This document shows, one piece after another, positions 1 to 64,000 of a stretch of 64,000 nt of DNA. The position numbers were made by a program, and so were the translations under genes. Where the stretch lies: positions 1-64,000 of the forward strand of contig JAGVBT010000039.1 in assembly GCA_020059605.1 (NCBI GenBank), written 5' to 3'. How positions within the stretch are numbered: position 1 is the first letter of the stretch; every line of letters starts with the position of its first letter. The notes beneath the pieces were generated by a model that had not been told where the DNA came from, made no database searches, and saw only the letters and a program-made list of their open reading frames with translations. Source of the stretch: Deltaproteobacteria bacterium (GTDB taxonomy: Bacteria; Desulfobacterota; BSN033; UBA1163).

Positions 1-2
1 AT

Positions 3-101
3 CCTTATCCTTATCCTTATTATTATTACGATCCCTGGTGGTATTATGGCCCGCGATGGTACTGGGGAATAGGATTCCATTACCATCACCGCCGCCGTTA
101 G
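3..101 (+). CDS. C-terminal tail of a truncated protein, Tyr/Trp/His-rich (PYPYPYYYYDPWWYYGPRWYWGIGFHYHHRRR*); possibly an outer-membrane lipoprotein tail
   Basis: Open frame 3 from the window edge to TAG at 99-101; strongly biased composition typical of envelope lipoprotein tails. Confidence 0.4.
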   Translation, partial: PYPYPYYYYDPWWYYGPRWYWGIGFHYHHRRR

Positions 102-182
102 TCCTTCCTGTGCCTCCCAATCGACCTCCGGCAAAGTGAATTCTATCAAAAAGAGCAAAAGGCATTTGTCGGATGTTAAACC

Positions 183-1283
183 TTACCCTTTTCTTATCAC
201 TGTGACTGCAGAGGCTTTAAAGGAAGCCCTCACCTCTTTGCCCTCCGTTAAGGATAACTCCTCCCGGGAATGGTGGGTGACATAAGCGATGAGTGGAAAC
301 TTGCAATCGAGCTGAATTTTCTGATAAGGGCCAAAGGCGGCGATCTTCAGAATCTTACCCGCAAAGACATTCCTGGCGCTCGTGGCCTCCCGGTGAGGCT
401 GTGCCGAGAGGGTGACATGTTCCGGCCGGATGCATAGGACCACTGTCTCCCCCAGATGGACATCCCCAACCGCCTCGATCTCTTGACTCTCAATGGAGGC
501 GACAAAAGTCCCGCCATCCCTTCTCACGACTCTTCCGGTTAAAATCGTCTCCACTCCCACAAAGGAGGCAACGAACTCGTCCAGGGGTTGATTCATCACG
601 TCACCTGGAGAACCGATTTGCAAAAATTTCCCGCCATTCATCACGGCGACCCGATCCGAGAGATTCAGGGCTTCCAAGCGATCGTGCGTCGCAAAGATCG
701 TGGTGGTCCTGGTCTTACTGAGAACTTTTTCCAGGTCCTCTATGAGAGATCCGCGTGTTGGCGGATCGAGAGAGGCAAAAGGCTCATCAAGAAGAAGAAG
801 CTCGGGTTGAATGGCGAAGGCCCTTGCAAGGCTCGTTCTCTGGGCCTCTCCCCCTGATAGTGTTTTTGCAGAACGGTCGCTGAGACCCTCAATCCCGAAT
901 CGGTCCAACTGCTCCAGCACCCTGTCACGGATCTCGCCCTTCTTCATTCCGCGTATTTTCAAACCCGAGGCCACGTTGTGAAAGACCGTCGTGTCAAAGA
1001 GGAGAGGCTCCTGGAAAACCATGGCCAGTCTTCTCCGGTATTCGAAAATGGAATGATTCGAGTTAATCTTTTCCCCATTGAAAAAGAGCTCGCCCTGAAA
1101 CGGTTGCAACAGATAGGACAGGGTTTGCAGGAGAGTCGTTTTGCCGGCTCCATTGGGTCCGATCAGAGCCAGGATTTCGCCCTTTTGAATCGATAGCGAG
1201 CGAATGTTTAAGAGAATCGTCCCTCCCCTTTCAACCCCAAGGTTTTTTATTTCAATAATTGGAATTGACCCGAGCATAACCAT
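183..1283 (-). CDS. tupC: Tungstate/molybdate-type ABC transporter ATP-binding protein
   Basis: Walker A GPNGAGKTT, LSGGEAQR signature, LLLDEP; C-terminal TOBE-like region; follows tupB and tupA. Confidence 0.85.
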   Translation of the reverse strand: MVMLGSIPIIEIKNLGVERGGTILLNIRSLSIQKGEILALIGPNGAGKTTLLQTLSYLLQPFQGELFFNGEKINSNHSIFEYRRRLAMVFQEPLLFDTTVFHNVASGLKIRGMKKGEIRDRVLEQLDRFGIEGLSDRSAKTLSGGEAQRTSLARAFAIQPELLLLDEPFASLDPPTRGSLIEDLEKVLSKTRTTTIFATHDRLEALNLSDRVAVMNGGKFLQIGSPGDVMNQPLDEFVASFVGVETILTGRVVRRDGGTFVASIESQEIEAVGDVHLGETVVLCIRPEHVTLSAQPHREATSARNVFAGKILKIAAFGPYQKIQLDCKFPLIAYVTHHSREELSLTEGKEVRASFKASAVTVIRKG

Positions 1284-1375
1284 ATCTGCGTAGACTCTAA
1301 GTTGACCGTCGTAAAGTCCTTTTCCGATGACAATTGATCATTGTTAACTGTAAATTGACCATTGAACATTGATCA

Positions 1376-2074
1376 TTACCTTGGTCTTTCCCTCTGCTGG
1401 ATGGTCGTCAGAATAAGATTGACAAAGTAGGCTAACAGGAGAAGGATGATTCCCAGAGCGATGGCCACATCGAAGTTCCCCCGGCTGGTCTCCATGACGG
1501 TTGCGGTTGTCAGGACCCGAGAGTAGCCCTTGATGTTGCCGCCCACCATGATGGAGGCGCCGACCTCCGAGATCACCCCCCCAAACCCGGCCATCACCCC
1601 TGCCAGCAGGGGGAGCTTCGCCTCCTTGACCAGGATCCAGACCATCTGGAAACGGGTGGCGCCGAGGGCCAGGATTTGAAGCCGGAGTTTCTTCGGCAGG
1701 TGTTGCATGGCCGCCACCGTAATTCCCATGACGATCGGAGTGGCAATGACCGCCTGGGCAAGAATCATGGCAGTGGGCGTATAGAGGATCCCCAGGAAAC
1801 CGAGTGGGCCGTTCCTCCATAAAAAGATTGTAACAAAGAGTCCCACCACAACAGGCGGAAGACCCATGCCGGTATTGACGAGGCTGACCGCGAATCTCTT
1901 TCCGGGAAATTGAGAAAGGGCGATGATTGTTCCTGTGGAAACTCCGATCAGAAGGCTGATCAACGTCGCCGTCCCCGAGACCTGAAGGGAGAGAAGGGTG
2001 ATCCTGAACACCTCCGGATCAAGCGTCACGAGAAGCCAGAATGCCTTCTTAATACCCTCAAAAATCAGATCCAT
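1376..2074 (-). CDS. tupB: Tungstate ABC transporter permease
   Basis: Hydrophobic 232 aa with EVGASIMVGGNIKGYSRVLTTA, typical of TupB/WtpB-like permeases; operon position. Confidence 0.87.
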   Translation of the reverse strand: MDLIFEGIKKAFWLLVTLDPEVFRITLLSLQVSGTATLISLLIGVSTGTIIALSQFPGKRFAVSLVNTGMGLPPVVVGLFVTIFLWRNGPLGFLGILYTPTAMILAQAVIATPIVMGITVAAMQHLPKKLRLQILALGATRFQMVWILVKEAKLPLLAGVMAGFGGVISEVGASIMVGGNIKGYSRVLTTATVMETSRGNFDVAIALGIILLLLAYFVNLILTTIQQRERPR

Positions 2075-2099
2075 TTTTCCTCCAAATCCGAAACAAAAT

Positions 2100-2151
2100 G
2101 TAACTCAAGGCTTCAGCCTTGAAGAAGATCAACCCTGAAGGGTTGAGTTAC
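2100..2151. repeat. Cruciform-like palindromic element in the tupA-tupB spacer
   Basis: Outer arms GTAACTCAA (2100-2108) and TTGAGTTAC (2143-2151) pair perfectly; inner hairpins AAGGC-TTCA-GCCTT and AACCC-TGAA-GGGTT. Confidence 0.75.
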
Positions 2152-2999
2152 TATTTCCCTAACTCTTCTTCTTTCTTCCCTGCATCGGGAAAGAAGAGTG
2201 GAGAACCAAACTTTTCCACCCCAAAGTTTTTAATGACCTCTTGGGCCTCTTTCGAAACCATGAACTCAGAAAAGGTTTTGGCTCCGGCCGCATTCACCTT
2301 CGGCCATTTATTCGGGTTGACCTCAATGACATGATAAATATTGAGGAGGAGGGCGTCTCCTTCGACCAGGATATCAAGCCCGAGGTTTTTCTTTAAAGCC
2401 AGGTAAGTCCCCCGGTCAGCAAGGGTATATCCTTTCTTCTCTGCCGCAACATTTAAAGTCTGACCCATTCCAAGACCAGTCTGTTGATACCATTTTCCTT
2501 CTTCGGGATTGATCCCTGCGGTCTTCCAAATTGATTTTTCTTTTGCATGTGTCCCTGAATTGTCGCCTCTCGATAAAAATAGAGCGTTGGCTAAGGCTAA
2601 TTTTTTAAATGCCTCTGAAGCCAATTTTATTCCTTTAATCTTGGCCCGATCCTCTTTCGGTCCCGCAATAATATAATCATTATGCATAACGATCCTTCGA
2701 TTGATTCCGTAACCTTCGGCAACGATCTTTTTTTCCGCATCTGGAGAATGAACAAGAAGTACATCGGCCTCTCCTCTTTGTCCCATAGCCATGGACTGCC
2801 CTGAACCCAAAGCGATCGTCTTGACAAAATAACCTGTCTTCTTTGCAAAAGAAGGAATGAGGACATCGAGGAGTCCCGAGTCCTGAGTGCTGGTGGTGGT
2901 AGCAAGAATAATATTTTTCTGTTGTGCCGAAACAGGAAATGACAGAGAAGGCAAAATGGAAAACAAACAGAATAATCCGATGCAACCCCACCACTTCAC
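2151..2999 (-). CDS. tupA: Tungstate ABC transporter substrate-binding protein
   Basis: IILATTTSTQDSGLLDVLIPSF and SRGDNSGTHAKEKSIWK motifs; signal peptide; GTG start at 2999 preceded by CCGGAGGAAAATATCC. The ORF-track start at 3230 would overlap the regulator gene. Confidence 0.88.
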   Translation of the reverse strand: MKWWGCIGLFCLFSILPSLSFPVSAQQKNIILATTTSTQDSGLLDVLIPSFAKKTGYFVKTIALGSGQSMAMGQRGEADVLLVHSPDAEKKIVAEGYGINRRIVMHNDYIIAGPKEDRAKIKGIKLASEAFKKLALANALFLSRGDNSGTHAKEKSIWKTAGINPEEGKWYQQTGLGMGQTLNVAAEKKGYTLADRGTYLALKKNLGLDILVEGDALLLNIYHVIEVNPNKWPKVNAAGAKTFSEFMVSKEAQEVIKNFGVEKFGSPLFFPDAGKKEEELGK

Positions 3000-3015
3000 G
3001 GATATTTTCCTCCGG

Positions 3016-3933
3016 TTAATTTTTTGAATAAAAAATTTTTCCTGAATTGCTGAAATCGTAGTTTCCCACCTTCTCGACCCGCTTTCGAAAGGCCGGAGAA
3101 TTGAGAACTTCAATGAAAGTTTGAATCCCTTTATTAAAAAAGGTGGATTGGTCAAGGAGCATATCAAAGCTTTCCCGAACAATCGGAATAAAAGGAAGGC
3201 CCAAAAGTTTAGAAACGGCAATGGTGGCAATCCCTACATCCGCCTCCTTTGTGAGGATGGAAAGGCCCACCTCAAAATGGGTGAAGACCTCTCTCTCGTA
3301 GCCATCGATTGTTGAAGAAGAAATCCGCAATCTCTTCAAGTGATGGTCCAAAAGAACCCTCGTTCCTGCGCCTTGTTGCCGGTTAATGAACTTAACACCT
3401 TTACCGGTCAGGTCCTCGAACCCCCGGATATCAAACCGATTTTTAGGGGCAACCACAAACCCGAGGTCCCGACCAAAAAGGTTCACCACCACCGGCTTCA
3501 CATCGGGAAGATAGGTTGAAAGGAAAGGAATGTTATATTCTCCGCTTTTCGGATCGAAAAGGTGAGACCAGGCAATGTCCGTATGGCCCATGTTCAGGGC
3601 CTTAAGCCCTTCGGTGCTCCCCGTGTTTGCTGAAAAGATATAGAATTCCGGATATGTTTTTTTCATGTAGGTATGAAGCATATCGAGGATGGGATCATTG
3701 CTCCCAGATGCCAGCAGTGCTCCTTCGATTCGCTTGCTCTTCTTTCGAGCCTGTTCAAGTCCTGTTTTAGCGTTTGATTCGATCCACTCATCGATCAATC
3801 TCTTTGGAAAAACCCATTTCCCGGTCACTCGCGTGGATGGAATCTTTTTAGACTTGATCAACGCATAGACCTGTTTCTCATGGATTCCCAAATATTGGGC
3901 AACCTCTTTCGTATTCATCATCTCCCCTGCCAT
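3016..3933 (-). CDS. One-component regulator: excisionase/MerR-like HTH (HTH_17) fused to periplasmic-binding-like (molybdate/tungstate) domain
   Basis: MNTKEVAQYLGIHEKQVYALIKSKKIPSTRVTGKWVFPKRLIDEWI then PBP-like domain (QQGAGTRVLLDHHL); 16 bp upstream of tupA. Confidence 0.83.
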   Translation of the reverse strand: MAGEMMNTKEVAQYLGIHEKQVYALIKSKKIPSTRVTGKWVFPKRLIDEWIESNAKTGLEQARKKSKRIEGALLASGSNDPILDMLHTYMKKTYPEFYIFSANTGSTEGLKALNMGHTDIAWSHLFDPKSGEYNIPFLSTYLPDVKPVVVNLFGRDLGFVVAPKNRFDIRGFEDLTGKGVKFINRQQGAGTRVLLDHHLKRLRISSSTIDGYEREVFTHFEVGLSILTKEADVGIATIAVSKLLGLPFIPIVRESFDMLLDQSTFFNKGIQTFIEVLNSPAFRKRVEKVGNYDFSNSGKIFYSKN

Positions 3934-3986
3934 AAGTCCTCCTTCCTGGAAGGAAGAATAACAGGCCCACCGTGGTATGTCAAGAA

Positions 3987-4006
3987 AAAATATTACAAAA
4001 TATTAC
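3987..4006. promoter_or_regulatory. Tandem AAAATATTAC x2 upstream of the HTH-PBP regulator, candidate operator
   Basis: Perfect 10-bp direct repeat 3987-3996 / 3997-4006, followed by degenerate TTATTTTTAC; helical-turn spacing upstream of tupR-tupABC. Confidence 0.4.
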
Positions 4007-4251
4007 TTATTTTTACTTAAAGTTCTTTAAAGTTAGCCTTTCCGGCTCTTGCGTGGGTGGTTTCCCGGTTTTAACCCCACCTGACCTCCCCTTATTTTCA
4101 GGAGAGGAACAGACCCCCTCTTAAAATAGAGTCAAGTCCCAACTGAGTGGGTAAAACTGTGAATTAAATGATGATTTTTGTTTGAAAACGGGGCTACGCC
4201 GGGAGCAACTCCCGGTTGGCTTGCGGTTGGGCCGCGGAGTTCATGCCTCCA

Positions 4252-4893
4252 TCAGATCAAGCTTCCGAGGGCAAAGAGGCCAAATCCTGTGATGATTGCG
4301 CCTGAAACCCTGTTGATCCAATGCAACCCGCGAGGGTTGAACCTTTCCCGGAAGATTCCCACGCCGCCACTCAGGATGAGCCACCACAGGGCTGAGCCGA
4401 TGAAAACACCCGACACCAGAGATCCCGCCGACAGATAGCTCCCGCTTGGGGTTGCCAGGCCCAACCCGGCGAATATCGCCGCAAAGGAGAGGATGGTCAT
4501 CGGGTTTGTGAGCGTCAGGAGAAACGTTGAGACATAAGCGCCTGCAAGGCCTTTTTCCCTATCTGCGGCTGCCTGTTCGGCTGGCTTTGCCAGAAAGGTT
4601 TTGAGGCCTAAATAACAGAGAAACAGGCCGCCGACAAGGCGCAGCCATCCTTGTTGGCTGACCAGGAAGTTTGAGATGAACGTCAGACCGAATCCGGCAA
4701 TGCACCCATAGATTGCGTCGGCGGTGGCAGCACCCAGACCGGAAACGAGACCGGAGGAGCGGCCTTCGGCCAGCGTCCGGCGTATGCATAACACGCCGAT
4801 GGGTCCGACAGGCGCAGCAATGGAAAACCCTATGGCAAGTCCCCTGAGAAAAAAAGCGATGATTACTTTAACCTTCCTTCCACAGCTTCCCAT
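4252..4893 (-). CDS. LysE/RhtB family transporter
   Basis: FFLRGLAIGFSIAAPVGPIGVLCIRRTL... multi-TM; LTNPMTILSFAAIF motif. Confidence 0.88.
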   Translation of the reverse strand: MGSCGRKVKVIIAFFLRGLAIGFSIAAPVGPIGVLCIRRTLAEGRSSGLVSGLGAATADAIYGCIAGFGLTFISNFLVSQQGWLRLVGGLFLCYLGLKTFLAKPAEQAAADREKGLAGAYVSTFLLTLTNPMTILSFAAIFAGLGLATPSGSYLSAGSLVSGVFIGSALWWLILSGGVGIFRERFNPRGLHWINRVSGAIITGFGLFALGSLI

Positions 4894-5441
4894 TTGATGT
4901 TTTTAAAGAAGGCCGTGATGTAATCCGCCCTTTTCAATCCGTAGTCGATCATAAAGGCATGTTCAAAAACATCGAGGATCAACAGGGGATTGCAGCCTGC
5001 GGGATGTCCGACATCGTGCTCGTTGATCCATTGGTTGATCAGTGTCCCGCCCGCCGGGTCCTGGTAGAGGATGGCCCATCCGATGCCCCGCATGGTTCCC
5101 ACGCCCTTGAAGTCGGCCTCCCAGTTCTCGTAGCTTCCGAATGCTTCTGCAAGTTTCTTCCCGAGCTTGCCGTCCTTGTTCAGGGCACCCTTCCCGCCCA
5201 AATTCTCAAAATAAAGCTCGTGCAGCCGCATGCCATTAAATTCCCATCCCAGCCGGCGTTTCAATTCAGCGTATTCGGGGGTTCCGATCTTTCCGCCTTT
5301 TGCCATTTCGGAAAGTGTATCCAGGACCTTGCTGGTATTGGTCACATATCCCTGGTAGAGGGTCAAATGGTTCTTCAAAAGGGTCTCGCTGAACCCCTCC
5401 ATCCCGATGAGGCCGTTGTAATCCTTCGCCGCGTAAGCCAT
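4863..5441 (-). CDS. Superoxide dismutase (Fe/Mn family)
   Basis: Metal-ligand motifs NHLTLYQGYV, MRLHELYF, LDVFEHAFMIDYG; 31-nt overlap with the lysE start. Confidence 0.9.
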   Translation of the reverse strand: MAYAAKDYNGLIGMEGFSETLLKNHLTLYQGYVTNTSKVLDTLSEMAKGGKIGTPEYAELKRRLGWEFNGMRLHELYFENLGGKGALNKDGKLGKKLAEAFGSYENWEADFKGVGTMRGIGWAILYQDPAGGTLINQWINEHDVGHPAGCNPLLILDVFEHAFMIDYGLKRADYITAFFKNIKWEAVEGRLK

Positions 5442-5527
5442 ATTCGATTCCTCCTTTCACAAAGGTATATAATTTCATCTTAACAGAAAAACCCACAGTT
5501 TCAAGAGAGTTTGATAAAAAAAGACTC

Positions 5528-5555
5528 TTGACAAACGGAAAAGTGTGATTATTTT
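5528..5555 (+). promoter_or_regulatory. Candidate sigma70-like promoter for hsp20 (TTGACA-16-TATTTT)
   Basis: TTGACA 5528-5533, TATTTT 5550-5555, 42 bp before the ATG. Confidence 0.5.
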
Positions 5556-5597
5556 TTGATTAAAATTTGGGTAACAACAAGAAAGGAGGGATCTTAT

Positions 5598-6068
5598 ATG
5601 GGAAAGGAGCTTGAGGTTTGGAGACCTTTCGGAGAGTTATCGCCTCTCAGGGATTTTGAGAGGGTGAGAAGGGACATGGACCGGCTCTGGAATTCCTTCT
5701 TTGAAGGCGGCCTCCGGAGGAGAGGGGAAGAACCAGGCGAGTGGTTTCCATCGCTCGATGTCTCGGAGACAAAGAACAACATTGTGATAAAAACCGAGGT
5801 CCCGGGACTGGATCCCAAGGACATTGATATCTCTCTCAACGAGGGGGTCCTCACCATTAAAGGCGAGAAGAAGCAGGAAAAAGAGGAGAAGGAGGAGAAT
5901 TATTACCTCATCGAAAGGAGTTTCGGGTCTTTCTCCCGCTCCATCCGGCTTCCCGGGGATGTCCAGGGCGATAAGATCAGCGCATCCTGCAAGAACGGAG
6001 TGCTGAAGGTCACACTCCCGAAATCGGAAGAAGCAAAGAAAAAAGAAATCAAAATCAAAGTCGATTAA
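5598..6068 (+). CDS. Small heat shock protein, Hsp20 family
   Basis: Alpha-crystallin domain (ISLNEGVLTIKGEKKQEKEE..., ASCKNGVLKVTLPK); start revised to ATG 5598 after AGAAAGGAGGGATCTTAT. Confidence 0.92.
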   Translation: MGKELEVWRPFGELSPLRDFERVRRDMDRLWNSFFEGGLRRRGEEPGEWFPSLDVSETKNNIVIKTEVPGLDPKDIDISLNEGVLTIKGEKKQEKEEKEENYYLIERSFGSFSRSIRLPGDVQGDKISASCKNGVLKVTLPKSEEAKKKEIKIKVD

Positions 6069-6099
6069 GTTGTTTGCTTCCTTTCCGCCAATCTGCCTC

Positions 6100-6128
6100 A
6101 AGGCGTCCCACGTGGGCGCCTTTTTTTT
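6100..6128 (+). terminator. Rho-independent terminator after hsp20
   Basis: GGCG(T)CCCA-CG-TGGGCGCC stem followed by T8. Confidence 0.85.
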
Positions 6129-6177
6129 AAACCATCCTCCCTTGAAAAAGCGGCAGGCCAGGTGTTAATTTGAAAGC

Positions 6178-7446
6178 ATGATGAAACTCCGGGTGGGAAC
6201 GAACTGGGATGTTGGCCTCCTTGAGGCCCTTGAGGGGACAACCGTAGATGCCCTCTTCGGCAAACTGCCGTTTGACGTCATCGGGGGCGCAAGGCCGGGA
6301 TTCGTTTTGCCCCAGGTGGATCGAACCTATGTGGAAAGATACATCCGGGCCTGCCACGAAAAGAGGATCGAGTTCAGCTACCTCCTCAATGCGCCGTGCC
6401 TCGGAAACCTCCAGTATTCAAGAAAAGGTTATGGACAGATCATGGACCTTCTTGAATGGGTGGATCATTCCGGTGCGGATTCGGTCGTGGTCGGTGTTCC
6501 TTATCTCATCGATCTCATCAGAAAACGATTCCCCCGCCTCAAAGTGAAAGCCTCGACGACTGCCAGGGTCAATACAGTAAGAAAAGCCCTTCAATATGAA
6601 GACATGGGCGTGGAAGAGATCATCATTGACGAACATATCAACCGCGAATTCAAAACCCTTGAAGCCATCCGGAAAACCGTAAAATGCAACCTGGAGCTTC
6701 TCGTCAATAACATCTGTCTCTGGCAATGCCCTTATAACTACGAACATGTCAACCATGATGGCCATGCCTCAAGAGAAGGAGAAGAGGAGGCTAATTGCTA
6801 TCTTCAGTATCCGGGATACCTCTGCCTCTATCGGAAATTGATGGAACCTGTGGAGCTTCTGAAATCGCCATGGATCCGCCCGGAAGATCTCTCTCATTAT
6901 GAAGCTCTCGGCTATGACCGTTTTAAAATCACGGAGCGATTTAAACGGACTCCTCTTCTCGTCGAACATGTGAAGGCTTACGAAAACCGGCGTTATGACG
7001 GAAATCTTTTGGACCTCTTCACCCTTCCGAGAAAAGATGCCTTCACGCCTCTCCACCTCGAATACTTCATCAAACCCGAACATGTGAACATCATGAAGGT
7101 CTCAGAATTGGAGAAAGTCTTTGACCTTGAGGTCCGGCAGCTTATCCAGATGGATAATCGAAAGCTCGACGGGTTCATCGAACACTTTAAGAAGATGGAC
7201 TGCAATCAGACCTCCTGTTCACAGTGCCTCTACTGTGAAAAGGTATTTGAAAAGGTGGCGGTTGTGGACAGGGAGGGAGTGGAAAAGGCATCTGAGAAGG
7301 TAAAGAATTTTTCCGAAAAGCTTCTATCCGGAGAGATTTTCGAAGCCCCACGTTCCCATCTTCTCTTCCAAATTCCCCTTGTTAAACCTCTTTTAAAACG
7401 GATGATCCGGTGGCGTTTAAAAAGAGGACAGTCCATCCGTCCTTAA
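6178..7446 (+). CDS. U32 peptidase-family (UbiU/UbiV/YegQ-like) protein with Cys clusters
   Basis: TIM-barrel-like start (LRVGTNWD...), LLVNNICLWQCPYNYEHVNHDGH, C-terminal CNQTSCSQCLYC. Confidence 0.7.
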   Translation: MMKLRVGTNWDVGLLEALEGTTVDALFGKLPFDVIGGARPGFVLPQVDRTYVERYIRACHEKRIEFSYLLNAPCLGNLQYSRKGYGQIMDLLEWVDHSGADSVVVGVPYLIDLIRKRFPRLKVKASTTARVNTVRKALQYEDMGVEEIIIDEHINREFKTLEAIRKTVKCNLELLVNNICLWQCPYNYEHVNHDGHASREGEEEANCYLQYPGYLCLYRKLMEPVELLKSPWIRPEDLSHYEALGYDRFKITERFKRTPLLVEHVKAYENRRYDGNLLDLFTLPRKDAFTPLHLEYFIKPEHVNIMKVSELEKVFDLEVRQLIQMDNRKLDGFIEHFKKMDCNQTSCSQCLYCEKVFEKVAVVDREGVEKASEKVKNFSEKLLSGEIFEAPRSHLLFQIPLVKPLLKRMIRWRLKRGQSIRP

Positions 7447-7459
7447 GGAAGCAGAAGAC

Positions 7460-8965
7460 ATGCGGTTTCTTCTGATAGACCCCCCTCATAAAATCTGGAC
7501 CATTCTTCGAGCCTGGGTGCCCTCGCCGGGTTGCCTTCAGTTACTGGCTCATCTGGAGAGGAAAAGTTTAGACATCGATTACATGGATTGCACCATCAAT
7601 GGAAATCCCTGGGGGGATCTCGAAGAAAAGATTCGAAGGGAGAAACCCGATGTCGTAGGCATCTCCGTCACCTGTACCGCCTTCATCTATGATGGAATGA
7701 ATGCCGCCAGCCTGGTGAAGATCCTCAGCCCCAAAACGATCATTATCATGGGCGGAGAACATCCCTCCTTTATGGCTGAGGAGACGCTCAGGGACTGCCC
7801 GGCCATCGATTACATCTGCGTTGGAGAGGGAGAGGTAACCCTGGCCGAATTTCTCAGGACTGTGGAGAAGAAAGAGGATCTCTCAAAGGTCCTGGGCCTT
7901 GCTTGCCTCGACGAGAAAGGAAATTTCATCTATACGGGAGATCGACCTTTCATAGAGGACCTCGATACCCTGCCCCTTCCCGCCTACCATCTCGCCAGGA
8001 TGGAGCATCCTTATATAGGCCTTCCATCGGAAGGGAAGAGAGGACTCGTGGTCAACTTCTCAAGGGGCTGCACGTTTGACTGTTCTTTCTGTTCGGAATC
8101 GGCCTTCTATAAAAGGAAGTGGAGAAGAAAGAGCCCAAAACTGATCGCTGATGAACTCCAGCTCCTCAAGGAAAAATATAATCGTGACATTTTCTATGTG
8201 GGTGACAACACCTTCAATATCACCCGTGATCAGGGAATCGGATTCATTGAAGAGATGCTCAAAAGAAAAACGAACCAGCGCTTCTGGCTTCAGTCGAGGG
8301 CTGACCTGGTCATTCGGGACCAAGACCTTTTGGACGGTTTTCGGGAGGCAGGGGTCTACCAGTTCATGTTGGGCCTGGAATATCATAAAGATGATGTTCT
8401 TCGGGGTATTCGAAAGCGCCATTCCGTGGATGAAGCTTTGAAAGCGATGAAGCTTTTAAAGAAACATCAATTGATGGTGATGGCCACTCTGCTCATTGGC
8501 CACTGGGAGGAAACAGAGGAAGATCGCGATGCCTTCTTAAAATTCTTCGGAAAGTATGTGGACCATTTCGGTCTCAACATCATCACCCCTCTTCCTGGGA
8601 CGCCTTTTTTTAATGAGATGAAGAAGACGGGGAGGATCAAGGACTGGGAATATCGAAATTATGACTATCTCCATGCCGTGATGCCGACACGGGAGGTGGA
8701 TGATCTTGAACAGCTCAACTTCATCTATAAAAACCTGATGAAACGCTATTACTGGCGTCCTCGCGAACTGATTAAGCTCTTCTCACGAAACCCGATTCTG
8801 AGGCACCATCACCGGTTCTATATCACCCAGGTGGCCTTCAATATCATGACCCACGAAATTTTTGGAAACCCTTTGTGGGTCCAGCCCAACTATCAGGAGT
8901 ACAGGGATTATCTGGTGGAAAGGGACGAGGCGCTCCCCCCTGAACTGATGAGACTGGCTAAATAG
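7460..8965 (+). CDS. B12-binding-type radical SAM protein (BchE-like/class B)
   Basis: N-terminal Rossmann-like domain and CTFDCSFC (CX3CX2C) cluster; 13 bp after the U32 gene. Confidence 0.88.
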   Translation: MRFLLIDPPHKIWTILRAWVPSPGCLQLLAHLERKSLDIDYMDCTINGNPWGDLEEKIRREKPDVVGISVTCTAFIYDGMNAASLVKILSPKTIIIMGGEHPSFMAEETLRDCPAIDYICVGEGEVTLAEFLRTVEKKEDLSKVLGLACLDEKGNFIYTGDRPFIEDLDTLPLPAYHLARMEHPYIGLPSEGKRGLVVNFSRGCTFDCSFCSESAFYKRKWRRKSPKLIADELQLLKEKYNRDIFYVGDNTFNITRDQGIGFIEEMLKRKTNQRFWLQSRADLVIRDQDLLDGFREAGVYQFMLGLEYHKDDVLRGIRKRHSVDEALKAMKLLKKHQLMVMATLLIGHWEETEEDRDAFLKFFGKYVDHFGLNIITPLPGTPFFNEMKKTGRIKDWEYRNYDYLHAVMPTREVDDLEQLNFIYKNLMKRYYWRPRELIKLFSRNPILRHHHRFYITQVAFNIMTHEIFGNPLWVQPNYQEYRDYLVERDEALPPELMRLAK

Positions 8966-9303
8966 CCAAACCATTCCTTCTGAAGAGCGATCCTCCTTCG
9001 TGGAATGAGGGTAACCGGCGCAAACCGGAGGGTGAAGGATTTTCCGTCTTCATCTTGAAAGGTTAGATTGAAAAGGGTCGTATCGGTTCCGTAATAATTG
9101 TCCCGTGTGAGAAAGATCTTCTCCATCTTACTAAAAGGGATTCTCAAATCGATCTTTTCTCCCCCCTTCCCTTCCGGCACATTGAAGCAAAGCGTTTCTC
9201 CTTCCGCCCATAACCGCCCCTTTCTTCTCGTCCCTTTGATGGGGAGCCCTCCGTAATAGTAGGCCTTGCAGGGTTTGGGTTTCATCGCTTTCATATATAG
9301 CAC
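8908..9303 (-). CDS. Hypothetical protein, PH-like fold possible
   Basis: 131 aa with coherent composition; convergent 58-nt 3' overlap with the radical SAM gene. Confidence 0.5.
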   Translation of the reverse strand: MLYMKAMKPKPCKAYYYGGLPIKGTRRKGRLWAEGETLCFNVPEGKGGEKIDLRIPFSKMEKIFLTRDNYYGTDTTLFNLTFQDEDGKSFTLRFAPVTLIPRRRIALQKEWFGYLASLISSGGSASSLSTR

Positions 9304-9402
9304 TGACTCTTTCCTTTATCAATACGGCCGAAACCATTTGTAAAGGATACTATTTTACCTTAAAATGATCTTATTCCGCAGGACAAGGATGGAAGGCTAC
9401 GG

Positions 9403-10584
9403 ATGAATCCTCTCGTCATCATCTCGAAAGGGAAAGATCCTTACGACACCACAAGGAGGGCCTTGAAGGGTTTTCCACTGCCCGACCTTCAAAAGAGGAG
9501 AATTCTGATCAAACCCAATGCCGGCCGGTCCGCCTCGCCGGGCCAGGGCGTGACCACCCATCCACGAGTGGTCGAGGCCGCCATCGACCATCTGAGAGAG
9601 GAGGGGGGCAGGGAGATTGCCATTGGAGAGGGGTTCATCTTCGGGGTGGAGGGCCAGGAAGCCTTCCTGAGCACGGGATTCAAAGAAATCTCCGACAGGA
9701 AAAAAGTGAGGTTGTATGACTTAGATCGATTCGACCCGGCGGAGAGAAGAATCCCCGACGGGAAACTTCTCAGGAAAGTCAAGATCTCCTCCGCCTTGAA
9801 CGGTTTTGACTTTATCGTCTCTGTCCCGGTGATGAAGACCCACATGCATACCCGTGTCTCTCTCAGCATCAAGAATATGAAAGGTCTTCTCCTGCGGGGG
9901 GAAAAGGCAAGGCTTCATCACCTTCGCTCTGACCGGGAGATCGGTCAGGAGCATAAGGCGCTCGATCTCGCCATCTCGGAGATGGCGACGATTCTCATGC
10001 CCCATCTGGTCATCATCGACGGAACGGTCGGAATGGAAGGGATGGGGCCGGCCTATGGAAAACCCAAGGAGATGGGAGTCGTTCTGGTCGGCGACAACGG
10101 AGTCTCTGCGGATGCCGTGGCTTCCCGGCTGATGGGCTTCGCTCCCGAGACAATTCCGCACCTCCTGCTGTCGGCCCGGAGGGGACTCGGGGAGATTGGC
10201 CTTGAAAAGATCCGGGGCAAACCGGAGGACTATTTAAAGTGGGAAGACCCGTTTGAACCTCCCCCCTCAACATTCTCCATCTCCTTTCCAGACATCATGG
10301 TCTACGATGAGGGCTCCTGCAGCGCATGTCTTTCAACCCTGCTCGTCCTGCTCAGGGACTACACGTCAGGGATGACCGGCTATCGTCTGGCTGACAAAAA
10401 AATTCACATCGCCATCGGCAAAGGGTTGAAGAATTGCCCGGAAGGAACGATTCTGATCGGGAACTGCACGTCCCGGATGAAAAGAAGAGGGGTCTTCGTG
10501 CAAGGGTGCCCGCCCGTGCCTTCCCATATAACGAAAACGCTTTCACAAAAAAGGGGAATCCTTGGAAGGAAGGGGCAGAGATAG
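9403..10584 (+). CDS. DUF362 domain protein
   Basis: ILIKPNAGR...TTHPRVVEAAIDHLREEG...FIVSVPVMKTHMHTRVSLSIKNMKGLL. Confidence 0.85.
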   Translation: MNPLVIISKGKDPYDTTRRALKGFPLPDLQKRRILIKPNAGRSASPGQGVTTHPRVVEAAIDHLREEGGREIAIGEGFIFGVEGQEAFLSTGFKEISDRKKVRLYDLDRFDPAERRIPDGKLLRKVKISSALNGFDFIVSVPVMKTHMHTRVSLSIKNMKGLLLRGEKARLHHLRSDREIGQEHKALDLAISEMATILMPHLVIIDGTVGMEGMGPAYGKPKEMGVVLVGDNGVSADAVASRLMGFAPETIPHLLLSARRGLGEIGLEKIRGKPEDYLKWEDPFEPPPSTFSISFPDIMVYDEGSCSACLSTLLVLLRDYTSGMTGYRLADKKIHIAIGKGLKNCPEGTILIGNCTSRMKRRGVFVQGCPPVPSHITKTLSQKRGILGRKGQR

Positions 10585-10650
10585 AATCCGGTCCCTTGCC
10601 TTCTGGTCCGTCTTGGAGTATTTTAAATCTCATCCACAGGAGGTCAAACC

Positions 10651-11658
10651 ATGAAGAAGCCTATCGCTTGGGTCGTTTTATGGGGTCTTCTCTTCTCCTT
10701 TTTCCTGCCCGACCCTTCCCGGGCATTGACGACGGTCAAAGTGGGCGCGCTCAGGCTTTCCAGCACCGCTCCCATCTTCATCGGAATGGACAAAGGGTTC
10801 TTTGAGGCCGAGGGGATCAAGGTGGAGCCTGTCTGGTTCAAGGCGGCCGCGCCGATCGCCGTCGCCATGGCCAGCGGAGATATCGACGTAGGGGCCACCG
10901 GGTTGACCGCCGCCCTCTACAATTCCATTGCCCAGGGAATGAAGATCACCGTCGTTGCAGACAAGGGCCGGGAGTGGCCCGGATACAAACTGACGGCCAT
11001 CATCGTCCACCCGGAACAGTGGAAGGCCGGGGTCAGGGATTTGAAAGACCTGAAGGGAAAACGCATCGGGATTACCCAGATCGGATCAACCTTCCACTAC
11101 ATTCTTGGGAATCTGCTCGAAAAAAAGGGAATGTCCCTGAACGATGTGAAGGTCGTTCCTCTCGGAAGCGTGGCCAGCATGAGGGATACGGTGATCACCA
11201 ACCAGATCGAATCGGCCTTTCTCGTCCAGCCGCATATCACCGCCGTGGAAAAAGACGGAAAGGCAACCGTCCTCCTCTGGGCGGGAGACCACCTCCCCTA
11301 CCAGATTGCTGCTAACTTCTATGGAGAAAAGTTCATGAAGAACCGCCCGGCGGCCGTGGCCTTCATGAAAGGCTATATCCGGAGCTGCCGCTTCTATTAT
11401 GACTTTGCCCTTTCAAAAAAGGAGGGCCCCCAGTACCAGGAAGTCATCCACCTGATCTCCAAATACACCGAACAACAACCGGAGGCCGTTGCCCTCGCCC
11501 TCCCCTATATGGATCGAAACGGGGAGCTTTATGCGGAAGACATTCAGAAACAGCTGGACTGGTATGAGCGAAACGGAATGGTCTCCAAAAAGATGTCAAG
11601 CTCCGAACTGGTGGACCTCTCCTTCTGGAAGGAAGCCATGGGACAATTAGGGAAATAG
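10651..11658 (+). CDS. NMT1/SsuA-like ABC transporter substrate-binding protein
   Basis: Signal peptide, VKVGALRLSSTAPIFIGMDKGFFEAEGIKVEPVWF. Confidence 0.88.
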   Translation: MKKPIAWVVLWGLLFSFFLPDPSRALTTVKVGALRLSSTAPIFIGMDKGFFEAEGIKVEPVWFKAAAPIAVAMASGDIDVGATGLTAALYNSIAQGMKITVVADKGREWPGYKLTAIIVHPEQWKAGVRDLKDLKGKRIGITQIGSTFHYILGNLLEKKGMSLNDVKVVPLGSVASMRDTVITNQIESAFLVQPHITAVEKDGKATVLLWAGDHLPYQIAANFYGEKFMKNRPAAVAFMKGYIRSCRFYYDFALSKKEGPQYQEVIHLISKYTEQQPEAVALALPYMDRNGELYAEDIQKQLDWYERNGMVSKKMSSSELVDLSFWKEAMGQLGK

Positions 11659-11660
11659 AG

Positions 11661-11702
11661 GAGTTATGAGGTGTGAGTTATGAGGTGTGAGTTATGAGGT
11701 GT
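11661..11702. repeat. 14-bp tandem repeat GAGTTATGAGGTGT x3
   Basis: Three perfect copies followed by degenerate GAGTTATAAGTTATGAGTT. Confidence 0.9.
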
Positions 11703-11725
11703 GAGTTATAAGTTATGAGTTCTGT

Positions 11726-12511
11726 GTGATGAAGGTATTGATCGACCATCTCTCTAAGGTTTATGCCGATCGCCGGGGGGAGTCCACGGAAGCCCTACGG
11801 GATATTCATTTCGATATCAGGGACAATGAGTTCGTCGTCGTCGTGGGCCCCAGCGGTTGTGGAAAATCGACGCTTCTCAATATCGTTGCCGGACTCCTCA
11901 GTTCCACTTCCGGTCAGGTTGTCTTTGAGGGAACTCAAATCGATTCGAGGCCCCATACGGCTGTTGTCTTTCAAGATTTTGCTCTCTTCCCATGGAGGAC
12001 GGTGCTTAAAAACATTGTCTACGGCCTGGAGGAGAGGAGGATCAGGGGACAGCAACAGCAGGAGATCGCTCGAAGATATATCACCCTGGTCGGACTTCAA
12101 GGATTCGAAAACAAGTATCCCCATCAGCTCTCCGGCGGGATGAAACAACGCGTCTCAATCGCCAGGGCCCTCGCCAACGACTCTCTGCTTCTCCTCATGG
12201 ACGAACCGTTTTCCGCCCTGGATGCACAGACCCGAACCTTGATGCAGTACGAGCTTTCGAGAATCTGGGAGGAGACCCACAAAAGTCTTCTCTACATCAC
12301 CCATAATATCCAGGAGGCCGTCTTTTTAGGGGATCGCGTGGTGGTTCTGTCGAGAAGGCCGGGCAGAATTCTGGACATCATCAAGATCGACCTTCCCAGG
12401 CCAAGGGGGGAACATCTCACCCTCGAAAAAAGATACCTGGAATACGTGGATGCCATCTGGGGTCACATTAAAAACCAGGCCAGGGAAGCGATGGAAGAGA
12501 CAGGAGGATAG
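11726..12511 (+). CDS. Nitrate/sulfonate/taurine-type ABC transporter ATP-binding protein
   Basis: GPSGCGKSTLLNIVAGL, LSGGMKQRVSIARAL, MDEPFSALDAQTR. Confidence 0.9.
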   Translation: MMKVLIDHLSKVYADRRGESTEALRDIHFDIRDNEFVVVVGPSGCGKSTLLNIVAGLLSSTSGQVVFEGTQIDSRPHTAVVFQDFALFPWRTVLKNIVYGLEERRIRGQQQQEIARRYITLVGLQGFENKYPHQLSGGMKQRVSIARALANDSLLLLMDEPFSALDAQTRTLMQYELSRIWEETHKSLLYITHNIQEAVFLGDRVVVLSRRPGRILDIIKIDLPRPRGEHLTLEKRYLEYVDAIWGHIKNQAREAMEETGG

Positions 12512-12516
12512 GAGAA

Positions 12517-13320
12517 GTGGACCAACCCATGGTGGGAAAAGCCATCGTCCAGGATAAGACCTATTTCCTTCAGATGAGAGAACACCCCTGGCTGAGCATC
12601 GGTTCTTTTATGTTCATTCTCCTCCTGTGGGAAGGGGTGAGCCGAATGGCTTGGATCCCCTCCCTCTTCCTTCCTGCTCCGAGTTCCATCCTTTCCGAAG
12701 GATGGACGATGATCAAGACAGGGATCCTCTTCAAGCACATCTTTTCAAGCCTCTCCCGGATCCTCTGGGGATTCATCATTGCCTGCAGCCTTGGGATCAT
12801 AGCAGGTATCCTGATCGGGTCCTTCAGTATTCCGGAAGCAGTCGGCAATCCTATCATTGCGGCAACTTTCCCGATTCCGAAAATTGCCATCCTCCCTCTG
12901 TTGATCCTCTGGTTGGGAATTGGGGAAGCGTCGAAAGTAGCGGTGATCGCCTTGGGCGTTTTTTTCCCGATGGTGATCAATGTCTACACGGGGGTCAAGA
13001 ATGTGGATCCCCTTTTGATCAAGGCGGCCTTGAGCCTGGGCTCGAACCGGGCAAGAATTATCCGGAAGGTGATTTTTCCGAGCATTCTTCCGATGATATT
13101 TGCCGGCATGAAACTGGGGATCGGGATTGCGCTCCTCCTTGTGGTCGCTGCAGAAATGGTCGCCGCGGATGCCGGGATCGGGTTCATGATCCTGACCGCA
13201 GCGGACCTGATGCAGACGAATAAATTGATGGTGGGTCTCATCGTCCTTTCACTACTCGGAATCTTCTTTAACTGGCTGTTCAAAAAATTGGAACACCTTG
13301 TGATCCCGTGGAAACAATGA
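12517..13320 (+). CDS. ABC transporter permease (SsuC/TauC-like)
   Basis: Multi-TM; EAA-like loop KAALSLGSNRARIIRKVIFPSILPMIFAGMKL. Confidence 0.9.
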   Translation: MDQPMVGKAIVQDKTYFLQMREHPWLSIGSFMFILLLWEGVSRMAWIPSLFLPAPSSILSEGWTMIKTGILFKHIFSSLSRILWGFIIACSLGIIAGILIGSFSIPEAVGNPIIAATFPIPKIAILPLLILWLGIGEASKVAVIALGVFFPMVINVYTGVKNVDPLLIKAALSLGSNRARIIRKVIFPSILPMIFAGMKLGIGIALLLVVAAEMVAADAGIGFMILTAADLMQTNKLMVGLIVLSLLGIFFNWLFKKLEHLVIPWKQ

Positions 13321-13345
13321 TCTTCCGAAAAAAAGAGGGGAAACC

Positions 13346-14629
13346 ATGAAGTTCATCGTTAGGAGATCGAATTTGCAGGGGACCATCCAGATCCCCGGCA
13401 ATAAATCCGCCACGGCGCGGGCCGTCGTTCTCGGCGGTTTAGCCGAGGGGAGATCCCTTGTCAGCAATCCTCTTCCGGGAGTGGATAGCTTCTCAATCGT
13501 GGGCATGATGCAGGCCCTGGGCGCCGAAATCGATACGTCCAACCCAAAGGAATGGAGCTTTGAGGGAGTGGCCAATCAGCCCCGTGTTCCGGGTGGCGTG
13601 CTCGACGCCGGCAACTCCGGCACGGGCTATTACCTCCTGACCGCTGTTGCCTCCCTCATCGATGGCTGCTCCGTCATTTCTGGGGATTACCAGATATGCC
13701 GCCGTCCTGCTCAACCTCTCATCGACGGACTGAACGACCTGGGCGCTCATGTCTTCTCCACCCGGAATGCCGGGGTTGCACCCCTGGTGATCAAAGGCCC
13801 CCTCAAGGGCGGCCGGACCAGGCTGCCCGGCATCAACTCCCAGTGGCTGAGCCCCCTGCTGATTGCAGGCGCTTTGAGCAGGGAAGGAATCACGGTCATG
13901 GAGGACAACCTGATGGAACGGCCTTACGTTGATATGACCATGGCCTGGATGAAGCTCGCCGGAGCCGCATGCAGCCACAAGAGCTACGATGAGTTCCATG
14001 TGCCCGGCGGCCAGCGATACAGGGCCTTCACAGCCCATGTGCCTGCGGACTGGGGCAGTTCCGGTTATCCCATGATCGGCGCTGCCCTCACCGACTCCCG
14101 GGTCACCTTTACGGGAATGGACCCCGGTGATTTTGCGGGAGAGCGCAGATATCCTTACATCCTTCAGGAGATGGGCGCTAAAGTCTCCTTCAGCGATGGC
14201 GGCCGCACCGTTACGGTGGAAGGTGGTAGCGATCTGCAAGGCATCGAGATTGACTGTTCCGGCACCCCGGATGCCGTCCCCATCCTCGCTGTGCTGGGGT
14301 GCAAAGCAAAAGGGAAAACCGTGCTTTACAACATTGGCGCCAGCCGCCTCAAGGAGACCGACCGTACCCGCTCCATCATGGAGGAGTTGACCAGGATGGG
14401 CGGAAAGTTCGAAGAGACGCCCGACAGCCTGACCATCTACCACTCCGAACTCAAGGGCGCCGAGATCGACGGCCGGCACGACCACCGCATCGTCATGGCC
14501 ACGGCTGTAGCTGGTTTGATGGCTAAGGGAACGACATCGATTGACGATGCGGAATTTGTAAAGGTATCGTTTCCCAACTTTTACGAGGTGATAAAGGAGT
14601 TGGGCGCTCAAATCGAATTGATGAAATAA
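13346..14629 (+). CDS. aroA: EPSP synthase family (3-phosphoshikimate 1-carboxyvinyltransferase), divergent
   Basis: PGNKSATAR, GNSGT, SRLKETDRT, DHRIVMA, KVSFPNF motifs. Confidence 0.82.
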   Translation: MKFIVRRSNLQGTIQIPGNKSATARAVVLGGLAEGRSLVSNPLPGVDSFSIVGMMQALGAEIDTSNPKEWSFEGVANQPRVPGGVLDAGNSGTGYYLLTAVASLIDGCSVISGDYQICRRPAQPLIDGLNDLGAHVFSTRNAGVAPLVIKGPLKGGRTRLPGINSQWLSPLLIAGALSREGITVMEDNLMERPYVDMTMAWMKLAGAACSHKSYDEFHVPGGQRYRAFTAHVPADWGSSGYPMIGAALTDSRVTFTGMDPGDFAGERRYPYILQEMGAKVSFSDGGRTVTVEGGSDLQGIEIDCSGTPDAVPILAVLGCKAKGKTVLYNIGASRLKETDRTRSIMEELTRMGGKFEETPDSLTIYHSELKGAEIDGRHDHRIVMATAVAGLMAKGTTSIDDAEFVKVSFPNFYEVIKELGAQIELMK

Positions 14630-14916
14630 TGGGAAAGAGAACAAGGTCAAAATCGTTCCAGGCATTGAGAGAAAAAAGAAAGGAGATCGATCTCATCGAT
14701 GAGAAACTCCTTTCTCTGCTCAACCGGCGCCTCTCCATTGCATTGGAGATTGGAAGGATTAAAAAAGAGAGGAAAGAAAAGATTTACAATCCAGAGAGGG
14801 AAAGTGAGATCTTAAAAAGATTGAATTCAAAAAATCCAGGTCCCCTCAGGGAAGAAGATCTGAAAAAGATTTTCAAAAAGGTCATGATCGTGTGCCGTAA
14901 ATCTCAAATCCGTTAA
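14629..14916 (+). CDS. Chorismate mutase, AroQ class
   Basis: REKRKEIDLIDEKLLSLLNRRLSIALEIGRIKKERKEKIYNPERESEIL; TAATG overlap with aroA. Confidence 0.85.
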   Translation: MGKRTRSKSFQALREKRKEIDLIDEKLLSLLNRRLSIALEIGRIKKERKEKIYNPERESEILKRLNSKNPGPLREEDLKKIFKKVMIVCRKSQIR

Positions 14917-16403
14917 GCGGCAGAAGGCTCGATAAACGCATCCCGGAGGAGTTTGCTCTGCCTTGAAAAGGCCTGGCGGGGATTCCTCGTATCCTTCATC
15001 AACGATATCTCCTGTGTGATGAGCCGTGTGACATTCAGAAGGTAGGTTTCCGGTTTCTTCATTTCTTTTTGATAGAGGGGATGCTGTTGATTGATATAGA
15101 TCACCGTGCCTTCCGTAAAACACTCCGGCCCTTCCTCCCTAAAATCATCCACACAAACCGACACGCCCGCTTCTCCGAATCGCATCCTCTGGACAACGGC
15201 ATTAGGGGTCAATCGCTTGACCATGGGGGATTTCTTTCTCGCTTTTTTCGGCGGAGGGGGCGGCAGGCTCTCCCCGCTGACTTTCCCTTCTTCGGTAGGC
15301 TCAACCTCTTTCTCTTCCTTCGGCTCCAACTTTTTTGAAACAACCCCTGCGCCGCCCATGCCTTCGCCTTCTCCCGCCAGGGGAATGGCCCCAAAAGGAG
15401 AAAGGTCGGGGTTCAAAACCAGCGCACGGTGAACCCTCTGTAAAGCCTCCTTCAACGCCTTACTCGCCTTTCGTTTCTCCTTGCGGCCTGCCAACCGCTT
15501 GAGAATGCCGTCAACCTCTTTGACGACCTTATCCATGACGTTCCGGAAAGCCTGGTAGGGCGGACTATCGGTCACAAACCCTGAACGGTCCGTTGTGACC
15601 GGAAGAAAATCGGCGTGCACTTCTCCCCGAATCCTGGAAACAATCTTCCCCCAGTGCTCCAATCCGAAGAGCTCCCTCTTGACCGTCACCTGTTTCACCT
15701 TCACTTCAACTCCCAGTTCCACCGGGGAAGAAGTCGATGAAGGGAGGATGATGATCTCCCCATGGACCGGACCGAACTCTGTTCCCTCAAGGAAAGGAAT
15801 CCGGTGTCCACTCAGGCTTCTGGGAGTGATCCGCTCTCCGTTTAACCTGACCGTAAAATGGGTGGCCTTTAAAGGGGTCCCTTCAACAATTTTTCGAACC
15901 ACCTCTTCGGGTTCAAAGACCCGTGTCAATCTGAGGAGCGTCACGGTGGTGCCATCCCCTCTTTCTCGATCGGGTGGCAGGACCTGGAGGGGAAGGTTCC
16001 ACTGGCCCCCCTCTTTTTCCCATTCCATCTTGTCGAACGTCACCCTGGCCGCAAAATCGCTTTTTTGAGTATAGACCTCAAAGCACTCGCAGGCGGAAAG
16101 ACTGGCAAACTTACCGATGCCGAACTGACCGATACGGTCGCGGTGAAAAAGAGGAGATCTCGCCTTCAAAACCTTTTCCTGGGAGCCGATATTAAAATAC
16201 TGCCGGAGGCCCTCCCGGTCCATCCCCGTGCCGTTATCTTTGACCTCGATAAACTCGCCGGTCATCTTGATGAAAACCTCGGTGGCATCCGCATCGTAGG
16301 CATTGTTTACCAGCTCCCGGATGAGCTCAATGCTTTCCGAATAGAGCCTTTCCCCGATCGTGATCAAATGGCTTTTATCAACCGTAACCGGAAGGACTTC
16401 CAT
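14913..16403 (-). CDS. GHKL (HSP90/MORC-like) ATPase with separate C-terminal conserved domain
   Basis: ELVNNAYDADATEV, VKDNGTGM, GQFGIGKFASLSACE Bergerat-fold motifs; Pro/Lys-rich linker; C-terminal INQQHPLYQ module. Confidence 0.8.
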   Translation of the reverse strand: MEVLPVTVDKSHLITIGERLYSESIELIRELVNNAYDADATEVFIKMTGEFIEVKDNGTGMDREGLRQYFNIGSQEKVLKARSPLFHRDRIGQFGIGKFASLSACECFEVYTQKSDFAARVTFDKMEWEKEGGQWNLPLQVLPPDRERGDGTTVTLLRLTRVFEPEEVVRKIVEGTPLKATHFTVRLNGERITPRSLSGHRIPFLEGTEFGPVHGEIIILPSSTSSPVELGVEVKVKQVTVKRELFGLEHWGKIVSRIRGEVHADFLPVTTDRSGFVTDSPPYQAFRNVMDKVVKEVDGILKRLAGRKEKRKASKALKEALQRVHRALVLNPDLSPFGAIPLAGEGEGMGGAGVVSKKLEPKEEKEVEPTEEGKVSGESLPPPPPKKARKKSPMVKRLTPNAVVQRMRFGEAGVSVCVDDFREEGPECFTEGTVIYINQQHPLYQKEMKKPETYLLNVTRLITQEISLMKDTRNPRQAFSRQSKLLRDAFIEPSAA

Positions 16404-16439
16404 CTATCCGCTCCATTCCTTCATCTCATACTTGTTGAT

Positions 16440-16700
16440 TTAAATGGAACTCCACTCAATTTCGTCGATGACCTTCAATATCTCGCCTGTCAGCGTGAGG
16501 ATATCTTCCATGTGCCGTCCTACCTTCAGAGGCGGAGCGACCAGAACCCACGCCCCTGGCCCAAGATACACACTGGCCATGATGCTCTGAGCCAAACTCG
16601 TTTGTTGCAGGAGTTCCCGAACCGAACGGGCAGGCGTGACCTCTGAAGGAGACGCAAGCGGAGGGATTGAATCCGGATGAACTCCCCGATCAGAAAACAT
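16440..16700 (-). CDS. Small hypothetical protein upstream of the GHKL ATPase
   Basis: 86-aa ORF, 36-nt gap to the GHKL start; coherent C-terminal half; N-terminus uncertain. Confidence 0.4.
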   Translation of the reverse strand: MFSDRGVHPDSIPPLASPSEVTPARSVRELLQQTSLAQSIMASVYLGPGAWVLVAPPLKVGRHMEDILTLTGEILKVIDEIEWSSI

Positions 16701-16960
16701 TTTTCTTCGGGATCTTCCATAAAGCTCATTTATTGCATTTTAAACCTTTTCGGGTTTGTCCACCGGTATTCCCCGCACCTCCCCCATCCATAACTCCCGC
16801 CTGAATGTACAAAAAAGTGGAGAATCTGTCAAGAAAAATCCCAATGCGCATTTTGGAGTTGACAGAGAGGCTAAAAGGGTTTAGGGTAAAAAACAAGTCG
16901 GAGGGAATCCCATGCCGGATGAACCGAAGATTCTAATCAAGGGATGAAAGAAGGAGATCA

Positions 16961-17944
16961 ATGATGGCCATCCTGATCACCGGCGGAGCGGGGTATATTG
17001 GAAGCCATACGGTTAAGGAACTTCTCCGGCATGGCCATGAACCCGTTGTTTATGACAATCTCCAAACCGGCCATCGAAAGGCTGTCATGAACGCCCCATT
17101 GATTGAAGGAGATCTATCAGACTTGGAGAGACTGGAGAAAACGTTTCGCTCATTTTCCATTAAGGCCGTCATCCACTTTGCGGCCGACTCCCTGGTGGGA
17201 GAATCGATGGAAAACCCGTTGAAGTATTTTGCCAACAATGTCAAAAACAGCATCCAGCTTCTTGAAGCAATGGTCCGGTTCAATGTGAAAAAAATAGTTT
17301 TTTCCTCTTCTGCGGCTGTTTACGGGGAGCCGAAGGAGGTTCCGATCACCGAGGAGCACCCGTGCCGGCCGACCAACCCATACGGTGAAACGAAATGGAT
17401 CTTCGAGAAGGCTCTGGAAGCCCTCCACCGGTCCGGGAAGATTGACTTTATCTCCCTCAGGTATTTTAATGCGGCCGGGGCCGATCCCGAAGGAGAGCTG
17501 GGGGAAGACCACGCCCCTGAAACCCATCTCGTCCCCATCTGTATTAACTCAGCCTTGGATGGAAGGCCTGTCCCGATCTTCGGGACAAACTATGATACCC
17601 CTGACGGAACCTGCATTCGCGATTATATCCATGTCACAGACCTGGCGCTGGCCCACCTCCTGGCCCTTGAGAACCTGGGGCATGACGGAACGGCCGGGGT
17701 CTATAACCTTGGAAATGGCAGCGGGTATTCGGTGAAACAGGTGGTCGGAACGGTGGAGAGGGTGACAGGAATCAAGATCGCAACCGTCGAATCACCTCCG
17801 AGGCCGGGCGACCCGGCCCGGTTGGTGGCTGGCTCCGCCAGGATCAGAAAGGCGCTGGGATGGACGCCCAACTACCCGGAGATTGAAAGGATCGTTGAAA
17901 CCGCCTATCGATGGCATTTGAATCATCCGACTGGAATGGGTTGA
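16961..17944 (+). CDS. galE: UDP-glucose 4-epimerase
   Basis: ILITGGAGYIGSHTVKELL, SSSAAVYG, YGETKW motifs. Confidence 0.93.
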   Translation: MMAILITGGAGYIGSHTVKELLRHGHEPVVYDNLQTGHRKAVMNAPLIEGDLSDLERLEKTFRSFSIKAVIHFAADSLVGESMENPLKYFANNVKNSIQLLEAMVRFNVKKIVFSSSAAVYGEPKEVPITEEHPCRPTNPYGETKWIFEKALEALHRSGKIDFISLRYFNAAGADPEGELGEDHAPETHLVPICINSALDGRPVPIFGTNYDTPDGTCIRDYIHVTDLALAHLLALENLGHDGTAGVYNLGNGSGYSVKQVVGTVERVTGIKIATVESPPRPGDPARLVAGSARIRKALGWTPNYPEIERIVETAYRWHLNHPTGMG

Positions 17945-17989
17945 TGTTTCACGCCGGAGAAAAGTCTCAAGAAAAATGAAAAATTCCAC

Positions 17990-18017
17990 TTGCTTTTTGA
18001 AAACTTTCTTGTATAAT
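17990..18017 (+). promoter_or_regulatory. Candidate sigma70 promoter for the HU gene (TTGCTT-16-TATAAT)
   Basis: Perfect -10 TATAAT, 39 bp before the ATG. Confidence 0.6.
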
Positions 18018-18056
18018 CTGTTCAAATAAATTTTTTCTTTCGAGGAGGGTACAAAC

Positions 18057-18359
18057 ATGGCAGGAAAGAAACCGCTCACCAAATCACAGATTGTCTCTTA
18101 TTTTGCAAAGAAGTTCGATCTCTCCAAAAAGGCAGCCGGAACCATCATCGACGAATTCGCAGTGTTAGCCATTGCGGAAACCAAGAAGGCAAGTTCTTTT
18201 ACCCTGCCCGGCATCGGCAAACTCGTCCTGGTAAAACGGAAAGCCCGTGTGGGAAGAAATCCGGCAACCGGCGCTGTGATCAACATTCCAGCGAAGACCG
18301 TGGTCAAGATGCGGGTCGCCAAGGCATGCAAGGACGCCATCGTCCCGCCGAAAAAGTAA
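18057..18359 (+). CDS. HU/IHF family DNA-binding protein
   Basis: LTKSQIVSYFAKKFDLSKKAAGTIIDEF..GRNPATGAVINIPAKTVVKMRVAKACKDAI; RBS GAGGAGGG. Confidence 0.92.
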   Translation: MAGKKPLTKSQIVSYFAKKFDLSKKAAGTIIDEFAVLAIAETKKASSFTLPGIGKLVLVKRKARVGRNPATGAVINIPAKTVVKMRVAKACKDAIVPPKK

Positions 18360-18518
18360 CCACCGTATTCCAACAGACCGGGGTTATTCAAAAATTCATG
18401 CGGAAAGGGGAACAATCTCCCGAAGATCGCAGAGGGATATTGTTCTCCTTTGTTTGAATTTCTGTTCCCAGAGGAAAAACAGGCCGTTTCCACCATATAT
18501 CCTTATGGGAACGGGGGC

Positions 18519-19127
18519 TTATCGGACTTTGGCGAGATGCCTTAAAATCTCTCCCATCAGGTGATTCCGGTTTTTGGCCCATTGTGTCATCAGTAACCGC
18601 ATCTTTTTCAAAAAAGTTTTTTCCGTAACCGGAACCAGGTTGATTCCGATGTTGAGCAGTCCTCCGGCCAGGGCGGCGTCCGCAAGAAAAGCAGCCACGC
18701 CCGCATCACTGACCGCGTTGGGGTTTCCCTTGATGATCAGAACCCTCGAATAATCCAGAAGAAGAAGGGCCTGCAGGCATACCAGCCGGGGAGTCCGGGT
18801 GGCCGCTCGATAGGCCTTTTGAATCTCTCTGGTTCGATGAATACTGTCCCTCTCCGTCTTTTTGGGAAGACGAAAGGCCCGGATCACACCATCAAAGGAT
18901 TTCGCGTCTTCATCAACGGCAAGCAGGAGCCTTTCCTGAAGGGCTAAAGCTCTCTTCCTGATCTTGCCCATTTCCTTTCCTTGCTTCCTATCCTTCTTTG
19001 CAGAGAGACCAGCCACCATGGCAATGAGAGCGGCGGACAGCGCCCCTGCCAAGGCAGAGGCGCTTCCGCCTCCGGGGGTCGGTCGGTCGGATGCCACTTT
19101 GTCTAAGAATCGTTTTATTTCCATCAT
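18519..19127 (-). CDS. fchA: Formimidotetrahydrofolate cyclodeaminase
   Basis: DRPTPGGGSASALAGALSAALIAMVAGLSAKK...GNPNAVSDAGVAAFLADAAL. Confidence 0.88.
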   Translation of the reverse strand: MMEIKRFLDKVASDRPTPGGGSASALAGALSAALIAMVAGLSAKKDRKQGKEMGKIRKRALALQERLLLAVDEDAKSFDGVIRAFRLPKKTERDSIHRTREIQKAYRAATRTPRLVCLQALLLLDYSRVLIIKGNPNAVSDAGVAAFLADAALAGGLLNIGINLVPVTEKTFLKKMRLLMTQWAKNRNHLMGEILRHLAKVR

Positions 19128-19185
19128 CCCTCCTATTCACCCCCACCTCTGCCTGCCGGCAGGCAGGCCCTCCCTCCCCCGTCAA

Positions 19186-19317
19186 GAGACTGTGTCGCAA
19201 GTCCGTTCATGGTTCGACAGGCTCACCACGAACGGAAAAAGGCACACTTAAAATCAATTAATTCGCCGTTCGCCCTGAGCATGTCGAAGGGTGAACGGCG
19301 AATTACGACACAGTCTC
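19186..19317. mobile_element. REPIN/MITE-like element with perfect 12-bp TIRs and two internal hairpins
   Basis: GAGACTGTGTCG (19186-19197) and CGACACAGTCTC (19306-19317); internal CCGTTC(A)TGGT..ACCA(C)GAACGG and TTCGCCGTTC..GAACGGCGAA hairpins. Confidence 0.8.
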
Positions 19318-19344
19318 CAAAGGGGGAGAAGAAACACAGGGGGC

Positions 19345-20241
19345 TTATTCGAAATCTAAAATCCGTTGCTCGATCACCTGGTTTATTGAAAATTCCGGGT
19401 ACTTTAAAAAATGCCGGACCAAACCTTCGAGAACCTTCAGGGGAATCATTCCAACGATCTCGGATCCTTCGATCTCAATGCCTTTCCCCGCAGCCTCTTT
19501 CCTGATGAACTCATAGACCTTGGGGATATTAGTTACCCGGTAATTGGTCAGGTTCATCGAGACCTGAACCATTCCCTTCTCCTTTAACGCCACCCCCATG
19601 GCCCTCACCCGGGGGAATCCCCCGTCTTTAAACCTCACCTTTTTTGCGATCTCCTTTGCCATTGCGAGATCTTCACTCTTCAGGTTGACATTGTATGCCA
19701 CCAGGGGGAACCGGGCTCCCACGACCGTTGCTCCGGACTTGGGATTAAAAAGGTCAGGACCCTCATCCGGTTTCCAGAAGGGGTCCTTCATCTTTTCAAC
19801 AAGCCCCTCATACTCCCCTCTTCGAATCGCCGGGAGTTCCTTTCTCTCCGCCCGGAGAGCCGCGTCTTCATAAAAAAAGACAGGGATTCCCCGCCCCCCC
19901 AACTCCTTTCCGAATCCCCGCGCCATGTCAACCGCCTCTTCCACCTCAACCCCGTGAACCGGAACGAATGGGACCACATCCACTGCCCCCAAACGGGGAT
20001 GCCCTCCCCTGTGCTGGCTCATGTCGATAAGGTCAATCGCCTGATGTGCCAGGGAAAGGGCTGCTTCTTTCACCGCCTCCGGATCGCCGACAAAGGTAAA
20101 GACACTCCGGTGATGGTCCCAATCCGATGAGATGTCGAGGAGCTGGACCCCTTTGTGCTTTCGAATTGCTTCGGCCATCAAAGCGATCTTATCCGCATCT
20201 CTTCCCTCGCTGATATTGGGAACACATTCAAGAAGTCTCAT
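19345..20241 (-). CDS. ftcD: Glutamate formimidoyltransferase
   Basis: MRLLECVPNISEGRD..; SQHRGGHPRLGAVDVVPFVP; start revised from 20310 because the first 23 residues are repeat-derived. Confidence 0.9.
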   Translation of the reverse strand: MRLLECVPNISEGRDADKIALMAEAIRKHKGVQLLDISSDWDHHRSVFTFVGDPEAVKEAALSLAHQAIDLIDMSQHRGGHPRLGAVDVVPFVPVHGVEVEEAVDMARGFGKELGGRGIPVFFYEDAALRAERKELPAIRRGEYEGLVEKMKDPFWKPDEGPDLFNPKSGATVVGARFPLVAYNVNLKSEDLAMAKEIAKKVRFKDGGFPRVRAMGVALKEKGMVQVSMNLTNYRVTNIPKVYEFIRKEAAGKGIEIEGSEIVGMIPLKVLEGLVRHFLKYPEFSINQVIEQRILDFE

Positions 20242-20249
20242 CGAATTCA

Positions 20250-20330
20250 ATCCATTAAATCCGAAATCCGAATATCGAAATCCGAAACAATTTCGAAATC
20301 CAAATCTCAAAATTTAAAACTGTCCTCTCC
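20250..20330. repeat. Quasi-repetitive intergenic sequence (ATCCGAAATCCGAATATCGAAATCCGAAAC... family)
   Basis: Reiterated ATCCGAA/TCGAAAT words upstream of ftcD. Confidence 0.6.
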
Positions 20331-20395
20331 TGTTTTTTTTACTTTTATTTTGAGCATTCGTGCTTGTTTCGAGTTTCGTATTTTGTGCTTCGAAA

Positions 20396-21670
20396 TTAGG
20401 GCACTGAGTCGGTATAAAGCTTAGGTCCCTTGTGGACTATCTTCCCTTCCTTAATTACGGTCTTCACATGATCCACGCCGAAATGGTAGGGAAAATATTT
20501 ATAATTAGGAATATCGAGAACCAGGACATCCGCCTTCTTTCCCGTATCGAGGCTTCCGATCTCCTCTCCCCGTCCCATGGATTTAGCGGCGTGGATGGTC
20601 GTCGCCTGGACGACCTCCTGGGGGGTCATTCTATAGAAGAGGCAACCCATGGTCATCATCAGGGGAAGGGACTCGGTCATCGAGGAACCCGGATTCAAAT
20701 CGGTGGAAAGGGAAACCGACACCCCTCTCTCGATCATCTCTCGTGCCGGCGGATATATCCCCATTGATAAAAAGAAACTTGCCCCAGGGAGCAGGACCGC
20801 GGTGACCCCCTTCTCCGCCATCCGCTCCATCCCCTTCTGGCTCACATATTCGAGATGATCGGCGGAATAAGCCCCGAGCTCGGCCGCCAGTTCCGCTCCA
20901 CCGCCCGGGCTGAGCTGATCTGCGTGGATTTTTGGCTTGAGGCCGTGACGTTTTCCCGTCTCGAGAATCTCCCTCGACTCTTCGATGCTGAAGGCCTTCT
21001 CCTCGCAGAAAACATCGCAAAACTCCGCTAGCCCTTCCCGGGCCGCCTCCGGAATCATCTCCTGAACGAGAAGGTTGATATATTTGCTTCGCTCATCCTT
21101 AAACTCCTTTGGAATGGCATGGGCCCCCAGGAAGGTCGGGACGATGTCCACGGGATGATCTTTCTGCAATGCCTTCATCACCCGGAGAATCTTTAATTCA
21201 TCCTCAAGCGAAAGCCCGTAACCGCTTTTGGCCTCAATGGTCGTCACTCCCGTAGAGAGCAGGCGGTTGAGCCTCTTCTTGCCCAGAGAGAAAAGCTCGG
21301 CGAAAGAGGCCTTTCTCGTCGCCTCGACCGTTGAGAGAATTCCGCCCCCTCTCCCGGCGATTTCCAGATAGGAAAGGCCTTGAACCCTCTGTTCGAATTC
21401 ATTCTCTCTTGACCCGGCAAAGATGAGATGGGTATGCGAATCGATGAGTCCGGGCATCACCACCTTCCCTTTCGCATCGATCTCCCGCCCTTCCGGGCAC
21501 AAAACAAAATCTCCCGGCAATTGATCCGTTCTTCCGATCCAGAAGATTCTGCCCTCCCGAACGGCAATGGCGCCGTTGGGTATGATCCCCAATCCTGATG
21601 CATCCTTGAAGGAAGAAGAAAGGGTGAGAAGCTCTTTTGCATTTCTGATGAGAAGATCGATCTTAGTCAT
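20396..21670 (-). CDS. hutI: Imidazolonepropionase
   Basis: VMPGLIDSHTHLIFAGSRENEFEQR, TTIEAKSGYGL, ADHLEYVS, LSTDLNPGSS; start revised to MTKIDLL. Confidence 0.93.
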   Translation of the reverse strand: MTKIDLLIRNAKELLTLSSSFKDASGLGIIPNGAIAVREGRIFWIGRTDQLPGDFVLCPEGREIDAKGKVVMPGLIDSHTHLIFAGSRENEFEQRVQGLSYLEIAGRGGGILSTVEATRKASFAELFSLGKKRLNRLLSTGVTTIEAKSGYGLSLEDELKILRVMKALQKDHPVDIVPTFLGAHAIPKEFKDERSKYINLLVQEMIPEAAREGLAEFCDVFCEEKAFSIEESREILETGKRHGLKPKIHADQLSPGGGAELAAELGAYSADHLEYVSQKGMERMAEKGVTAVLLPGASFFLSMGIYPPAREMIERGVSVSLSTDLNPGSSMTESLPLMMTMGCLFYRMTPQEVVQATTIHAAKSMGRGEEIGSLDTGKKADVLVLDIPNYKYFPYHFGVDHVKTVIKEGKIVHKGPKLYTDSVP

Positions 21671-21694
21671 TTGAATAATTTTCAAATGGAAATT

Positions 21695-21777
21695 CCAATA
21701 ACCAAATTCCAAGCTCCATATAAATTCCAGTGACCGAATAATCAAATTGGTTTTTTAAATTGGAATTTGGATATTGG
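21695..21777. repeat. Inverted repeat CCAATAACCAAATTCCAA / TTGGAATTTGGATATTGG in the hisC-hutI spacer
   Basis: 17/18 complementary arms 21695-21712 and 21760-21777. Confidence 0.7.
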
Positions 21778-21827
21778 TTATTATTTGATTATTGGTGCTT
21801 GGATCTTGGTTATTATGAATCCCCTCT

Positions 21828-22919
21828 TTATAGTATCTTCTTCAACGCCTTAATGAATCTTCGATTATCTTCCATTCTCCCGATGGTGATTCTGCCACAG
21901 GTGAGATAGCCCCATGTCTTTCCGGGGCGGATGATGATTCCCTCTCTCAGGAGACCTTCAAAGACTTCTTCGATGTCTTTCCCGAAATCGATAAAAACGA
22001 AATTGGCCTCGCTCGGAACATAGCGAACTCCCATCCTGTCCAGTTCCTTATAAAGATACCTTCTTCCTTCGTAAACCAGTTGAATCGATTTAACGATATG
22101 TTCCGTGTCGCCCAGCGCAGCGACCGCGGCCGCCTGGGCCAGCCGGTGAACGGGGAAAGGGTCCCTCACCTGGTAGAGGCAACGGATGAGATCTTCCCTC
22201 CCGATCGCATAGCCGACTCTCAGGCCGGCCAGTCCATAAACCTTTGAAAAGGTCCGGAGTGCGATTACCTGCTTTCCGTTCTTCACATAATCCAAGCCGC
22301 TGGGATAGAAAGGCGCTTCCACAAAATCTCCGTAGGCTTCATCCAGGATGACGATGACCCGTCCGGGCAACCCGGCGAGAAACCGGTTGAGGGAGGGTTC
22401 GAAGACGATGGTTCCGGTAGGATTATTCGGGTTGCAGACGAAGATGAGTTTTGTCCTTCGGGTCACCCGGTTGAGCATGCCATCGAGATCATGGGTGAAA
22501 TCCCGCAATCTTACCCGCACGGGTTTTCCTCCCATGATTCGGGTGACATTGGTATAAACGGGAAAAGTGGGATCCGCCATGATCACTTCATCCCCTTCAT
22601 CCACAAAGGCGTTGGCAATCATGAGGATGAGATTATCGGCCCCGTTCGAAACGACGATGTTTTCCTCGGCCAGGGATAGGACCTTCGCCAGGGCCTTCCT
22701 TAACACCGGACTGGTCCCTTCCGGATAGAAGTGGATGTTCGAAAGTTCTTTCCGGATGGCTTCCAGGGCCTGGGGGGAAGGGCCAAGGAGGTTTTCATTC
22801 GATGCCAGCTTGACCCATCTCTTGGCCCCGTATTGTTTCTGAACCTCTTCGATCGATCTCCCGGGAATGTAAGAAGCGATTTTTAAAATCCCTTTTCTCG
22901 CCAATTTTTCAATCTTCAT
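21828..22919 (-). CDS. hisC: Histidinol-phosphate aminotransferase-like PLP enzyme
   Basis: KLASNENLLGPSP, NPNNPTGT, RTFSKVYGLAGLRVGY. Confidence 0.88.
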   Translation of the reverse strand: MKIEKLARKGILKIASYIPGRSIEEVQKQYGAKRWVKLASNENLLGPSPQALEAIRKELSNIHFYPEGTSPVLRKALAKVLSLAEENIVVSNGADNLILMIANAFVDEGDEVIMADPTFPVYTNVTRIMGGKPVRVRLRDFTHDLDGMLNRVTRRTKLIFVCNPNNPTGTIVFEPSLNRFLAGLPGRVIVILDEAYGDFVEAPFYPSGLDYVKNGKQVIALRTFSKVYGLAGLRVGYAIGREDLIRCLYQVRDPFPVHRLAQAAAVAALGDTEHIVKSIQLVYEGRRYLYKELDRMGVRYVPSEANFVFIDFGKDIEEVFEGLLREGIIIRPGKTWGYLTCGRITIGRMEDNRRFIKALKKIL

Positions 22920-24311
22920 TCAAATCACCTCAAGTCCAATCTCTCTCCATTCCTTTTTTCTCTTTTCGAATAAACTTTCATATTCATCCGTGGGACGAAT
23001 TTGATCCATCCGGTAGCATTCGTGAAACAATTTTCCGATGGGAGCCTCCGGAATATTTTTTTCGTAGCCTTCGATTAACTTCAAGGCAATCCGATTCGCT
23101 TCCTGTCGGCTAAGTCCCATCTTCGTCACCCAGTGCCCCACCTCAGCGTGGATCCGGGGTTCCATGCCGCTGCACCTCATTGGATGACGATTCTTTGCGA
23201 CCGCGGATGGATTGAGGTGCCACCCGGAGACGGTTGAGGTCAGAGAGTGAGCGCAGAGTTCATCGATGACCATCTCCGTGCATGGCCCCGACGCCATAAA
23301 GGCATTCGAGACAATCATGAGATGGGTATTCCTTGCCAAGGCCTGCCCGACCATGGAGATTAGCCAGAGCATCTCTCTCGTCGTGTTGCAAACGTAGTGG
23401 ATGTGAATTGGAAATGAATTGTGCCTCTCGGCAGAAAAACCAAGAAGGCCAAGAAAATGGTGTGCGACCAGGGCAATGGCTGTTCCCTCAGGACCGCCTG
23501 CATAACCTCCCATCAGGGGGCCATAAAGGGCTCCCAGGATGTAGGGAGATTGGCGAAGGAAAGCAACCTTTTTCAGGCGTTCGAAGTCCACTTTCATCTC
23601 CGCAATGGCTGCGACAAGCAACCCATCTCCCGGAAAGGCGCCGAACTTTTCCTGCGCCGAGGCAATGGTCGCATCCGTTTTTTCACCGGTGGATTGAAAG
23701 TTATGGATTCCGATATGGGGCCGTCCCGCCTGCCTTGCTGCTTCCCTCAACATCTGCGTATTCCAGATAGCGGCCTCCACTTCTACCGGAGATCCGGAGG
23801 TCACGGGAATCCCCTGATAACTGGTAATTAACGGGCCGGAAAAAGTGTCCGCAAGCGGCTCCTGTGCATAGCTTCGTGCGATCGGAAGAAACATTTCCTC
23901 GGGGACAGGGGTCCCCACGGCCGAGAAGAAACAGACAGGGTCTCTTGGGTCTTCCACCTTTCTTGGATAAACCGAAACGATCTCTTTTTCTCTGCCGTAG
24001 CGGACCTCCTGGGGAGCATGTTCCAATGCCCATGTGAGCTCCTCTTTTGAAAAGAGCATGACCCTCTGGGTATCCGTGCAATACACTCCCAAATCCAAAA
24101 AGAGATCAACCGCCGCCTGATACACTCGGTCTGCGAGGCCATCGTCTGATGGAATCACCGATTCAGGATGATAGCGGATCTCGTATTGTCTCATCAGGGC
24201 GGACACCTTTTTCCCCAATTTTTTATCGAAATCCGCCTCCTTCATCCCTTCTCCGGACTCCGCTCTTCTGATCACTTCCAAGAAATCGAAGAATGTCCCA
24301 TGATCTTTCAT
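22920..24311 (-). CDS. Pyrrolysine-less homologue of monomethylamine methyltransferase (MtmB family)
   Basis: LGVYCTDTQRV, GGYAGGPEGTAI, AGPCTEM-like SGPCTEMVIDELCAHSLTSTVSGW, GMEPRIHAEV, LIEGYEKNIPEAPIGKLFHECY, IRPTDEY match the MtmB framework over the full length; no in-frame UAG; residue 203 is His. Confidence 0.82.
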   Translation of the reverse strand: MKDHGTFFDFLEVIRRAESGEGMKEADFDKKLGKKVSALMRQYEIRYHPESVIPSDDGLADRVYQAAVDLFLDLGVYCTDTQRVMLFSKEELTWALEHAPQEVRYGREKEIVSVYPRKVEDPRDPVCFFSAVGTPVPEEMFLPIARSYAQEPLADTFSGPLITSYQGIPVTSGSPVEVEAAIWNTQMLREAARQAGRPHIGIHNFQSTGEKTDATIASAQEKFGAFPGDGLLVAAIAEMKVDFERLKKVAFLRQSPYILGALYGPLMGGYAGGPEGTAIALVAHHFLGLLGFSAERHNSFPIHIHYVCNTTREMLWLISMVGQALARNTHLMIVSNAFMASGPCTEMVIDELCAHSLTSTVSGWHLNPSAVAKNRHPMRCSGMEPRIHAEVGHWVTKMGLSRQEANRIALKLIEGYEKNIPEAPIGKLFHECYRMDQIRPTDEYESLFEKRKKEWREIGLEVI

Positions 24312-24973
24312 GCTTCTTCTCCCTTCTCCTCAACTTGAAGACCCGCGAGTCTTTTAGCCACCCTGACAGCCTCCATCGCTGAGGCTCCATAACCGTCTGC
24401 CCCGATCTTTTTCGCCCATTCGGGGAGCACGGGAGCCCCTCCCAACATAATGTTGACGTTTGCCCTTAATCCGCTTTCCCGAAGGGCCTCGATCAATTTC
24501 GGCATATGGACCATCGTGGTCGTCATCAAAGCAGAAACGCCTACGATGTCCGGATGGAGTTCTTTCACTTTTTCAATGAAATTGAGAACAGGCACGTCTC
24601 TTCCAAGGTCATAGACTTTAAACCCATTGCTCTCGAGCATGATCTTGACAATATTTTTGCCGATATCGTGGACATCGCCCTGGATGGTTCCCAACAACAC
24701 AGTTTTTTTAGGCAGGTCTTCTTCCTGGCCGAGGAGATGTTGACGAAAGACCTCGACCCCTGCTGTCATGGCATCCGCAGAGATAATGACCTGTGGTAAA
24801 TAAATCTCCAACGTGTCAAAAAGCCTCCCGATCTCTTTCATCCCCTCAGCAAACCCCTTCTCAATGGCCTCCGTGGGGGGGACTCCCTTGGTTAAGGCCT
24901 CTTTCGCCAGGGAGACCGTTCGCTCCTCGTCCCCCTCGATCACCGCTTCCGCCATCGCTTTGAACAGGTCCAT
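24308..24973 (-). CDS. Corrinoid (B12-binding) methyltransferase protein, MtmC/MtbC/MttC-like
   Basis: GTIQGDVHDIGKNIVKIMLESNGF B12-binding motif; ATGA overlap with the downstream methyltransferase. Confidence 0.92.
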   Translation of the reverse strand: MDLFKAMAEAVIEGDEERTVSLAKEALTKGVPPTEAIEKGFAEGMKEIGRLFDTLEIYLPQVIISADAMTAGVEVFRQHLLGQEEDLPKKTVLLGTIQGDVHDIGKNIVKIMLESNGFKVYDLGRDVPVLNFIEKVKELHPDIVGVSALMTTTMVHMPKLIEALRESGLRANVNIMLGGAPVLPEWAKKIGADGYGASAMEAVRVAKRLAGLQVEEKGEEA

Positions 24974-25354
24974 GAAATCTTCCTTCCTCCGTCGCCGTCG
25001 CTCAACCTTGAGTTTTCCTTGCCAATTTAAATGGAAAATGGAAAAAATTCAAGGCAGTTCCCGACCCTTCTCCTGAAATGAAAGAGAATTTTGAAAAAGT
25101 TTAACAATCTCAGAAATTCTGCTTCATCCCTTTTTTTAATCTGTGTCACCGGGAGAACGTCTGGTTTTTTTCAAGAATTCTCTTAAAAAGGATTGACAAA
25201 ACGGAGAGAACATAATAAACGATAATGTGGTCAACCCCGTTAGGAAGCCTTCTGCTCTTGAACGGGGTAAACGGAGGATGAAGGGAGGGATGCCACTTCT
25301 TCTGATGAAACGGTGGGTTAACAGAAATCAATTTTCGAAAAGGAGGAGGTACAT

Positions 25355-26404
25355 ATGCCAAAGGGGAAGTTAATGACTAAAATCAGTATCTTTGTATTGG
25401 GGGTGTTCACGTTCATCGGATTATTGGGATCTCCATCATGGGCTTCCACCATCACCATCAAATTCGCCCATGGCATGCCCCCGGATGAGGAGGAAGCGCT
25501 TCATCGAGGCGTCGTTGTTTTCAAGAAGATGGTCGAGCAGAGGACGGCTGGAAGAGTCAAAGTGGACATCTATCCTGCCAATCAGCTGGGAAAAGAAAGG
25601 GAGCAGTTTGAAGGCGTCAAATTGGGGACGATAGAAATGTGCATGATCGCTGAGGGCCCCATGGCCGGATTCTTCCCTGAAATCATGGTGGTTGGAATTC
25701 CTTATCTTTATGCAAACGAAATTACCGCTTGGAGATCCCTGGACGGCTCTTTTGGAAAAGCCCTCTTCGAGGAGATGAGGAAAAAAACAGGGGTAAGGGC
25801 CCTGGGTATCGGAGAAAACGGGTTCAGAAATTTCACCAATCGTGCCAGACCCATCAAATCCCCGGATGATATGAGAGGTTTGAAGATCAGGACCATGGAG
25901 AATCCTGCTCACATGGCCATGGTGAGGGCGTTAGGAGCGAGCCCCACCCCCATCGCCTGGGGAGAAGTCTACATGGCACTTCAGCAGGGAGTGGTAGATG
26001 GGCAGGAGAATCCCGTCTCAGTCATTGAGGTTGCAAAATTTAATGAGGTCCAGAAATATCTGACCCTGGATGGCCATGTTTATAGCATCCTCCCCATCCT
26101 CATCAACGATAAATTCTTTATGTCCCTCCCTCCGGACATTCAGAAAATCATTTTGGATGTCGCAAAGACGGCCACAACGGTGCAGAGAGGGCAAAATGTC
26201 AAGAAGGTCTATGATGGGGTGAAGAGCCTTCAAGATAAGGGGATGGAGGTTTACTCCCCTAACGAAAAAGAGCTCCAGATGTTCAGAGATAGATCTCAAA
26301 AACCAGTGCTCGAATTTCTGGATAAAACATTTACAGAAAAGAAGATTGATAAGAAATGGATCGAAATGGCCCGCCAATCGGCGACGGCTTCGGAAAAGGA
26401 TTAA
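25355..26404 (+). CDS. dctP: TRAP transporter substrate-binding protein
   Basis: KFAHGMPPDEEEALHRGVVVFKKMVEQRTAGRVKVDIYPANQLG; RBS GGAGGAGG. Confidence 0.92.
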   Translation: MPKGKLMTKISIFVLGVFTFIGLLGSPSWASTITIKFAHGMPPDEEEALHRGVVVFKKMVEQRTAGRVKVDIYPANQLGKEREQFEGVKLGTIEMCMIAEGPMAGFFPEIMVVGIPYLYANEITAWRSLDGSFGKALFEEMRKKTGVRALGIGENGFRNFTNRARPIKSPDDMRGLKIRTMENPAHMAMVRALGASPTPIAWGEVYMALQQGVVDGQENPVSVIEVAKFNEVQKYLTLDGHVYSILPILINDKFFMSLPPDIQKIILDVAKTATTVQRGQNVKKVYDGVKSLQDKGMEVYSPNEKELQMFRDRSQKPVLEFLDKTFTEKKIDKKWIEMARQSATASEKD

Positions 26405-26411
26405 GTATTTG

Positions 26412-26457
26412 AAAATCCCCCATGTCCCCTTTGGAAAGGGGATATGGGGGATTTTTT
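26412..26457 (+). terminator. Strong hairpin plus T-run between dctP and dctQ (terminator or attenuator)
   Basis: AAAATCCCCCATGTCCCC/GGGGATATGGGGGATTTT 18-bp stem (one G-T wobble), 8-nt loop, then TT. Confidence 0.75.
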
Positions 26458-26472
26458 AGGAGAGACAGTGAC

Positions 26473-26955
26473 GTGAAGGGCCTTAAGCAATTCTCTGCAA
26501 AAGTGAGCCGCATGGCTGAGAAGCTTGTCCAGGCTGCCCTCGTTGCAATGGTCGCCGTGATGACGGTCACTATCATCCTGCAGGTCTTTATGCGATATCT
26601 TTTTCTCTACTCTTTGTCCTGGTCGGAAGAGGTAGCACGATACCTGATGATCTGGGTTGCTTTTTTAGGGGCCAGTCTTGCTTTAAAATATGGGTTTCAT
26701 ATCGGCGTCGAATTTGTGATCACAAGGATTCCGGAGAAGACAAGGGCTCGGGTCAATCTGGTGGCTAAACTCTCCATCCTTGTTTTTTTAATCTTTTTCA
26801 CCGTCGGAGGCTTCCAGGTTGCTTGGGCCGTACGGGACCAGGATTCCCCCGCCCTTCTCTTCTCGATGGGTTATGCCTACCTGTCCGCCCCGGTCGGAGG
26901 GGTCTTCATGGTGATCCAATTGTTAAACTCTTTGGTGGAAGACTGGGTAAAATAA
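26473..26955 (+). CDS. dctQ: TRAP transporter small permease
   Basis: 4-TM protein, SWSEEVARYLMIWVAFLGASLALKYGFHIGVE; start revised to GTG 26473 after AGGAGAG. Confidence 0.9.
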   Translation: MKGLKQFSAKVSRMAEKLVQAALVAMVAVMTVTIILQVFMRYLFLYSLSWSEEVARYLMIWVAFLGASLALKYGFHIGVEFVITRIPEKTRARVNLVAKLSILVFLIFFTVGGFQVAWAVRDQDSPALLFSMGYAYLSAPVGGVFMVIQLLNSLVEDWVK

Positions 26956-26965
26956 GGTAAAGGCT

Positions 26966-28255
26966 ATGGTCCTTCTCGTCTTAGGGTCTGTTTTCACGGT
27001 CAGTTTGCTTATTGGAATCCCGATTGCCTTCTGCCTGGGTCTATGTTCTCTTGCCGTGGTTTTATACACGGGGGACTATTCGATTGTTCTCATCGCCCAA
27101 AAAATATTCAATGGAATGGATATGTTTTCTTTGATGGCCATCCCTCTGTTTATCTTATCGGGTGACCTGATGAATTTAGGAGGGGTGACAGATCGGCTTA
27201 TCAAATTTTCAAATCTCTTGGTCGGGCATATCCGGGGAGGTCTTGCCCATACTCTGGTCGTGGCGGAAATGTTTCTGTCAGGGATTACGGGATCAGCCGT
27301 CGCAGACGCCTCGGCTCTGGGAACGGTCCTGATTCCTTCCATGGTCAAGGAAGGATATGATGTCGAATTTTCCACTGCCATCTTGGCAACGGCCGCTACC
27401 GCAGGGCCCATCATCCCGCCAAGCATCACCATGGTGGTTTATGGGGTGACCATGGGAGTGTCCATCGGCGGGCTTTTCCTTGCAGGAATGATTCCGGGCA
27501 TCATTATGGGACTCGCCATGATGGCCATGGCCTATTACTTTGCACGGAAGAGAAACTATCCGCGAAATGAAAGAAGGGCAAGTCTTCGTCAGATTATCAA
27601 AGGAAGCCGGGAGGCCATCGCCGCTCTCGTCCTTCCCGTCATTATCCTGGGTGGCATCATGTCCGGTGTTTTTACGGCCACCGAGGCGGCCGCGATTGCC
27701 GTCTTCTTCGCCTTCATCTTCGGTTTCTTCGTCTTTAAAACGCTGAAGGTCAAAGACGTTCCAAAAATCCTGATCAACTGCGCTATCACCAGCTCCGTCA
27801 TCATGTTTATCATCGGGACGGCCAATATTGCCCTCTGGTTCCTGGCGACCCAGCAGGTCCCCGCAAAGGTGGCCTCCTTTTTCCTTTCAATTTCAAACAA
27901 CCCTTATGTCCTGATGTTGATTGTCAATATTCTCCTCCTCATCACCGGATGTTTTCTGGAAACGGGAGCCGCCATCATCCTCTTTGCCCCGATCTTGGCT
28001 CCGATCCTGATCAATGCGGGATTCCACCCCCTTCATGTAGGGTTTATCTTTGTTTTCAACCTGGTGATCGGAATGATCACTCCTCCTTTGGGCATCTGCC
28101 TTTTCGTAGGTTGCACGATTGCCCGGATCTCCATCGAACGCCTCTCAAGAGCGATCTGGCCCTTTGTCCTGATCTTGATCGCTGTCCTCTTGATCTTCAG
28201 CTATTTCCCGAGTATTGCGATGATTGTTCCCCGGATATTCAAAATAGGGGTGTAG
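26966..28255 (+). CDS. dctM: TRAP transporter large permease
   Basis: SGDLMNLGGVTDRLIKFSNLLVGHIRGGLAH, IIPPSITMVVYG. Confidence 0.94.
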   Translation: MVLLVLGSVFTVSLLIGIPIAFCLGLCSLAVVLYTGDYSIVLIAQKIFNGMDMFSLMAIPLFILSGDLMNLGGVTDRLIKFSNLLVGHIRGGLAHTLVVAEMFLSGITGSAVADASALGTVLIPSMVKEGYDVEFSTAILATAATAGPIIPPSITMVVYGVTMGVSIGGLFLAGMIPGIIMGLAMMAMAYYFARKRNYPRNERRASLRQIIKGSREAIAALVLPVIILGGIMSGVFTATEAAAIAVFFAFIFGFFVFKTLKVKDVPKILINCAITSSVIMFIIGTANIALWFLATQQVPAKVASFFLSISNNPYVLMLIVNILLLITGCFLETGAAIILFAPILAPILINAGFHPLHVGFIFVFNLVIGMITPPLGICLFVGCTIARISIERLSRAIWPFVLILIAVLLIFSYFPSIAMIVPRIFKIGV

Positions 28256-28261
28256 AGGGCA

Positions 28262-29797
28262 CTATCCAAGTTTTCCTGAGGCCTTTTCAACGCGATGGAG
28301 GAGTTCTCCGGATTCGATCAAAAGCTGAATTTTTTTGATATCCTCACTGAACCGTCGATCTCCTTTAATCGGAGGAACTTTCTCCCGGACAAGACGATAG
28401 GCTTCTTTAATTCCAATTCCAGGCCGAAGGGGCAGTAAAAATTCAAGACCCTGCGTGGCACATAGCAATTCCATCGCCAGGATATGCTCAACATTTCTAA
28501 CAATATCTCTCCCTTTTCTGGCGGCAATCGTTCCCATCGAGACATGGTCCTCCTTATCCGCGGAGGTAGGAATGGAATCAACGCTGGCCGGGTGGGCGAG
28601 GACCTTATTTTCAGAGGCCAGGGCGGCCGCACTGACCTGAACCATCATCAGTCCGGAATGGAGCCCTCCCTCGTTCGTGAGAAAAGCGGGCAGTCCGGAC
28701 AGCGCCGGATTGATCAGCTTCTCAATCCTCCTCTCCGAGATCCCTCCCAGCTCGGAGATGACGATCCCCAGGAGGTCCATGGCAAAGGCAACCGGTTCTC
28801 CATGGAAATTCCCGCAATTGAGGATCTTCCCTTTTTCGGCGAAGATGAGAGGATTGTCCGTGGCCGAATTGACTTCAATCTCGAGCGTCTTGCGGACGAA
28901 TGCAAGACCATCCCTGACCGCCCCGTGAACCTGTGGAATGCATCTCAGGGAATAGGCATCCTGGATTTTGGGGCAAAATTTATGGGATGCGGCGATCTCA
29001 TCCTTTCGACCCAGTTTCTGAAAATTCTTCGAAACGGCAAATGGCCCCGGGAAAGGCCTGACTTTATCGATATCAAAATCAAACGCCTTGAAACTTCCTT
29101 TCAGAGCATCTAACGTGCAGGTCCCCACGATATCCGCCACTTTGCAGAGTCGTTCCGCCCTGAGGAGAGCGAGAAGACCCACCGCCGTCATAACCTGTGT
29201 GCCATTAATCAATGCAAGACCTTCTTTTGCTTTCAGCGTAAGCGTCGGGATACCCGCCTTCTCCATGGCCTTTTTCCCTGACATTCGTTTTCCATGATAG
29301 ATGGCTTCTCCCTCGCCTATCAGAACCGATGCGAGATGGGCAAGGGGCGCCAGATCGCCGCTTGCGCCTACGGAGCCCTGTTCCGGAATCAGGGGGTGGA
29401 CTCCCCGATCGAGCATTTGAACAAGCGTTTCCAGGACCTCCATTCGGGTTCCGGAATAGCCCATGGCAAGCACATTGGCCCTGAGAAGCATAATCGCCCT
29501 GGTGGTCGCCTCATCGAAATAGGGGCCTACTCCAACCGAATGGCTCCTGATGAGATTCCTCTGGAGGGCTTCAATCTGGGAGTGATCGATCACCTGGTCC
29601 GAGAGCAGACCGAATCCTGTGGTCACCCCGTAGATCTTCTCCCCCTGTTCAAGAGCCTCCTCAACAAAATCCCTTGAGCGCTTCATCCTTTTGTTGACGG
29701 AAGGGGGAATCTTCACCGTGGCTCTTCCCTCTGCCACTTCCGCCACATTTTCCAGGGAGAGATGCTTCCCGTCCAGGACAACCGTTCTCATACTCAC
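28262..29797 (-). CDS. hutH: Histidine ammonia-lyase
   Basis: MIO tripeptide ASG in [30 protein letters not shown]. Confidence 0.93.
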
Positions 29798-29811
29798 TCC
29801 GTCTGGAACAA

Positions 29812-29911
29812 TGGAATGATAGAATATTGGAAGAATGGGTTTAAAAAAGAAAAAGGGGATGGCTTCTTTGTTGCTTTTGAACGATCGCTATTCCAATATT
29901 CCAGTATTCCA
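29812..29911. repeat. Inverted repeat TGGAATGATAGAATATTGGAA / TTCCAATATTCCAGTATTCCA in the hutU-hutH spacer
   Basis: 18/21 complementary arms. Confidence 0.65.
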
Positions 29912-29922
29912 CTGCTCCTCAT

Positions 29923-31650
29923 TTATGAATCTTCCCTCTGATAGATCGTCACGCCCGGGATTTTGATCCCTTTCCCTTTGGCCGTCTCAATCGCTCTCTC
30001 ATATCCCGCATCCGTATGGCGCATGACGCCCGTCCCGGGATCGGTCGTCAATACCCTCAGCAATCTTCTCTCCGCATCCCCTGTCCCGTCGGCCACCACG
30101 ACCATCCCCGCATGGATGGAATAGCCGATCCCCACTCCTCCTCCGTGATGCACGGATACCCAGGTCGCTCCGGCAGCCACATTGAGAAGGGCATTTAAAA
30201 TCGGCCAGTCGGCAATGGCGTCGCTTCCATCTTTCATTCCTTCTGTTTCGCGGTAAGGTGAAGCCACTGAACCGCTGTCGAGATGGTCCCTTCCGATCAC
30301 AATGGGCGCCCTTAATTCCCCTCTTGCAACCATATCATTAAAAACCTTTCCGATCCTTGCCCTTTGGCCGTACCCCAGCCAGCAAATCCTTGCCGGAAGC
30401 CCCTGAAATGTTACCTTCTCCCTGGCCAGCCGGATCCACCGGGCGAGGGAAAAGTCGTCCGGAAATTCCTTTAAAATGGCTTCATCTGTTCTGTAAATAT
30501 CTTCGGGTTCCCCGGACAGGGCCGCCCACCGGAAAGGCCCCTTCCCTTCACAGAAGAGAGGACGGATAAAGGCGGGGACGAATCCTGGATAGCTAAAGGC
30601 ATCTTTTACCCCGGCCTGAAAGGCCTGAGCCCGGATGTTATTGCCGTAGTCAAAAACGATCGAACCCTTCTTCTGCAACTCGATCATGGCCCGTACATGA
30701 ACGGCCATCGACGCCATGGCCTGGCGAATATATTCCCCGGGATCTTTCCTGCGAAGTTGAATCGCTTCATCAAGGCCCACCCCGGCGGGAACATATCCGT
30801 TCAGGGCATCATGGGCCGAGGTCTGGTCGGTTACCAAGTCCGGGACAATCCCCCTCTTTACGATCTCAGGAAGAACCTCCGCCGCATTTCCCAACAGGCC
30901 GATCGATTGGGGAATCCCCTTCTCTTTTGCGCCGAGGGCCAGGATCAGCGCATCCTCCAACCGGTCCGCCATCACGTCGAGGTATCCTGTTTCGAGACGC
31001 CGTTTGATTCTGCCGGGGTCCACTTCTACGCCCAGAAAGACTCCTTCATTCATCGTGGCGGCCAGGGGCTGGGCGCCTCCCATTCCTCCAAGGCCTGCGG
31101 AAAGGGTGAGCCTCCCCCTGAGAGAGCCTCCGAAATGCTTTCTGGCGGCAGAGGCAAAGGTCTCATAAGTCCCCTGGAGAATCCCCTGGGTTCCGATATA
31201 GATCCAGCTTCCTGCCGTCATCTGGCCATACATGGTGAGTCCCAGTTCTTCGAGCTCCCGGAATTTTTCCCAGTTGGCCCAGTTGGGAACGAGCATCGAA
31301 TTGGAGATCAGGACTCTTGGCGCATCCGAATGGGTCTTGAAGATGCCGACGGGCTTCCCCGATTGGACGAGCAATGTCTCGTCATTTTCTAAATTCGTCA
31401 GGCATTTCACCAATTGATGGTATGCCTCCCAGTTCCGGGCGGCCTTCCCGGATCCCCCATAGACAATCAGTTCTGCGGGTTTCTCGGCAACCTCCGGATC
31501 GAGGTTATTCATCAGCATCCTTAAGGCCGCCTCCGTCTGCCAGTTCTTGCAGGTAAGCTTTGATCCGCGCGGCGCTTTGATTCCCACCTGGACCCCGGCC
31601 AGGGTTTCGACTTTTTCTTCAACCTTTACCTTTACCTTTTTCTTTTCCAT
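29923..31650 (-). CDS. hutU: Urocanate hydratase
   Basis: [49 protein letters not shown]; start revised to ATG 31650 with GAGGAGAATC RBS. Confidence 0.95.
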
Positions 31651-31708
31651 GATTCTCCTCGATCGCAAACGGCAGTCCTCGGCACGCGATGGACCGTCTT
31701 CTCTTTCT

Positions 31709-32416
31709 CTAAGCTCCGCCCAGGTAGGCTTTTTTGACCAGGGGATCATGCGCGAGATTCCGGCTGGTATCGTTTAAGACGATTTCGCCGGTTTCGAGGA
31801 CATATCCTCGGTCTGCCGCCTGCAAGGCCTTTCGGGCGTTCTGCTCGACGAGCAGGATGGTCACTCCCTGCCGGTGCAGATTCTGGATGACTTTGAAGGT
31901 CTCTTCCACATAAATGGGCATCAAACCCAGGGATATCTCATCCATCAGGATCAGTCGGGGCCTGGACATCAATGCCCTGCCGATGGCCAGCATCTGCTGC
32001 TCCCCGCCGCTGAGGGTCTTTCCCACCTGATCCTGTCTCTCCCTCAACCTGGGAAAGAGTTTGAAGGCCTCTTCCATGCCTGCATCGATCGTCTTTCGAT
32101 CCTGCTGTGTGTAGGCTCCCATGAGGAGGTTTTCGGTCACGGTGAGGTCGGGAAAAATTTTTCGGCCTTCGGGCACGAGACTGATCCCCAAAAGGGCGCG
32201 TTGATGCGCAGGGGTGGCGCTGATATCCCTTCCCTTGAAAAGGATTTCTCCCCTGCGGCATTTGACCAGACCCATCACCGTCCTCAGAATTGTGCTCTTT
32301 CCCGCTCCGTTTGCACCGATGATCGTCACCAATTCTCCCTCATGGACTGTGAACCCGATCCCTTTCAGAGCCAGGAATTCCCCGTAAGAGACTTCGAGCC
32401 CGCGCACCTCCAGCAT
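31709..32416 (-). CDS. livF: Branched-chain amino-acid-type ABC transporter ATPase
   Basis: [41 protein letters not shown]. Confidence 0.92.
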
Positions 32417-33184
32417 TTAGTCCTCCTCGTCTTCGAGTCGTACCGACTTCCCCAGATAGGCCTCGATCACCTGAGGATTAGAACGAATCGTTTCAGGAGA
32501 ACCCTCCGCAATCTTACTGCCATGGTCGAGCACAACGATCCTGTTGCAGAGGTCCATGACGACCTGCATGTTGTGTTCAATGAGAAGCACGGAAATCCCC
32601 TGGTCTCTGACCGTTCGGATGAGACCCATGAGCCGGGCCGATTCTTCAAAGCGAAGTCCCCCCGAGGGTTCATCCAGAAGAAGAAGGCGTGGCTCAAGGG
32701 CAAGGGCCCGTGCGATTTCGACTCGCTTTTTAATGCCCAGAGGAAGATTCTTGGCCAATTGTTTTTGATAGGGTTGGAGACCTGTTTTCTCCAACAGAAT
32801 TTGAACTTCCTTTAAAGTATCGGCACGCCGGAAGGGTCCAGTCGAATTCCATAGATCGGGATAGAAACGGTGGCCGTAGGCCACTAAAATATTCGTTTCT
32901 ACATTCAGATTCGGGAAGGGGCGGACGATCTGGAACGTTCTTCCAATCCCCAAACGGCTGACCTGGTGAGGTTTCATTCTAAGAATCGATTTACCTTGAA
33001 AGGCTACCTCGCCGTCCGAAGCCGGGTAGATGCCGGAGATAATATTGAACAGGGTCGTCTTCCCGGCTCCGTTGGGACCGATGATCCCCAGGATCTCCCC
33101 CTTTTCAGCCGTAAAACTGACCTGATCCAGGGCCCGCAAGCCGTCAAACTCTTTGCTCAAGCCGTCGATGTTTAGAAGGGCCAT
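32417..33184 (-). CDS. livG: Branched-chain amino-acid-type ABC transporter ATPase
   Basis: GPNGAGKTTLFNIISGIYPASDG, LLLDEPSGGL. Confidence 0.92.
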   Translation of the reverse strand: MALLNIDGLSKEFDGLRALDQVSFTAEKGEILGIIGPNGAGKTTLFNIISGIYPASDGEVAFQGKSILRMKPHQVSRLGIGRTFQIVRPFPNLNVETNILVAYGHRFYPDLWNSTGPFRRADTLKEVQILLEKTGLQPYQKQLAKNLPLGIKKRVEIARALALEPRLLLLDEPSGGLRFEESARLMGLIRTVRDQGISVLLIEHNMQVVMDLCNRIVVLDHGSKIAEGSPETIRSNPQVIEAYLGKSVRLEDEED

Positions 33185-33188
33185 CGAT

Positions 33189-34082
33189 TCACCGGTTCTC
33201 CGATGGACGAAATTGAATCCGTCTCAACATTCTTGGGAGGGTCGACTCTTCTCCCAGCAGGCCGCCGGGTTGAAACCGCATCATGGCCAAGAGAAGAAGC
33301 CCATAAACGAACGTACGGTATTCCATGATGGGACGGGAAATCTCCGGAAGAATCCCTAAAATAACCGCTCCCAGTATGGGGCCCCAGCGAGTGCCGATCC
33401 CACCAAAGACAACCATGCAGAGGATCAGAATCGACTGGCCGAACCCGAAATTCTGGGGCATGATGAAGGTCAGGAAGTGGGCATAGAATCCTCCTGCGAG
33501 GCCGGCGATTGTGCTTCCGAGGACAAAGGCCATCACTTTGAACCGAACCACATCCACGCCCATCGCCTCTGCTGCTTGTTCATCCTCCCGTATGGAGGAC
33601 CAGGCTAACCCGATCCACGACCGGCCCAGTCGCCGATCGAATAGGATCAGGAGGACAAAAACGATGAGGATAAGGAGAAAATACTCCGGTTTGCTCATCT
33701 CCCGCCCGAACCATTTGGGCAGGTTGATGCCCCCGATGCCCATGGCTCCGCCAAAGAAAGGAAGGTAAAGAAAAACCGCTTCCACGACGAAACCAATTCC
33801 CATGGTCGTGATGGCAAGAAAGTCGTCGCGGACGCGCAGGCAGGGAATTCCCAAAACCGCTCCGACGACACCGGCAACGACAGCTGCCAGGGGCACGGAG
33901 GCCCAGAAAGGGAAACCGCCCCCCGTATAGAGCAGGGCCGAGGTATAGGCCCCGATGCCGAAGAAGGCGGCATGCCCGAGAGAGATCTGTCCGGCATGAC
34001 CCGTGATCACATTGAGGCTATGGGCCAGGATGGCATAGACGATGATCGTGATGAGTATGGTGATGAGATATCCGCTGATCAT
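33189..34082 (-). CDS. livM: Branched-chain amino-acid-type ABC transporter permease
   Basis: VITGHAGQISLGHAAFFGIGAYTSALL. Confidence 0.92.
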   Translation of the reverse strand: MISGYLITILITIIVYAILAHSLNVITGHAGQISLGHAAFFGIGAYTSALLYTGGGFPFWASVPLAAVVAGVVGAVLGIPCLRVRDDFLAITTMGIGFVVEAVFLYLPFFGGAMGIGGINLPKWFGREMSKPEYFLLILIVFVLLILFDRRLGRSWIGLAWSSIREDEQAAEAMGVDVVRFKVMAFVLGSTIAGLAGGFYAHFLTFIMPQNFGFGQSILILCMVVFGGIGTRWGPILGAVILGILPEISRPIMEYRTFVYGLLLLAMMRFQPGGLLGEESTLPRMLRRIQFRPSENR

Positions 34083-34175
34083 TCTATATACCGTAAGGCG
34101 GAAAAGGTGAAACGTTAGGGGAAGGGAATAAAAACTCGTTGTCCCCTTACGCCTGACGACTCACGCCTAACCTGT

Positions 34176-35033
34176 TCAGGCTTTTCCTAATAATCCATAA
34201 GGTCTGAACATTAACACCAGGATCATTGCGATAAATGCAACCGCATCCCGGGGAAAGGGAATGGCAAGAACACCGATGAAGAATGTTTCTGACAGACCCA
34301 CAACGATTGACGCAACCACGGTTCCGGGAATATTCCCCAATCCCCCTAAAACGACAATCGCCAGGGCCTTGTAGGCCGGGATGCTGCCCATGGTCGGCCA
34401 GACCTGGTTATCATAGACTCCGATCAGTACCCCTGCCGCCCCCGCCATCGCCGAACCCAGGATAAAGTTGATCGCAATGATCCTGCCCACATTGACCCCG
34501 AATGAAGAAGTGGTTTCAGCATCCATGGCGCAGGCCCGCATCGCCAGACCGATGCGGGTCCGGGTAAGAAAGGTCCAGAGAACGATCAGGATGACAACCG
34601 TGACCAGGAGGATGAGAATCTGTGTCTCGGTGAGTTTGAAACTCCCGATGGATAGGTCTCCCAGCCCGATACGCGCGTTATAGGTCAGGGTGTGGGGCCC
34701 GGCAACGATCCGGAAGGCTTCTTCCAGGGCGATAAAAAGACCGATGGAGGCAATCAGGGGCGCAATTCTCGGTAGGTGGAGAAGCGGCGAATAGAGAAAA
34801 CGTTCTACGAGGTAACCCGCAACGGCTGCTCCTGCCATCCCGAATAACAAGGAGACCCAGAAGTCGCCGACGAGGCGAAAGGAGAACCAGCCGACATAAG
34901 CCCCCAGGGCATAGATCCCCGCATGGGCGACATGGAGAATGCGGAGAATCCCGTAGACCATGGTCAGCCCCAGGGAGATGAGAGCATAGACACTACCGAT
35001 GGCAATTCCGTTGGCCAGCTGTTGCCAGAGCAT
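34176..35033 (-). CDS. livH: Branched-chain amino-acid-type ABC transporter permease
   Basis: ANGIAIGSVYALISLGLTMVYGILRILHVAHAGIYALGAY. Confidence 0.92.
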   Translation of the reverse strand: MLWQQLANGIAIGSVYALISLGLTMVYGILRILHVAHAGIYALGAYVGWFSFRLVGDFWVSLLFGMAGAAVAGYLVERFLYSPLLHLPRIAPLIASIGLFIALEEAFRIVAGPHTLTYNARIGLGDLSIGSFKLTETQILILLVTVVILIVLWTFLTRTRIGLAMRACAMDAETTSSFGVNVGRIIAINFILGSAMAGAAGVLIGVYDNQVWPTMGSIPAYKALAIVVLGGLGNIPGTVVASIVVGLSETFFIGVLAIPFPRDAVAFIAMILVLMFRPYGLLGKA

Positions 35034-35157
35034 ATTAAATCCAGTAAGCAGTGAACAGTCATCAAACCACAACTTAATCCCCTCCCTTTCTAAGATAAAG
35101 AAAAGGAGGGGATGATATACATGAACTGATAACTGGTCACTGATTACTATTCACTTA

Positions 35158-36330
35158 CTATTTAGTCGGCGGGGTGATGACCTCCGGGTTGTCGATGACC
35201 GCAAGCCGCCGGAACTTTCCGCCTTTGACCACCTGAATCTGAACGGGTTTGACGACTTCTCCCTGGACGAAGCGGCTAATCTTGCCGGTCAGGCCATTGT
35301 AGTCCTTCGTCTCAAGCAGGGCCTTCTGGATAGCCTTAGGATCTGTTCCGGCCTTTTTAATAGCATCGACGAGGATCATAAAGGCATCGTAACTGGAGGC
35401 TCCGACCATATCCGCATCTTCGTTATAGGCTTTACGGTAATTGGCTAAAAAATTCTGAACCACGGGCCTGGGGTCATCCCTGTCCAGATTCGTTGCGATA
35501 ATCACGCCCTCCGCAGCCGGTCCAGCGATTTCGAGAAATTTCGGGGAATCAAAACCCTCCTCTCCCAAGATCTGGGCCGTGATCCCAAGCTCTTTGGCCT
35601 GGCGCACGATGGAGGCGGCCTCGTTATAATACCCCGCGGCGAAGATCACCTCGGGATTGCCTTCCTTGATCCGGGTGAGAAAGGGACGGAAGTCCTTTTC
35701 CCCGGGGAATTTATACATCTGTTTCGTCAGGATTGCGGAGCCCAGTTTCTCCGCCCTTTCTGCAAAACCCGCCGAAATGGCTCTCCCGAAGTCGTTATCC
35801 ATGGAGATCACAGAGATTCTTTTCGCTTTCAGATTCTTGACGGCAAATTCGGCGGCTGCGGCTCCCTCAACCTCGCCAAGATACCCGTTACGGAAGATAA
35901 AATCGTTCGGTTTTTTCTGAGTCGGGTCCCATGTGACGTCGGGGTGGACTGCATATCCCGCTACCATGGGCATGCCGGCCTTTTGAAAAATCGGGGCGGT
36001 CACACGGGTGGGACCGCTATACGATCCACTGACCACGCCTACCACCTTATCCCTCTCAATCAGCTTATTGGCGATGGCAACCGCCTCCTGGGGATTCAGT
36101 CGGTCGTCATAAATGATCAGTTCTACTTTCTTGCCTCTGATTCCTCCTCCATCATTCACCTCCTTCAAACCCAGTTCGACGGCGTGTTTGGCGCTCATCC
36201 CATCGGCCGCAGCCGGTCCGGTGATGGGGGCAAAGAACCCGATCTTGATCGCATCCTGAGCCTGACCCGTTCCCGGTATAAAAAACAGAAAAAGTCCGCA
36301 AACCATGCCCATCAATCCTAACCTTCTCAT
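35158..36330 (-). CDS. livK: Branched-chain amino-acid-type ABC transporter substrate-binding protein
   Basis: IKIGFFAPITGPAAADGMSAKHAVELGLKEVNDGGGIRGKKVELIIYDD. Confidence 0.92.
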   Translation of the reverse strand: MRRLGLMGMVCGLFLFFIPGTGQAQDAIKIGFFAPITGPAAADGMSAKHAVELGLKEVNDGGGIRGKKVELIIYDDRLNPQEAVAIANKLIERDKVVGVVSGSYSGPTRVTAPIFQKAGMPMVAGYAVHPDVTWDPTQKKPNDFIFRNGYLGEVEGAAAAEFAVKNLKAKRISVISMDNDFGRAISAGFAERAEKLGSAILTKQMYKFPGEKDFRPFLTRIKEGNPEVIFAAGYYNEAASIVRQAKELGITAQILGEEGFDSPKFLEIAGPAAEGVIIATNLDRDDPRPVVQNFLANYRKAYNEDADMVGASSYDAFMILVDAIKKAGTDPKAIQKALLETKDYNGLTGKISRFVQGEVVKPVQIQVVKGGKFRRLAVIDNPEVITPPTK

Positions 36331-36406
36331 ACTTAAGCCCTCCTTTCCCCAAGTTTATAAAACCATGATGGTTAAAGTCTATAAAGGAAAAAAAGAATAC
36401 AGTCAA

Positions 36407-36448
36407 GGGGTTTACGGGAGGGGGTTTACGGGAGGGGGTTTACGGGAG
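36407..36448. repeat. 14-bp tandem repeat GGGGTTTACGGGAG x3
   Basis: Three perfect copies upstream of livK. Confidence 0.9.
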
Positions 36449-36478
36449 AACGGGCGGCGGGCAACCCTGATGGACCGG

Positions 36479-39400
36479 TCAAGATAACGATGAGGCTCTT
36501 GATTCGATCTTCTCCGAGACCACCGTTACGATCTGATGGAAGTCAAAGGGCTTGGTGATGACAAAGTCGAGACCTGCTTCCTCCTTCCTGCTCTTGTTCA
36601 CTTCGAGCCCCCACCCCGTGATCATTCCGACCGGTATCGAAGGTTTGATTTTTTTAATGCTCTTGCATACTTCCCAGCCCGACATTCCCGGCATTCCCAG
36701 GTCGGTCAGGACCATATCAAACTCCTTTTCCTGAAAGAGTCGAACCCCCTCTGCTCCGCTCATGGCCACAGTAACCTGGTGGTTTACCTGGGAAAGCATC
36801 TTGGAAAGCACGCTTCTCACGGTTTCTTCATCATCAATCACCAGAATCCGGGCTTGTTTCCCTTTTTTGATCGAAGGGTTGGAAATCGTTTCCTCTTTTT
36901 CTGCAACCGCGATAGGAAGGACGATGGTGAACGTTGTGCCGGACCCGGCCTTGCTTTCCACGGTGATCTCTCCGCCAAAGCGTTTGATGATCCCATAGGA
37001 CATGCTTAACCCGAGACCTGTGTTGGTAAACGGCTTGGTGGTAAAGAAGGGTTCAAAAATCTTCTTTCTGTTCTCATCGCTTATTCCGACACCTGTATCG
37101 ACGATCCGGACATAAACGCTCTCTTCTTTTTCAGAGGTCCGAATTTCGATCTTCCCCCCCCCGGGCATGGCCTCAATGGCATTGAAAAGAATATTGGTGA
37201 TCACTTCCCGGATCTCCGAAACAGTTCCTACCACTCCCGGAACATCTTCCAGATGCGATACCACTTCGATCTGGATCCCTTTCCCCTGGGCTCCGTCCTT
37301 CCATTTCGGCTTGGTAATTTCGATGACATCTCGAATCGCCGAATTGATATCGAGTTTAAATATTTCCTGCCGGGCCTTCTTCCGGGTAAACTCCTGAAGC
37401 CGTTTGACCGTCTGGGCGCTGTCTTTGGCAACCTTTTCAATCGTTTTGAGGGCTTCCCTCGTTTCTTCATCATGTTCAGAATAAAGGAGAAGCTGCGTGT
37501 TGCCTAAAATAGCGGCCAGGGAATTATTGAAATCGTGTGCCACGCCGCTCGCCATCTCCCCCAGGGCCCGAAGTTTTTCGCTCTGAAGCAATTGTTCTTC
37601 CATCTTCTTCTTCTCGGTCACATCCTTCACGAACACGATGTAATCCATCCTTCCTTCCGAATCCTTCATGACCCTTGCATTGATCTCTATATTGTAGATA
37701 TCCCCGTTTTTCCGAAAAGTCTCCAATTCAAAACCGGGGTTTAACTTTTCTCCTCTCCTTCTCCGGTCAAATCGGTCCGCCATGAATCCCCGGCTCTCTT
37801 CATTCAATAGATCTCGAAAATCTTTTCCCAAAAGTTCTTTTAAAGAATACCCACAGATCTCCGCCAATCCTTTGTTGGCAAATTTTATCCGGTTATCCGA
37901 ACCGAGTACGCAGATGCCGTCATGGGCGCCCTCCACCACGGCCCTGTATTTCTCTTCGGAGCCCCGGATCTCATCCAGCAGGATGACGTTCTGAATGGAG
38001 ATAGCCAGTCCGGGAGCGATCTGCCCGATGAAGTGAAGATCTTTTTCGGAGAAGCAATAAACATCTTTGCTGTCAAAATTGAGTGTCCCGATGATCTTGC
38101 CCTGGTATTCCAAAGGGTACACCAGGGAGGATCGTATCCCTTCCTGGAAGAGTCTTTGTTCGAACCAAGACTCGCTTCCGAAGATGTCTTCCACGACGAT
38201 GGGTTGACCTGTCTCCACCGCTTTCACAATGGGTGTTTCTTCTTTCGGGTAAGTCATCCCCGGAATAAACTCCGTGCCGGCATAATCCTGCTCCAGCGCG
38301 AAGTACCGAAACCGCCCTCCCTCCCCATCGAGAAGGGCAATGGACATCCTGTCAGAGCGCAGAACCTTCTTGAATTCGGCATGGATCTCTTTCGCCACCC
38401 GTCTCACATCAAGGCTGGAGGCCAAGAGTTTGTTGATATGATTGACCGCCTCTTTCTCTCTTTCCAGCCTTTTCTCCTCGGTGATCTCCCTGGCCATGTC
38501 GACGACGGCAATGACTTGTCCTGACGCGTCATAAATTGGATAGGTGTAGTACCGGAAAATCCCGTTCAGGTAGTCGCTCTCCCTTTCGCCCGAAACGGGT
38601 TGTTTTGTCCTTAAGGCTTCGGTGACATAGCATCCTTTACAGGGTTCGGCCCGATGATGTAAAACTTCGTAACAACTTTTTCCAATCATCTCTTCTGGTT
38701 TCAGACCGAACCTCTCAAACGCCGCCCTGTTAAAACGAATCATCCGATAATCTTTATCTCTGAGCGTAATGATGTCGGTGACCGCATCGAAGGTCGTTTC
38801 CCATTCGGACTTGGCCCTGGCCACAGAGGAAAAGAGTTTTGCATTTTCAAGGGCCATTCCGATCTGGTTCCCGAGACTTTCAAACAGGTGGATCTCGTTT
38901 TGTTGGAGAAGACGATGGGACCGGCTGGTCAGGCAGATGGCGCCGACTGCTACTCCCTTGGAGAGCAAGGGAACCCCCACCAGCATTTTTATTTTTTCTT
39001 CAATCAGGCTGGGAAGAATATGAGGAGAGGGATACGCGTCGATCGAGAAGATGACAACCTTCTTTCTTTCGACTGCGGATCCGGAAACGCCTTCGCCCCA
39101 CTTTATCCTTTTCACCGCTTCCGCCAGATGGGATGGGTAATTTTGGTTGTACCTTAACTCCAGCCACTGCCCATCGTCGCTGATGAGGTAGATGGTTCCC
39201 ATCTCAAACCCTGTAAGGGCCATGACTCTCTCCAGGGCTAAGGGGAGAACCTGGTCTAAATTCAGGGTCTGGTTGATCAATCCGCTCAAATCATAAAGGG
39301 TTCCAAGTTCTTTCGTTCTCTGATAAAGCGCCTCTTCCATTCTCTTCCGGTAGGAAATGTTTTTAACGGTTCCTTCATACCCGATGATACGGCCTACCGT

Positions 39401-40762
39401 ATCCCTTCTGCCCGTAGCGGTAATAAGGCAATCCAGTGGGGTTCCATCCTTTCTCTTCAGTTTGACCTCGAAATCCTTCACAAATCCATTCTCAGCCACT
39501 TCCTCCTGGAACTGCTTCCTCTCCTCCGGGCGGACATACGTATCTCGAACACTTAATTCCCTCATTTCATTCTTGTTGCTGTAACCAAGCATCTCTGCTC
39601 CGGCCTGGTTGATCTCTATGAATTTTCCATCCGAAGAGGTAATAAAAACCATGTCTTTTGAGTTTTCGAAGATCATCCGGTATTTCTCTTCTGCCTCCCG
39701 GATGGTTTCCTGAGATTGTCTTAAATCCTGGACCATCCGGTTGAAGGATTCGGTTAGACCCCCGACTTCATCCTTGCTGGCGGGCTCCAGGTGGACATCA
39801 AAATTTCCTTTAGAAACCCTGGCCATCTCGTCGGATAACTTTTTAATCGGTGAGGTGAACCGTCTTGTAAGAAAAAGGCTTAAAGCAAGCGCTAAGAGGA
39901 AGGCGGTAATAACCCACTTGGCAGCCGTCTGAGTCATCTCCTTGAGAGGTTCATAGGCTTCTTCCACGGGGATCTGGACAACCACGCCCCATTTGAGCTC
40001 CGGGACGGGTTTGTAGACGACCAGAAATTTTTCTCCCCTCAGGTTCTCGAACTCCAGGCTACCCTCCTTCCCCTGAAGGGCCTGGTCTACAAAAGGTCCG
40101 AATTGAATGTTCACCTCCTGGGGATGGACGATCAAAAATCCTTCCCGGTCCATCACGTAGGCAAACCCCCTGTTTCCGATTTTAACCTCTGCGATGTGCT
40201 TGTGTAAAAACTGAAGGTCAAGCCTGGCCTTCAATACACCCACGGGATTTCCTCTGTATTCTTTGACGGGGACGGCAATCGTCATGCCAAGCCGACCCTC
40301 CGGGGCATAATAAAAATCACCATAAAAAATCTGCCCTTTTGAAGCCGTTTGGAACATTTGACTGTCTGATGAGTTTTTTCGATGGAGCGTTTCTTTTGGT
40401 TTAAATTTTGAAGCCCTGGCCGTTTCCAACCCTTTTTCATTCAATAACGTTATTTCGACAAAATGATCATGTTGGGAAAGAAGGCTCCTTAAATGGTCTT
40501 CCACATGAGGAAGGTCGCTCTTGCTAAAACGTTTATCCCTCGCCAGAAAAAGAAGGTTGTTTGTCCCAATTTCCAAGAAGTGCCTGGTCCTCTCCACCAC
40601 TTTACTTGCCCTTTCTTTTTGAAGTCCAACCACCGACTCCTTTAAATTTTTCTGGTAGACCTGGCCGATATTGATCCCTGCAATAGCCAGGGGAAGGGTG
40701 GCCAAAAGGACGGAGAAGATCATCCATTTGAAAGTGATGCTTTTCCCAATGTCTCTCTTCAT
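36479..40762 (-). CDS. Hybrid sensor histidine kinase (Cache-HAMP-PAS-GAF-PAS-GAF-PAS-HisKA-HATPase-REC)
   Basis: N-terminal TM plus extracellular sensor, several PAS/GAF segments, VAHDFNNSLAAILGNTQLL H-box, GTGLGLSMSYGI, C-terminal receiver VIDDEETVRS...DMVLTDLGMPGMSGWEV; start revised to ATG 40762. Confidence 0.9.
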   Translation of the reverse strand: MKRDIGKSITFKWMIFSVLLATLPLAIAGINIGQVYQKNLKESVVGLQKERASKVVERTRHFLEIGTNNLLFLARDKRFSKSDLPHVEDHLRSLLSQHDHFVEITLLNEKGLETARASKFKPKETLHRKNSSDSQMFQTASKGQIFYGDFYYAPEGRLGMTIAVPVKEYRGNPVGVLKARLDLQFLHKHIAEVKIGNRGFAYVMDREGFLIVHPQEVNIQFGPFVDQALQGKEGSLEFENLRGEKFLVVYKPVPELKWGVVVQIPVEEAYEPLKEMTQTAAKWVITAFLLALALSLFLTRRFTSPIKKLSDEMARVSKGNFDVHLEPASKDEVGGLTESFNRMVQDLRQSQETIREAEEKYRMIFENSKDMVFITSSDGKFIEINQAGAEMLGYSNKNEMRELSVRDTYVRPEERKQFQEEVAENGFVKDFEVKLKRKDGTPLDCLITATGRRDTVGRIIGYEGTVKNISYRKRMEEALYQRTKELGTLYDLSGLINQTLNLDQVLPLALERVMALTGFEMGTIYLISDDGQWLELRYNQNYPSHLAEAVKRIKWGEGVSGSAVERKKVVIFSIDAYPSPHILPSLIEEKIKMLVGVPLLSKGVAVGAICLTSRSHRLLQQNEIHLFESLGNQIGMALENAKLFSSVARAKSEWETTFDAVTDIITLRDKDYRMIRFNRAAFERFGLKPEEMIGKSCYEVLHHRAEPCKGCYVTEALRTKQPVSGERESDYLNGIFRYYTYPIYDASGQVIAVVDMAREITEEKRLEREKEAVNHINKLLASSLDVRRVAKEIHAEFKKVLRSDRMSIALLDGEGGRFRYFALEQDYAGTEFIPGMTYPKEETPIVKAVETGQPIVVEDIFGSESWFEQRLFQEGIRSSLVYPLEYQGKIIGTLNFDSKDVYCFSEKDLHFIGQIAPGLAISIQNVILLDEIRGSEEKYRAVVEGAHDGICVLGSDNRIKFANKGLAEICGYSLKELLGKDFRDLLNEESRGFMADRFDRRRRGEKLNPGFELETFRKNGDIYNIEINARVMKDSEGRMDYIVFVKDVTEKKKMEEQLLQSEKLRALGEMASGVAHDFNNSLAAILGNTQLLLYSEHDEETREALKTIEKVAKDSAQTVKRLQEFTRKKARQEIFKLDINSAIRDVIEITKPKWKDGAQGKGIQIEVVSHLEDVPGVVGTVSEIREVITNILFNAIEAMPGGGKIEIRTSEKEESVYVRIVDTGVGISDENRKKIFEPFFTTKPFTNTGLGLSMSYGIIKRFGGEITVESKAGSGTTFTIVLPIAVAEKEETISNPSIKKGKQARILVIDDEETVRSVLSKMLSQVNHQVTVAMSGAEGVRLFQEKEFDMVLTDLGMPGMSGWEVCKSIKKIKPSIPVGMITGWGLEVNKSRKEEAGLDFVITKPFDFHQIVTVVSEKIESRASSLS

Positions 40763-40944
40763 TAATTTTCCTCCCCCTTTAAGAACCGGTTCAACTCTGA
40801 AAGAAGCACCCTCCATCCTTTGCCCGCTTTCGTGGCCCTGATCCTTCCGAGGTGGACATACTTGAGAAAGGTCGGTTTGGAAATTTTCAAATATTCGATG
40901 GCATCTTCTGTTTTTAAAACCTGTTCTTTTTCCAATACACTCAT
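40762..40944 (-). CDS. Excisionase/MerR-like HTH DNA-binding protein
   Basis: LKTEDAIEYLKISKPTFLKYVHLGRIRATKAGKGWRVLLSELNRFL; TAATG overlap with the sensor kinase; GGAGG RBS. Confidence 0.8.
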   Translation of the reverse strand: MSVLEKEQVLKTEDAIEYLKISKPTFLKYVHLGRIRATKAGKGWRVLLSELNRFLKGEEN

Positions 40945-41183
40945 GGAATTGCCTCCACTTTTCCAGAATTCATTCAAAAACAGCAAAAAATATACCAATC
41001 GAGTCATTCTTAATTATTTAACTCGTAACTATCTAAATTTTTTAATTTAATAATTTTTTTATATCTTGCGGTAAACTGGGGAAAAGGTGAGATAAGACGA
41101 CATATTGTCAAAACCGGAACAATATTTATACGCAGGTGAAGTATTAGAAAGAGATAGACGGAGAAGGGAAAAAGAGTGAAAAA

Positions 41184-41696
41184 CTACATTTTAAAATCGC
41201 CGAAGTCTTCCGGATTCATACTTTCGATAATCGATTTCAGTTCATCCTGTTCGTCCATAAATCTGTTGGCTAAGAGCCCCAGGTGCTTGGTCTCCTCCAC
41301 CACGGACCGGGTGATAAAAATGGGCGCCTTCACCCTTACGGCCAGCGCAATGGCATCGCTCGGACGGCTGTCCACAACCAGTTCTCCTCCCTCCACATTG
41401 AAATGGAGTTTGGCATAAAAAGTGTTCTCCTTGATATCATTGATGACAACCCGCGTAAGGGAGGCATGAAGGGAATCGAGGATCTGCTTGAGAAGATCGT
41501 GCGTCATGGGACGAAGCGTCACCACGTCTTCGAGACCCCTTGAAATCGCCTCCGCCTCAAAGACCCCGATCCAGATGGGCAGGGCTTTCTGACCATCCAG
41601 GTCCACTAAAACGACGACGGGGTTCGACGCCTTGGCGTCCACCACGATTCCCATCACTTTCACTTCCATCAGTTCAGGTTCCATAACACTGCTCAT
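41184..41696 (-). CDS. Bifunctional nuclease family protein (DUF151)
   Basis: LPIWIGVFEAEAISRGLEDVVTLRPMTHDLLKQIL...SRPSDAIALAVRVKAPIFI. Confidence 0.9.
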   Translation of the reverse strand: MSSVMEPELMEVKVMGIVVDAKASNPVVVLVDLDGQKALPIWIGVFEAEAISRGLEDVVTLRPMTHDLLKQILDSLHASLTRVVINDIKENTFYAKLHFNVEGGELVVDSRPSDAIALAVRVKAPIFITRSVVEETKHLGLLANRFMDEQDELKSIIESMNPEDFGDFKM

Positions 41697-41766
41697 AAAA
41701 TAGAAACCGATTTAAGCGCTTTTATTGTAACCTGTGTGGAAGGGATGTCAACCCTGGGAAGAGTAA

Positions 41767-42201
41767 CTATTTTTTCTCCTTCTTGACGAAGGGATGAGGG
41801 GTTCCTTTCCGGTAGGCAAGGGCCTGGCAGGAGGCAATCGGACGATTCTGATCATCGAAGACTTTGATCTCGCAGAGTGATGTTTTCGAAGTTTGATGAA
41901 CCTCCCTTGCCTCGGCAATCAAACGGCTGCCCGGGGAGGGGGGAGAGAGATAGGTGATGTTCATATTGAGGGCCACGGCAAGCGTGCCATGGGAATTCGA
42001 AGCGGTCTCAAAAGCCTCATCGATCAGGGCAAAGAGCGCTCCCCCATGGGCCATGCCGAAGAGATTCTCCATGTCCGGGGTGAATTTCATCTCCACCCTG
42101 GAGTATCCGTCATCCATATCGACCAGTTTGAGCCCGAATTTTATTGCAAAGGGCTCCTTCTCCACCTCGTGAAAAAAAGCCTCTTTGATTTTTTCGTCCA
42201 T
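41767..42201 (-). CDS. PaaI-family hotdog thioesterase
   Basis: NLFGMAHGGALFALIDEAFETASNSHG. Confidence 0.88.
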   Translation of the reverse strand: MDEKIKEAFFHEVEKEPFAIKFGLKLVDMDDGYSRVEMKFTPDMENLFGMAHGGALFALIDEAFETASNSHGTLAVALNMNITYLSPPSPGSRLIAEAREVHQTSKTSLCEIKVFDDQNRPIASCQALAYRKGTPHPFVKKEKK

Positions 42202-42242
42202 GGAATGCCCCTATCCCTGCTGACTGCGTATCCATTTTTTTT

Positions 42243-43370
42243 TTAGGGGGAAGTAAGAGAAGCGGGGGTTTCGGGTGAAATCCATCCCCGCCGGATCAGC
42301 CTCCTGCGGTCTCTTGGAAAGGTGAGTGTCACCGTTGTTCCCCTCCGGAGCCGGCTCTCGATTCTAATTTTCCCTCCGTGTTCCTCCACCACGCGCTTGA
42401 CAAAAGTGAGCCCTAATCCAACCCGTTCAGGCCTTGTGGAGAAGAAGGGTTCGAAAATACGGAGGAAATCCTTTTTAGAGATCCCCTCCCCCCGGTCCGA
42501 GACGGAAATCTCTACATGATCCTCATCACAAGCGAGTAGGACCTTTATTTTTTCCGGGCCGTTTTTCCCCCTGTCCTGGCTGACTGACTCGATACTATTC
42601 TCCAGAAGATGGGCAAGAACTCGCGTCATGAGACCTTTATCCATGTAAAAGCATACATCCCCTCCGAATGACCCTTCTGCTAAATTGAAGGAGACATCCT
42701 TTGCTCTCTCCTGCCCTGAAACGGTCCGGAGGGTTTGTTCTACAATCTCAAGAACATTCTCTTTCTTAAAGATCGGCTTGGGTGTATCAACCAGATCTTC
42801 GATCCGCCGGATGATCTCCTCCAGTCGCTTCGTCTCCTGAAGAATCCGGCTAAGATAAGCTTCCTTCTTTTGGGAAGAAAGGGCAGGTCTCATGAGGCGC
42901 CGTGTAAAACCCCCGATGGAGGCAACCGGGTTACGAACCTGATGGGCGATTTCCTCCACCATCATTCCGAGGCTGGTTTGGCGCCTCATTTCCAGTTTTT
43001 CCCTCTCCAGCCTTTTTAATCGCTGGATTTCCTGGAAAGAAAACACTAAGAAGGTCTCTCCTCCCTCCTTAAAAGGGGCGGTCACCAGATGGACGAAGAT
43101 TCCCTTTCCATCCTTCTGTCTTAAAAGTCCATCTCCCTCAAAACCAGCTTTGTAAATGGTCAGGTAAATGATGTTGGGCAGAAAATAGATCAAATCTTCT
43201 GCGAAAAAAAGGGCTCTCATCCTCTGCCCCTCCATCTCCTCCCTCGTATAGCCGAAGAGATTTTCCGCATAACGGCTGGCGCAGAGGATCATGGAGTGGA
43301 TGTCCGTAAGGACAAAAGCCACCTGGGTAAAATCGAGGAAGGGATGACGGCTTTTCAACAATTCAAACAT
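42243..43370 (-). CDS. PAS-domain sensor histidine kinase
   Basis: EIAHQVRNPVASIGGFTRRL, GVGLGLTFVKRVVEEHGGKI; start revised to MFELLKSRHP. Confidence 0.87.
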   Translation of the reverse strand: MFELLKSRHPFLDFTQVAFVLTDIHSMILCASRYAENLFGYTREEMEGQRMRALFFAEDLIYFLPNIIYLTIYKAGFEGDGLLRQKDGKGIFVHLVTAPFKEGGETFLVFSFQEIQRLKRLEREKLEMRRQTSLGMMVEEIAHQVRNPVASIGGFTRRLMRPALSSQKKEAYLSRILQETKRLEEIIRRIEDLVDTPKPIFKKENVLEIVEQTLRTVSGQERAKDVSFNLAEGSFGGDVCFYMDKGLMTRVLAHLLENSIESVSQDRGKNGPEKIKVLLACDEDHVEISVSDRGEGISKKDFLRIFEPFFSTRPERVGLGLTFVKRVVEEHGGKIRIESRLRRGTTVTLTFPRDRRRLIRRGWISPETPASLTSP

Positions 43371-43680
43371 GGAATGGCCGGTAAAAGCATCATGGCGAAT
43401 CCATTCTATTCCACCCTCCTGAAAAGTCAAGAAAAATTGTGGGGCTCCCCCGGCCACCCCGTCAGGACAGGGCAGGCACGTCGGGGCTTCCCGGCAAGGT
43501 AATACCGTTATATTATGCCCCTTGACCCCGCCCACAGCGCGGCGCTTGCGGGGCGCATTCCGGTCCAGCTTATTTACGTTAACATCCGTTGTTCCTTGAC
43601 AAAGATGGAGAATCTCGTTTAAAAAACATCAACAACGACAGAGAATACCCGAACCCCATGGAAAAGCCGGAAAATTTTAG

Positions 43681-45189
43681 ATGAACCTCAAAACCGAAGT
43701 TCTGATTATTGGCGGTGGAGCAACCGGGGCAGGCATTGCAAGGGATTTATCCTTACGGGGGATACCTTGCCTTCTCGTCGAGAAGGGAGATTTTCTATCC
43801 GGAGCCTCGGGAAGAAATCACGGACTTTTCCACAGTGGTGGAAGATATGTGGTAGCCGATCCCGAAGCGGCGCGCGAGTGCATTGCTGAAAACAGGATCC
43901 TAAGAAAAATTGCCTCCCGCTGCGTCGAGGAAACGGATGGCCTTTTCATTTCCCTACCGGAAGATGGCCTCGATTTCAGGGACCGATTTGTCCGCGCCTG
44001 CGAAGAGGCAGCCATCCCCGCCCGCCTCCTCTCCCAAGACGAGGCCCTCTCCCTGGAACCCGGCCTCAATCCCGACCTCAAGAGCGCGGTGGCCGTTCCG
44101 GATGGATCCATCGACCCATTTGAACTGGTCCTTGAAAATGCCGGAGACGCAGAGGCCCACGGAGCCACATTTTTACTCCATACCGAAGTCACCTCCCTGC
44201 TTTTGGATGGAGATCGAGTGAAAGCAGTCGTTGCTAAAGACCTTCTCCGTGGGGAGGAGTATAGGATCGAAGCTTCTTATCTCGTTAACGCCACCGGAGC
44301 CTGGGCGGATCGGTTTTTAAGATTGGCAGGCCTTCACATTGCCATGGCCCTTTCGAAGGGTTCGATGCTCGTGACCAATCAAAGGGTCAGCCACAGGGTG
44401 ATCAACCGTTGCCGGCCTCCTTCCGATGGGGACATTATCGTGCCTAACCATACCGTCTCCATCCTGGGAACAACCTCCATCCGCCTGGAGGAAATCGAGC
44501 ATCTCGAAATTACTCCCCCGGAAGTCTCCCTCCTGATCAGGGAGGCCTCAAGGATGGTCCCTGCCATCGAAACAACCCGGTTCATCCGGGCCTACGCAGG
44601 CGTCCGGCCTCTCTTTCTATCCGGCGAAGAAGGGGGTGACCGGGCAATCAGCCGGGGATTTGTCCTGATCGATCATGAGAAAAGAGATGGGATAAGGAAT
44701 CTGATCACCGTCACCGGAGGAAAACTGGTCACCTACCGTTTGATGGCTGAAAAGGCTTCCGACCTGGTCTGCCAGAAAATGGGGATCAACCACCCCTCCG
44801 TCACTCACACGAAACCTCTTCCGGGCGCCGGGCAGCGTGCCGGGCTTAAAGAACGGCTGAAGACACTGGGACAGGGAGAGATCCTCTGCGATTGTGAGCT
44901 GGTCCGGAGGGAAGAAGCGGAAGAAGTTTTTAGGGAAGGGAAACTTAAAAATCCTCTCGATATCCTCCATCGAACCCGGCTTGCCAAGGGAACCTGCCAG
45001 GGAGCTTTCTGTGTCTATCGTCTGTTAGGCCTGTTGAATGAATCAGGGAAGATAAGAGGAGACTCCAATACGATTTTGAAGGGGTTTCTTGAGGAAAGAT
45101 GGAAAGGAATTCGACCGGTGCTCTGGGGGACTTCTGTCAGAGAAGAAGAGCTGATCGAATCAATCTATAAAGGAATCTTCAATTTATAG
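43681..45189 (+). CDS. glpA: Anaerobic glycerol-3-phosphate dehydrogenase subunit A
   Basis: VLIIGGGATGAGIARDLSLRG, GLFHSGGRYVVADPEAARECI; C-terminal BFD-like Cys region. Confidence 0.9.
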   Translation: MNLKTEVLIIGGGATGAGIARDLSLRGIPCLLVEKGDFLSGASGRNHGLFHSGGRYVVADPEAARECIAENRILRKIASRCVEETDGLFISLPEDGLDFRDRFVRACEEAAIPARLLSQDEALSLEPGLNPDLKSAVAVPDGSIDPFELVLENAGDAEAHGATFLLHTEVTSLLLDGDRVKAVVAKDLLRGEEYRIEASYLVNATGAWADRFLRLAGLHIAMALSKGSMLVTNQRVSHRVINRCRPPSDGDIIVPNHTVSILGTTSIRLEEIEHLEITPPEVSLLIREASRMVPAIETTRFIRAYAGVRPLFLSGEEGGDRAISRGFVLIDHEKRDGIRNLITVTGGKLVTYRLMAEKASDLVCQKMGINHPSVTHTKPLPGAGQRAGLKERLKTLGQGEILCDCELVRREEAEEVFREGKLKNPLDILHRTRLAKGTCQGAFCVYRLLGLLNESGKIRGDSNTILKGFLEERWKGIRPVLWGTSVREEELIESIYKGIFNL

Positions 45190-45261
45190 GAGTCAAAGGA
45201 CGAAGCTGAAAAGCACCGGTATCCTCGAACCCTTGAATCCTTGACCCCTTTTAAGAAATCG

Positions 45262-46473
45262 ATGCAATACGATCTGATCGTAATCGGGATGGGACTTTCC
45301 GGGTTGATGGCGGCCCGGACAGCCGCAGAGACCGGCAGGAAGGTTCTGATTATTGGAAAAGGGATGGGCTGTCTCACCCTCTTCTCCAATACGATCGATC
45401 TATTGGGGAAGATCCCGGGAACAATGGAATTAAGGGACGGCCTTTCTCAATGGATCAAGGATCATCCGGATCACCCTTATTCAAAAGTCGGATTAAACGG
45501 CGTTGAGGAAGGCATTGCCTCCTTTTCATCCCTTTTTCGGTCCCCTTACTCTTTTCGGGCGATTGGAGACAGAAATAGTTTCATACCCACGGGTGCAGGA
45601 CATAGGAGGCCGACCTATCTCATTCCGGGCACGATGATCGCCGGAGCCTCCTGTAACAAGGCGCTCATCATTGGGTTTAAGGGGTTCAGGGATTTCAGCG
45701 CCGGTTATGTTGCGGGCCCGCTGAAATGGCGTGGGACAACTCTTTCCGTGCCATCTCTTTTTAACCGGGAGATTTCCGCCACCGCCCTTTCGAGATGGAT
45801 GGAAAGGGAATCTTTCAGAGAAACGATCGCGCGGGATATCAGAAAGCATCTCAAGGAAGAATCCTGCGTCGGTCTTCCGGCGATCCTGGGAATTCATGAC
45901 CCCATAAAAGTAAAAATGGATCTGGAAGAAAAGATTGGGGTTGAGGTTTTTGAAATTCCGGGTCTTCCCCCCTCTCTTCCGGGGATGAGAATCTTTAACC
46001 GGGTCAAGGAGTGGTTGATCGGAAAGGGTGTCGACTTTCTTTACGGTTACCCGGTTTCAGAAATTTCTGTAAAAGAAAAAGAGGTTAAAGGAATTGATGT
46101 CCATCATCCTCCCGCCTCCGGTTTCCATTCTGCTGACCGTTTTATCCTTGCCACGGGCCGCTTCATCGGGGGAGGATTGACGGCGGACCGGGGAAGCGTA
46201 TCGGAACCCCTCTTTCATCTGCCCGTAGCCCAGCCCGGGTCACGGGAGGAATGGTTTGGGAAATCTTTCTTCGATGAGCATCCAATCCACCGGGCAGGCA
46301 TTTTAACCGATTCCTCTCTTCGCCCTGTTGACCAAACGGAGAAACCCTTATTCGAAAATGTCTGGATCGCGGGCACGATGCTCGCAGGCCATCGATGTAT
46401 CGATGAAATATCAAGGGAAGGGATTGAAATTGCCACAGGATACATGGCGGCAAAAAATGCAATGAAACAATAA
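45262..46473 (+). CDS. glpB: Anaerobic glycerol-3-phosphate dehydrogenase subunit B
   Basis: YDLIVIGMGLSGLMAARTAAETGRKVLIIGKGMG; between glpA and glpC. Confidence 0.87.
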   Translation: MQYDLIVIGMGLSGLMAARTAAETGRKVLIIGKGMGCLTLFSNTIDLLGKIPGTMELRDGLSQWIKDHPDHPYSKVGLNGVEEGIASFSSLFRSPYSFRAIGDRNSFIPTGAGHRRPTYLIPGTMIAGASCNKALIIGFKGFRDFSAGYVAGPLKWRGTTLSVPSLFNREISATALSRWMERESFRETIARDIRKHLKEESCVGLPAILGIHDPIKVKMDLEEKIGVEVFEIPGLPPSLPGMRIFNRVKEWLIGKGVDFLYGYPVSEISVKEKEVKGIDVHHPPASGFHSADRFILATGRFIGGGLTADRGSVSEPLFHLPVAQPGSREEWFGKSFFDEHPIHRAGILTDSSLRPVDQTEKPLFENVWIAGTMLAGHRCIDEISREGIEIATGYMAAKNAMKQ

Positions 46474-46589
46474 CCAATTTCCAAAAAATAACTACCCTTC
46501 TTAACCCCACCTCACCTCCCCTTTCCGCCAGAAGCGGATCCGCTCTGGACGGAAAATTAAGGGTAGGAAGGGAGGGGTTAAAAATTGGT
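46473..46589. repeat. Nested palindromic element between glpB and glpC
   Basis: ACCAATTT (46473-46480) / AAATTGGT (46582-46589); inner TTTCCGCCAGAAGCGGATCCGCTCTGGACGGAAA. Confidence 0.7.
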
Positions 46590-46694
46590 AAGGGGGCGTT
46601 ATGGATGATTGGAGTTTGGTCATTGGAGCTTATTGGGGATTCGGAATTTACTGATTGGAACTTAGTTGGGCTGATTCAATAGGCGACTAAAAGT

Positions 46695-47894
46695 ATGGAC
46701 GAGAGAACCTGGCCTAACAACAATACCGATGTTTGTATCCGCTGTGCGGCCTGCATGGCGGTCTGTCCTGTCTCAAGGGTTACTCCCCTCTTTCCCGGTC
46801 CAAAACAGACAGGCCCGGGCGCCCAGAGGTTCAGAAAGCCTGGCGACCCTTCGGTCGACGAATGGATCGATCTCTGCATCGGTTGCCGTCTTTGCGATCT
46901 GGCCTGCTCCTCGGGCGTCCCCATCTCCGAACTGAACCTCATTGCCAGGGCGAAATATCTGGACGAGAAGAAAAGGCCTCTTCGTGACTGGCTTCTCACC
47001 CACTCCTATCTCTTCTCCAGAGTCGCCTCCTTCTTCTCTCCCATCACCAATTTTCTTTTTAAAAACCGGGGAGTCAGGTGGATGGCTGATCTCCTTTTAA
47101 AGATTGACCGGAGAAGGGAGCTTCCTGTCTATGAGTCTCCCACCTTCCGGCAATGGTTCGGGGGACATCGCTCCACGGGTGAAAAAAAGATCGCCTATTT
47201 CTACGGCTGCTATATCAATACAAACGAGGTCGATGTGGGAAAGGCGGCCGTCCAGGTTCTGGAGGCAAACGGCCTTGAGGTGTTTCTCCCGCCCCAGGAA
47301 TGCTGCGGCCTTCCCATGCTTGGCAACGGAGATTTTGAAGGCGCAAGAAAAATGGGTTTAAAGAATGTTCCCTCCCTTCTTCAAGCCATCCGCTCGGGAT
47401 CGGAGATCATTTTTTCCTCGACCAGTTGCGGCGAAATGATAAAGCATGAATATAACCGTCTCCTGGCCATCCCGGGAGCGGAGGAGGTTGCCCCTCACCT
47501 CTTTGATCTCTTCGAATATCTCAGAAAATTAAAAGAATCCGGAAATCTTAATCTTCGGCTCAAAGAGCTCCCCATCAGGGCGGCCTACTTTGCACCTTGC
47601 CACCTCAGGTCCCTCGGAATCGGACTCCCGGCCCTTGACATTTTACGGCTCATCCCAGGCTTGCATATCGAAAACATCGATGCCGATTGCTGCGGACTGG
47701 GAGGGACCTTCGGTTTTAAAAAGGAAAAGTATGAAATATCGCAGGAGATCGGGAAAGACTTAAAAGAAGCGATCGATCGCTTAAATCCGGAAGCCGTTCT
47801 TACGGACTGCGAAGGATGCCGCATGCAGATCCGCCACCTCACCGGCCTGAAGGTTTTACATCCCGTTCAGTTGCTAAGAGATGCACTGACATAA
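46695..47894 (+). CDS. glpC: Anaerobic glycerol-3-phosphate dehydrogenase subunit C (4Fe-4S/CCG domain)
   Basis: CIRCAACMAVCPV, CIGCRLCDLACSSGV, two CCG motifs (PPQECCGLPM, DADCCGLGGTFG). Confidence 0.9.
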   Translation: MDERTWPNNNTDVCIRCAACMAVCPVSRVTPLFPGPKQTGPGAQRFRKPGDPSVDEWIDLCIGCRLCDLACSSGVPISELNLIARAKYLDEKKRPLRDWLLTHSYLFSRVASFFSPITNFLFKNRGVRWMADLLLKIDRRRELPVYESPTFRQWFGGHRSTGEKKIAYFYGCYINTNEVDVGKAAVQVLEANGLEVFLPPQECCGLPMLGNGDFEGARKMGLKNVPSLLQAIRSGSEIIFSSTSCGEMIKHEYNRLLAIPGAEEVAPHLFDLFEYLRKLKESGNLNLRLKELPIRAAYFAPCHLRSLGIGLPALDILRLIPGLHIENIDADCCGLGGTFGFKKEKYEISQEIGKDLKEAIDRLNPEAVLTDCEGCRMQIRHLTGLKVLHPVQLLRDALT

Positions 47895-47915
47895 GAAACA
47901 AAAATTAAAAAATTA

Positions 47916-48196
47916 GGGACGTTGGTTCAAATGCAACTTTATCCTTGACCATCTGTCAGCCACTTCTCTCGACGATAACGTTAACTCCGGGACCCTCCGT
48001 CTCAACTTCGACTCCCTATTATGGCATCAGCCCATCTATCATTATGTCATAAACCTCTCGGTTATCTTGGCATCTATGTGTATCCTACCCCCCCATTCGG
48101 CAATGTCAATTTCTGTTTGACCCGGTATCCGCGTTGGCGAGCAGCGGTTAAGATCTTTTCTTTTGCATTGCAAAGTTGTATTTGAACCAACGTCCC
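47916..48196. mobile_element. 281-bp TIR-bounded element, MITE-like or transposon remnant
   Basis: GGGACGTTGGTTCAAATGCAACTTT (47916-47940) vs reverse complement of 48172-48196: 24/25 identical; no intact ORF inside. Confidence 0.7.
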
Positions 48197-48205
48197 CTTT
48201 TTCGA

Positions 48206-48997
48206 TCACCCGATCAGCAGATTTTCGACGTCGGCGATGCTTTGGAAGACGAAGTCGGGTTGGCCGGGGGTGTGTTTTATTTTTTTTAGGGCCTCTACGT
48301 CAGTCACCCCGGTGAGCACAATGCCCGTGGCAATTCCGGATTCTTTCCCCATTTTGATGTCCGTCTCGAGGCGGTCCCCGATGAGGATACAATCTTCGGG
48401 TCTCAATCCCAGCACCTCCAGGACCGTTTCGACCATGATGGGAGAAGGCTTCCCCACGATGACCTCAACCTTCTTCTCCGTCACCGCCTCAATCGCGGCA
48501 ATCATTCCCGCACAGTCCGGGATCTCTCCTCCCTCCACCGGACAGGTCCGGTCGGGGTTAGTGGCAATGAAACGGGCTCCAAATTTCTTAATAGCCTGGA
48601 AGGCGATATTTAGTTTTTTATAGTCGAAGGTCCGGTCGAAAGCCACAATCACATAGTCAATCTCGTTTGGCTCCTCGGTGATGATGAATTCGGCCCTTTT
48701 CAACTCTTCGATAAAGGGAATTTCCCCCACTACAAAAAGTTTCGCCCCCGGTGCATTCTTTTTCAAATAGTGGATCATCACAGAAGTGGAGTTGATGACT
48801 TCATGGGGTCGCGTAGGAATCCCGAGGCGGGTTAATTTGGAAGCGTAGTCTTCGCGGGTCTGGAGCGGCTTGTTGGAGAGAAAGACGACCTTTCTTCCGG
48901 CCTCCCGGAGTCGCCGAATCACCGTGTCGGCCCCGGGAATCAGTCGATCGCTTAAGTATACCGTCCCGTCCAAATCAAAGATAAATCCTTTGAACAT
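48206..48997 (-). CDS. HAD-IIA family sugar/glycerol phosphatase (NagD-like)
   Basis: FDLDGTVYLSDRLIPGA, FLSNKP, VGKPSPIMVETVLEVLGL, GDRLETDI. Confidence 0.9.
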   Translation of the reverse strand: MFKGFIFDLDGTVYLSDRLIPGADTVIRRLREAGRKVVFLSNKPLQTREDYASKLTRLGIPTRPHEVINSTSVMIHYLKKNAPGAKLFVVGEIPFIEELKRAEFIITEEPNEIDYVIVAFDRTFDYKKLNIAFQAIKKFGARFIATNPDRTCPVEGGEIPDCAGMIAAIEAVTEKKVEVIVGKPSPIMVETVLEVLGLRPEDCILIGDRLETDIKMGKESGIATGIVLTGVTDVEALKKIKHTPGQPDFVFQSIADVENLLIG

Positions 48998-49014
48998 TTC
49001 CCGTCACTTATCTA

Positions 49015-50127
49015 TCATTCCTCTGTCATAATCCGGAGATTCGGAGGATCTTTTTGAAACAGGTGCATCCTGCCGAGGTCTAAAGCAAGTTCGATCTCCT
49101 GATGGACTCGATAAACCTTCTGCACATCCACTGCCGCAATAAGATTGTGTTTCCCTGCGGTCACATTGAGATGAATCTCCGAGCCTAATGGCTCAATCAC
49201 ATCGATCACTGAACGGATTGAATTTGCCTTGAAAGGTTCGGGAGCAAATGCCCGATCATAGATATCATTGGGCCTAATCCCAAAAATCGCCTCCGATCCG
49301 ACTAACGATTGATAATATGGGACCTTCTGCTCCGGTATGGGGAGTTGAAAGCTCTCCGCATCGATAAAGGGGCGGCCCTCCTTCGATTGGATCCGGCAGG
49401 GGATGACGTTCATCACCGGGCTCCCGATAAAACCTGCAACAAAGAGGTTGACCGGGGAGTTATAGACATCCAGAGGATGCCCGATCTGGTGAATCCATCC
49501 GTCCTTCATCACCACGATCTTTGTCCCCATCGTCATCGCTTCGACCTGGTCATGAGTGACGTAGACGATCGTCGTCTGGAGCCGGTCATGAAGCTTTGAC
49601 AGTTCGGCCCGCATCTGAACCCTAAGCTTTGCATCCAGGTTGGAGAGCGGTTCATCGAAGAGAAAGACGGCCGGTTTCCGGACGATGGCCCGGCCCACCG
49701 CCACCCTCTGCCGCTGTCCTCCGGAAAGCTGCTTCGGCTTTCGGTCGAGAAAATCCTGAATGCCAAGGATCTCCGCCGCCTCCCTCACCCTCTGCGCGAT
49801 CTCACTCTTCGGAAACTTTCTCAGCTTGAGGCCGAAGGCCATATTCTTGAAGACCGACATGTGCGGATAGAGGGCATACTCCTGGAAAACCATAGCGATG
49901 TCCCGTTCCTTTGGAGGGAGATCATTGACCATCCGATCCCCGATCGTGATCGTTCCGTTGTTGGGTTCTTCCAGACCTGCGATCATCCGGAGGGCGGTCG
50001 ATTTGCCGCATCCCGAAGGGCCCACGAGGACTGCAAATTCCTTGTCTTCCACGATGAGATTGAAGTCCCTTACAGCCTGAACGGTTCCAAATTGCTTCGA
50101 GACATTTTCCATCACGACTCTGGCCAT
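49015..50127 (-). CDS. UgpC/MalK-type ABC transporter ATP-binding protein
   Basis: GPSGCGKSTALRMIAGLEEPNNGTI, LSGGQRQRVAVGRAIVRKP, TOBE-like C-terminus. Confidence 0.92.
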   Translation of the reverse strand: MARVVMENVSKQFGTVQAVRDFNLIVEDKEFAVLVGPSGCGKSTALRMIAGLEEPNNGTITIGDRMVNDLPPKERDIAMVFQEYALYPHMSVFKNMAFGLKLRKFPKSEIAQRVREAAEILGIQDFLDRKPKQLSGGQRQRVAVGRAIVRKPAVFLFDEPLSNLDAKLRVQMRAELSKLHDRLQTTIVYVTHDQVEAMTMGTKIVVMKDGWIHQIGHPLDVYNSPVNLFVAGFIGSPVMNVIPCRIQSKEGRPFIDAESFQLPIPEQKVPYYQSLVGSEAIFGIRPNDIYDRAFAPEPFKANSIRSVIDVIEPLGSEIHLNVTAGKHNLIAAVDVQKVYRVHQEIELALDLGRMHLFQKDPPNLRIMTEE

Positions 50128-50163
50128 GACCCGCGTCCTTTCACTTTAAATATATTTTTAAAT

Positions 50164-50307
50164 TAATACAAACGCAATATTCATTTTTACAACCAACTTG
50201 ATCACCCCTCACCCTTCCCCCATGGTCGGGCCTTTACGACTCTCCCCTTCGAGGGGAGAGGAAGGGGGTGAGGGATCAATTACAAAGAATTTAATGCGTT
50301 TGTATTA
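50164..50307. repeat. 144-bp TIR-bounded composite palindrome between permease and ATPase genes
   Basis: TAATACAAACGCA (50164-50176) / TGCGTTTGTATTA (50295-50307), perfect 13 bp; inner TCTCCCCTTCGAGGGGAGA hairpin and CCTCACCC/GGGTGAGG arms. Confidence 0.75.
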
Positions 50308-50313
50308 GTTCCT

Positions 50314-51147
50314 TCATCCTTTCATTCCGCTGAGCATAAAACTTTCCACAAACTTTTTCTGAAAGACCAGAAAGAAGATCATCATGGGCGCTGTAACAAA
50401 GGCGGTCGCCGCCATCAGCAGGGTCCAATCCGCTCCGCTCTCCTGCTGAACGAACATCCCCAGTCCGATGGTGAGGGTCCGCACTTCGGGCGTATCGGTG
50501 ACAATAAGCGGCCAGAGATAATCATTCCAGTGGCTTACAATGCTGATGATCGAGAACGCGATCAGCGTGGGCTTGGCCAGTGGAATCAGGACGTGCCATA
50601 AGAACCGGAGCCCACCGCATCCGTCGATCACTGCCGCATCTTCCAGGGATCTCGGAATTTGACGGAAGGCCTGACGGAGAAGAAAGGTCCCGTACCCGGA
50701 GGCGAAGAAAGGAAGCATCATGGCGATCCGGGTGTTGAGGAGATTAAAATTTTTCAGGGTCAGAAAGTTCGGCAAAAAGGTGGCATGAATGGGTATCATC
50801 ATCTGAATGAGGAAGAGAAAAAAGAAAAATTCCTTGCCCCAGAAATTTCTTCTCGCAAAAACATAGGCGGCAAGGGTAATGGTCACCAATTGAACAGCCA
50901 GAATCCCTGTCACCACAATGATCGTGTTGATGAGATAGAGATGGAAGGGAGCCATCTCAAACATCTCAAGATAATTCTGGATGTTGATGGGCCAGGGGAT
51001 CCACTTCGGCGTTGGGGTAAACACCTCCGTGCGGAATTTCAACGAGGTGGAGAGAATCCACAGATAAGGGGCGACGGTAATCAGAGAGACCAGCATCAAG
51101 GCGAGATGGAGTCCTGTTCGATGTCTGAAGTTGCGGTTAAACTTCAT
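50314..51147 (-). CDS. UgpE/MalG-type ABC permease
   Basis: EAA loop DAAVIDGCGGLRFLWHVLIPLAKPTLIAF. Confidence 0.9.
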   Translation of the reverse strand: MKFNRNFRHRTGLHLALMLVSLITVAPYLWILSTSLKFRTEVFTPTPKWIPWPINIQNYLEMFEMAPFHLYLINTIIVVTGILAVQLVTITLAAYVFARRNFWGKEFFFFLFLIQMMIPIHATFLPNFLTLKNFNLLNTRIAMMLPFFASGYGTFLLRQAFRQIPRSLEDAAVIDGCGGLRFLWHVLIPLAKPTLIAFSIISIVSHWNDYLWPLIVTDTPEVRTLTIGLGMFVQQESGADWTLLMAATAFVTAPMMIFFLVFQKKFVESFMLSGMKG

Positions 51148-52015
51148 AGTAGACTTTCCTCCCGATCACCCGGAATACCAGCCAGATCGCAAACAGCAGC
51201 CCAAGGATAAAGAGGGTGGTCAGGGTGGAACCCATCCCAAGATCCCAGAACCGAAAGGCGTGCTGGTAAATGTAGAAGACCAGTACGTTGGTCCGATCGC
51301 CGGGTCCTCCCTGGGTCATGATGAATACCTGATCAAAAACTTGAAAAGAGGAGATGATGGCGACGACGAAAACGAAAAGGGTGGCCGGCGCGAGCATGGG
51401 GAGGGTGATGTAACGGAACTTTTTCCATCCCCCGGCCCCCTCGATGGCCGCCGCCTCGTAATAATGGTTGGGGATGGACTGAAGACCCGCTAAAAAGATG
51501 AGCATATAATATCCGAAGTTCTTCCAGATGCTCATAATGATGATGGCGATCAGGGCGTATCGCATATCATAGAGCCACTCGATTCTCGGAACCCCCAGGA
51601 ACCCAAGGTAGTAATTGAAAATTCCCAGGCCCGGATTGAAGATCCAGACCCACAGCATGGCGGCTGCCACCATTGGAATCATCGTCGGGTAGAATAGGCT
51701 TACCCTGTAAAAACTCTTGATCGTTCCCATCTTCTGATTGACAAGAATGGCCAGAAAGAGCGCAAGGCACATGCTGACTGGAATGGTGGTGAAGGCGTAG
51801 ATGAAATTGTTTCTCAAAACGAGCCAGAACAGTGGGGCCTTGAAAACCTCCAGATAATTTGAGAACCATGTGAACGCGGGCTCGGGGGAACTCACATTCC
51901 ACCGAAACAGGGAGAGGTAGGCCGACAGGAAGACCGGGATAAAAGTGAAGACCCCCATGAAAAAAAGACCGAGGAGAAGATAACTATAACTGGTGAGTCG
52001 TTGTGTCCGCATCAT
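51137..52015 (-). CDS. UgpA/MalF-type ABC permease
   Basis: EAAAIEGAGGWKKFRYITLPMLAPATLF. Confidence 0.9.
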   Translation of the reverse strand: MMRTQRLTSYSYLLLGLFFMGVFTFIPVFLSAYLSLFRWNVSSPEPAFTWFSNYLEVFKAPLFWLVLRNNFIYAFTTIPVSMCLALFLAILVNQKMGTIKSFYRVSLFYPTMIPMVAAAMLWVWIFNPGLGIFNYYLGFLGVPRIEWLYDMRYALIAIIIMSIWKNFGYYMLIFLAGLQSIPNHYYEAAAIEGAGGWKKFRYITLPMLAPATLFVFVVAIISSFQVFDQVFIMTQGGPGDRTNVLVFYIYQHAFRFWDLGMGSTLTTLFILGLLFAIWLVFRVIGRKVYYEV

Positions 52016-52074
52016 ACCGAACCGCCATTTTGACAGGTGGGAAGGGAGGAAATCTCCCTTCCCTACACAATGGG

Positions 52075-53373
52075 TTATTTGATCACTGCCTGGATCTCTT
52101 TCTGAGCGATCTTCAAGGCCTCCGCAGGGACAATCTTTCCGGCCGCCGAATCATCCAACTGCCTCTTCAGGATCTCCCTGACCTTCTGAAAATTCTTGGC
52201 CATCATCTTTCCGTGGGCAAACTTCAATTGATCCCTGGCGACCAAGTACTCGGGATTTTTGCTCACATGCTCTTTCATCACCGGGTCATCGTAGGCGCTC
52301 TGTCTTACAGCCACATAGCCGGAGGCCGCGCTCCATTCGGCCGTATTCTTGACATTCGACATCCATTCAATATATTTCCAGGCCGCCTCCTGACGCTCCT
52401 TCGGAATCTTCTTGGCGATCATCAGGTTGGCTCCCCCAACCGCCGCACCGAAGGTCTTCTTCTGCGGCATAAAGGTGACCCCGAAATCGAATTTGGCCGA
52501 TCGCTTCAAGAAAGTGAGAATGCCCGTGGAATGGTAAAGCAGGGCCGTTCTTCCCCCCACGAAATCGGGCGGAGTGGACCCCCAGGTGCTATGGGGAGGC
52601 CCCACCTTGAGGCGGTGTTTCAGCTCTACCCAGAAATCGAGCGCTTCGATAGATTCTTTTGAATCGAAATTCGCCGTCAATCCATCGGCGCTGATGAGAA
52701 AACTTCCGTTCTGCCTTACAAAGGCCTCGAACAACCAGTCATTCCATCCCCCGGAGATGGTCACTCCCCATTGCTTGACATCGCCCGACTTGGCGTCGCG
52801 CACCGTCAGTTTCGTGGCATAGTCCTTCAATTCATTCCAGGTCTTTGGCGGCTTCTCCGGGTCCAGTCCGGCGGCCTTGAAGACCTCCTTGTTCCAGTAA
52901 AGGACTGGGGTGGACCGCTGGAAGGGAATGCCATAGACCTTCCCGCCGATGACTGCATTCTCCCTGAACGGAGGGAAAAAATCGTCCCAGTACTCCTTCC
53001 CCAGCTTCTTGACATAATCATCCAGGGAAAGAACCGAATCCATCGCCAATAGCGTGGGAAGCTCGGAAATCTCCACCATAAAGATATCCGGCGGGTTCCC
53101 TGCCATAATCGCGGTTTGAACTTTCTGCATGGTCGGATCATAATCCCCCGAATAGACCGGGACGACCTCAATCCGGCCTTCATGCTCCTTGTTAAACTTG
53201 TCTGTCATTTCTCCGATCACCCTTGCCAGGGGACCGGCCACTCCCACGGGGTAATAGAAGGTCAGCCGGAGCAATTTTGGTTTACCTTTTTCCTTTTGAG
53301 CCCAGATTTCAGAGGTGCTCAAGAGGCCGGTGATAAAAAAGAAAACGGTGACAAGAAAAATGATTTTCCGCAT
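52075..53373 (-). CDS. UgpB-like extracellular solute-binding protein
   Basis: Signal peptide; VVPVYSGDYDPTMQKVQTAIMAGNPPDIFMVEIS; YGIPFQRSTPVLYWNKEVFKAAGLDP. Confidence 0.9.
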   Translation of the reverse strand: MRKIIFLVTVFFFITGLLSTSEIWAQKEKGKPKLLRLTFYYPVGVAGPLARVIGEMTDKFNKEHEGRIEVVPVYSGDYDPTMQKVQTAIMAGNPPDIFMVEISELPTLLAMDSVLSLDDYVKKLGKEYWDDFFPPFRENAVIGGKVYGIPFQRSTPVLYWNKEVFKAAGLDPEKPPKTWNELKDYATKLTVRDAKSGDVKQWGVTISGGWNDWLFEAFVRQNGSFLISADGLTANFDSKESIEALDFWVELKHRLKVGPPHSTWGSTPPDFVGGRTALLYHSTGILTFLKRSAKFDFGVTFMPQKKTFGAAVGGANLMIAKKIPKERQEAAWKYIEWMSNVKNTAEWSAASGYVAVRQSAYDDPVMKEHVSKNPEYLVARDQLKFAHGKMMAKNFQKVREILKRQLDDSAAGKIVPAEALKIAQKEIQAVIK

Positions 53374-53475
53374 AGGACACCTCCTGGATTATTTTTTGAT
53401 TCCGGGGATCGCCCCCGGCACAACCTTTTTCTCTCCTCCTTTCTCCCTTGGACGGTCCAATGGTCCCATTTCGGG

Positions 53476-54297
53476 TCACGCTCTCCAGCGGGCGGTAGAA
53501 CCGAAGTTAAGAAATTGCATGGATTCCTTCAGGCCTCTCTGATAATCCTCTCCCCCATAAATCTCGATGATCCCTGTCCCCTCCCATTGTTGTCTCTTCA
53601 GTGTATCAATAAATTCCTTGATCTTGATCACGCCTCTTCCAAGCGGGAGATGCCCGTCCTCCGTTCCGGAGTTGTCGTGCAGATGGAGATGAACAAGTCG
53701 CTCTTCCAGGCTACGGGCCGTCTCGATGAGATCAAATCCCTGGAGGGCGGCGTGACCGACATCGATTAATCCCTTGACCTGCTCGGAGGGAAAGAAATGG
53801 ATGAAATCGGAGAAATCCCGGGCCCGGCGAAAGAGTGTCGAATCTTTCATCCCGATATTCTCGATAAGAAGAAGTCCTCCCGTTCCTTCTCCGGTCTCCA
53901 GAACCGATCGGATCAATCGAATCGAATTTTGAATCCCTTCCTCCCGCGGGGCATCCGGACGGGCAAGATGACCCGGATGGAGAACAACCCCTGAGCAGGA
54001 CAATCGTTCGGAAACCTCTATGGAGCGTCGATAGAGGCGAAGGGTCTCCGCAGCGATACGGCGATCGTTATCCGCAGGATTGAGACCTACTATGGGGGCG
54101 TGAAGAAAATAGGTCAATCCGTATGTTTCCTTCCAACCGAGCAGGATATCAATCTCCTCGTCCTTCAATCGGTCGGGGTGGAAGGCGGGCGAATCACAGA
54201 AGAGTTCGATAATTCTAAACCCAAGGTCAACGAGGCTTTTGGTGGCCTCAGCGATGGGGCGATGTAAAAGGGTCAGGGTGGAAACACCCACCTTCAT
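53476..54297 (-). CDS. Sugar phosphate isomerase/epimerase (AP endonuclease 2-like TIM barrel)
   Basis: IELFCDSPAFH, LIENIGMKDSTLF, LIDVGHAALQG, HLHDNSGTEDGHLPLGRG. Confidence 0.87.
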   Translation of the reverse strand: MKVGVSTLTLLHRPIAEATKSLVDLGFRIIELFCDSPAFHPDRLKDEEIDILLGWKETYGLTYFLHAPIVGLNPADNDRRIAAETLRLYRRSIEVSERLSCSGVVLHPGHLARPDAPREEGIQNSIRLIRSVLETGEGTGGLLLIENIGMKDSTLFRRARDFSDFIHFFPSEQVKGLIDVGHAALQGFDLIETARSLEERLVHLHLHDNSGTEDGHLPLGRGVIKIKEFIDTLKRQQWEGTGIIEIYGGEDYQRGLKESMQFLNFGSTARWRA

Positions 54298-54301
54298 CGG
54301 A

Positions 54302-55330
54302 TCACCTTTTAACCTTTTTTTTTAATAACGGTGCGCAGGACTGGCGAACGACCAGTTCCGTCTCCAAGAGGATCCGGTGTCTCGAAGCCTGAAAGGGAAA
54401 CTTGGATAAAAGTTCGAAAAGAATCTCCGTAGCCTTCCAGCCCATCGTGTAAGCAGGTTGGTGAATGGAAGTCAGAGGGGGGGCCACGAATTTTGAAAAG
54501 GCGATATCGTCAAAGCCGGCAATGGAAACCTCTTCGGGGATTTTCTTCCCTATCTCTTTGAAGCCTTTCATCGCCCCGAGGGCCAGGATATCATTGGTGC
54601 AAAAGACGGCCGTTGGAGGGTAAGGGAGGGTCATCAACGATTCGACCGCCTTCTTTCCCTTCTCAAAGGTATATTCGGTCTGGACCACCAGGTCCGGGTC
54701 ATAGGGAAGGCCGTTTTTTTTTAAAGACCGCCTGTACCCCAACCAACGTTGATAACTTCGGTCGGACAGTGAAAAATCGAGGGCGATCATCCCCACCCGC
54801 CGGTGCTTCAGGCCGATGAGGAATTCGGTGGCCCGCATCCCTCCCTGAATATTATTCACTCCGACAAAAGCAGCCATGGGGTGTTTCGAGTGGCTGTAGG
54901 TCAAAACGAAAGGGAACCCATCCTTGATGAGGCCATGGACGATTTCCCCCTCCGGCTTATTGGTGGTAAGAACCAGCCCTTCCACCTGTTTCTCACGTAG
55001 GAGGCTGACCAGCTTCTTCTCTTTCTCGTAGAGGTAATCCGTATTCACCAGGATCACATGGTAGCCTTTTTCCGATGCATAATCCTGGATTCCCCGCGTG
55101 GATTCCGAAAAGATGGGGTTGGTGATGTTGGGAATGACGATTCCGATGGTCCGGGACCTTTTGGTTGAGAGTCCCATGGCGAGCGCGTTATAGACATAGC
55201 CGCAGGCCTCCATCGCCGTACTCACTTTCCGTCTGGTCCTCTCCGTCACCTTTCCTGGGTGATTGATCACCCTGGAGACGGTCGCAACCGACACATTGGC
55301 TCTTCGGGCCACATCGAAAATGGTAGCCAT
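54302..55330 (-). CDS. LacI-family transcriptional regulator
   Basis: MATIFDVARRANVSVATVSRVINHPGKVTERTRRKV HTH. Confidence 0.95.
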   Translation of the reverse strand: MATIFDVARRANVSVATVSRVINHPGKVTERTRRKVSTAMEACGYVYNALAMGLSTKRSRTIGIVIPNITNPIFSESTRGIQDYASEKGYHVILVNTDYLYEKEKKLVSLLREKQVEGLVLTTNKPEGEIVHGLIKDGFPFVLTYSHSKHPMAAFVGVNNIQGGMRATEFLIGLKHRRVGMIALDFSLSDRSYQRWLGYRRSLKKNGLPYDPDLVVQTEYTFEKGKKAVESLMTLPYPPTAVFCTNDILALGAMKGFKEIGKKIPEEVSIAGFDDIAFSKFVAPPLTSIHQPAYTMGWKATEILFELLSKFPFQASRHRILLETELVVRQSCAPLLKKKVKR

Positions 55331-55572
55331 AGTCTCTCCCGAATGAAAACGCTTACATCTTATACGGGACTTTTCTTCTTGTCAAGGGAAAAAGTAGGAA
55401 AGAAGGGAATCCCTCCCCGAGAGAGGACTCGTCCCCTTTCAAGGATGGCAGGGGTCGATAGGCGGGGTTTTCTAACCCCGTCTTCTTGAGACGGCGGGCA
55501 ACTTTCGGCGGGGTGGGGAATTGGGTTTAAGGCCGGCGCGCGTGATCGCCGCAACGCGATCGGGCGACAGCA

Positions 55573-56655
55573 TTAAGTCAGGGCGATACACTTTTCGGGA
55601 TCCAGAAACAGGAAGAGCTCCTCTCCTTCCTCCTGCCTCACGTCATAGGCAACCTGGACCCGGATCATGGTGCTGTCCACATTCACAAAAAAGTTCAGGA
55701 AGTTGCCAAGATAGGCTCGATGCTGAATGATGCCTTTGAAAAGATTATCCCGTCCGTCCGGCGGTTTGGCGAAGACCTCCACGTCTTCAGGACGGATGGA
55801 GACATAAACTTTCTGGTTCGGAAAGGCTGCCGCAGAGTCAAACACCCTGCAAAGCATCTTCTGACCAAATTCGGTTTGAATGTAAACCAGTTCCTTGCCC
55901 TTGGGAACTTCCACAATCTCTCCGGGGATAAAGTTTGTCGTCCCGATGAAGTCGGCGACAAACCGGTTCGCAGGCTTCTTATAGATCTCCTCCGGAACGC
56001 CGACCTGCACGATGTTTCCCGCCTCCATCACCGCAATACGGTCGGAGATGACCATGGCTTCCGCCTGGTCGTGGGTAACATAGACAGAGGTCATATTCAT
56101 TCGTCTTACGAGGCTCTTGATTTCAAACCGCATCCTCTCCCGCAGCTTGGCATCCAGGTTGCTGAGCGGCTCGTCCAGCAACAGCACTTTCGGATTCCTC
56201 ACAAGGGCCCTGGCAAGGGCAACCCGTTGTTGCTGACCGCCGCTGAGTTGCCCGGGATACCTCCTCCCCAGGCCTGTCAGCCCCACGGATTCCAGCGCTT
56301 CCATCACCTTCTCCTTGATCACGTGCCTGGGAAATTTCTGGATCTTCAGCCCGTAAGCGACATTATCAAACACCCTCAGGTGGGGCCAGACCGCATAGTT
56401 TTGAAATACCATTCCAATCTCCCTTTGCGAGGGAGGAACAAACCCTTGGGAAAACATCGGCTGACCATCGATGAGAATATCTCCGTCGTCGGGCTTCTCC
56501 AAACCTGCGATGCAGCGCAGGGTGGTGGTCTTGCCGCAACCGCTCGGCCCGAGCAGGGTTAACATCTCCCCTTTTTGCACTTCCAGGTAGATGTGGTTGA
56601 CCGCAACCATATTGCCGAATTTTTTTAAAAGATTCTCAATCTTGATGAAGGCCAT
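55573..56655 (-). CDS. Iron/putrescine-type ABC transporter ATP-binding protein
   Basis: GPSGCGKTTTLRCIAGLEKPDDGDI, LSGGQQQRVALARALVRNP. Confidence 0.92.
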   Translation of the reverse strand: MAFIKIENLLKKFGNMVAVNHIYLEVQKGEMLTLLGPSGCGKTTTLRCIAGLEKPDDGDILIDGQPMFSQGFVPPSQREIGMVFQNYAVWPHLRVFDNVAYGLKIQKFPRHVIKEKVMEALESVGLTGLGRRYPGQLSGGQQQRVALARALVRNPKVLLLDEPLSNLDAKLRERMRFEIKSLVRRMNMTSVYVTHDQAEAMVISDRIAVMEAGNIVQVGVPEEIYKKPANRFVADFIGTTNFIPGEIVEVPKGKELVYIQTEFGQKMLCRVFDSAAAFPNQKVYVSIRPEDVEVFAKPPDGRDNLFKGIIQHRAYLGNFLNFFVNVDSTMIRVQVAYDVRQEEGEELFLFLDPEKCIALT

Positions 56656-58338
56656 CTAATACCTCCCCCCTGATGAACCCCATGCCGCTCCAAGGATTCC
56701 CCCTCCGATTCGGGCAACGATCAGCAGGAGGATGAAGATGATCACGATCATAAGAAAAGCCATGGCTCCGGCGATCCCAAATTCCATCCCCCGGTGCCAG
56801 TTCAGATAGATGCCGATGGGTAATGTCTCCCATCCGCCCCTGTAAAGGAAGATGGCCGTGGAGATCTCCTGAAACGCCATGATAAAGAACATCACCAGAC
56901 CGACGAATACTCCTTTTAGCAACAACGGCAATGAAATATTGAAGAAGGTCCTGAATTTGCTCGCGCCCGATACCTCCGATGCCTCCTCGAGGGAAACATC
57001 GAGCTGCAAGTAGGAGGCATGGGCCATTCTCAGAAAGTAGGGAAGCCTGCGAATGAAGAGAGACAGGGGCATGATGATCCAGTGGGTGGCCAGCGGAATC
57101 CCTTCCCAGAAAGCAAGCAGGTAGCTCACGCCAACAGCAATTCCCGGGAAAGCGAGCATGAGGGTGATCACGAAGTCGAGCGTATCTTTTCCCGGGACCT
57201 TGGTCCGGGTGATCAGATAAGCGGCCGGCAGTCCAAAAGCCACTCCGAAAAGGAGGGCCACCCCGCTGAAAAGGAAAGAATTTTTTAGAAGAGCCGGGGT
57301 TTCAAGGAAGATGAGCCTGAAATTATCGAGAGTCCAGTAGGAGGGGAAAGGTTGTAACACCCACCTCCTTGAAAAGGCGGACAATCCCAGCACGATGGGA
57401 ATGAGCAAAACGAGAACGGCAATGAAAAACATGTAAGCATAAGAACTCACACGGGTCAATAGTCCGGGGTCGATAATTCTCCCCTCCAGGGTTGTGCCTT
57501 TCGAGAGGGCAGTATATTTCTTTCTCTCCACCCATGTCTTGGAGGCCAGGAAGATGCCTACACAGATGACCGACGAAACAACCACGGATACAATACCCAT
57601 GTATTTACGGTGCATATCCGTGAAGTGGTAGGCGATGTTGATGTAGGAAATCGAGGGAAGAAAATCGACTTGCCCGAAAATCAAAGGTGTCAGCCAATCC
57701 GTGAAGGGCCATAAAAAGACAATGACCGCACCGGCCAAGTAATTCGGGCTGGTCAGCGGCAGGGTGACGGTCAAAAACCTCTTGAAACCGCCCGCCCCCT
57801 CTACCTCGGCCGCTTCCTCCAGGGACGGGTCGATGTTGGTGAAACCGGCCGAGAGGCTGAGCACAATAAAGGGGAGAAGATGGAGCGATTGAATGAAGAC
57901 GAGGCCATGCAGTCCGAAGACGAAGTTAATCGGTTTGCTGATCAGACCCCAGTCCATGAGGAGGAGATTCATGGTCCCCATTTTGCCGAAAAAGACAATC
58001 AGGGCGAAGGCTCCGGCATAGGCGGGTAATACGATGGGAAGGAGGATGAGAGCGGTAAAAAGAACCTTCCCCCTCAGTCGATATCTGGCGAGAATATAAG
58101 CCAGCGGCAATCCGAGCAGGGTGGTAGTGATGAGCACCAGCACCGCTAAAAACAGGGTATTGACAAAGGTTTTGAGATAATAGGGGTCCTTAAAGAAGTC
58201 GATGTAATTTTGTATGCCATAATAATCGGTGCCGGCTATCTTAAAACTTTCAATGACCAGGAAGGATAGCGGATAAATGACAAAAAGGGCGACAACGAAC
58301 CACAGGATGGCAGAGATGATTAGGTTTCCTCGAGACAT
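56656..58338 (-). CDS. FbpB-like ABC permease (fused double permease)
   Basis: Two EAA-type loops (LEEAAEVEGAGGFKRFLTVTLPL; LEEASEVSGASKFRTFFNISLPL). Confidence 0.92.
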   Translation of the reverse strand: MSRGNLIISAILWFVVALFVIYPLSFLVIESFKIAGTDYYGIQNYIDFFKDPYYLKTFVNTLFLAVLVLITTTLLGLPLAYILARYRLRGKVLFTALILLPIVLPAYAGAFALIVFFGKMGTMNLLLMDWGLISKPINFVFGLHGLVFIQSLHLLPFIVLSLSAGFTNIDPSLEEAAEVEGAGGFKRFLTVTLPLTSPNYLAGAVIVFLWPFTDWLTPLIFGQVDFLPSISYINIAYHFTDMHRKYMGIVSVVVSSVICVGIFLASKTWVERKKYTALSKGTTLEGRIIDPGLLTRVSSYAYMFFIAVLVLLIPIVLGLSAFSRRWVLQPFPSYWTLDNFRLIFLETPALLKNSFLFSGVALLFGVAFGLPAAYLITRTKVPGKDTLDFVITLMLAFPGIAVGVSYLLAFWEGIPLATHWIIMPLSLFIRRLPYFLRMAHASYLQLDVSLEEASEVSGASKFRTFFNISLPLLLKGVFVGLVMFFIMAFQEISTAIFLYRGGWETLPIGIYLNWHRGMEFGIAGAMAFLMIVIIFILLLIVARIGGGILGAAWGSSGGRY

Positions 58339-58449
58339 ATTTTAATCTTCTTTCTCGTTACGGTAAGGGCGAGCCGCAGCTCGCCCTTACCTCTCAATAA
58401 TTTGGCTTTTCTTTTCAATGGATGGAGTGAATCCGGCTTTCAAAACGAA

Positions 58450-59760
58450 TCACCGGGACGCGGCCACAAGCATTGCCCGGGCTTCGGAAGCGGTTAACCT
58501 CGCTGTAGCATAAGAGCCATCGAATTCGAAGAGCCTTCTGGCTTCCTTGATCTTCGCCTCCGCTTTGCCGACATCCACCCCTTTTTTCTTCGCGGCATCG
58601 ATTTCGCCTTCCACTTCCTCGATGAGAAAGAGACTGCTTTTCAATTCGCGAAACTTCCGGTATATCTCGAACTCAAAGTAACGGTTGACCTCATCCCAAC
58701 GCTTCGCGGCCAGCTCCAGATTGTAATCAATGAATCCCACCTTCAAATCCCAGAAAGAATCCACCCCTAAAGCATCACGAGCATGCTTGGCCATCGTCAC
58801 ACCTTCTTTTTCCCAAACGGAAAACTTAATATCTGTCCTTGCTGTAAAGTAACGCCCCTCCAGTACATACTTTTGTCCTTCCATGCTGAAGAGCCAGTCC
58901 AGGAATATTTTACCATTGGCCTCATTGGGAGCGTTTTTCAGCAAAGCGACCGCCTCGGGGACCAGGATCGTTTTATCAGGAAGCAAATCCCGCACGGGAT
59001 AACCATCCGCCCGTGCACTCATCGCATTCATCTGTGGTTGTGCAATGCCAATGGGAACCTCTCCCCTGCTGACCATGTGAGTGGTATCAACGCTTCCAGT
59101 GGAGAATCTGGCTAACTGAGCCGCCAGAAGCCGGTTGTATGCCCAGCCCTCTTTCTCCCCAAAAGATTGAAGATGGATTTCAATCACTTCGTGCTGTGTC
59201 CCTGAGGCATAGGGTAAGGTTTGGACGATCAAGTCTCTGTAAATCGGGTTAAGTAAATCCTTCCAGGTCTTCGGCGCCGGCAATTTTAATGCCTTCAGGA
59301 CCCTTTCATTATAAAGATTGGTCACGATCCAAGGCGCAAAACAGGTCCACATGAATTTTTCATCTTTAACCTTCATGCCGCCCCATTTATCCGGAATCTT
59401 GTCCCAATCCTTGGGTTTATAAGGAACAATGAAACCCTCTTTATCTAAAACCTCGAAGGCGGGAGCACCGGCCCCCAAAAATACATCTGCATCAGGCTTG
59501 CCCTTCCAGGCCCGCACCTTATCTACGCACACCGGCCATCCGCCGGGTCTGACGAAGGTGATCTCTATTTCCTTTCCGTAAGTCTTTTTGTAATATTCTT
59601 TGAAACCTTTCATCAAACTGTCAGAAAGCTCTTTGTAAACCGGACCGACCCATCCCACCTTCTCTTTCTGAGCCTGAACTTCAACCGGCGGCATTGAAAG
59701 CACCATGATCCATGCCAATAGTAACAGTGCGGTGATCTTAAAAATACCTTTCCCTTTCAT
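58450..59760 (-). CDS. AfuA/FbpA-type extracellular solute-binding protein with C-terminal helical extension
   Basis: Signal peptide, PDADVFLGAGAPAFEVLDKEG; C-term EEVEGEIDAAKKKGVDVGKAEAKIKEARRLFEFDGSYATARLTASEARAML. Confidence 0.88.
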   Translation of the reverse strand: MKGKGIFKITALLLLAWIMVLSMPPVEVQAQKEKVGWVGPVYKELSDSLMKGFKEYYKKTYGKEIEITFVRPGGWPVCVDKVRAWKGKPDADVFLGAGAPAFEVLDKEGFIVPYKPKDWDKIPDKWGGMKVKDEKFMWTCFAPWIVTNLYNERVLKALKLPAPKTWKDLLNPIYRDLIVQTLPYASGTQHEVIEIHLQSFGEKEGWAYNRLLAAQLARFSTGSVDTTHMVSRGEVPIGIAQPQMNAMSARADGYPVRDLLPDKTILVPEAVALLKNAPNEANGKIFLDWLFSMEGQKYVLEGRYFTARTDIKFSVWEKEGVTMAKHARDALGVDSFWDLKVGFIDYNLELAAKRWDEVNRYFEFEIYRKFRELKSSLFLIEEVEGEIDAAKKKGVDVGKAEAKIKEARRLFEFDGSYATARLTASEARAMLVAASR

Positions 59761-60086
59761 TGTAAACCCTCCTTTCAGTAAACCCTGTTATTTAGTAGAA
59801 AATTTCCCATCAAAGAAACCCCATCACCAATACAGTGAACTTCAACATGATTCGCCTCATTCACATCCCCCCTTCCTCTATCCCGGGTTCATTTTTTCAC
59901 AATCTTATCTTACCCGTTAAAAAAATGTCAAGAAAAAACAAATGGCCTCAGAAGATAAATAAAAATTGACAAGCCCTCAATTAAATATTAGATTGAGATT
60001 TGAAGGATTGGCCGATCCATTACAATTCTTCGCCCCCGGATCAAACCCTTTGCCATTTCGTCCTATCTCATAAGGAGAGAAGTCGA

Positions 60087-61577
60087 ATGAATGTCATTCT
60101 GCTCTACCCTGAGATTCCGGATACCTTTTGGAGTTTCAAACATGCGCTGAAATTCGTACGCAAAAAGGCCGCTTCCCCGCCGCTTGGACTGATCACCGTT
60201 GCTTCAATGCTGCCACCCGAGTGGGAAAAGCGTTTAGTGGATTTGAATGTGAGGAAGCTCGCCAGGGAAGACCTCGCTTGGGCCGACTATGCGCTGATCA
60301 GCGCAATGACGGTGCAAAGAGAGTCCGCCAAAAAGGCGATTGAACAATGTAAAGAAGCAGGCGTCAAAATCATTGCGGGAGGTCCCCTCTTCACAACCGA
60401 GCACGAGCAGTTTGAAGGAGTGGATCATTTTGTCCTCAATGAAGCCGAATTGACCCTGCCTGCCTTTCTTCACGATTTAGCCCGGGGCCTCGCAAAACGG
60501 ATCTATGCGGCGCCGGACTTTGCAGACATTCGGGAAACCCCCGCCCCGCAGTGGGAACTGGCTCATTTTGGCGATTACGCCTCGATGAGCGTCCAGTTCT
60601 CTCGCGGTTGTCCTTTCAATTGTGATTTTTGCAATGTGACTGCCCTGTTCGGCCATCAGCCGCGCATGAAAAACGCTTCCCAGATCATCGCTGAACTGGA
60701 CAGCCTCTACCGTCTGGGATGGCGGGGGGGCGTCTTCTTTGTGGATGACAATCTGATCGGAAATAAGAAACGTCTCAAGACCGAACTCTTGCCTGCGCTC
60801 ATCGCGTGGAGAAAAGATAAGAAGGGATTTCCATTCGGCACAGAGGTGTCTATTAACCTTGCCGACGACGAACCGTTGATGCACATGATGGTCAGGGCGG
60901 GTTTTGATACGGTTTTTATCGGAATCGAAACGCCGAACGAGGACAGCTTGGCCGAATGCAGCAAGAAGCAGAACATGAACCGCGACCTTGTTGATGATGT
61001 GAAGCGAATCCAGCGAGCAGGGCTGCAAGTTCAGGGAGGTTTCATCCTCGGGTTTGACAACGATTCCCCGGTCACCTTCCGGAGGCTTACCGATTTCATA
61101 CAGAACAGCGGCATTGTCACCGCAATGGTCGGCTTGCTCCAGGCTCCGCCGGGGACGAAACTCTATGAGCGGCTTAAACAAGCAGGACGTTTGCTCGAAC
61201 GGATGTCCGGAGACAACGTTGACGGAACAACCAACATTATCCCTGTGATGAACCTCGATGTGCTCCGGAAGGGATATAAGGACTTGCTGCAGCACATTTA
61301 TTCTCCAGAGGTTTACTATCAACGGGTCAAAACCTTTCTGCGGGAATATCAACCTCCGAAGATCAAGACTCCCTGGAACTTTCGATATTTCTCAGGGAAC
61401 ATTCGGACGCTCATGCGCTCTTTTTTTCGCCTGGGAATCGTAGGCAAGGAACGGATCCAGTATTGGAAGCTCTTTTTGTGGACGATTGCACGTCGCCCCA
61501 GGGCTTTTCCGCTTGCCATCACATTGGCGATTTATGGACACCATTTTCGTAAGACTTCCGAATTACATGTGCTTTAA
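60087..61577 (+). CDS. B12-binding radical SAM protein, DUF4070/HpnP-related
   Basis: YPEIPDTFWSFKHALKFV, SRGCPFNCDFCNVTALFG, GIETPNEDSLAECSKKQN; start revised to ATG 60087 with AAGGAGAG. Confidence 0.88.
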   Translation: MNVILLYPEIPDTFWSFKHALKFVRKKAASPPLGLITVASMLPPEWEKRLVDLNVRKLAREDLAWADYALISAMTVQRESAKKAIEQCKEAGVKIIAGGPLFTTEHEQFEGVDHFVLNEAELTLPAFLHDLARGLAKRIYAAPDFADIRETPAPQWELAHFGDYASMSVQFSRGCPFNCDFCNVTALFGHQPRMKNASQIIAELDSLYRLGWRGGVFFVDDNLIGNKKRLKTELLPALIAWRKDKKGFPFGTEVSINLADDEPLMHMMVRAGFDTVFIGIETPNEDSLAECSKKQNMNRDLVDDVKRIQRAGLQVQGGFILGFDNDSPVTFRRLTDFIQNSGIVTAMVGLLQAPPGTKLYERLKQAGRLLERMSGDNVDGTTNIIPVMNLDVLRKGYKDLLQHIYSPEVYYQRVKTFLREYQPPKIKTPWNFRYFSGNIRTLMRSFFRLGIVGKERIQYWKLFLWTIARRPRAFPLAITLAIYGHHFRKTSELHVL

Positions 61578-61740
61578 TTCGGCCCGGACGCCTGGGCCGG
61601 TGGTTTGACTTTTCTTAAAAAATCGATTAGATTGATAATTAGAATCTCCGAGCCCTTTTCCTAAATCTTGCCCCTTATCCTTTACTCCCGTGGTCGGGTC
61701 TTTTCGCCTCTCCCCTGAGGGGTGGGGGTGAGGGGGATAT

Positions 61741-61853
61741 GGAAACGGGCCGTAAGGGCATGGCTGGAAACGGCCATACCTCCCGTGTTTGGAAAGGAGA
61801 TGAACGATGCCGCAAGGGCCGATACCTCAAACACGGGTACCGGCTTTTTTTTT
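61741..61853 (+). ncRNA. Candidate Moco (molybdenum/tungsten cofactor) family riboswitch with terminator expression platform
   Basis: ATGGCTG-GAAA-CGGCCAT hairpin immediately 5' of CCTCCCGTGTTTGGAAAGG, resembling the remembered E. coli moaA leader core CCUCCCGUAUCUGGAAAGG; upstream of moeA. 5' boundary uncertain. Confidence 0.7.
61818..61853 (+). terminator. Intrinsic terminator of the candidate riboswitch
   Basis: GCCGATACC-TCAAACACG-GGTACCGGC stem-loop (one A-C mismatch) followed by T9. Confidence 0.85.
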
Positions 61854-61947
61854 AACAGATTCAGCGAATAACTCGAATGACAGCGAATATTACGAATACA
61901 AGAATATTCGATTCATTCGGTATCATTCGTGCCATTAGGAATTTAAA

Positions 61948-63177
61948 ATGAAGGGTTTCTTCAAAGTTCAGACCCCGGACCAACTTTTTCTGAAACTTGA
62001 TCGCTTCAAGCCTCTTGCTCCCGAAGAGGTCCCCCTGGAGGAATCGCTCCATCGAGTGCTCGCGGAGGATATTGTTTCTCCAACTCACCTTCCCCAATTT
62101 GCCCGTTCTACGGTCGACGGATTTGCCTTAAAGGCAAAGGACACCTACGGAGCCTCCGAAAAAAATCCTGCCATTTTCAAAGTCATCGGTGAAATTTCAA
62201 TGGGTCGGATATCCGAACTGGCCCTCAGAGATAGCGAGGCGGTCAAAATCGCGACGGGAGGGATGGTCCCGGAAGGTGCGGACGCTGTGCAGATGGTCGA
62301 ATATATCGAATGGGTGGACTCCCATGCGATTCATGTTTTTAAGACCCTCTCTCCACTGGAGAACGTCATCCAGGCAGGAGAGGATATCAAAGGAGGAGAG
62401 GTCGTCCTCCGGAAAGGCAGTTTCCTCCGGCCGCAGGAGGTCGGCCTCCTGGCCGGAATCGGAAAAACCCCTATCCGGGTCTTTCTTAAACCGGAGGTTG
62501 GAATTATTTCTTCCGGCGATGAGATCGTTCCCGTGGAACAAGAACCTTCCGCCGGAGAAGTGAGGGATATCAATCGCCATACGATCGTTTCGATGGCGAA
62601 GGAAGCAGGAGGAGTCCCGATCTTTTTAGGTATCGCAAAGGACCGTTTTAGCGATCTCAAGGAGAAGATCGGGCAGGGGCTGAAAGAATCGGATATGGTC
62701 GTCATCACCGGTGGGAGTTCCGTCGGAACCCTGGACCTGGTGGGAGAAGTTCTCCAATCCTTTCCCAAAACAGAGATCCTGGGCCACGGCCTCTCCATCA
62801 GGCCCGGAAAGCCCACCCTTCTTGCCGATGTCGATGGAAAACCTTTTCTTGGCTTGCCCGGTCATCCTGTTTCGGCCATGGTCATCTTCCATCTCTTCGG
62901 GAGACCGATTCTTAAAATCCTTTCCGGCTTATCCGGCGAAACAGCCTCAGGGATGAGATGGAAGGCCCGGGCCGCCCGCAATATCCCCTCCGTGGCAGGC
63001 AGGGAAGATTATGTGAGGGTCAAATTGGAGGAAAAGGATGGGATCCTCTGGGCTCATCCCGTTTTTGGAAAATCCGGGGCGATCTCGCATCTGGTCCATG
63101 CTGACGGACTGATCAGGATCGGAATCGACGAAGAAGGATTGGAAGAAGGAGAAGAAGGGGAAGTCATCTTCCTATGA
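61948..63177 (+). CDS. moeA: Molybdopterin molybdenumtransferase (MoeA)
   Basis: ARSTVDGFALKAKDTYGA, GGSSVGTLDLVGEVL, GLPGHPVSAMVIFHLF. Confidence 0.92.
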   Translation: MKGFFKVQTPDQLFLKLDRFKPLAPEEVPLEESLHRVLAEDIVSPTHLPQFARSTVDGFALKAKDTYGASEKNPAIFKVIGEISMGRISELALRDSEAVKIATGGMVPEGADAVQMVEYIEWVDSHAIHVFKTLSPLENVIQAGEDIKGGEVVLRKGSFLRPQEVGLLAGIGKTPIRVFLKPEVGIISSGDEIVPVEQEPSAGEVRDINRHTIVSMAKEAGGVPIFLGIAKDRFSDLKEKIGQGLKESDMVVITGGSSVGTLDLVGEVLQSFPKTEILGHGLSIRPGKPTLLADVDGKPFLGLPGHPVSAMVIFHLFGRPILKILSGLSGETASGMRWKARAARNIPSVAGREDYVRVKLEEKDGILWAHPVFGKSGAISHLVHADGLIRIGIDEEGLEEGEEGEVIFL

Positions 63178-64000
63178 AACGTAACATCTATCTCAAAAAG
63201 AAATCCCTGGACGAAGCCAAAGAAGTCGTTTCCAAAATGGCCGGTCTCATCCGGCTGGGGAAGGAACCCGTTCCTGTCGTGCAGGCGGTCGGCAGGGTGA
63301 CCGCCGAGCCTCTCTTCGCAAAGACATCTTCTCCTCCCTTCCACTGTGCGGCCATGGACGGAATCGCAGTGAGAGCCGAAAGCACGTATGGCGCCACCGA
63401 GGATGCTCCCAAAACACTCCTCGTTGGCAAAGGGGTTTCCTTTGTCAACACAGGGCATCCGATCCCTCCGGGTATGAATGCGGTGATCATGATCGAGGAC
63501 GTTCATCAGATCGACCCCGAAAGGGTGGAAATCAGGGAGGCTGCTCATCCCTGGCAGCATGTGAGATCCGTCGGTGAAGACATCGTTGCAACGGAGATGG
63601 TCTTCCCTGAAAACCACAAATTGACCTCTTACGACATCGGAGCCTTGTTGGCGAGTGGTCATCGGGAAATCAGTGTGAAGAAGAAACCGAGAGTCCTGAT
63701 TCTCCCAACCGGATCGGAACTGATAGAGCCGGAGGAAATCCTTCTTTCGGAGCATTCACCGGCGATCGTCGAATCGAATTCTTATGTTTTAAGAAGTCTG
63801 GTTCTTGAGGACGGAGGAGAACCGATCCGGCACTCCATTGTGAAGGACGATTTTTCAAAAATCAGGGAAGCCCTTCTTAAGAGTTATAGGGAGTCCGATC
63901 TGGTCCTGATCATTGCGGGCTCCTCCGCAGGTTCGGAAGACTATACCCGGTCGATCATCGAAGAAGACGGAGAGGTCCATGCTCATGGCATCTCCATGAT
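63174..64000 (+). CDS. Second MoeA-family protein, truncated by the window end
   Basis: ATGA overlap with the first moeA; FHCAAMDGIAVRAESTYGATEDAP, NTGHPIPPGMNAVIMIEDV, LIIAGSSAGSEDYTRSII; open to the window edge, so absent from the ORF track. Confidence 0.9.
   Translation, partial: MKRNIYLKKKSLDEAKEVVSKMAGLIRLGKEPVPVVQAVGRVTAEPLFAKTSSPPFHCAAMDGIAVRAESTYGATEDAPKTLLVGKGVSFVNTGHPIPPGMNAVIMIEDVHQIDPERVEIREAAHPWQHVRSVGEDIVATEMVFPENHKLTSYDIGALLASGHREISVKKKPRVLILPTGSELIEPEEILLSEHSPAIVESNSYVLRSLVLEDGGEPIRHSIVKDDFSKIREALLKSYRESDLVLIIAGSSAGSEDYTRSIIEEDGEVHAHGISM

Follow-up and report, generated by a model that had tools for sequence, protein, structure and literature searches.

A pyrrolysine-free MtmB homologue in a bacterial histidine-degradation operon: a probable demethylase of N-methylated histidine

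What would a homologue of the monomethylamine methyltransferase MtmB do among genes for histidine breakdown, and on what substrate, when the pyrrolysine (Pyl) of MtmB is replaced by histidine? The window analysed here, a 64,000-nucleotide stretch of DNA from a Deltaproteobacteria bacterium (contig JAGVBT010000039.1), raises this question. A sequence-only reading of the window had described the gene as a 463-aa open reading frame free of in-frame UAG and related to MtmB, not to MttB. Reading of the frame from ATG to TGA bore this out, with no in-frame stop or UAG over the whole ORF. In a Pfam scan the sole match was PF05369 (MtmB; E = 6.6e-97, 325.6 bits against a cut-off of 25), covering residues 9–460 of the protein and positions 2–450 of the 450-position profile, and the MttB profile (PF06253) gave no match. 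The best PDB match found with phmmer was Methanosarcina barkeri MtmB1 (1tv2/1l2q, E = 5e-69). With the AlphaFold model (pLDDT 93) as query, the top Foldseek matches were the three MtmB entries, 1nth included (TM 0.94, 1.5 Å, 32% identity), while MttB structures ranked far lower, with TM ~0.5. Membership of the MttB family is therefore ruled out by both the Pfam scan and the structural comparison.

The same reading had placed His203 at the position of Pyl202, and two alignments agree with it. Codon 203 is CAT (23705–23703). The phmmer alignment is free of gaps from the AGRP motif through the Pyl position and sets H203 on O202, and a MAFFT alignment of 32 sequences gives the same equivalence. 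In the predicted structure, which has the MtmB fold, H203 lies within a strand formed by residues 201–204. In the MtmB structures, Glu229, Glu259 and Gln333 contact Pyl and its amine adduct; in the hut-linked clade, Glu229 aligns to Leu (to Phe in a single species), Glu259 to Leu and Gln333 to Asn. Neither the UAG-encoded Pyl at position 202 nor the Glu229/Glu259/Gln333 set of a functional MtmB is thus present, and the replacements support the earlier suggestion that the substrate is probably not monomethylamine.

Chance was judged by conservation, selection and joint transfer. Four species retain the histidine, and the dN/dS of the mtmB-like gene (0.05–0.08) indicates strong purifying selection; chance occurrence is dismissed on these grounds, and a pseudogene or a relic of a lost Pyl codon is likewise ruled out. 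Other homologues in the alignment have Tyr, Leu, Met, Ile, Val, Thr, Gly or a gap at the Pyl position. The His-bearing homologues form one clade in the tree (support 100/97), so His marks that clade and is not a general replacement for Pyl. Residues specific to the clade are H203, F205, L231, R296, N298 and H388, of which R296 might, at a guess, bind a carboxylate. The closest other copy with His at 202 (G018:C115, 67% identity) adjoins an ABC transporter of another type, and its 6.5-kb contig shows neither a hut gene nor a gene for a corrinoid protein next to it.

The surroundings of the gene in the window are listed in Table 1. mtmC, encoding the cognate corrinoid protein, lies upstream of mtmB and overlaps it by 4 nucleotides (ATGA). 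The hut cluster is complete, with hutU, hutH, hisC, hutI, ftcD and fchA; a corrinoid methyltransferase is built into an operon of this whole histidine-degradation cluster. All genes of the Hut pathway with FtcD and FchA, as used in anaerobic histidine degradation, are therefore present, and the corrinoid methyltransferase sets the locus apart from usual hut clusters, those of close relatives included. A route through ergothioneine was considered and rejected, because HutU fits an ordinary urocanase.

Table 1. Features of the hut–mtmCB locus in the window and of the Pyl cassette on contig C43 of the same assembly.
Feature	Coordinates	Strand	Remarks
fchA-like formimidoyl/methenyl-THF cyclodeaminase/cyclohydrolase	18519..19127	-	PF04961; NF045657 below cut-off
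ftcD, glutamate formimidoyltransferase	19345..20310	-	TIGR02024, 400.6 bits
hutI, imidazolonepropionase	20396..21745	-	TIGR01224, 494 bits
HisC-like aminotransferase	21828..22919	-	starts at base directly after mtmB stop
Exchanged unit mtmB-mtmC-dctPQM	22850..28600		approximate edges: 5' end of hisC, 3' end of hutH
mtmB-like corrinoid methyltransferase	22920..24311	-	463 aa; ATG start, TGA stop; His203 at Pyl202 position
Cognate corrinoid protein, mtmC/mtbC-like	24308..24973	-	221 aa; TIGR02370, 228.7 bits vs cut-off 215.3; DVHDIGK motif
dctP, TRAP solute-binding protein	25355..26404	+	divergent from mtmC; in mobile unit
dctQ, TRAP small permease	26422..26955	+	in mobile unit
dctM, TRAP large permease	26966..28255	+	in mobile unit
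hutH, histidine ammonia-lyase	28262..29797	-	TIGR01225, 678.5 bits
hutU, urocanase	29923..31749	-	TIGR01228, 966.7 bits; thiourocanate models below cut-off
livKHMGF-type ABC transporter of hut cluster	31709..36330	-	annotated by reading and synteny, not HMM
Split pylS	C43 243-1142 and 4972-5337		
Corrinoid protein	C43 1163-1813		
tRNA-Pyl(CUA)	C43 4897-4969		
mtbB	C43 5363-6757		one in-frame TAG

Comparison with relatives showed which parts of the locus are constant; all genomes compared, the window's own included, are MAGs. The same hut–mtmCB arrangement occurs in three species of another genus of the same family (G013, G015 and G016), with mtmB 83–89% identical and His kept; the hut linkage of the His clade is seen within this one family of MAGs only. 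In seven relatives (G002, G003, G005, G006, G009, G010 and G014), contigs spanning the hut region contain no mtmCB, and the gene order is liv-hutU-hutH, a transporter, then hisC-hutI-ftcD-fchA. Six of the seven keep the hisC–hutI block, a stretch that the ORF caller did not resolve in G009. The presence of hisC in hut clusters without mtmCB rules out HisC as part of a methyl module. The transporter slot of these relatives holds a related TRAP system (G003), an unrelated TRAP system or an ABC system. In G003 the slot is filled by a TRAP system 79–82% identical to that of the window although mtmCB is lacking, so histidine or urocanate may itself be what the transporter carries. In the three other carriers of mtmCB (L066, L067 and L068), two dctP genes share one dctQM and are ~89–95% and ~72% identical to the dctP of the window.

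Several comparisons indicate that the transporter and mtmCB have a history of their own. Between the window and G013, protein identity is 95% for dctP, 97% for dctM, 87% for mtmC and 89% for mtmB, as against 69% for hisC, 76% for hutI and 86% for hutH; between the window and its genus mate G003 it is 87% for hisC, 79% for dctP and 82% for dctM. Synonymous divergence (dS) from G013 is 0.36–0.87 in dctP, dctM, mtmB and mtmC, and 1.5 in hutH and 2.7 in hisC, values above 1 being near saturation and rough. Trees of the flanking genes join the window with G003 (support 0.99–1.0), while the TRAP tree joins it with G013. Nucleotide identity rises near 22.85 kb and drops near 28.6 kb. The simplest reading of these sequence comparisons is that a unit of ~5.7 kb, dctPQM-mtmCB, moved as one between the hut loci of two genera, presumably by homologous exchange. 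Since dctPQM moves together with mtmCB, the transporter and the enzyme pair probably serve one substrate, and the location in a hut cluster together with this transfer between species suggests that the enzyme probably demethylates a methylated histidine.

A second MtmB linked to hut genes was found in G015, on a single 5.6-kb contig, where mtmC and mtmB share one strand with, ahead of them, genes for a HutC-like regulator and for another urocanase (91% identical to the first). This MtmB is ~31% identical to that of the window and falls in another clade of the tree. That an MtmB this distant should also neighbour a urocanase within one bacterial family speaks against pure coincidence, with one contig as the instance.

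The assembly from which the window derives also encodes Pyl machinery. Contig C43 (L127, 1-6954) holds a compact Pyl cassette (Table 1) in which pylB, pylC and pylD were named by reading and gene order. The explanation that the genome simply lost Pyl is ruled out by this cassette for the window's assembly, C43 being a 7-kb contig for which a binning error is possible. No PylS scored above cut-off in the nine genus mates searched, nor in G013, G015 and G016. The His enzyme is thus found whether or not Pyl machinery is present, and so cannot rely on that machinery. No MttB was found in the window's own genome.

Other non-Pyl MtmBs are present in the group. The own genome has a second one (C25:25320-26684, minus strand; L069:10299-11681), with Met at 202 and a corrinoid protein, surrounded by an ABC transporter, two class-III aminotransferases, a phosphonatase-like HAD hydrolase (TIGR03351, below cut-off) and a LysR-type regulator. 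From this neighbourhood, a methylated aminophosphonate could be its substrate; similar HAD and LysR genes flank an MtmB in G018 (L063). In L070, L071 and L072 (from G022, G017 and G021, respectively), an MtmB with Ile at 202 and a corrinoid protein belong to a conserved cluster with a GntR-type regulator, a HisC-like aminotransferase, a transaldolase-like protein, a HAD hydrolase and an alanine-dehydrogenase-like gene, and a cluster resembling it in the own genome (L111) is without mtmB. G018 has PylS despite a large expansion of non-Pyl MtmBs, with 14 MtmB matches (for example on L056, L058, L059 and L064), some of them fragments and none reported with an in-frame stop. G019:C233 (L074:4401-5734), of the same class, has a UAG-containing MtmB; MtmBs of the Pyl and the non-Pyl kind thus occur side by side in this bacterial group.

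We consider it probable that mtmCB encodes a Pyl-independent corrinoid N-demethylase that feeds N-methylated histidine into the Hut pathway; what we infer concerns its substrate, its direction, the methyl acceptor and the part played by His203. The TRAP system would import the substrate, for which an imidazole-N-methylhistidine (N-tau or N-pi) is the simplest candidate and hercynine (histidine betaine) the main alternative. In the MtmB homologue, His203 and adjacent residues would line the pocket at the Pyl site of MtmB, and the enzyme would offer the N-methyl group to the corrinoid protein's Co(I); a RACo-type activase would keep the cobalt reduced, and a methyltransferase encoded elsewhere in the genome would hand the methyl group to tetrahydrofolate. 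The freed histidine would pass through HutH, HutU, HutI, FtcD and FchA, and the methyl group, once on tetrahydrofolate, would enter the folate pool to which FtcD and FchA also contribute. The hut cluster itself contains neither a corrinoid:THF methyltransferase nor a reductive activase, and candidates lie elsewhere in the genome: RACo is present in all four carriers, and pterin-binding methyltransferases are encoded in the own genome, one of them a single-domain protein (NF005719, above cut-off) whose gene adjoins that of a further corrinoid protein.

Against this reading stand the His202 copy of G018 away from hut genes, the TRAP system of G003 in a locus lacking mtmCB, a hut linkage seen in one family of MAGs only, and the short contig of the second G015 locus; nor is a substrate fixed by gene position alone. 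Pyl-free enzymes of this type need the methyl group on a nitrogen that leaves easily, and a protonated N-methylimidazole departs as neutral imidazole. An imidazole-N-methylhistidine is therefore chemically reasonable and would give histidine in one step. We put forward tentatively that an MtmB-fold enzyme with His for Pyl removes the methyl group of N-methylhistidine from its imidazole ring, and so acts on a nitrogen of an aromatic ring where MtmB acts on an alkylamine. Hercynine, being quaternary, is also reasonable, yet further demethylation would be needed.

A variant of this reading, which we regard as possible though doubtful, has hercynine (N-alpha-trimethylhistidine) or another N-alpha-methylated histidine as the substrate. 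Those Pyl-free corrinoid methyltransferases whose substrates are established use quaternary amines. The enzyme would take a methyl group from the quaternary amine, as MtqB does from tetramethylammonium (PMC13044021). In the organism of the window, dimethylamine might next be set free by HutH and used by the UAG-containing MtbB, and the C43 cassette does pair MtbB with a corrinoid protein in a genome in which no MttB was found. Against the variant, a single MtmB-type enzyme is not expected to take hercynine to histidine alone, the own genome showed no MttB, and with no PylS above cut-off in the other three carriers, a Pyl-dependent dimethylamine step would not be general.

It seems unlikely that the enzyme demethylates a general amine (choline, tetramethylammonium or methylamine) and owes its place in the hut cluster to the transporter slot as a recombination hot spot. 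The slot between hutH and hisC evidently exchanges genes, holding differing transporters among relatives, and choline and tetramethylammonium are substrates of MtqB, another member of the family (PMC13044021). However, mtmCB runs head to tail with hisC-hutI-ftcD-fchA and is retained there in four species, the second, distant MtmB also adjoins a urocanase gene, and Glu229, Glu259 and Gln333 of MtmB are replaced. Demethylation after deamination, from N-methylurocanate or a related imidazole acid, is improbable: organic acids are frequent TRAP cargo and the second mtmCB of G015 directly follows a urocanase gene, but mtmCB in the window is not adjacent to hutU, and the scores of the two HutU copies are those of ordinary urocanases.

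Non-Pyl MtmBs as such are not new. In a published tree of 1,061 MtmB sequences the majority are non-Pyl, mostly without known function, and MtqB, a non-Pyl MtmB of Methanococcoides methylutens Q3c described in March 2026, demethylates tetramethylammonium and choline (PMC13044021). The view in the sequence-only reading that no characterised non-Pyl MtmB was known is accordingly out of date. That reading was right about the MtmB identity, the His and a substrate that is probably not monomethylamine; it had overlooked the hut operon, the mtmC overlap, the mobile TRAP–mtmCB unit, the Pyl cassette and the variety of residues at the Pyl position across the family. Of the hut setting of this His-type branch we found no earlier description in the literature searched; nor did the open-licence literature yield anything relevant on anaerobic demethylation of methylhistidine or hercynine. 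Like M. barkeri MtmB (1NTH/1L2Q/1TV2), the window's protein matches PF05369 over its full length, shares the fold and has a corrinoid partner; unlike it, it is bacterial, shares 32% of its residues, has His for Pyl and Leu, Leu and Asn at the three pocket positions, sits in a hut setting and is presumably folate-based. With MtqB it shares membership of the Pyl-less MtmB family and a corrinoid protein of its own, whereas MtqB, by its description, is from a methanogen, uses CoM as acceptor and has quaternary amine substrates. The non-Pyl MtgB, MtpB and MtcB of the MttB superfamily would be analogous in Pyl-free corrinoid N-demethylation, but belong to another Pfam family and resemble the model only weakly in fold.

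The MtmB family is mostly Pyl-less and without known substrate, with one such member, MtqB, assayed, and for a second branch the locus suggests a specific substrate that can be tested. The question of why Pyl is retained is touched as well, in that an assembly with a Pyl cassette and a UAG-containing mtbB nevertheless has Pyl-less MtmB homologues. The cluster is likely an anaerobic route for methylated histidine; should the methyl group sit on the imidazole ring, as tentatively proposed above, anaerobes would gain access to N-methylhistidine, a modified residue abundant in the muscle proteins of animals.
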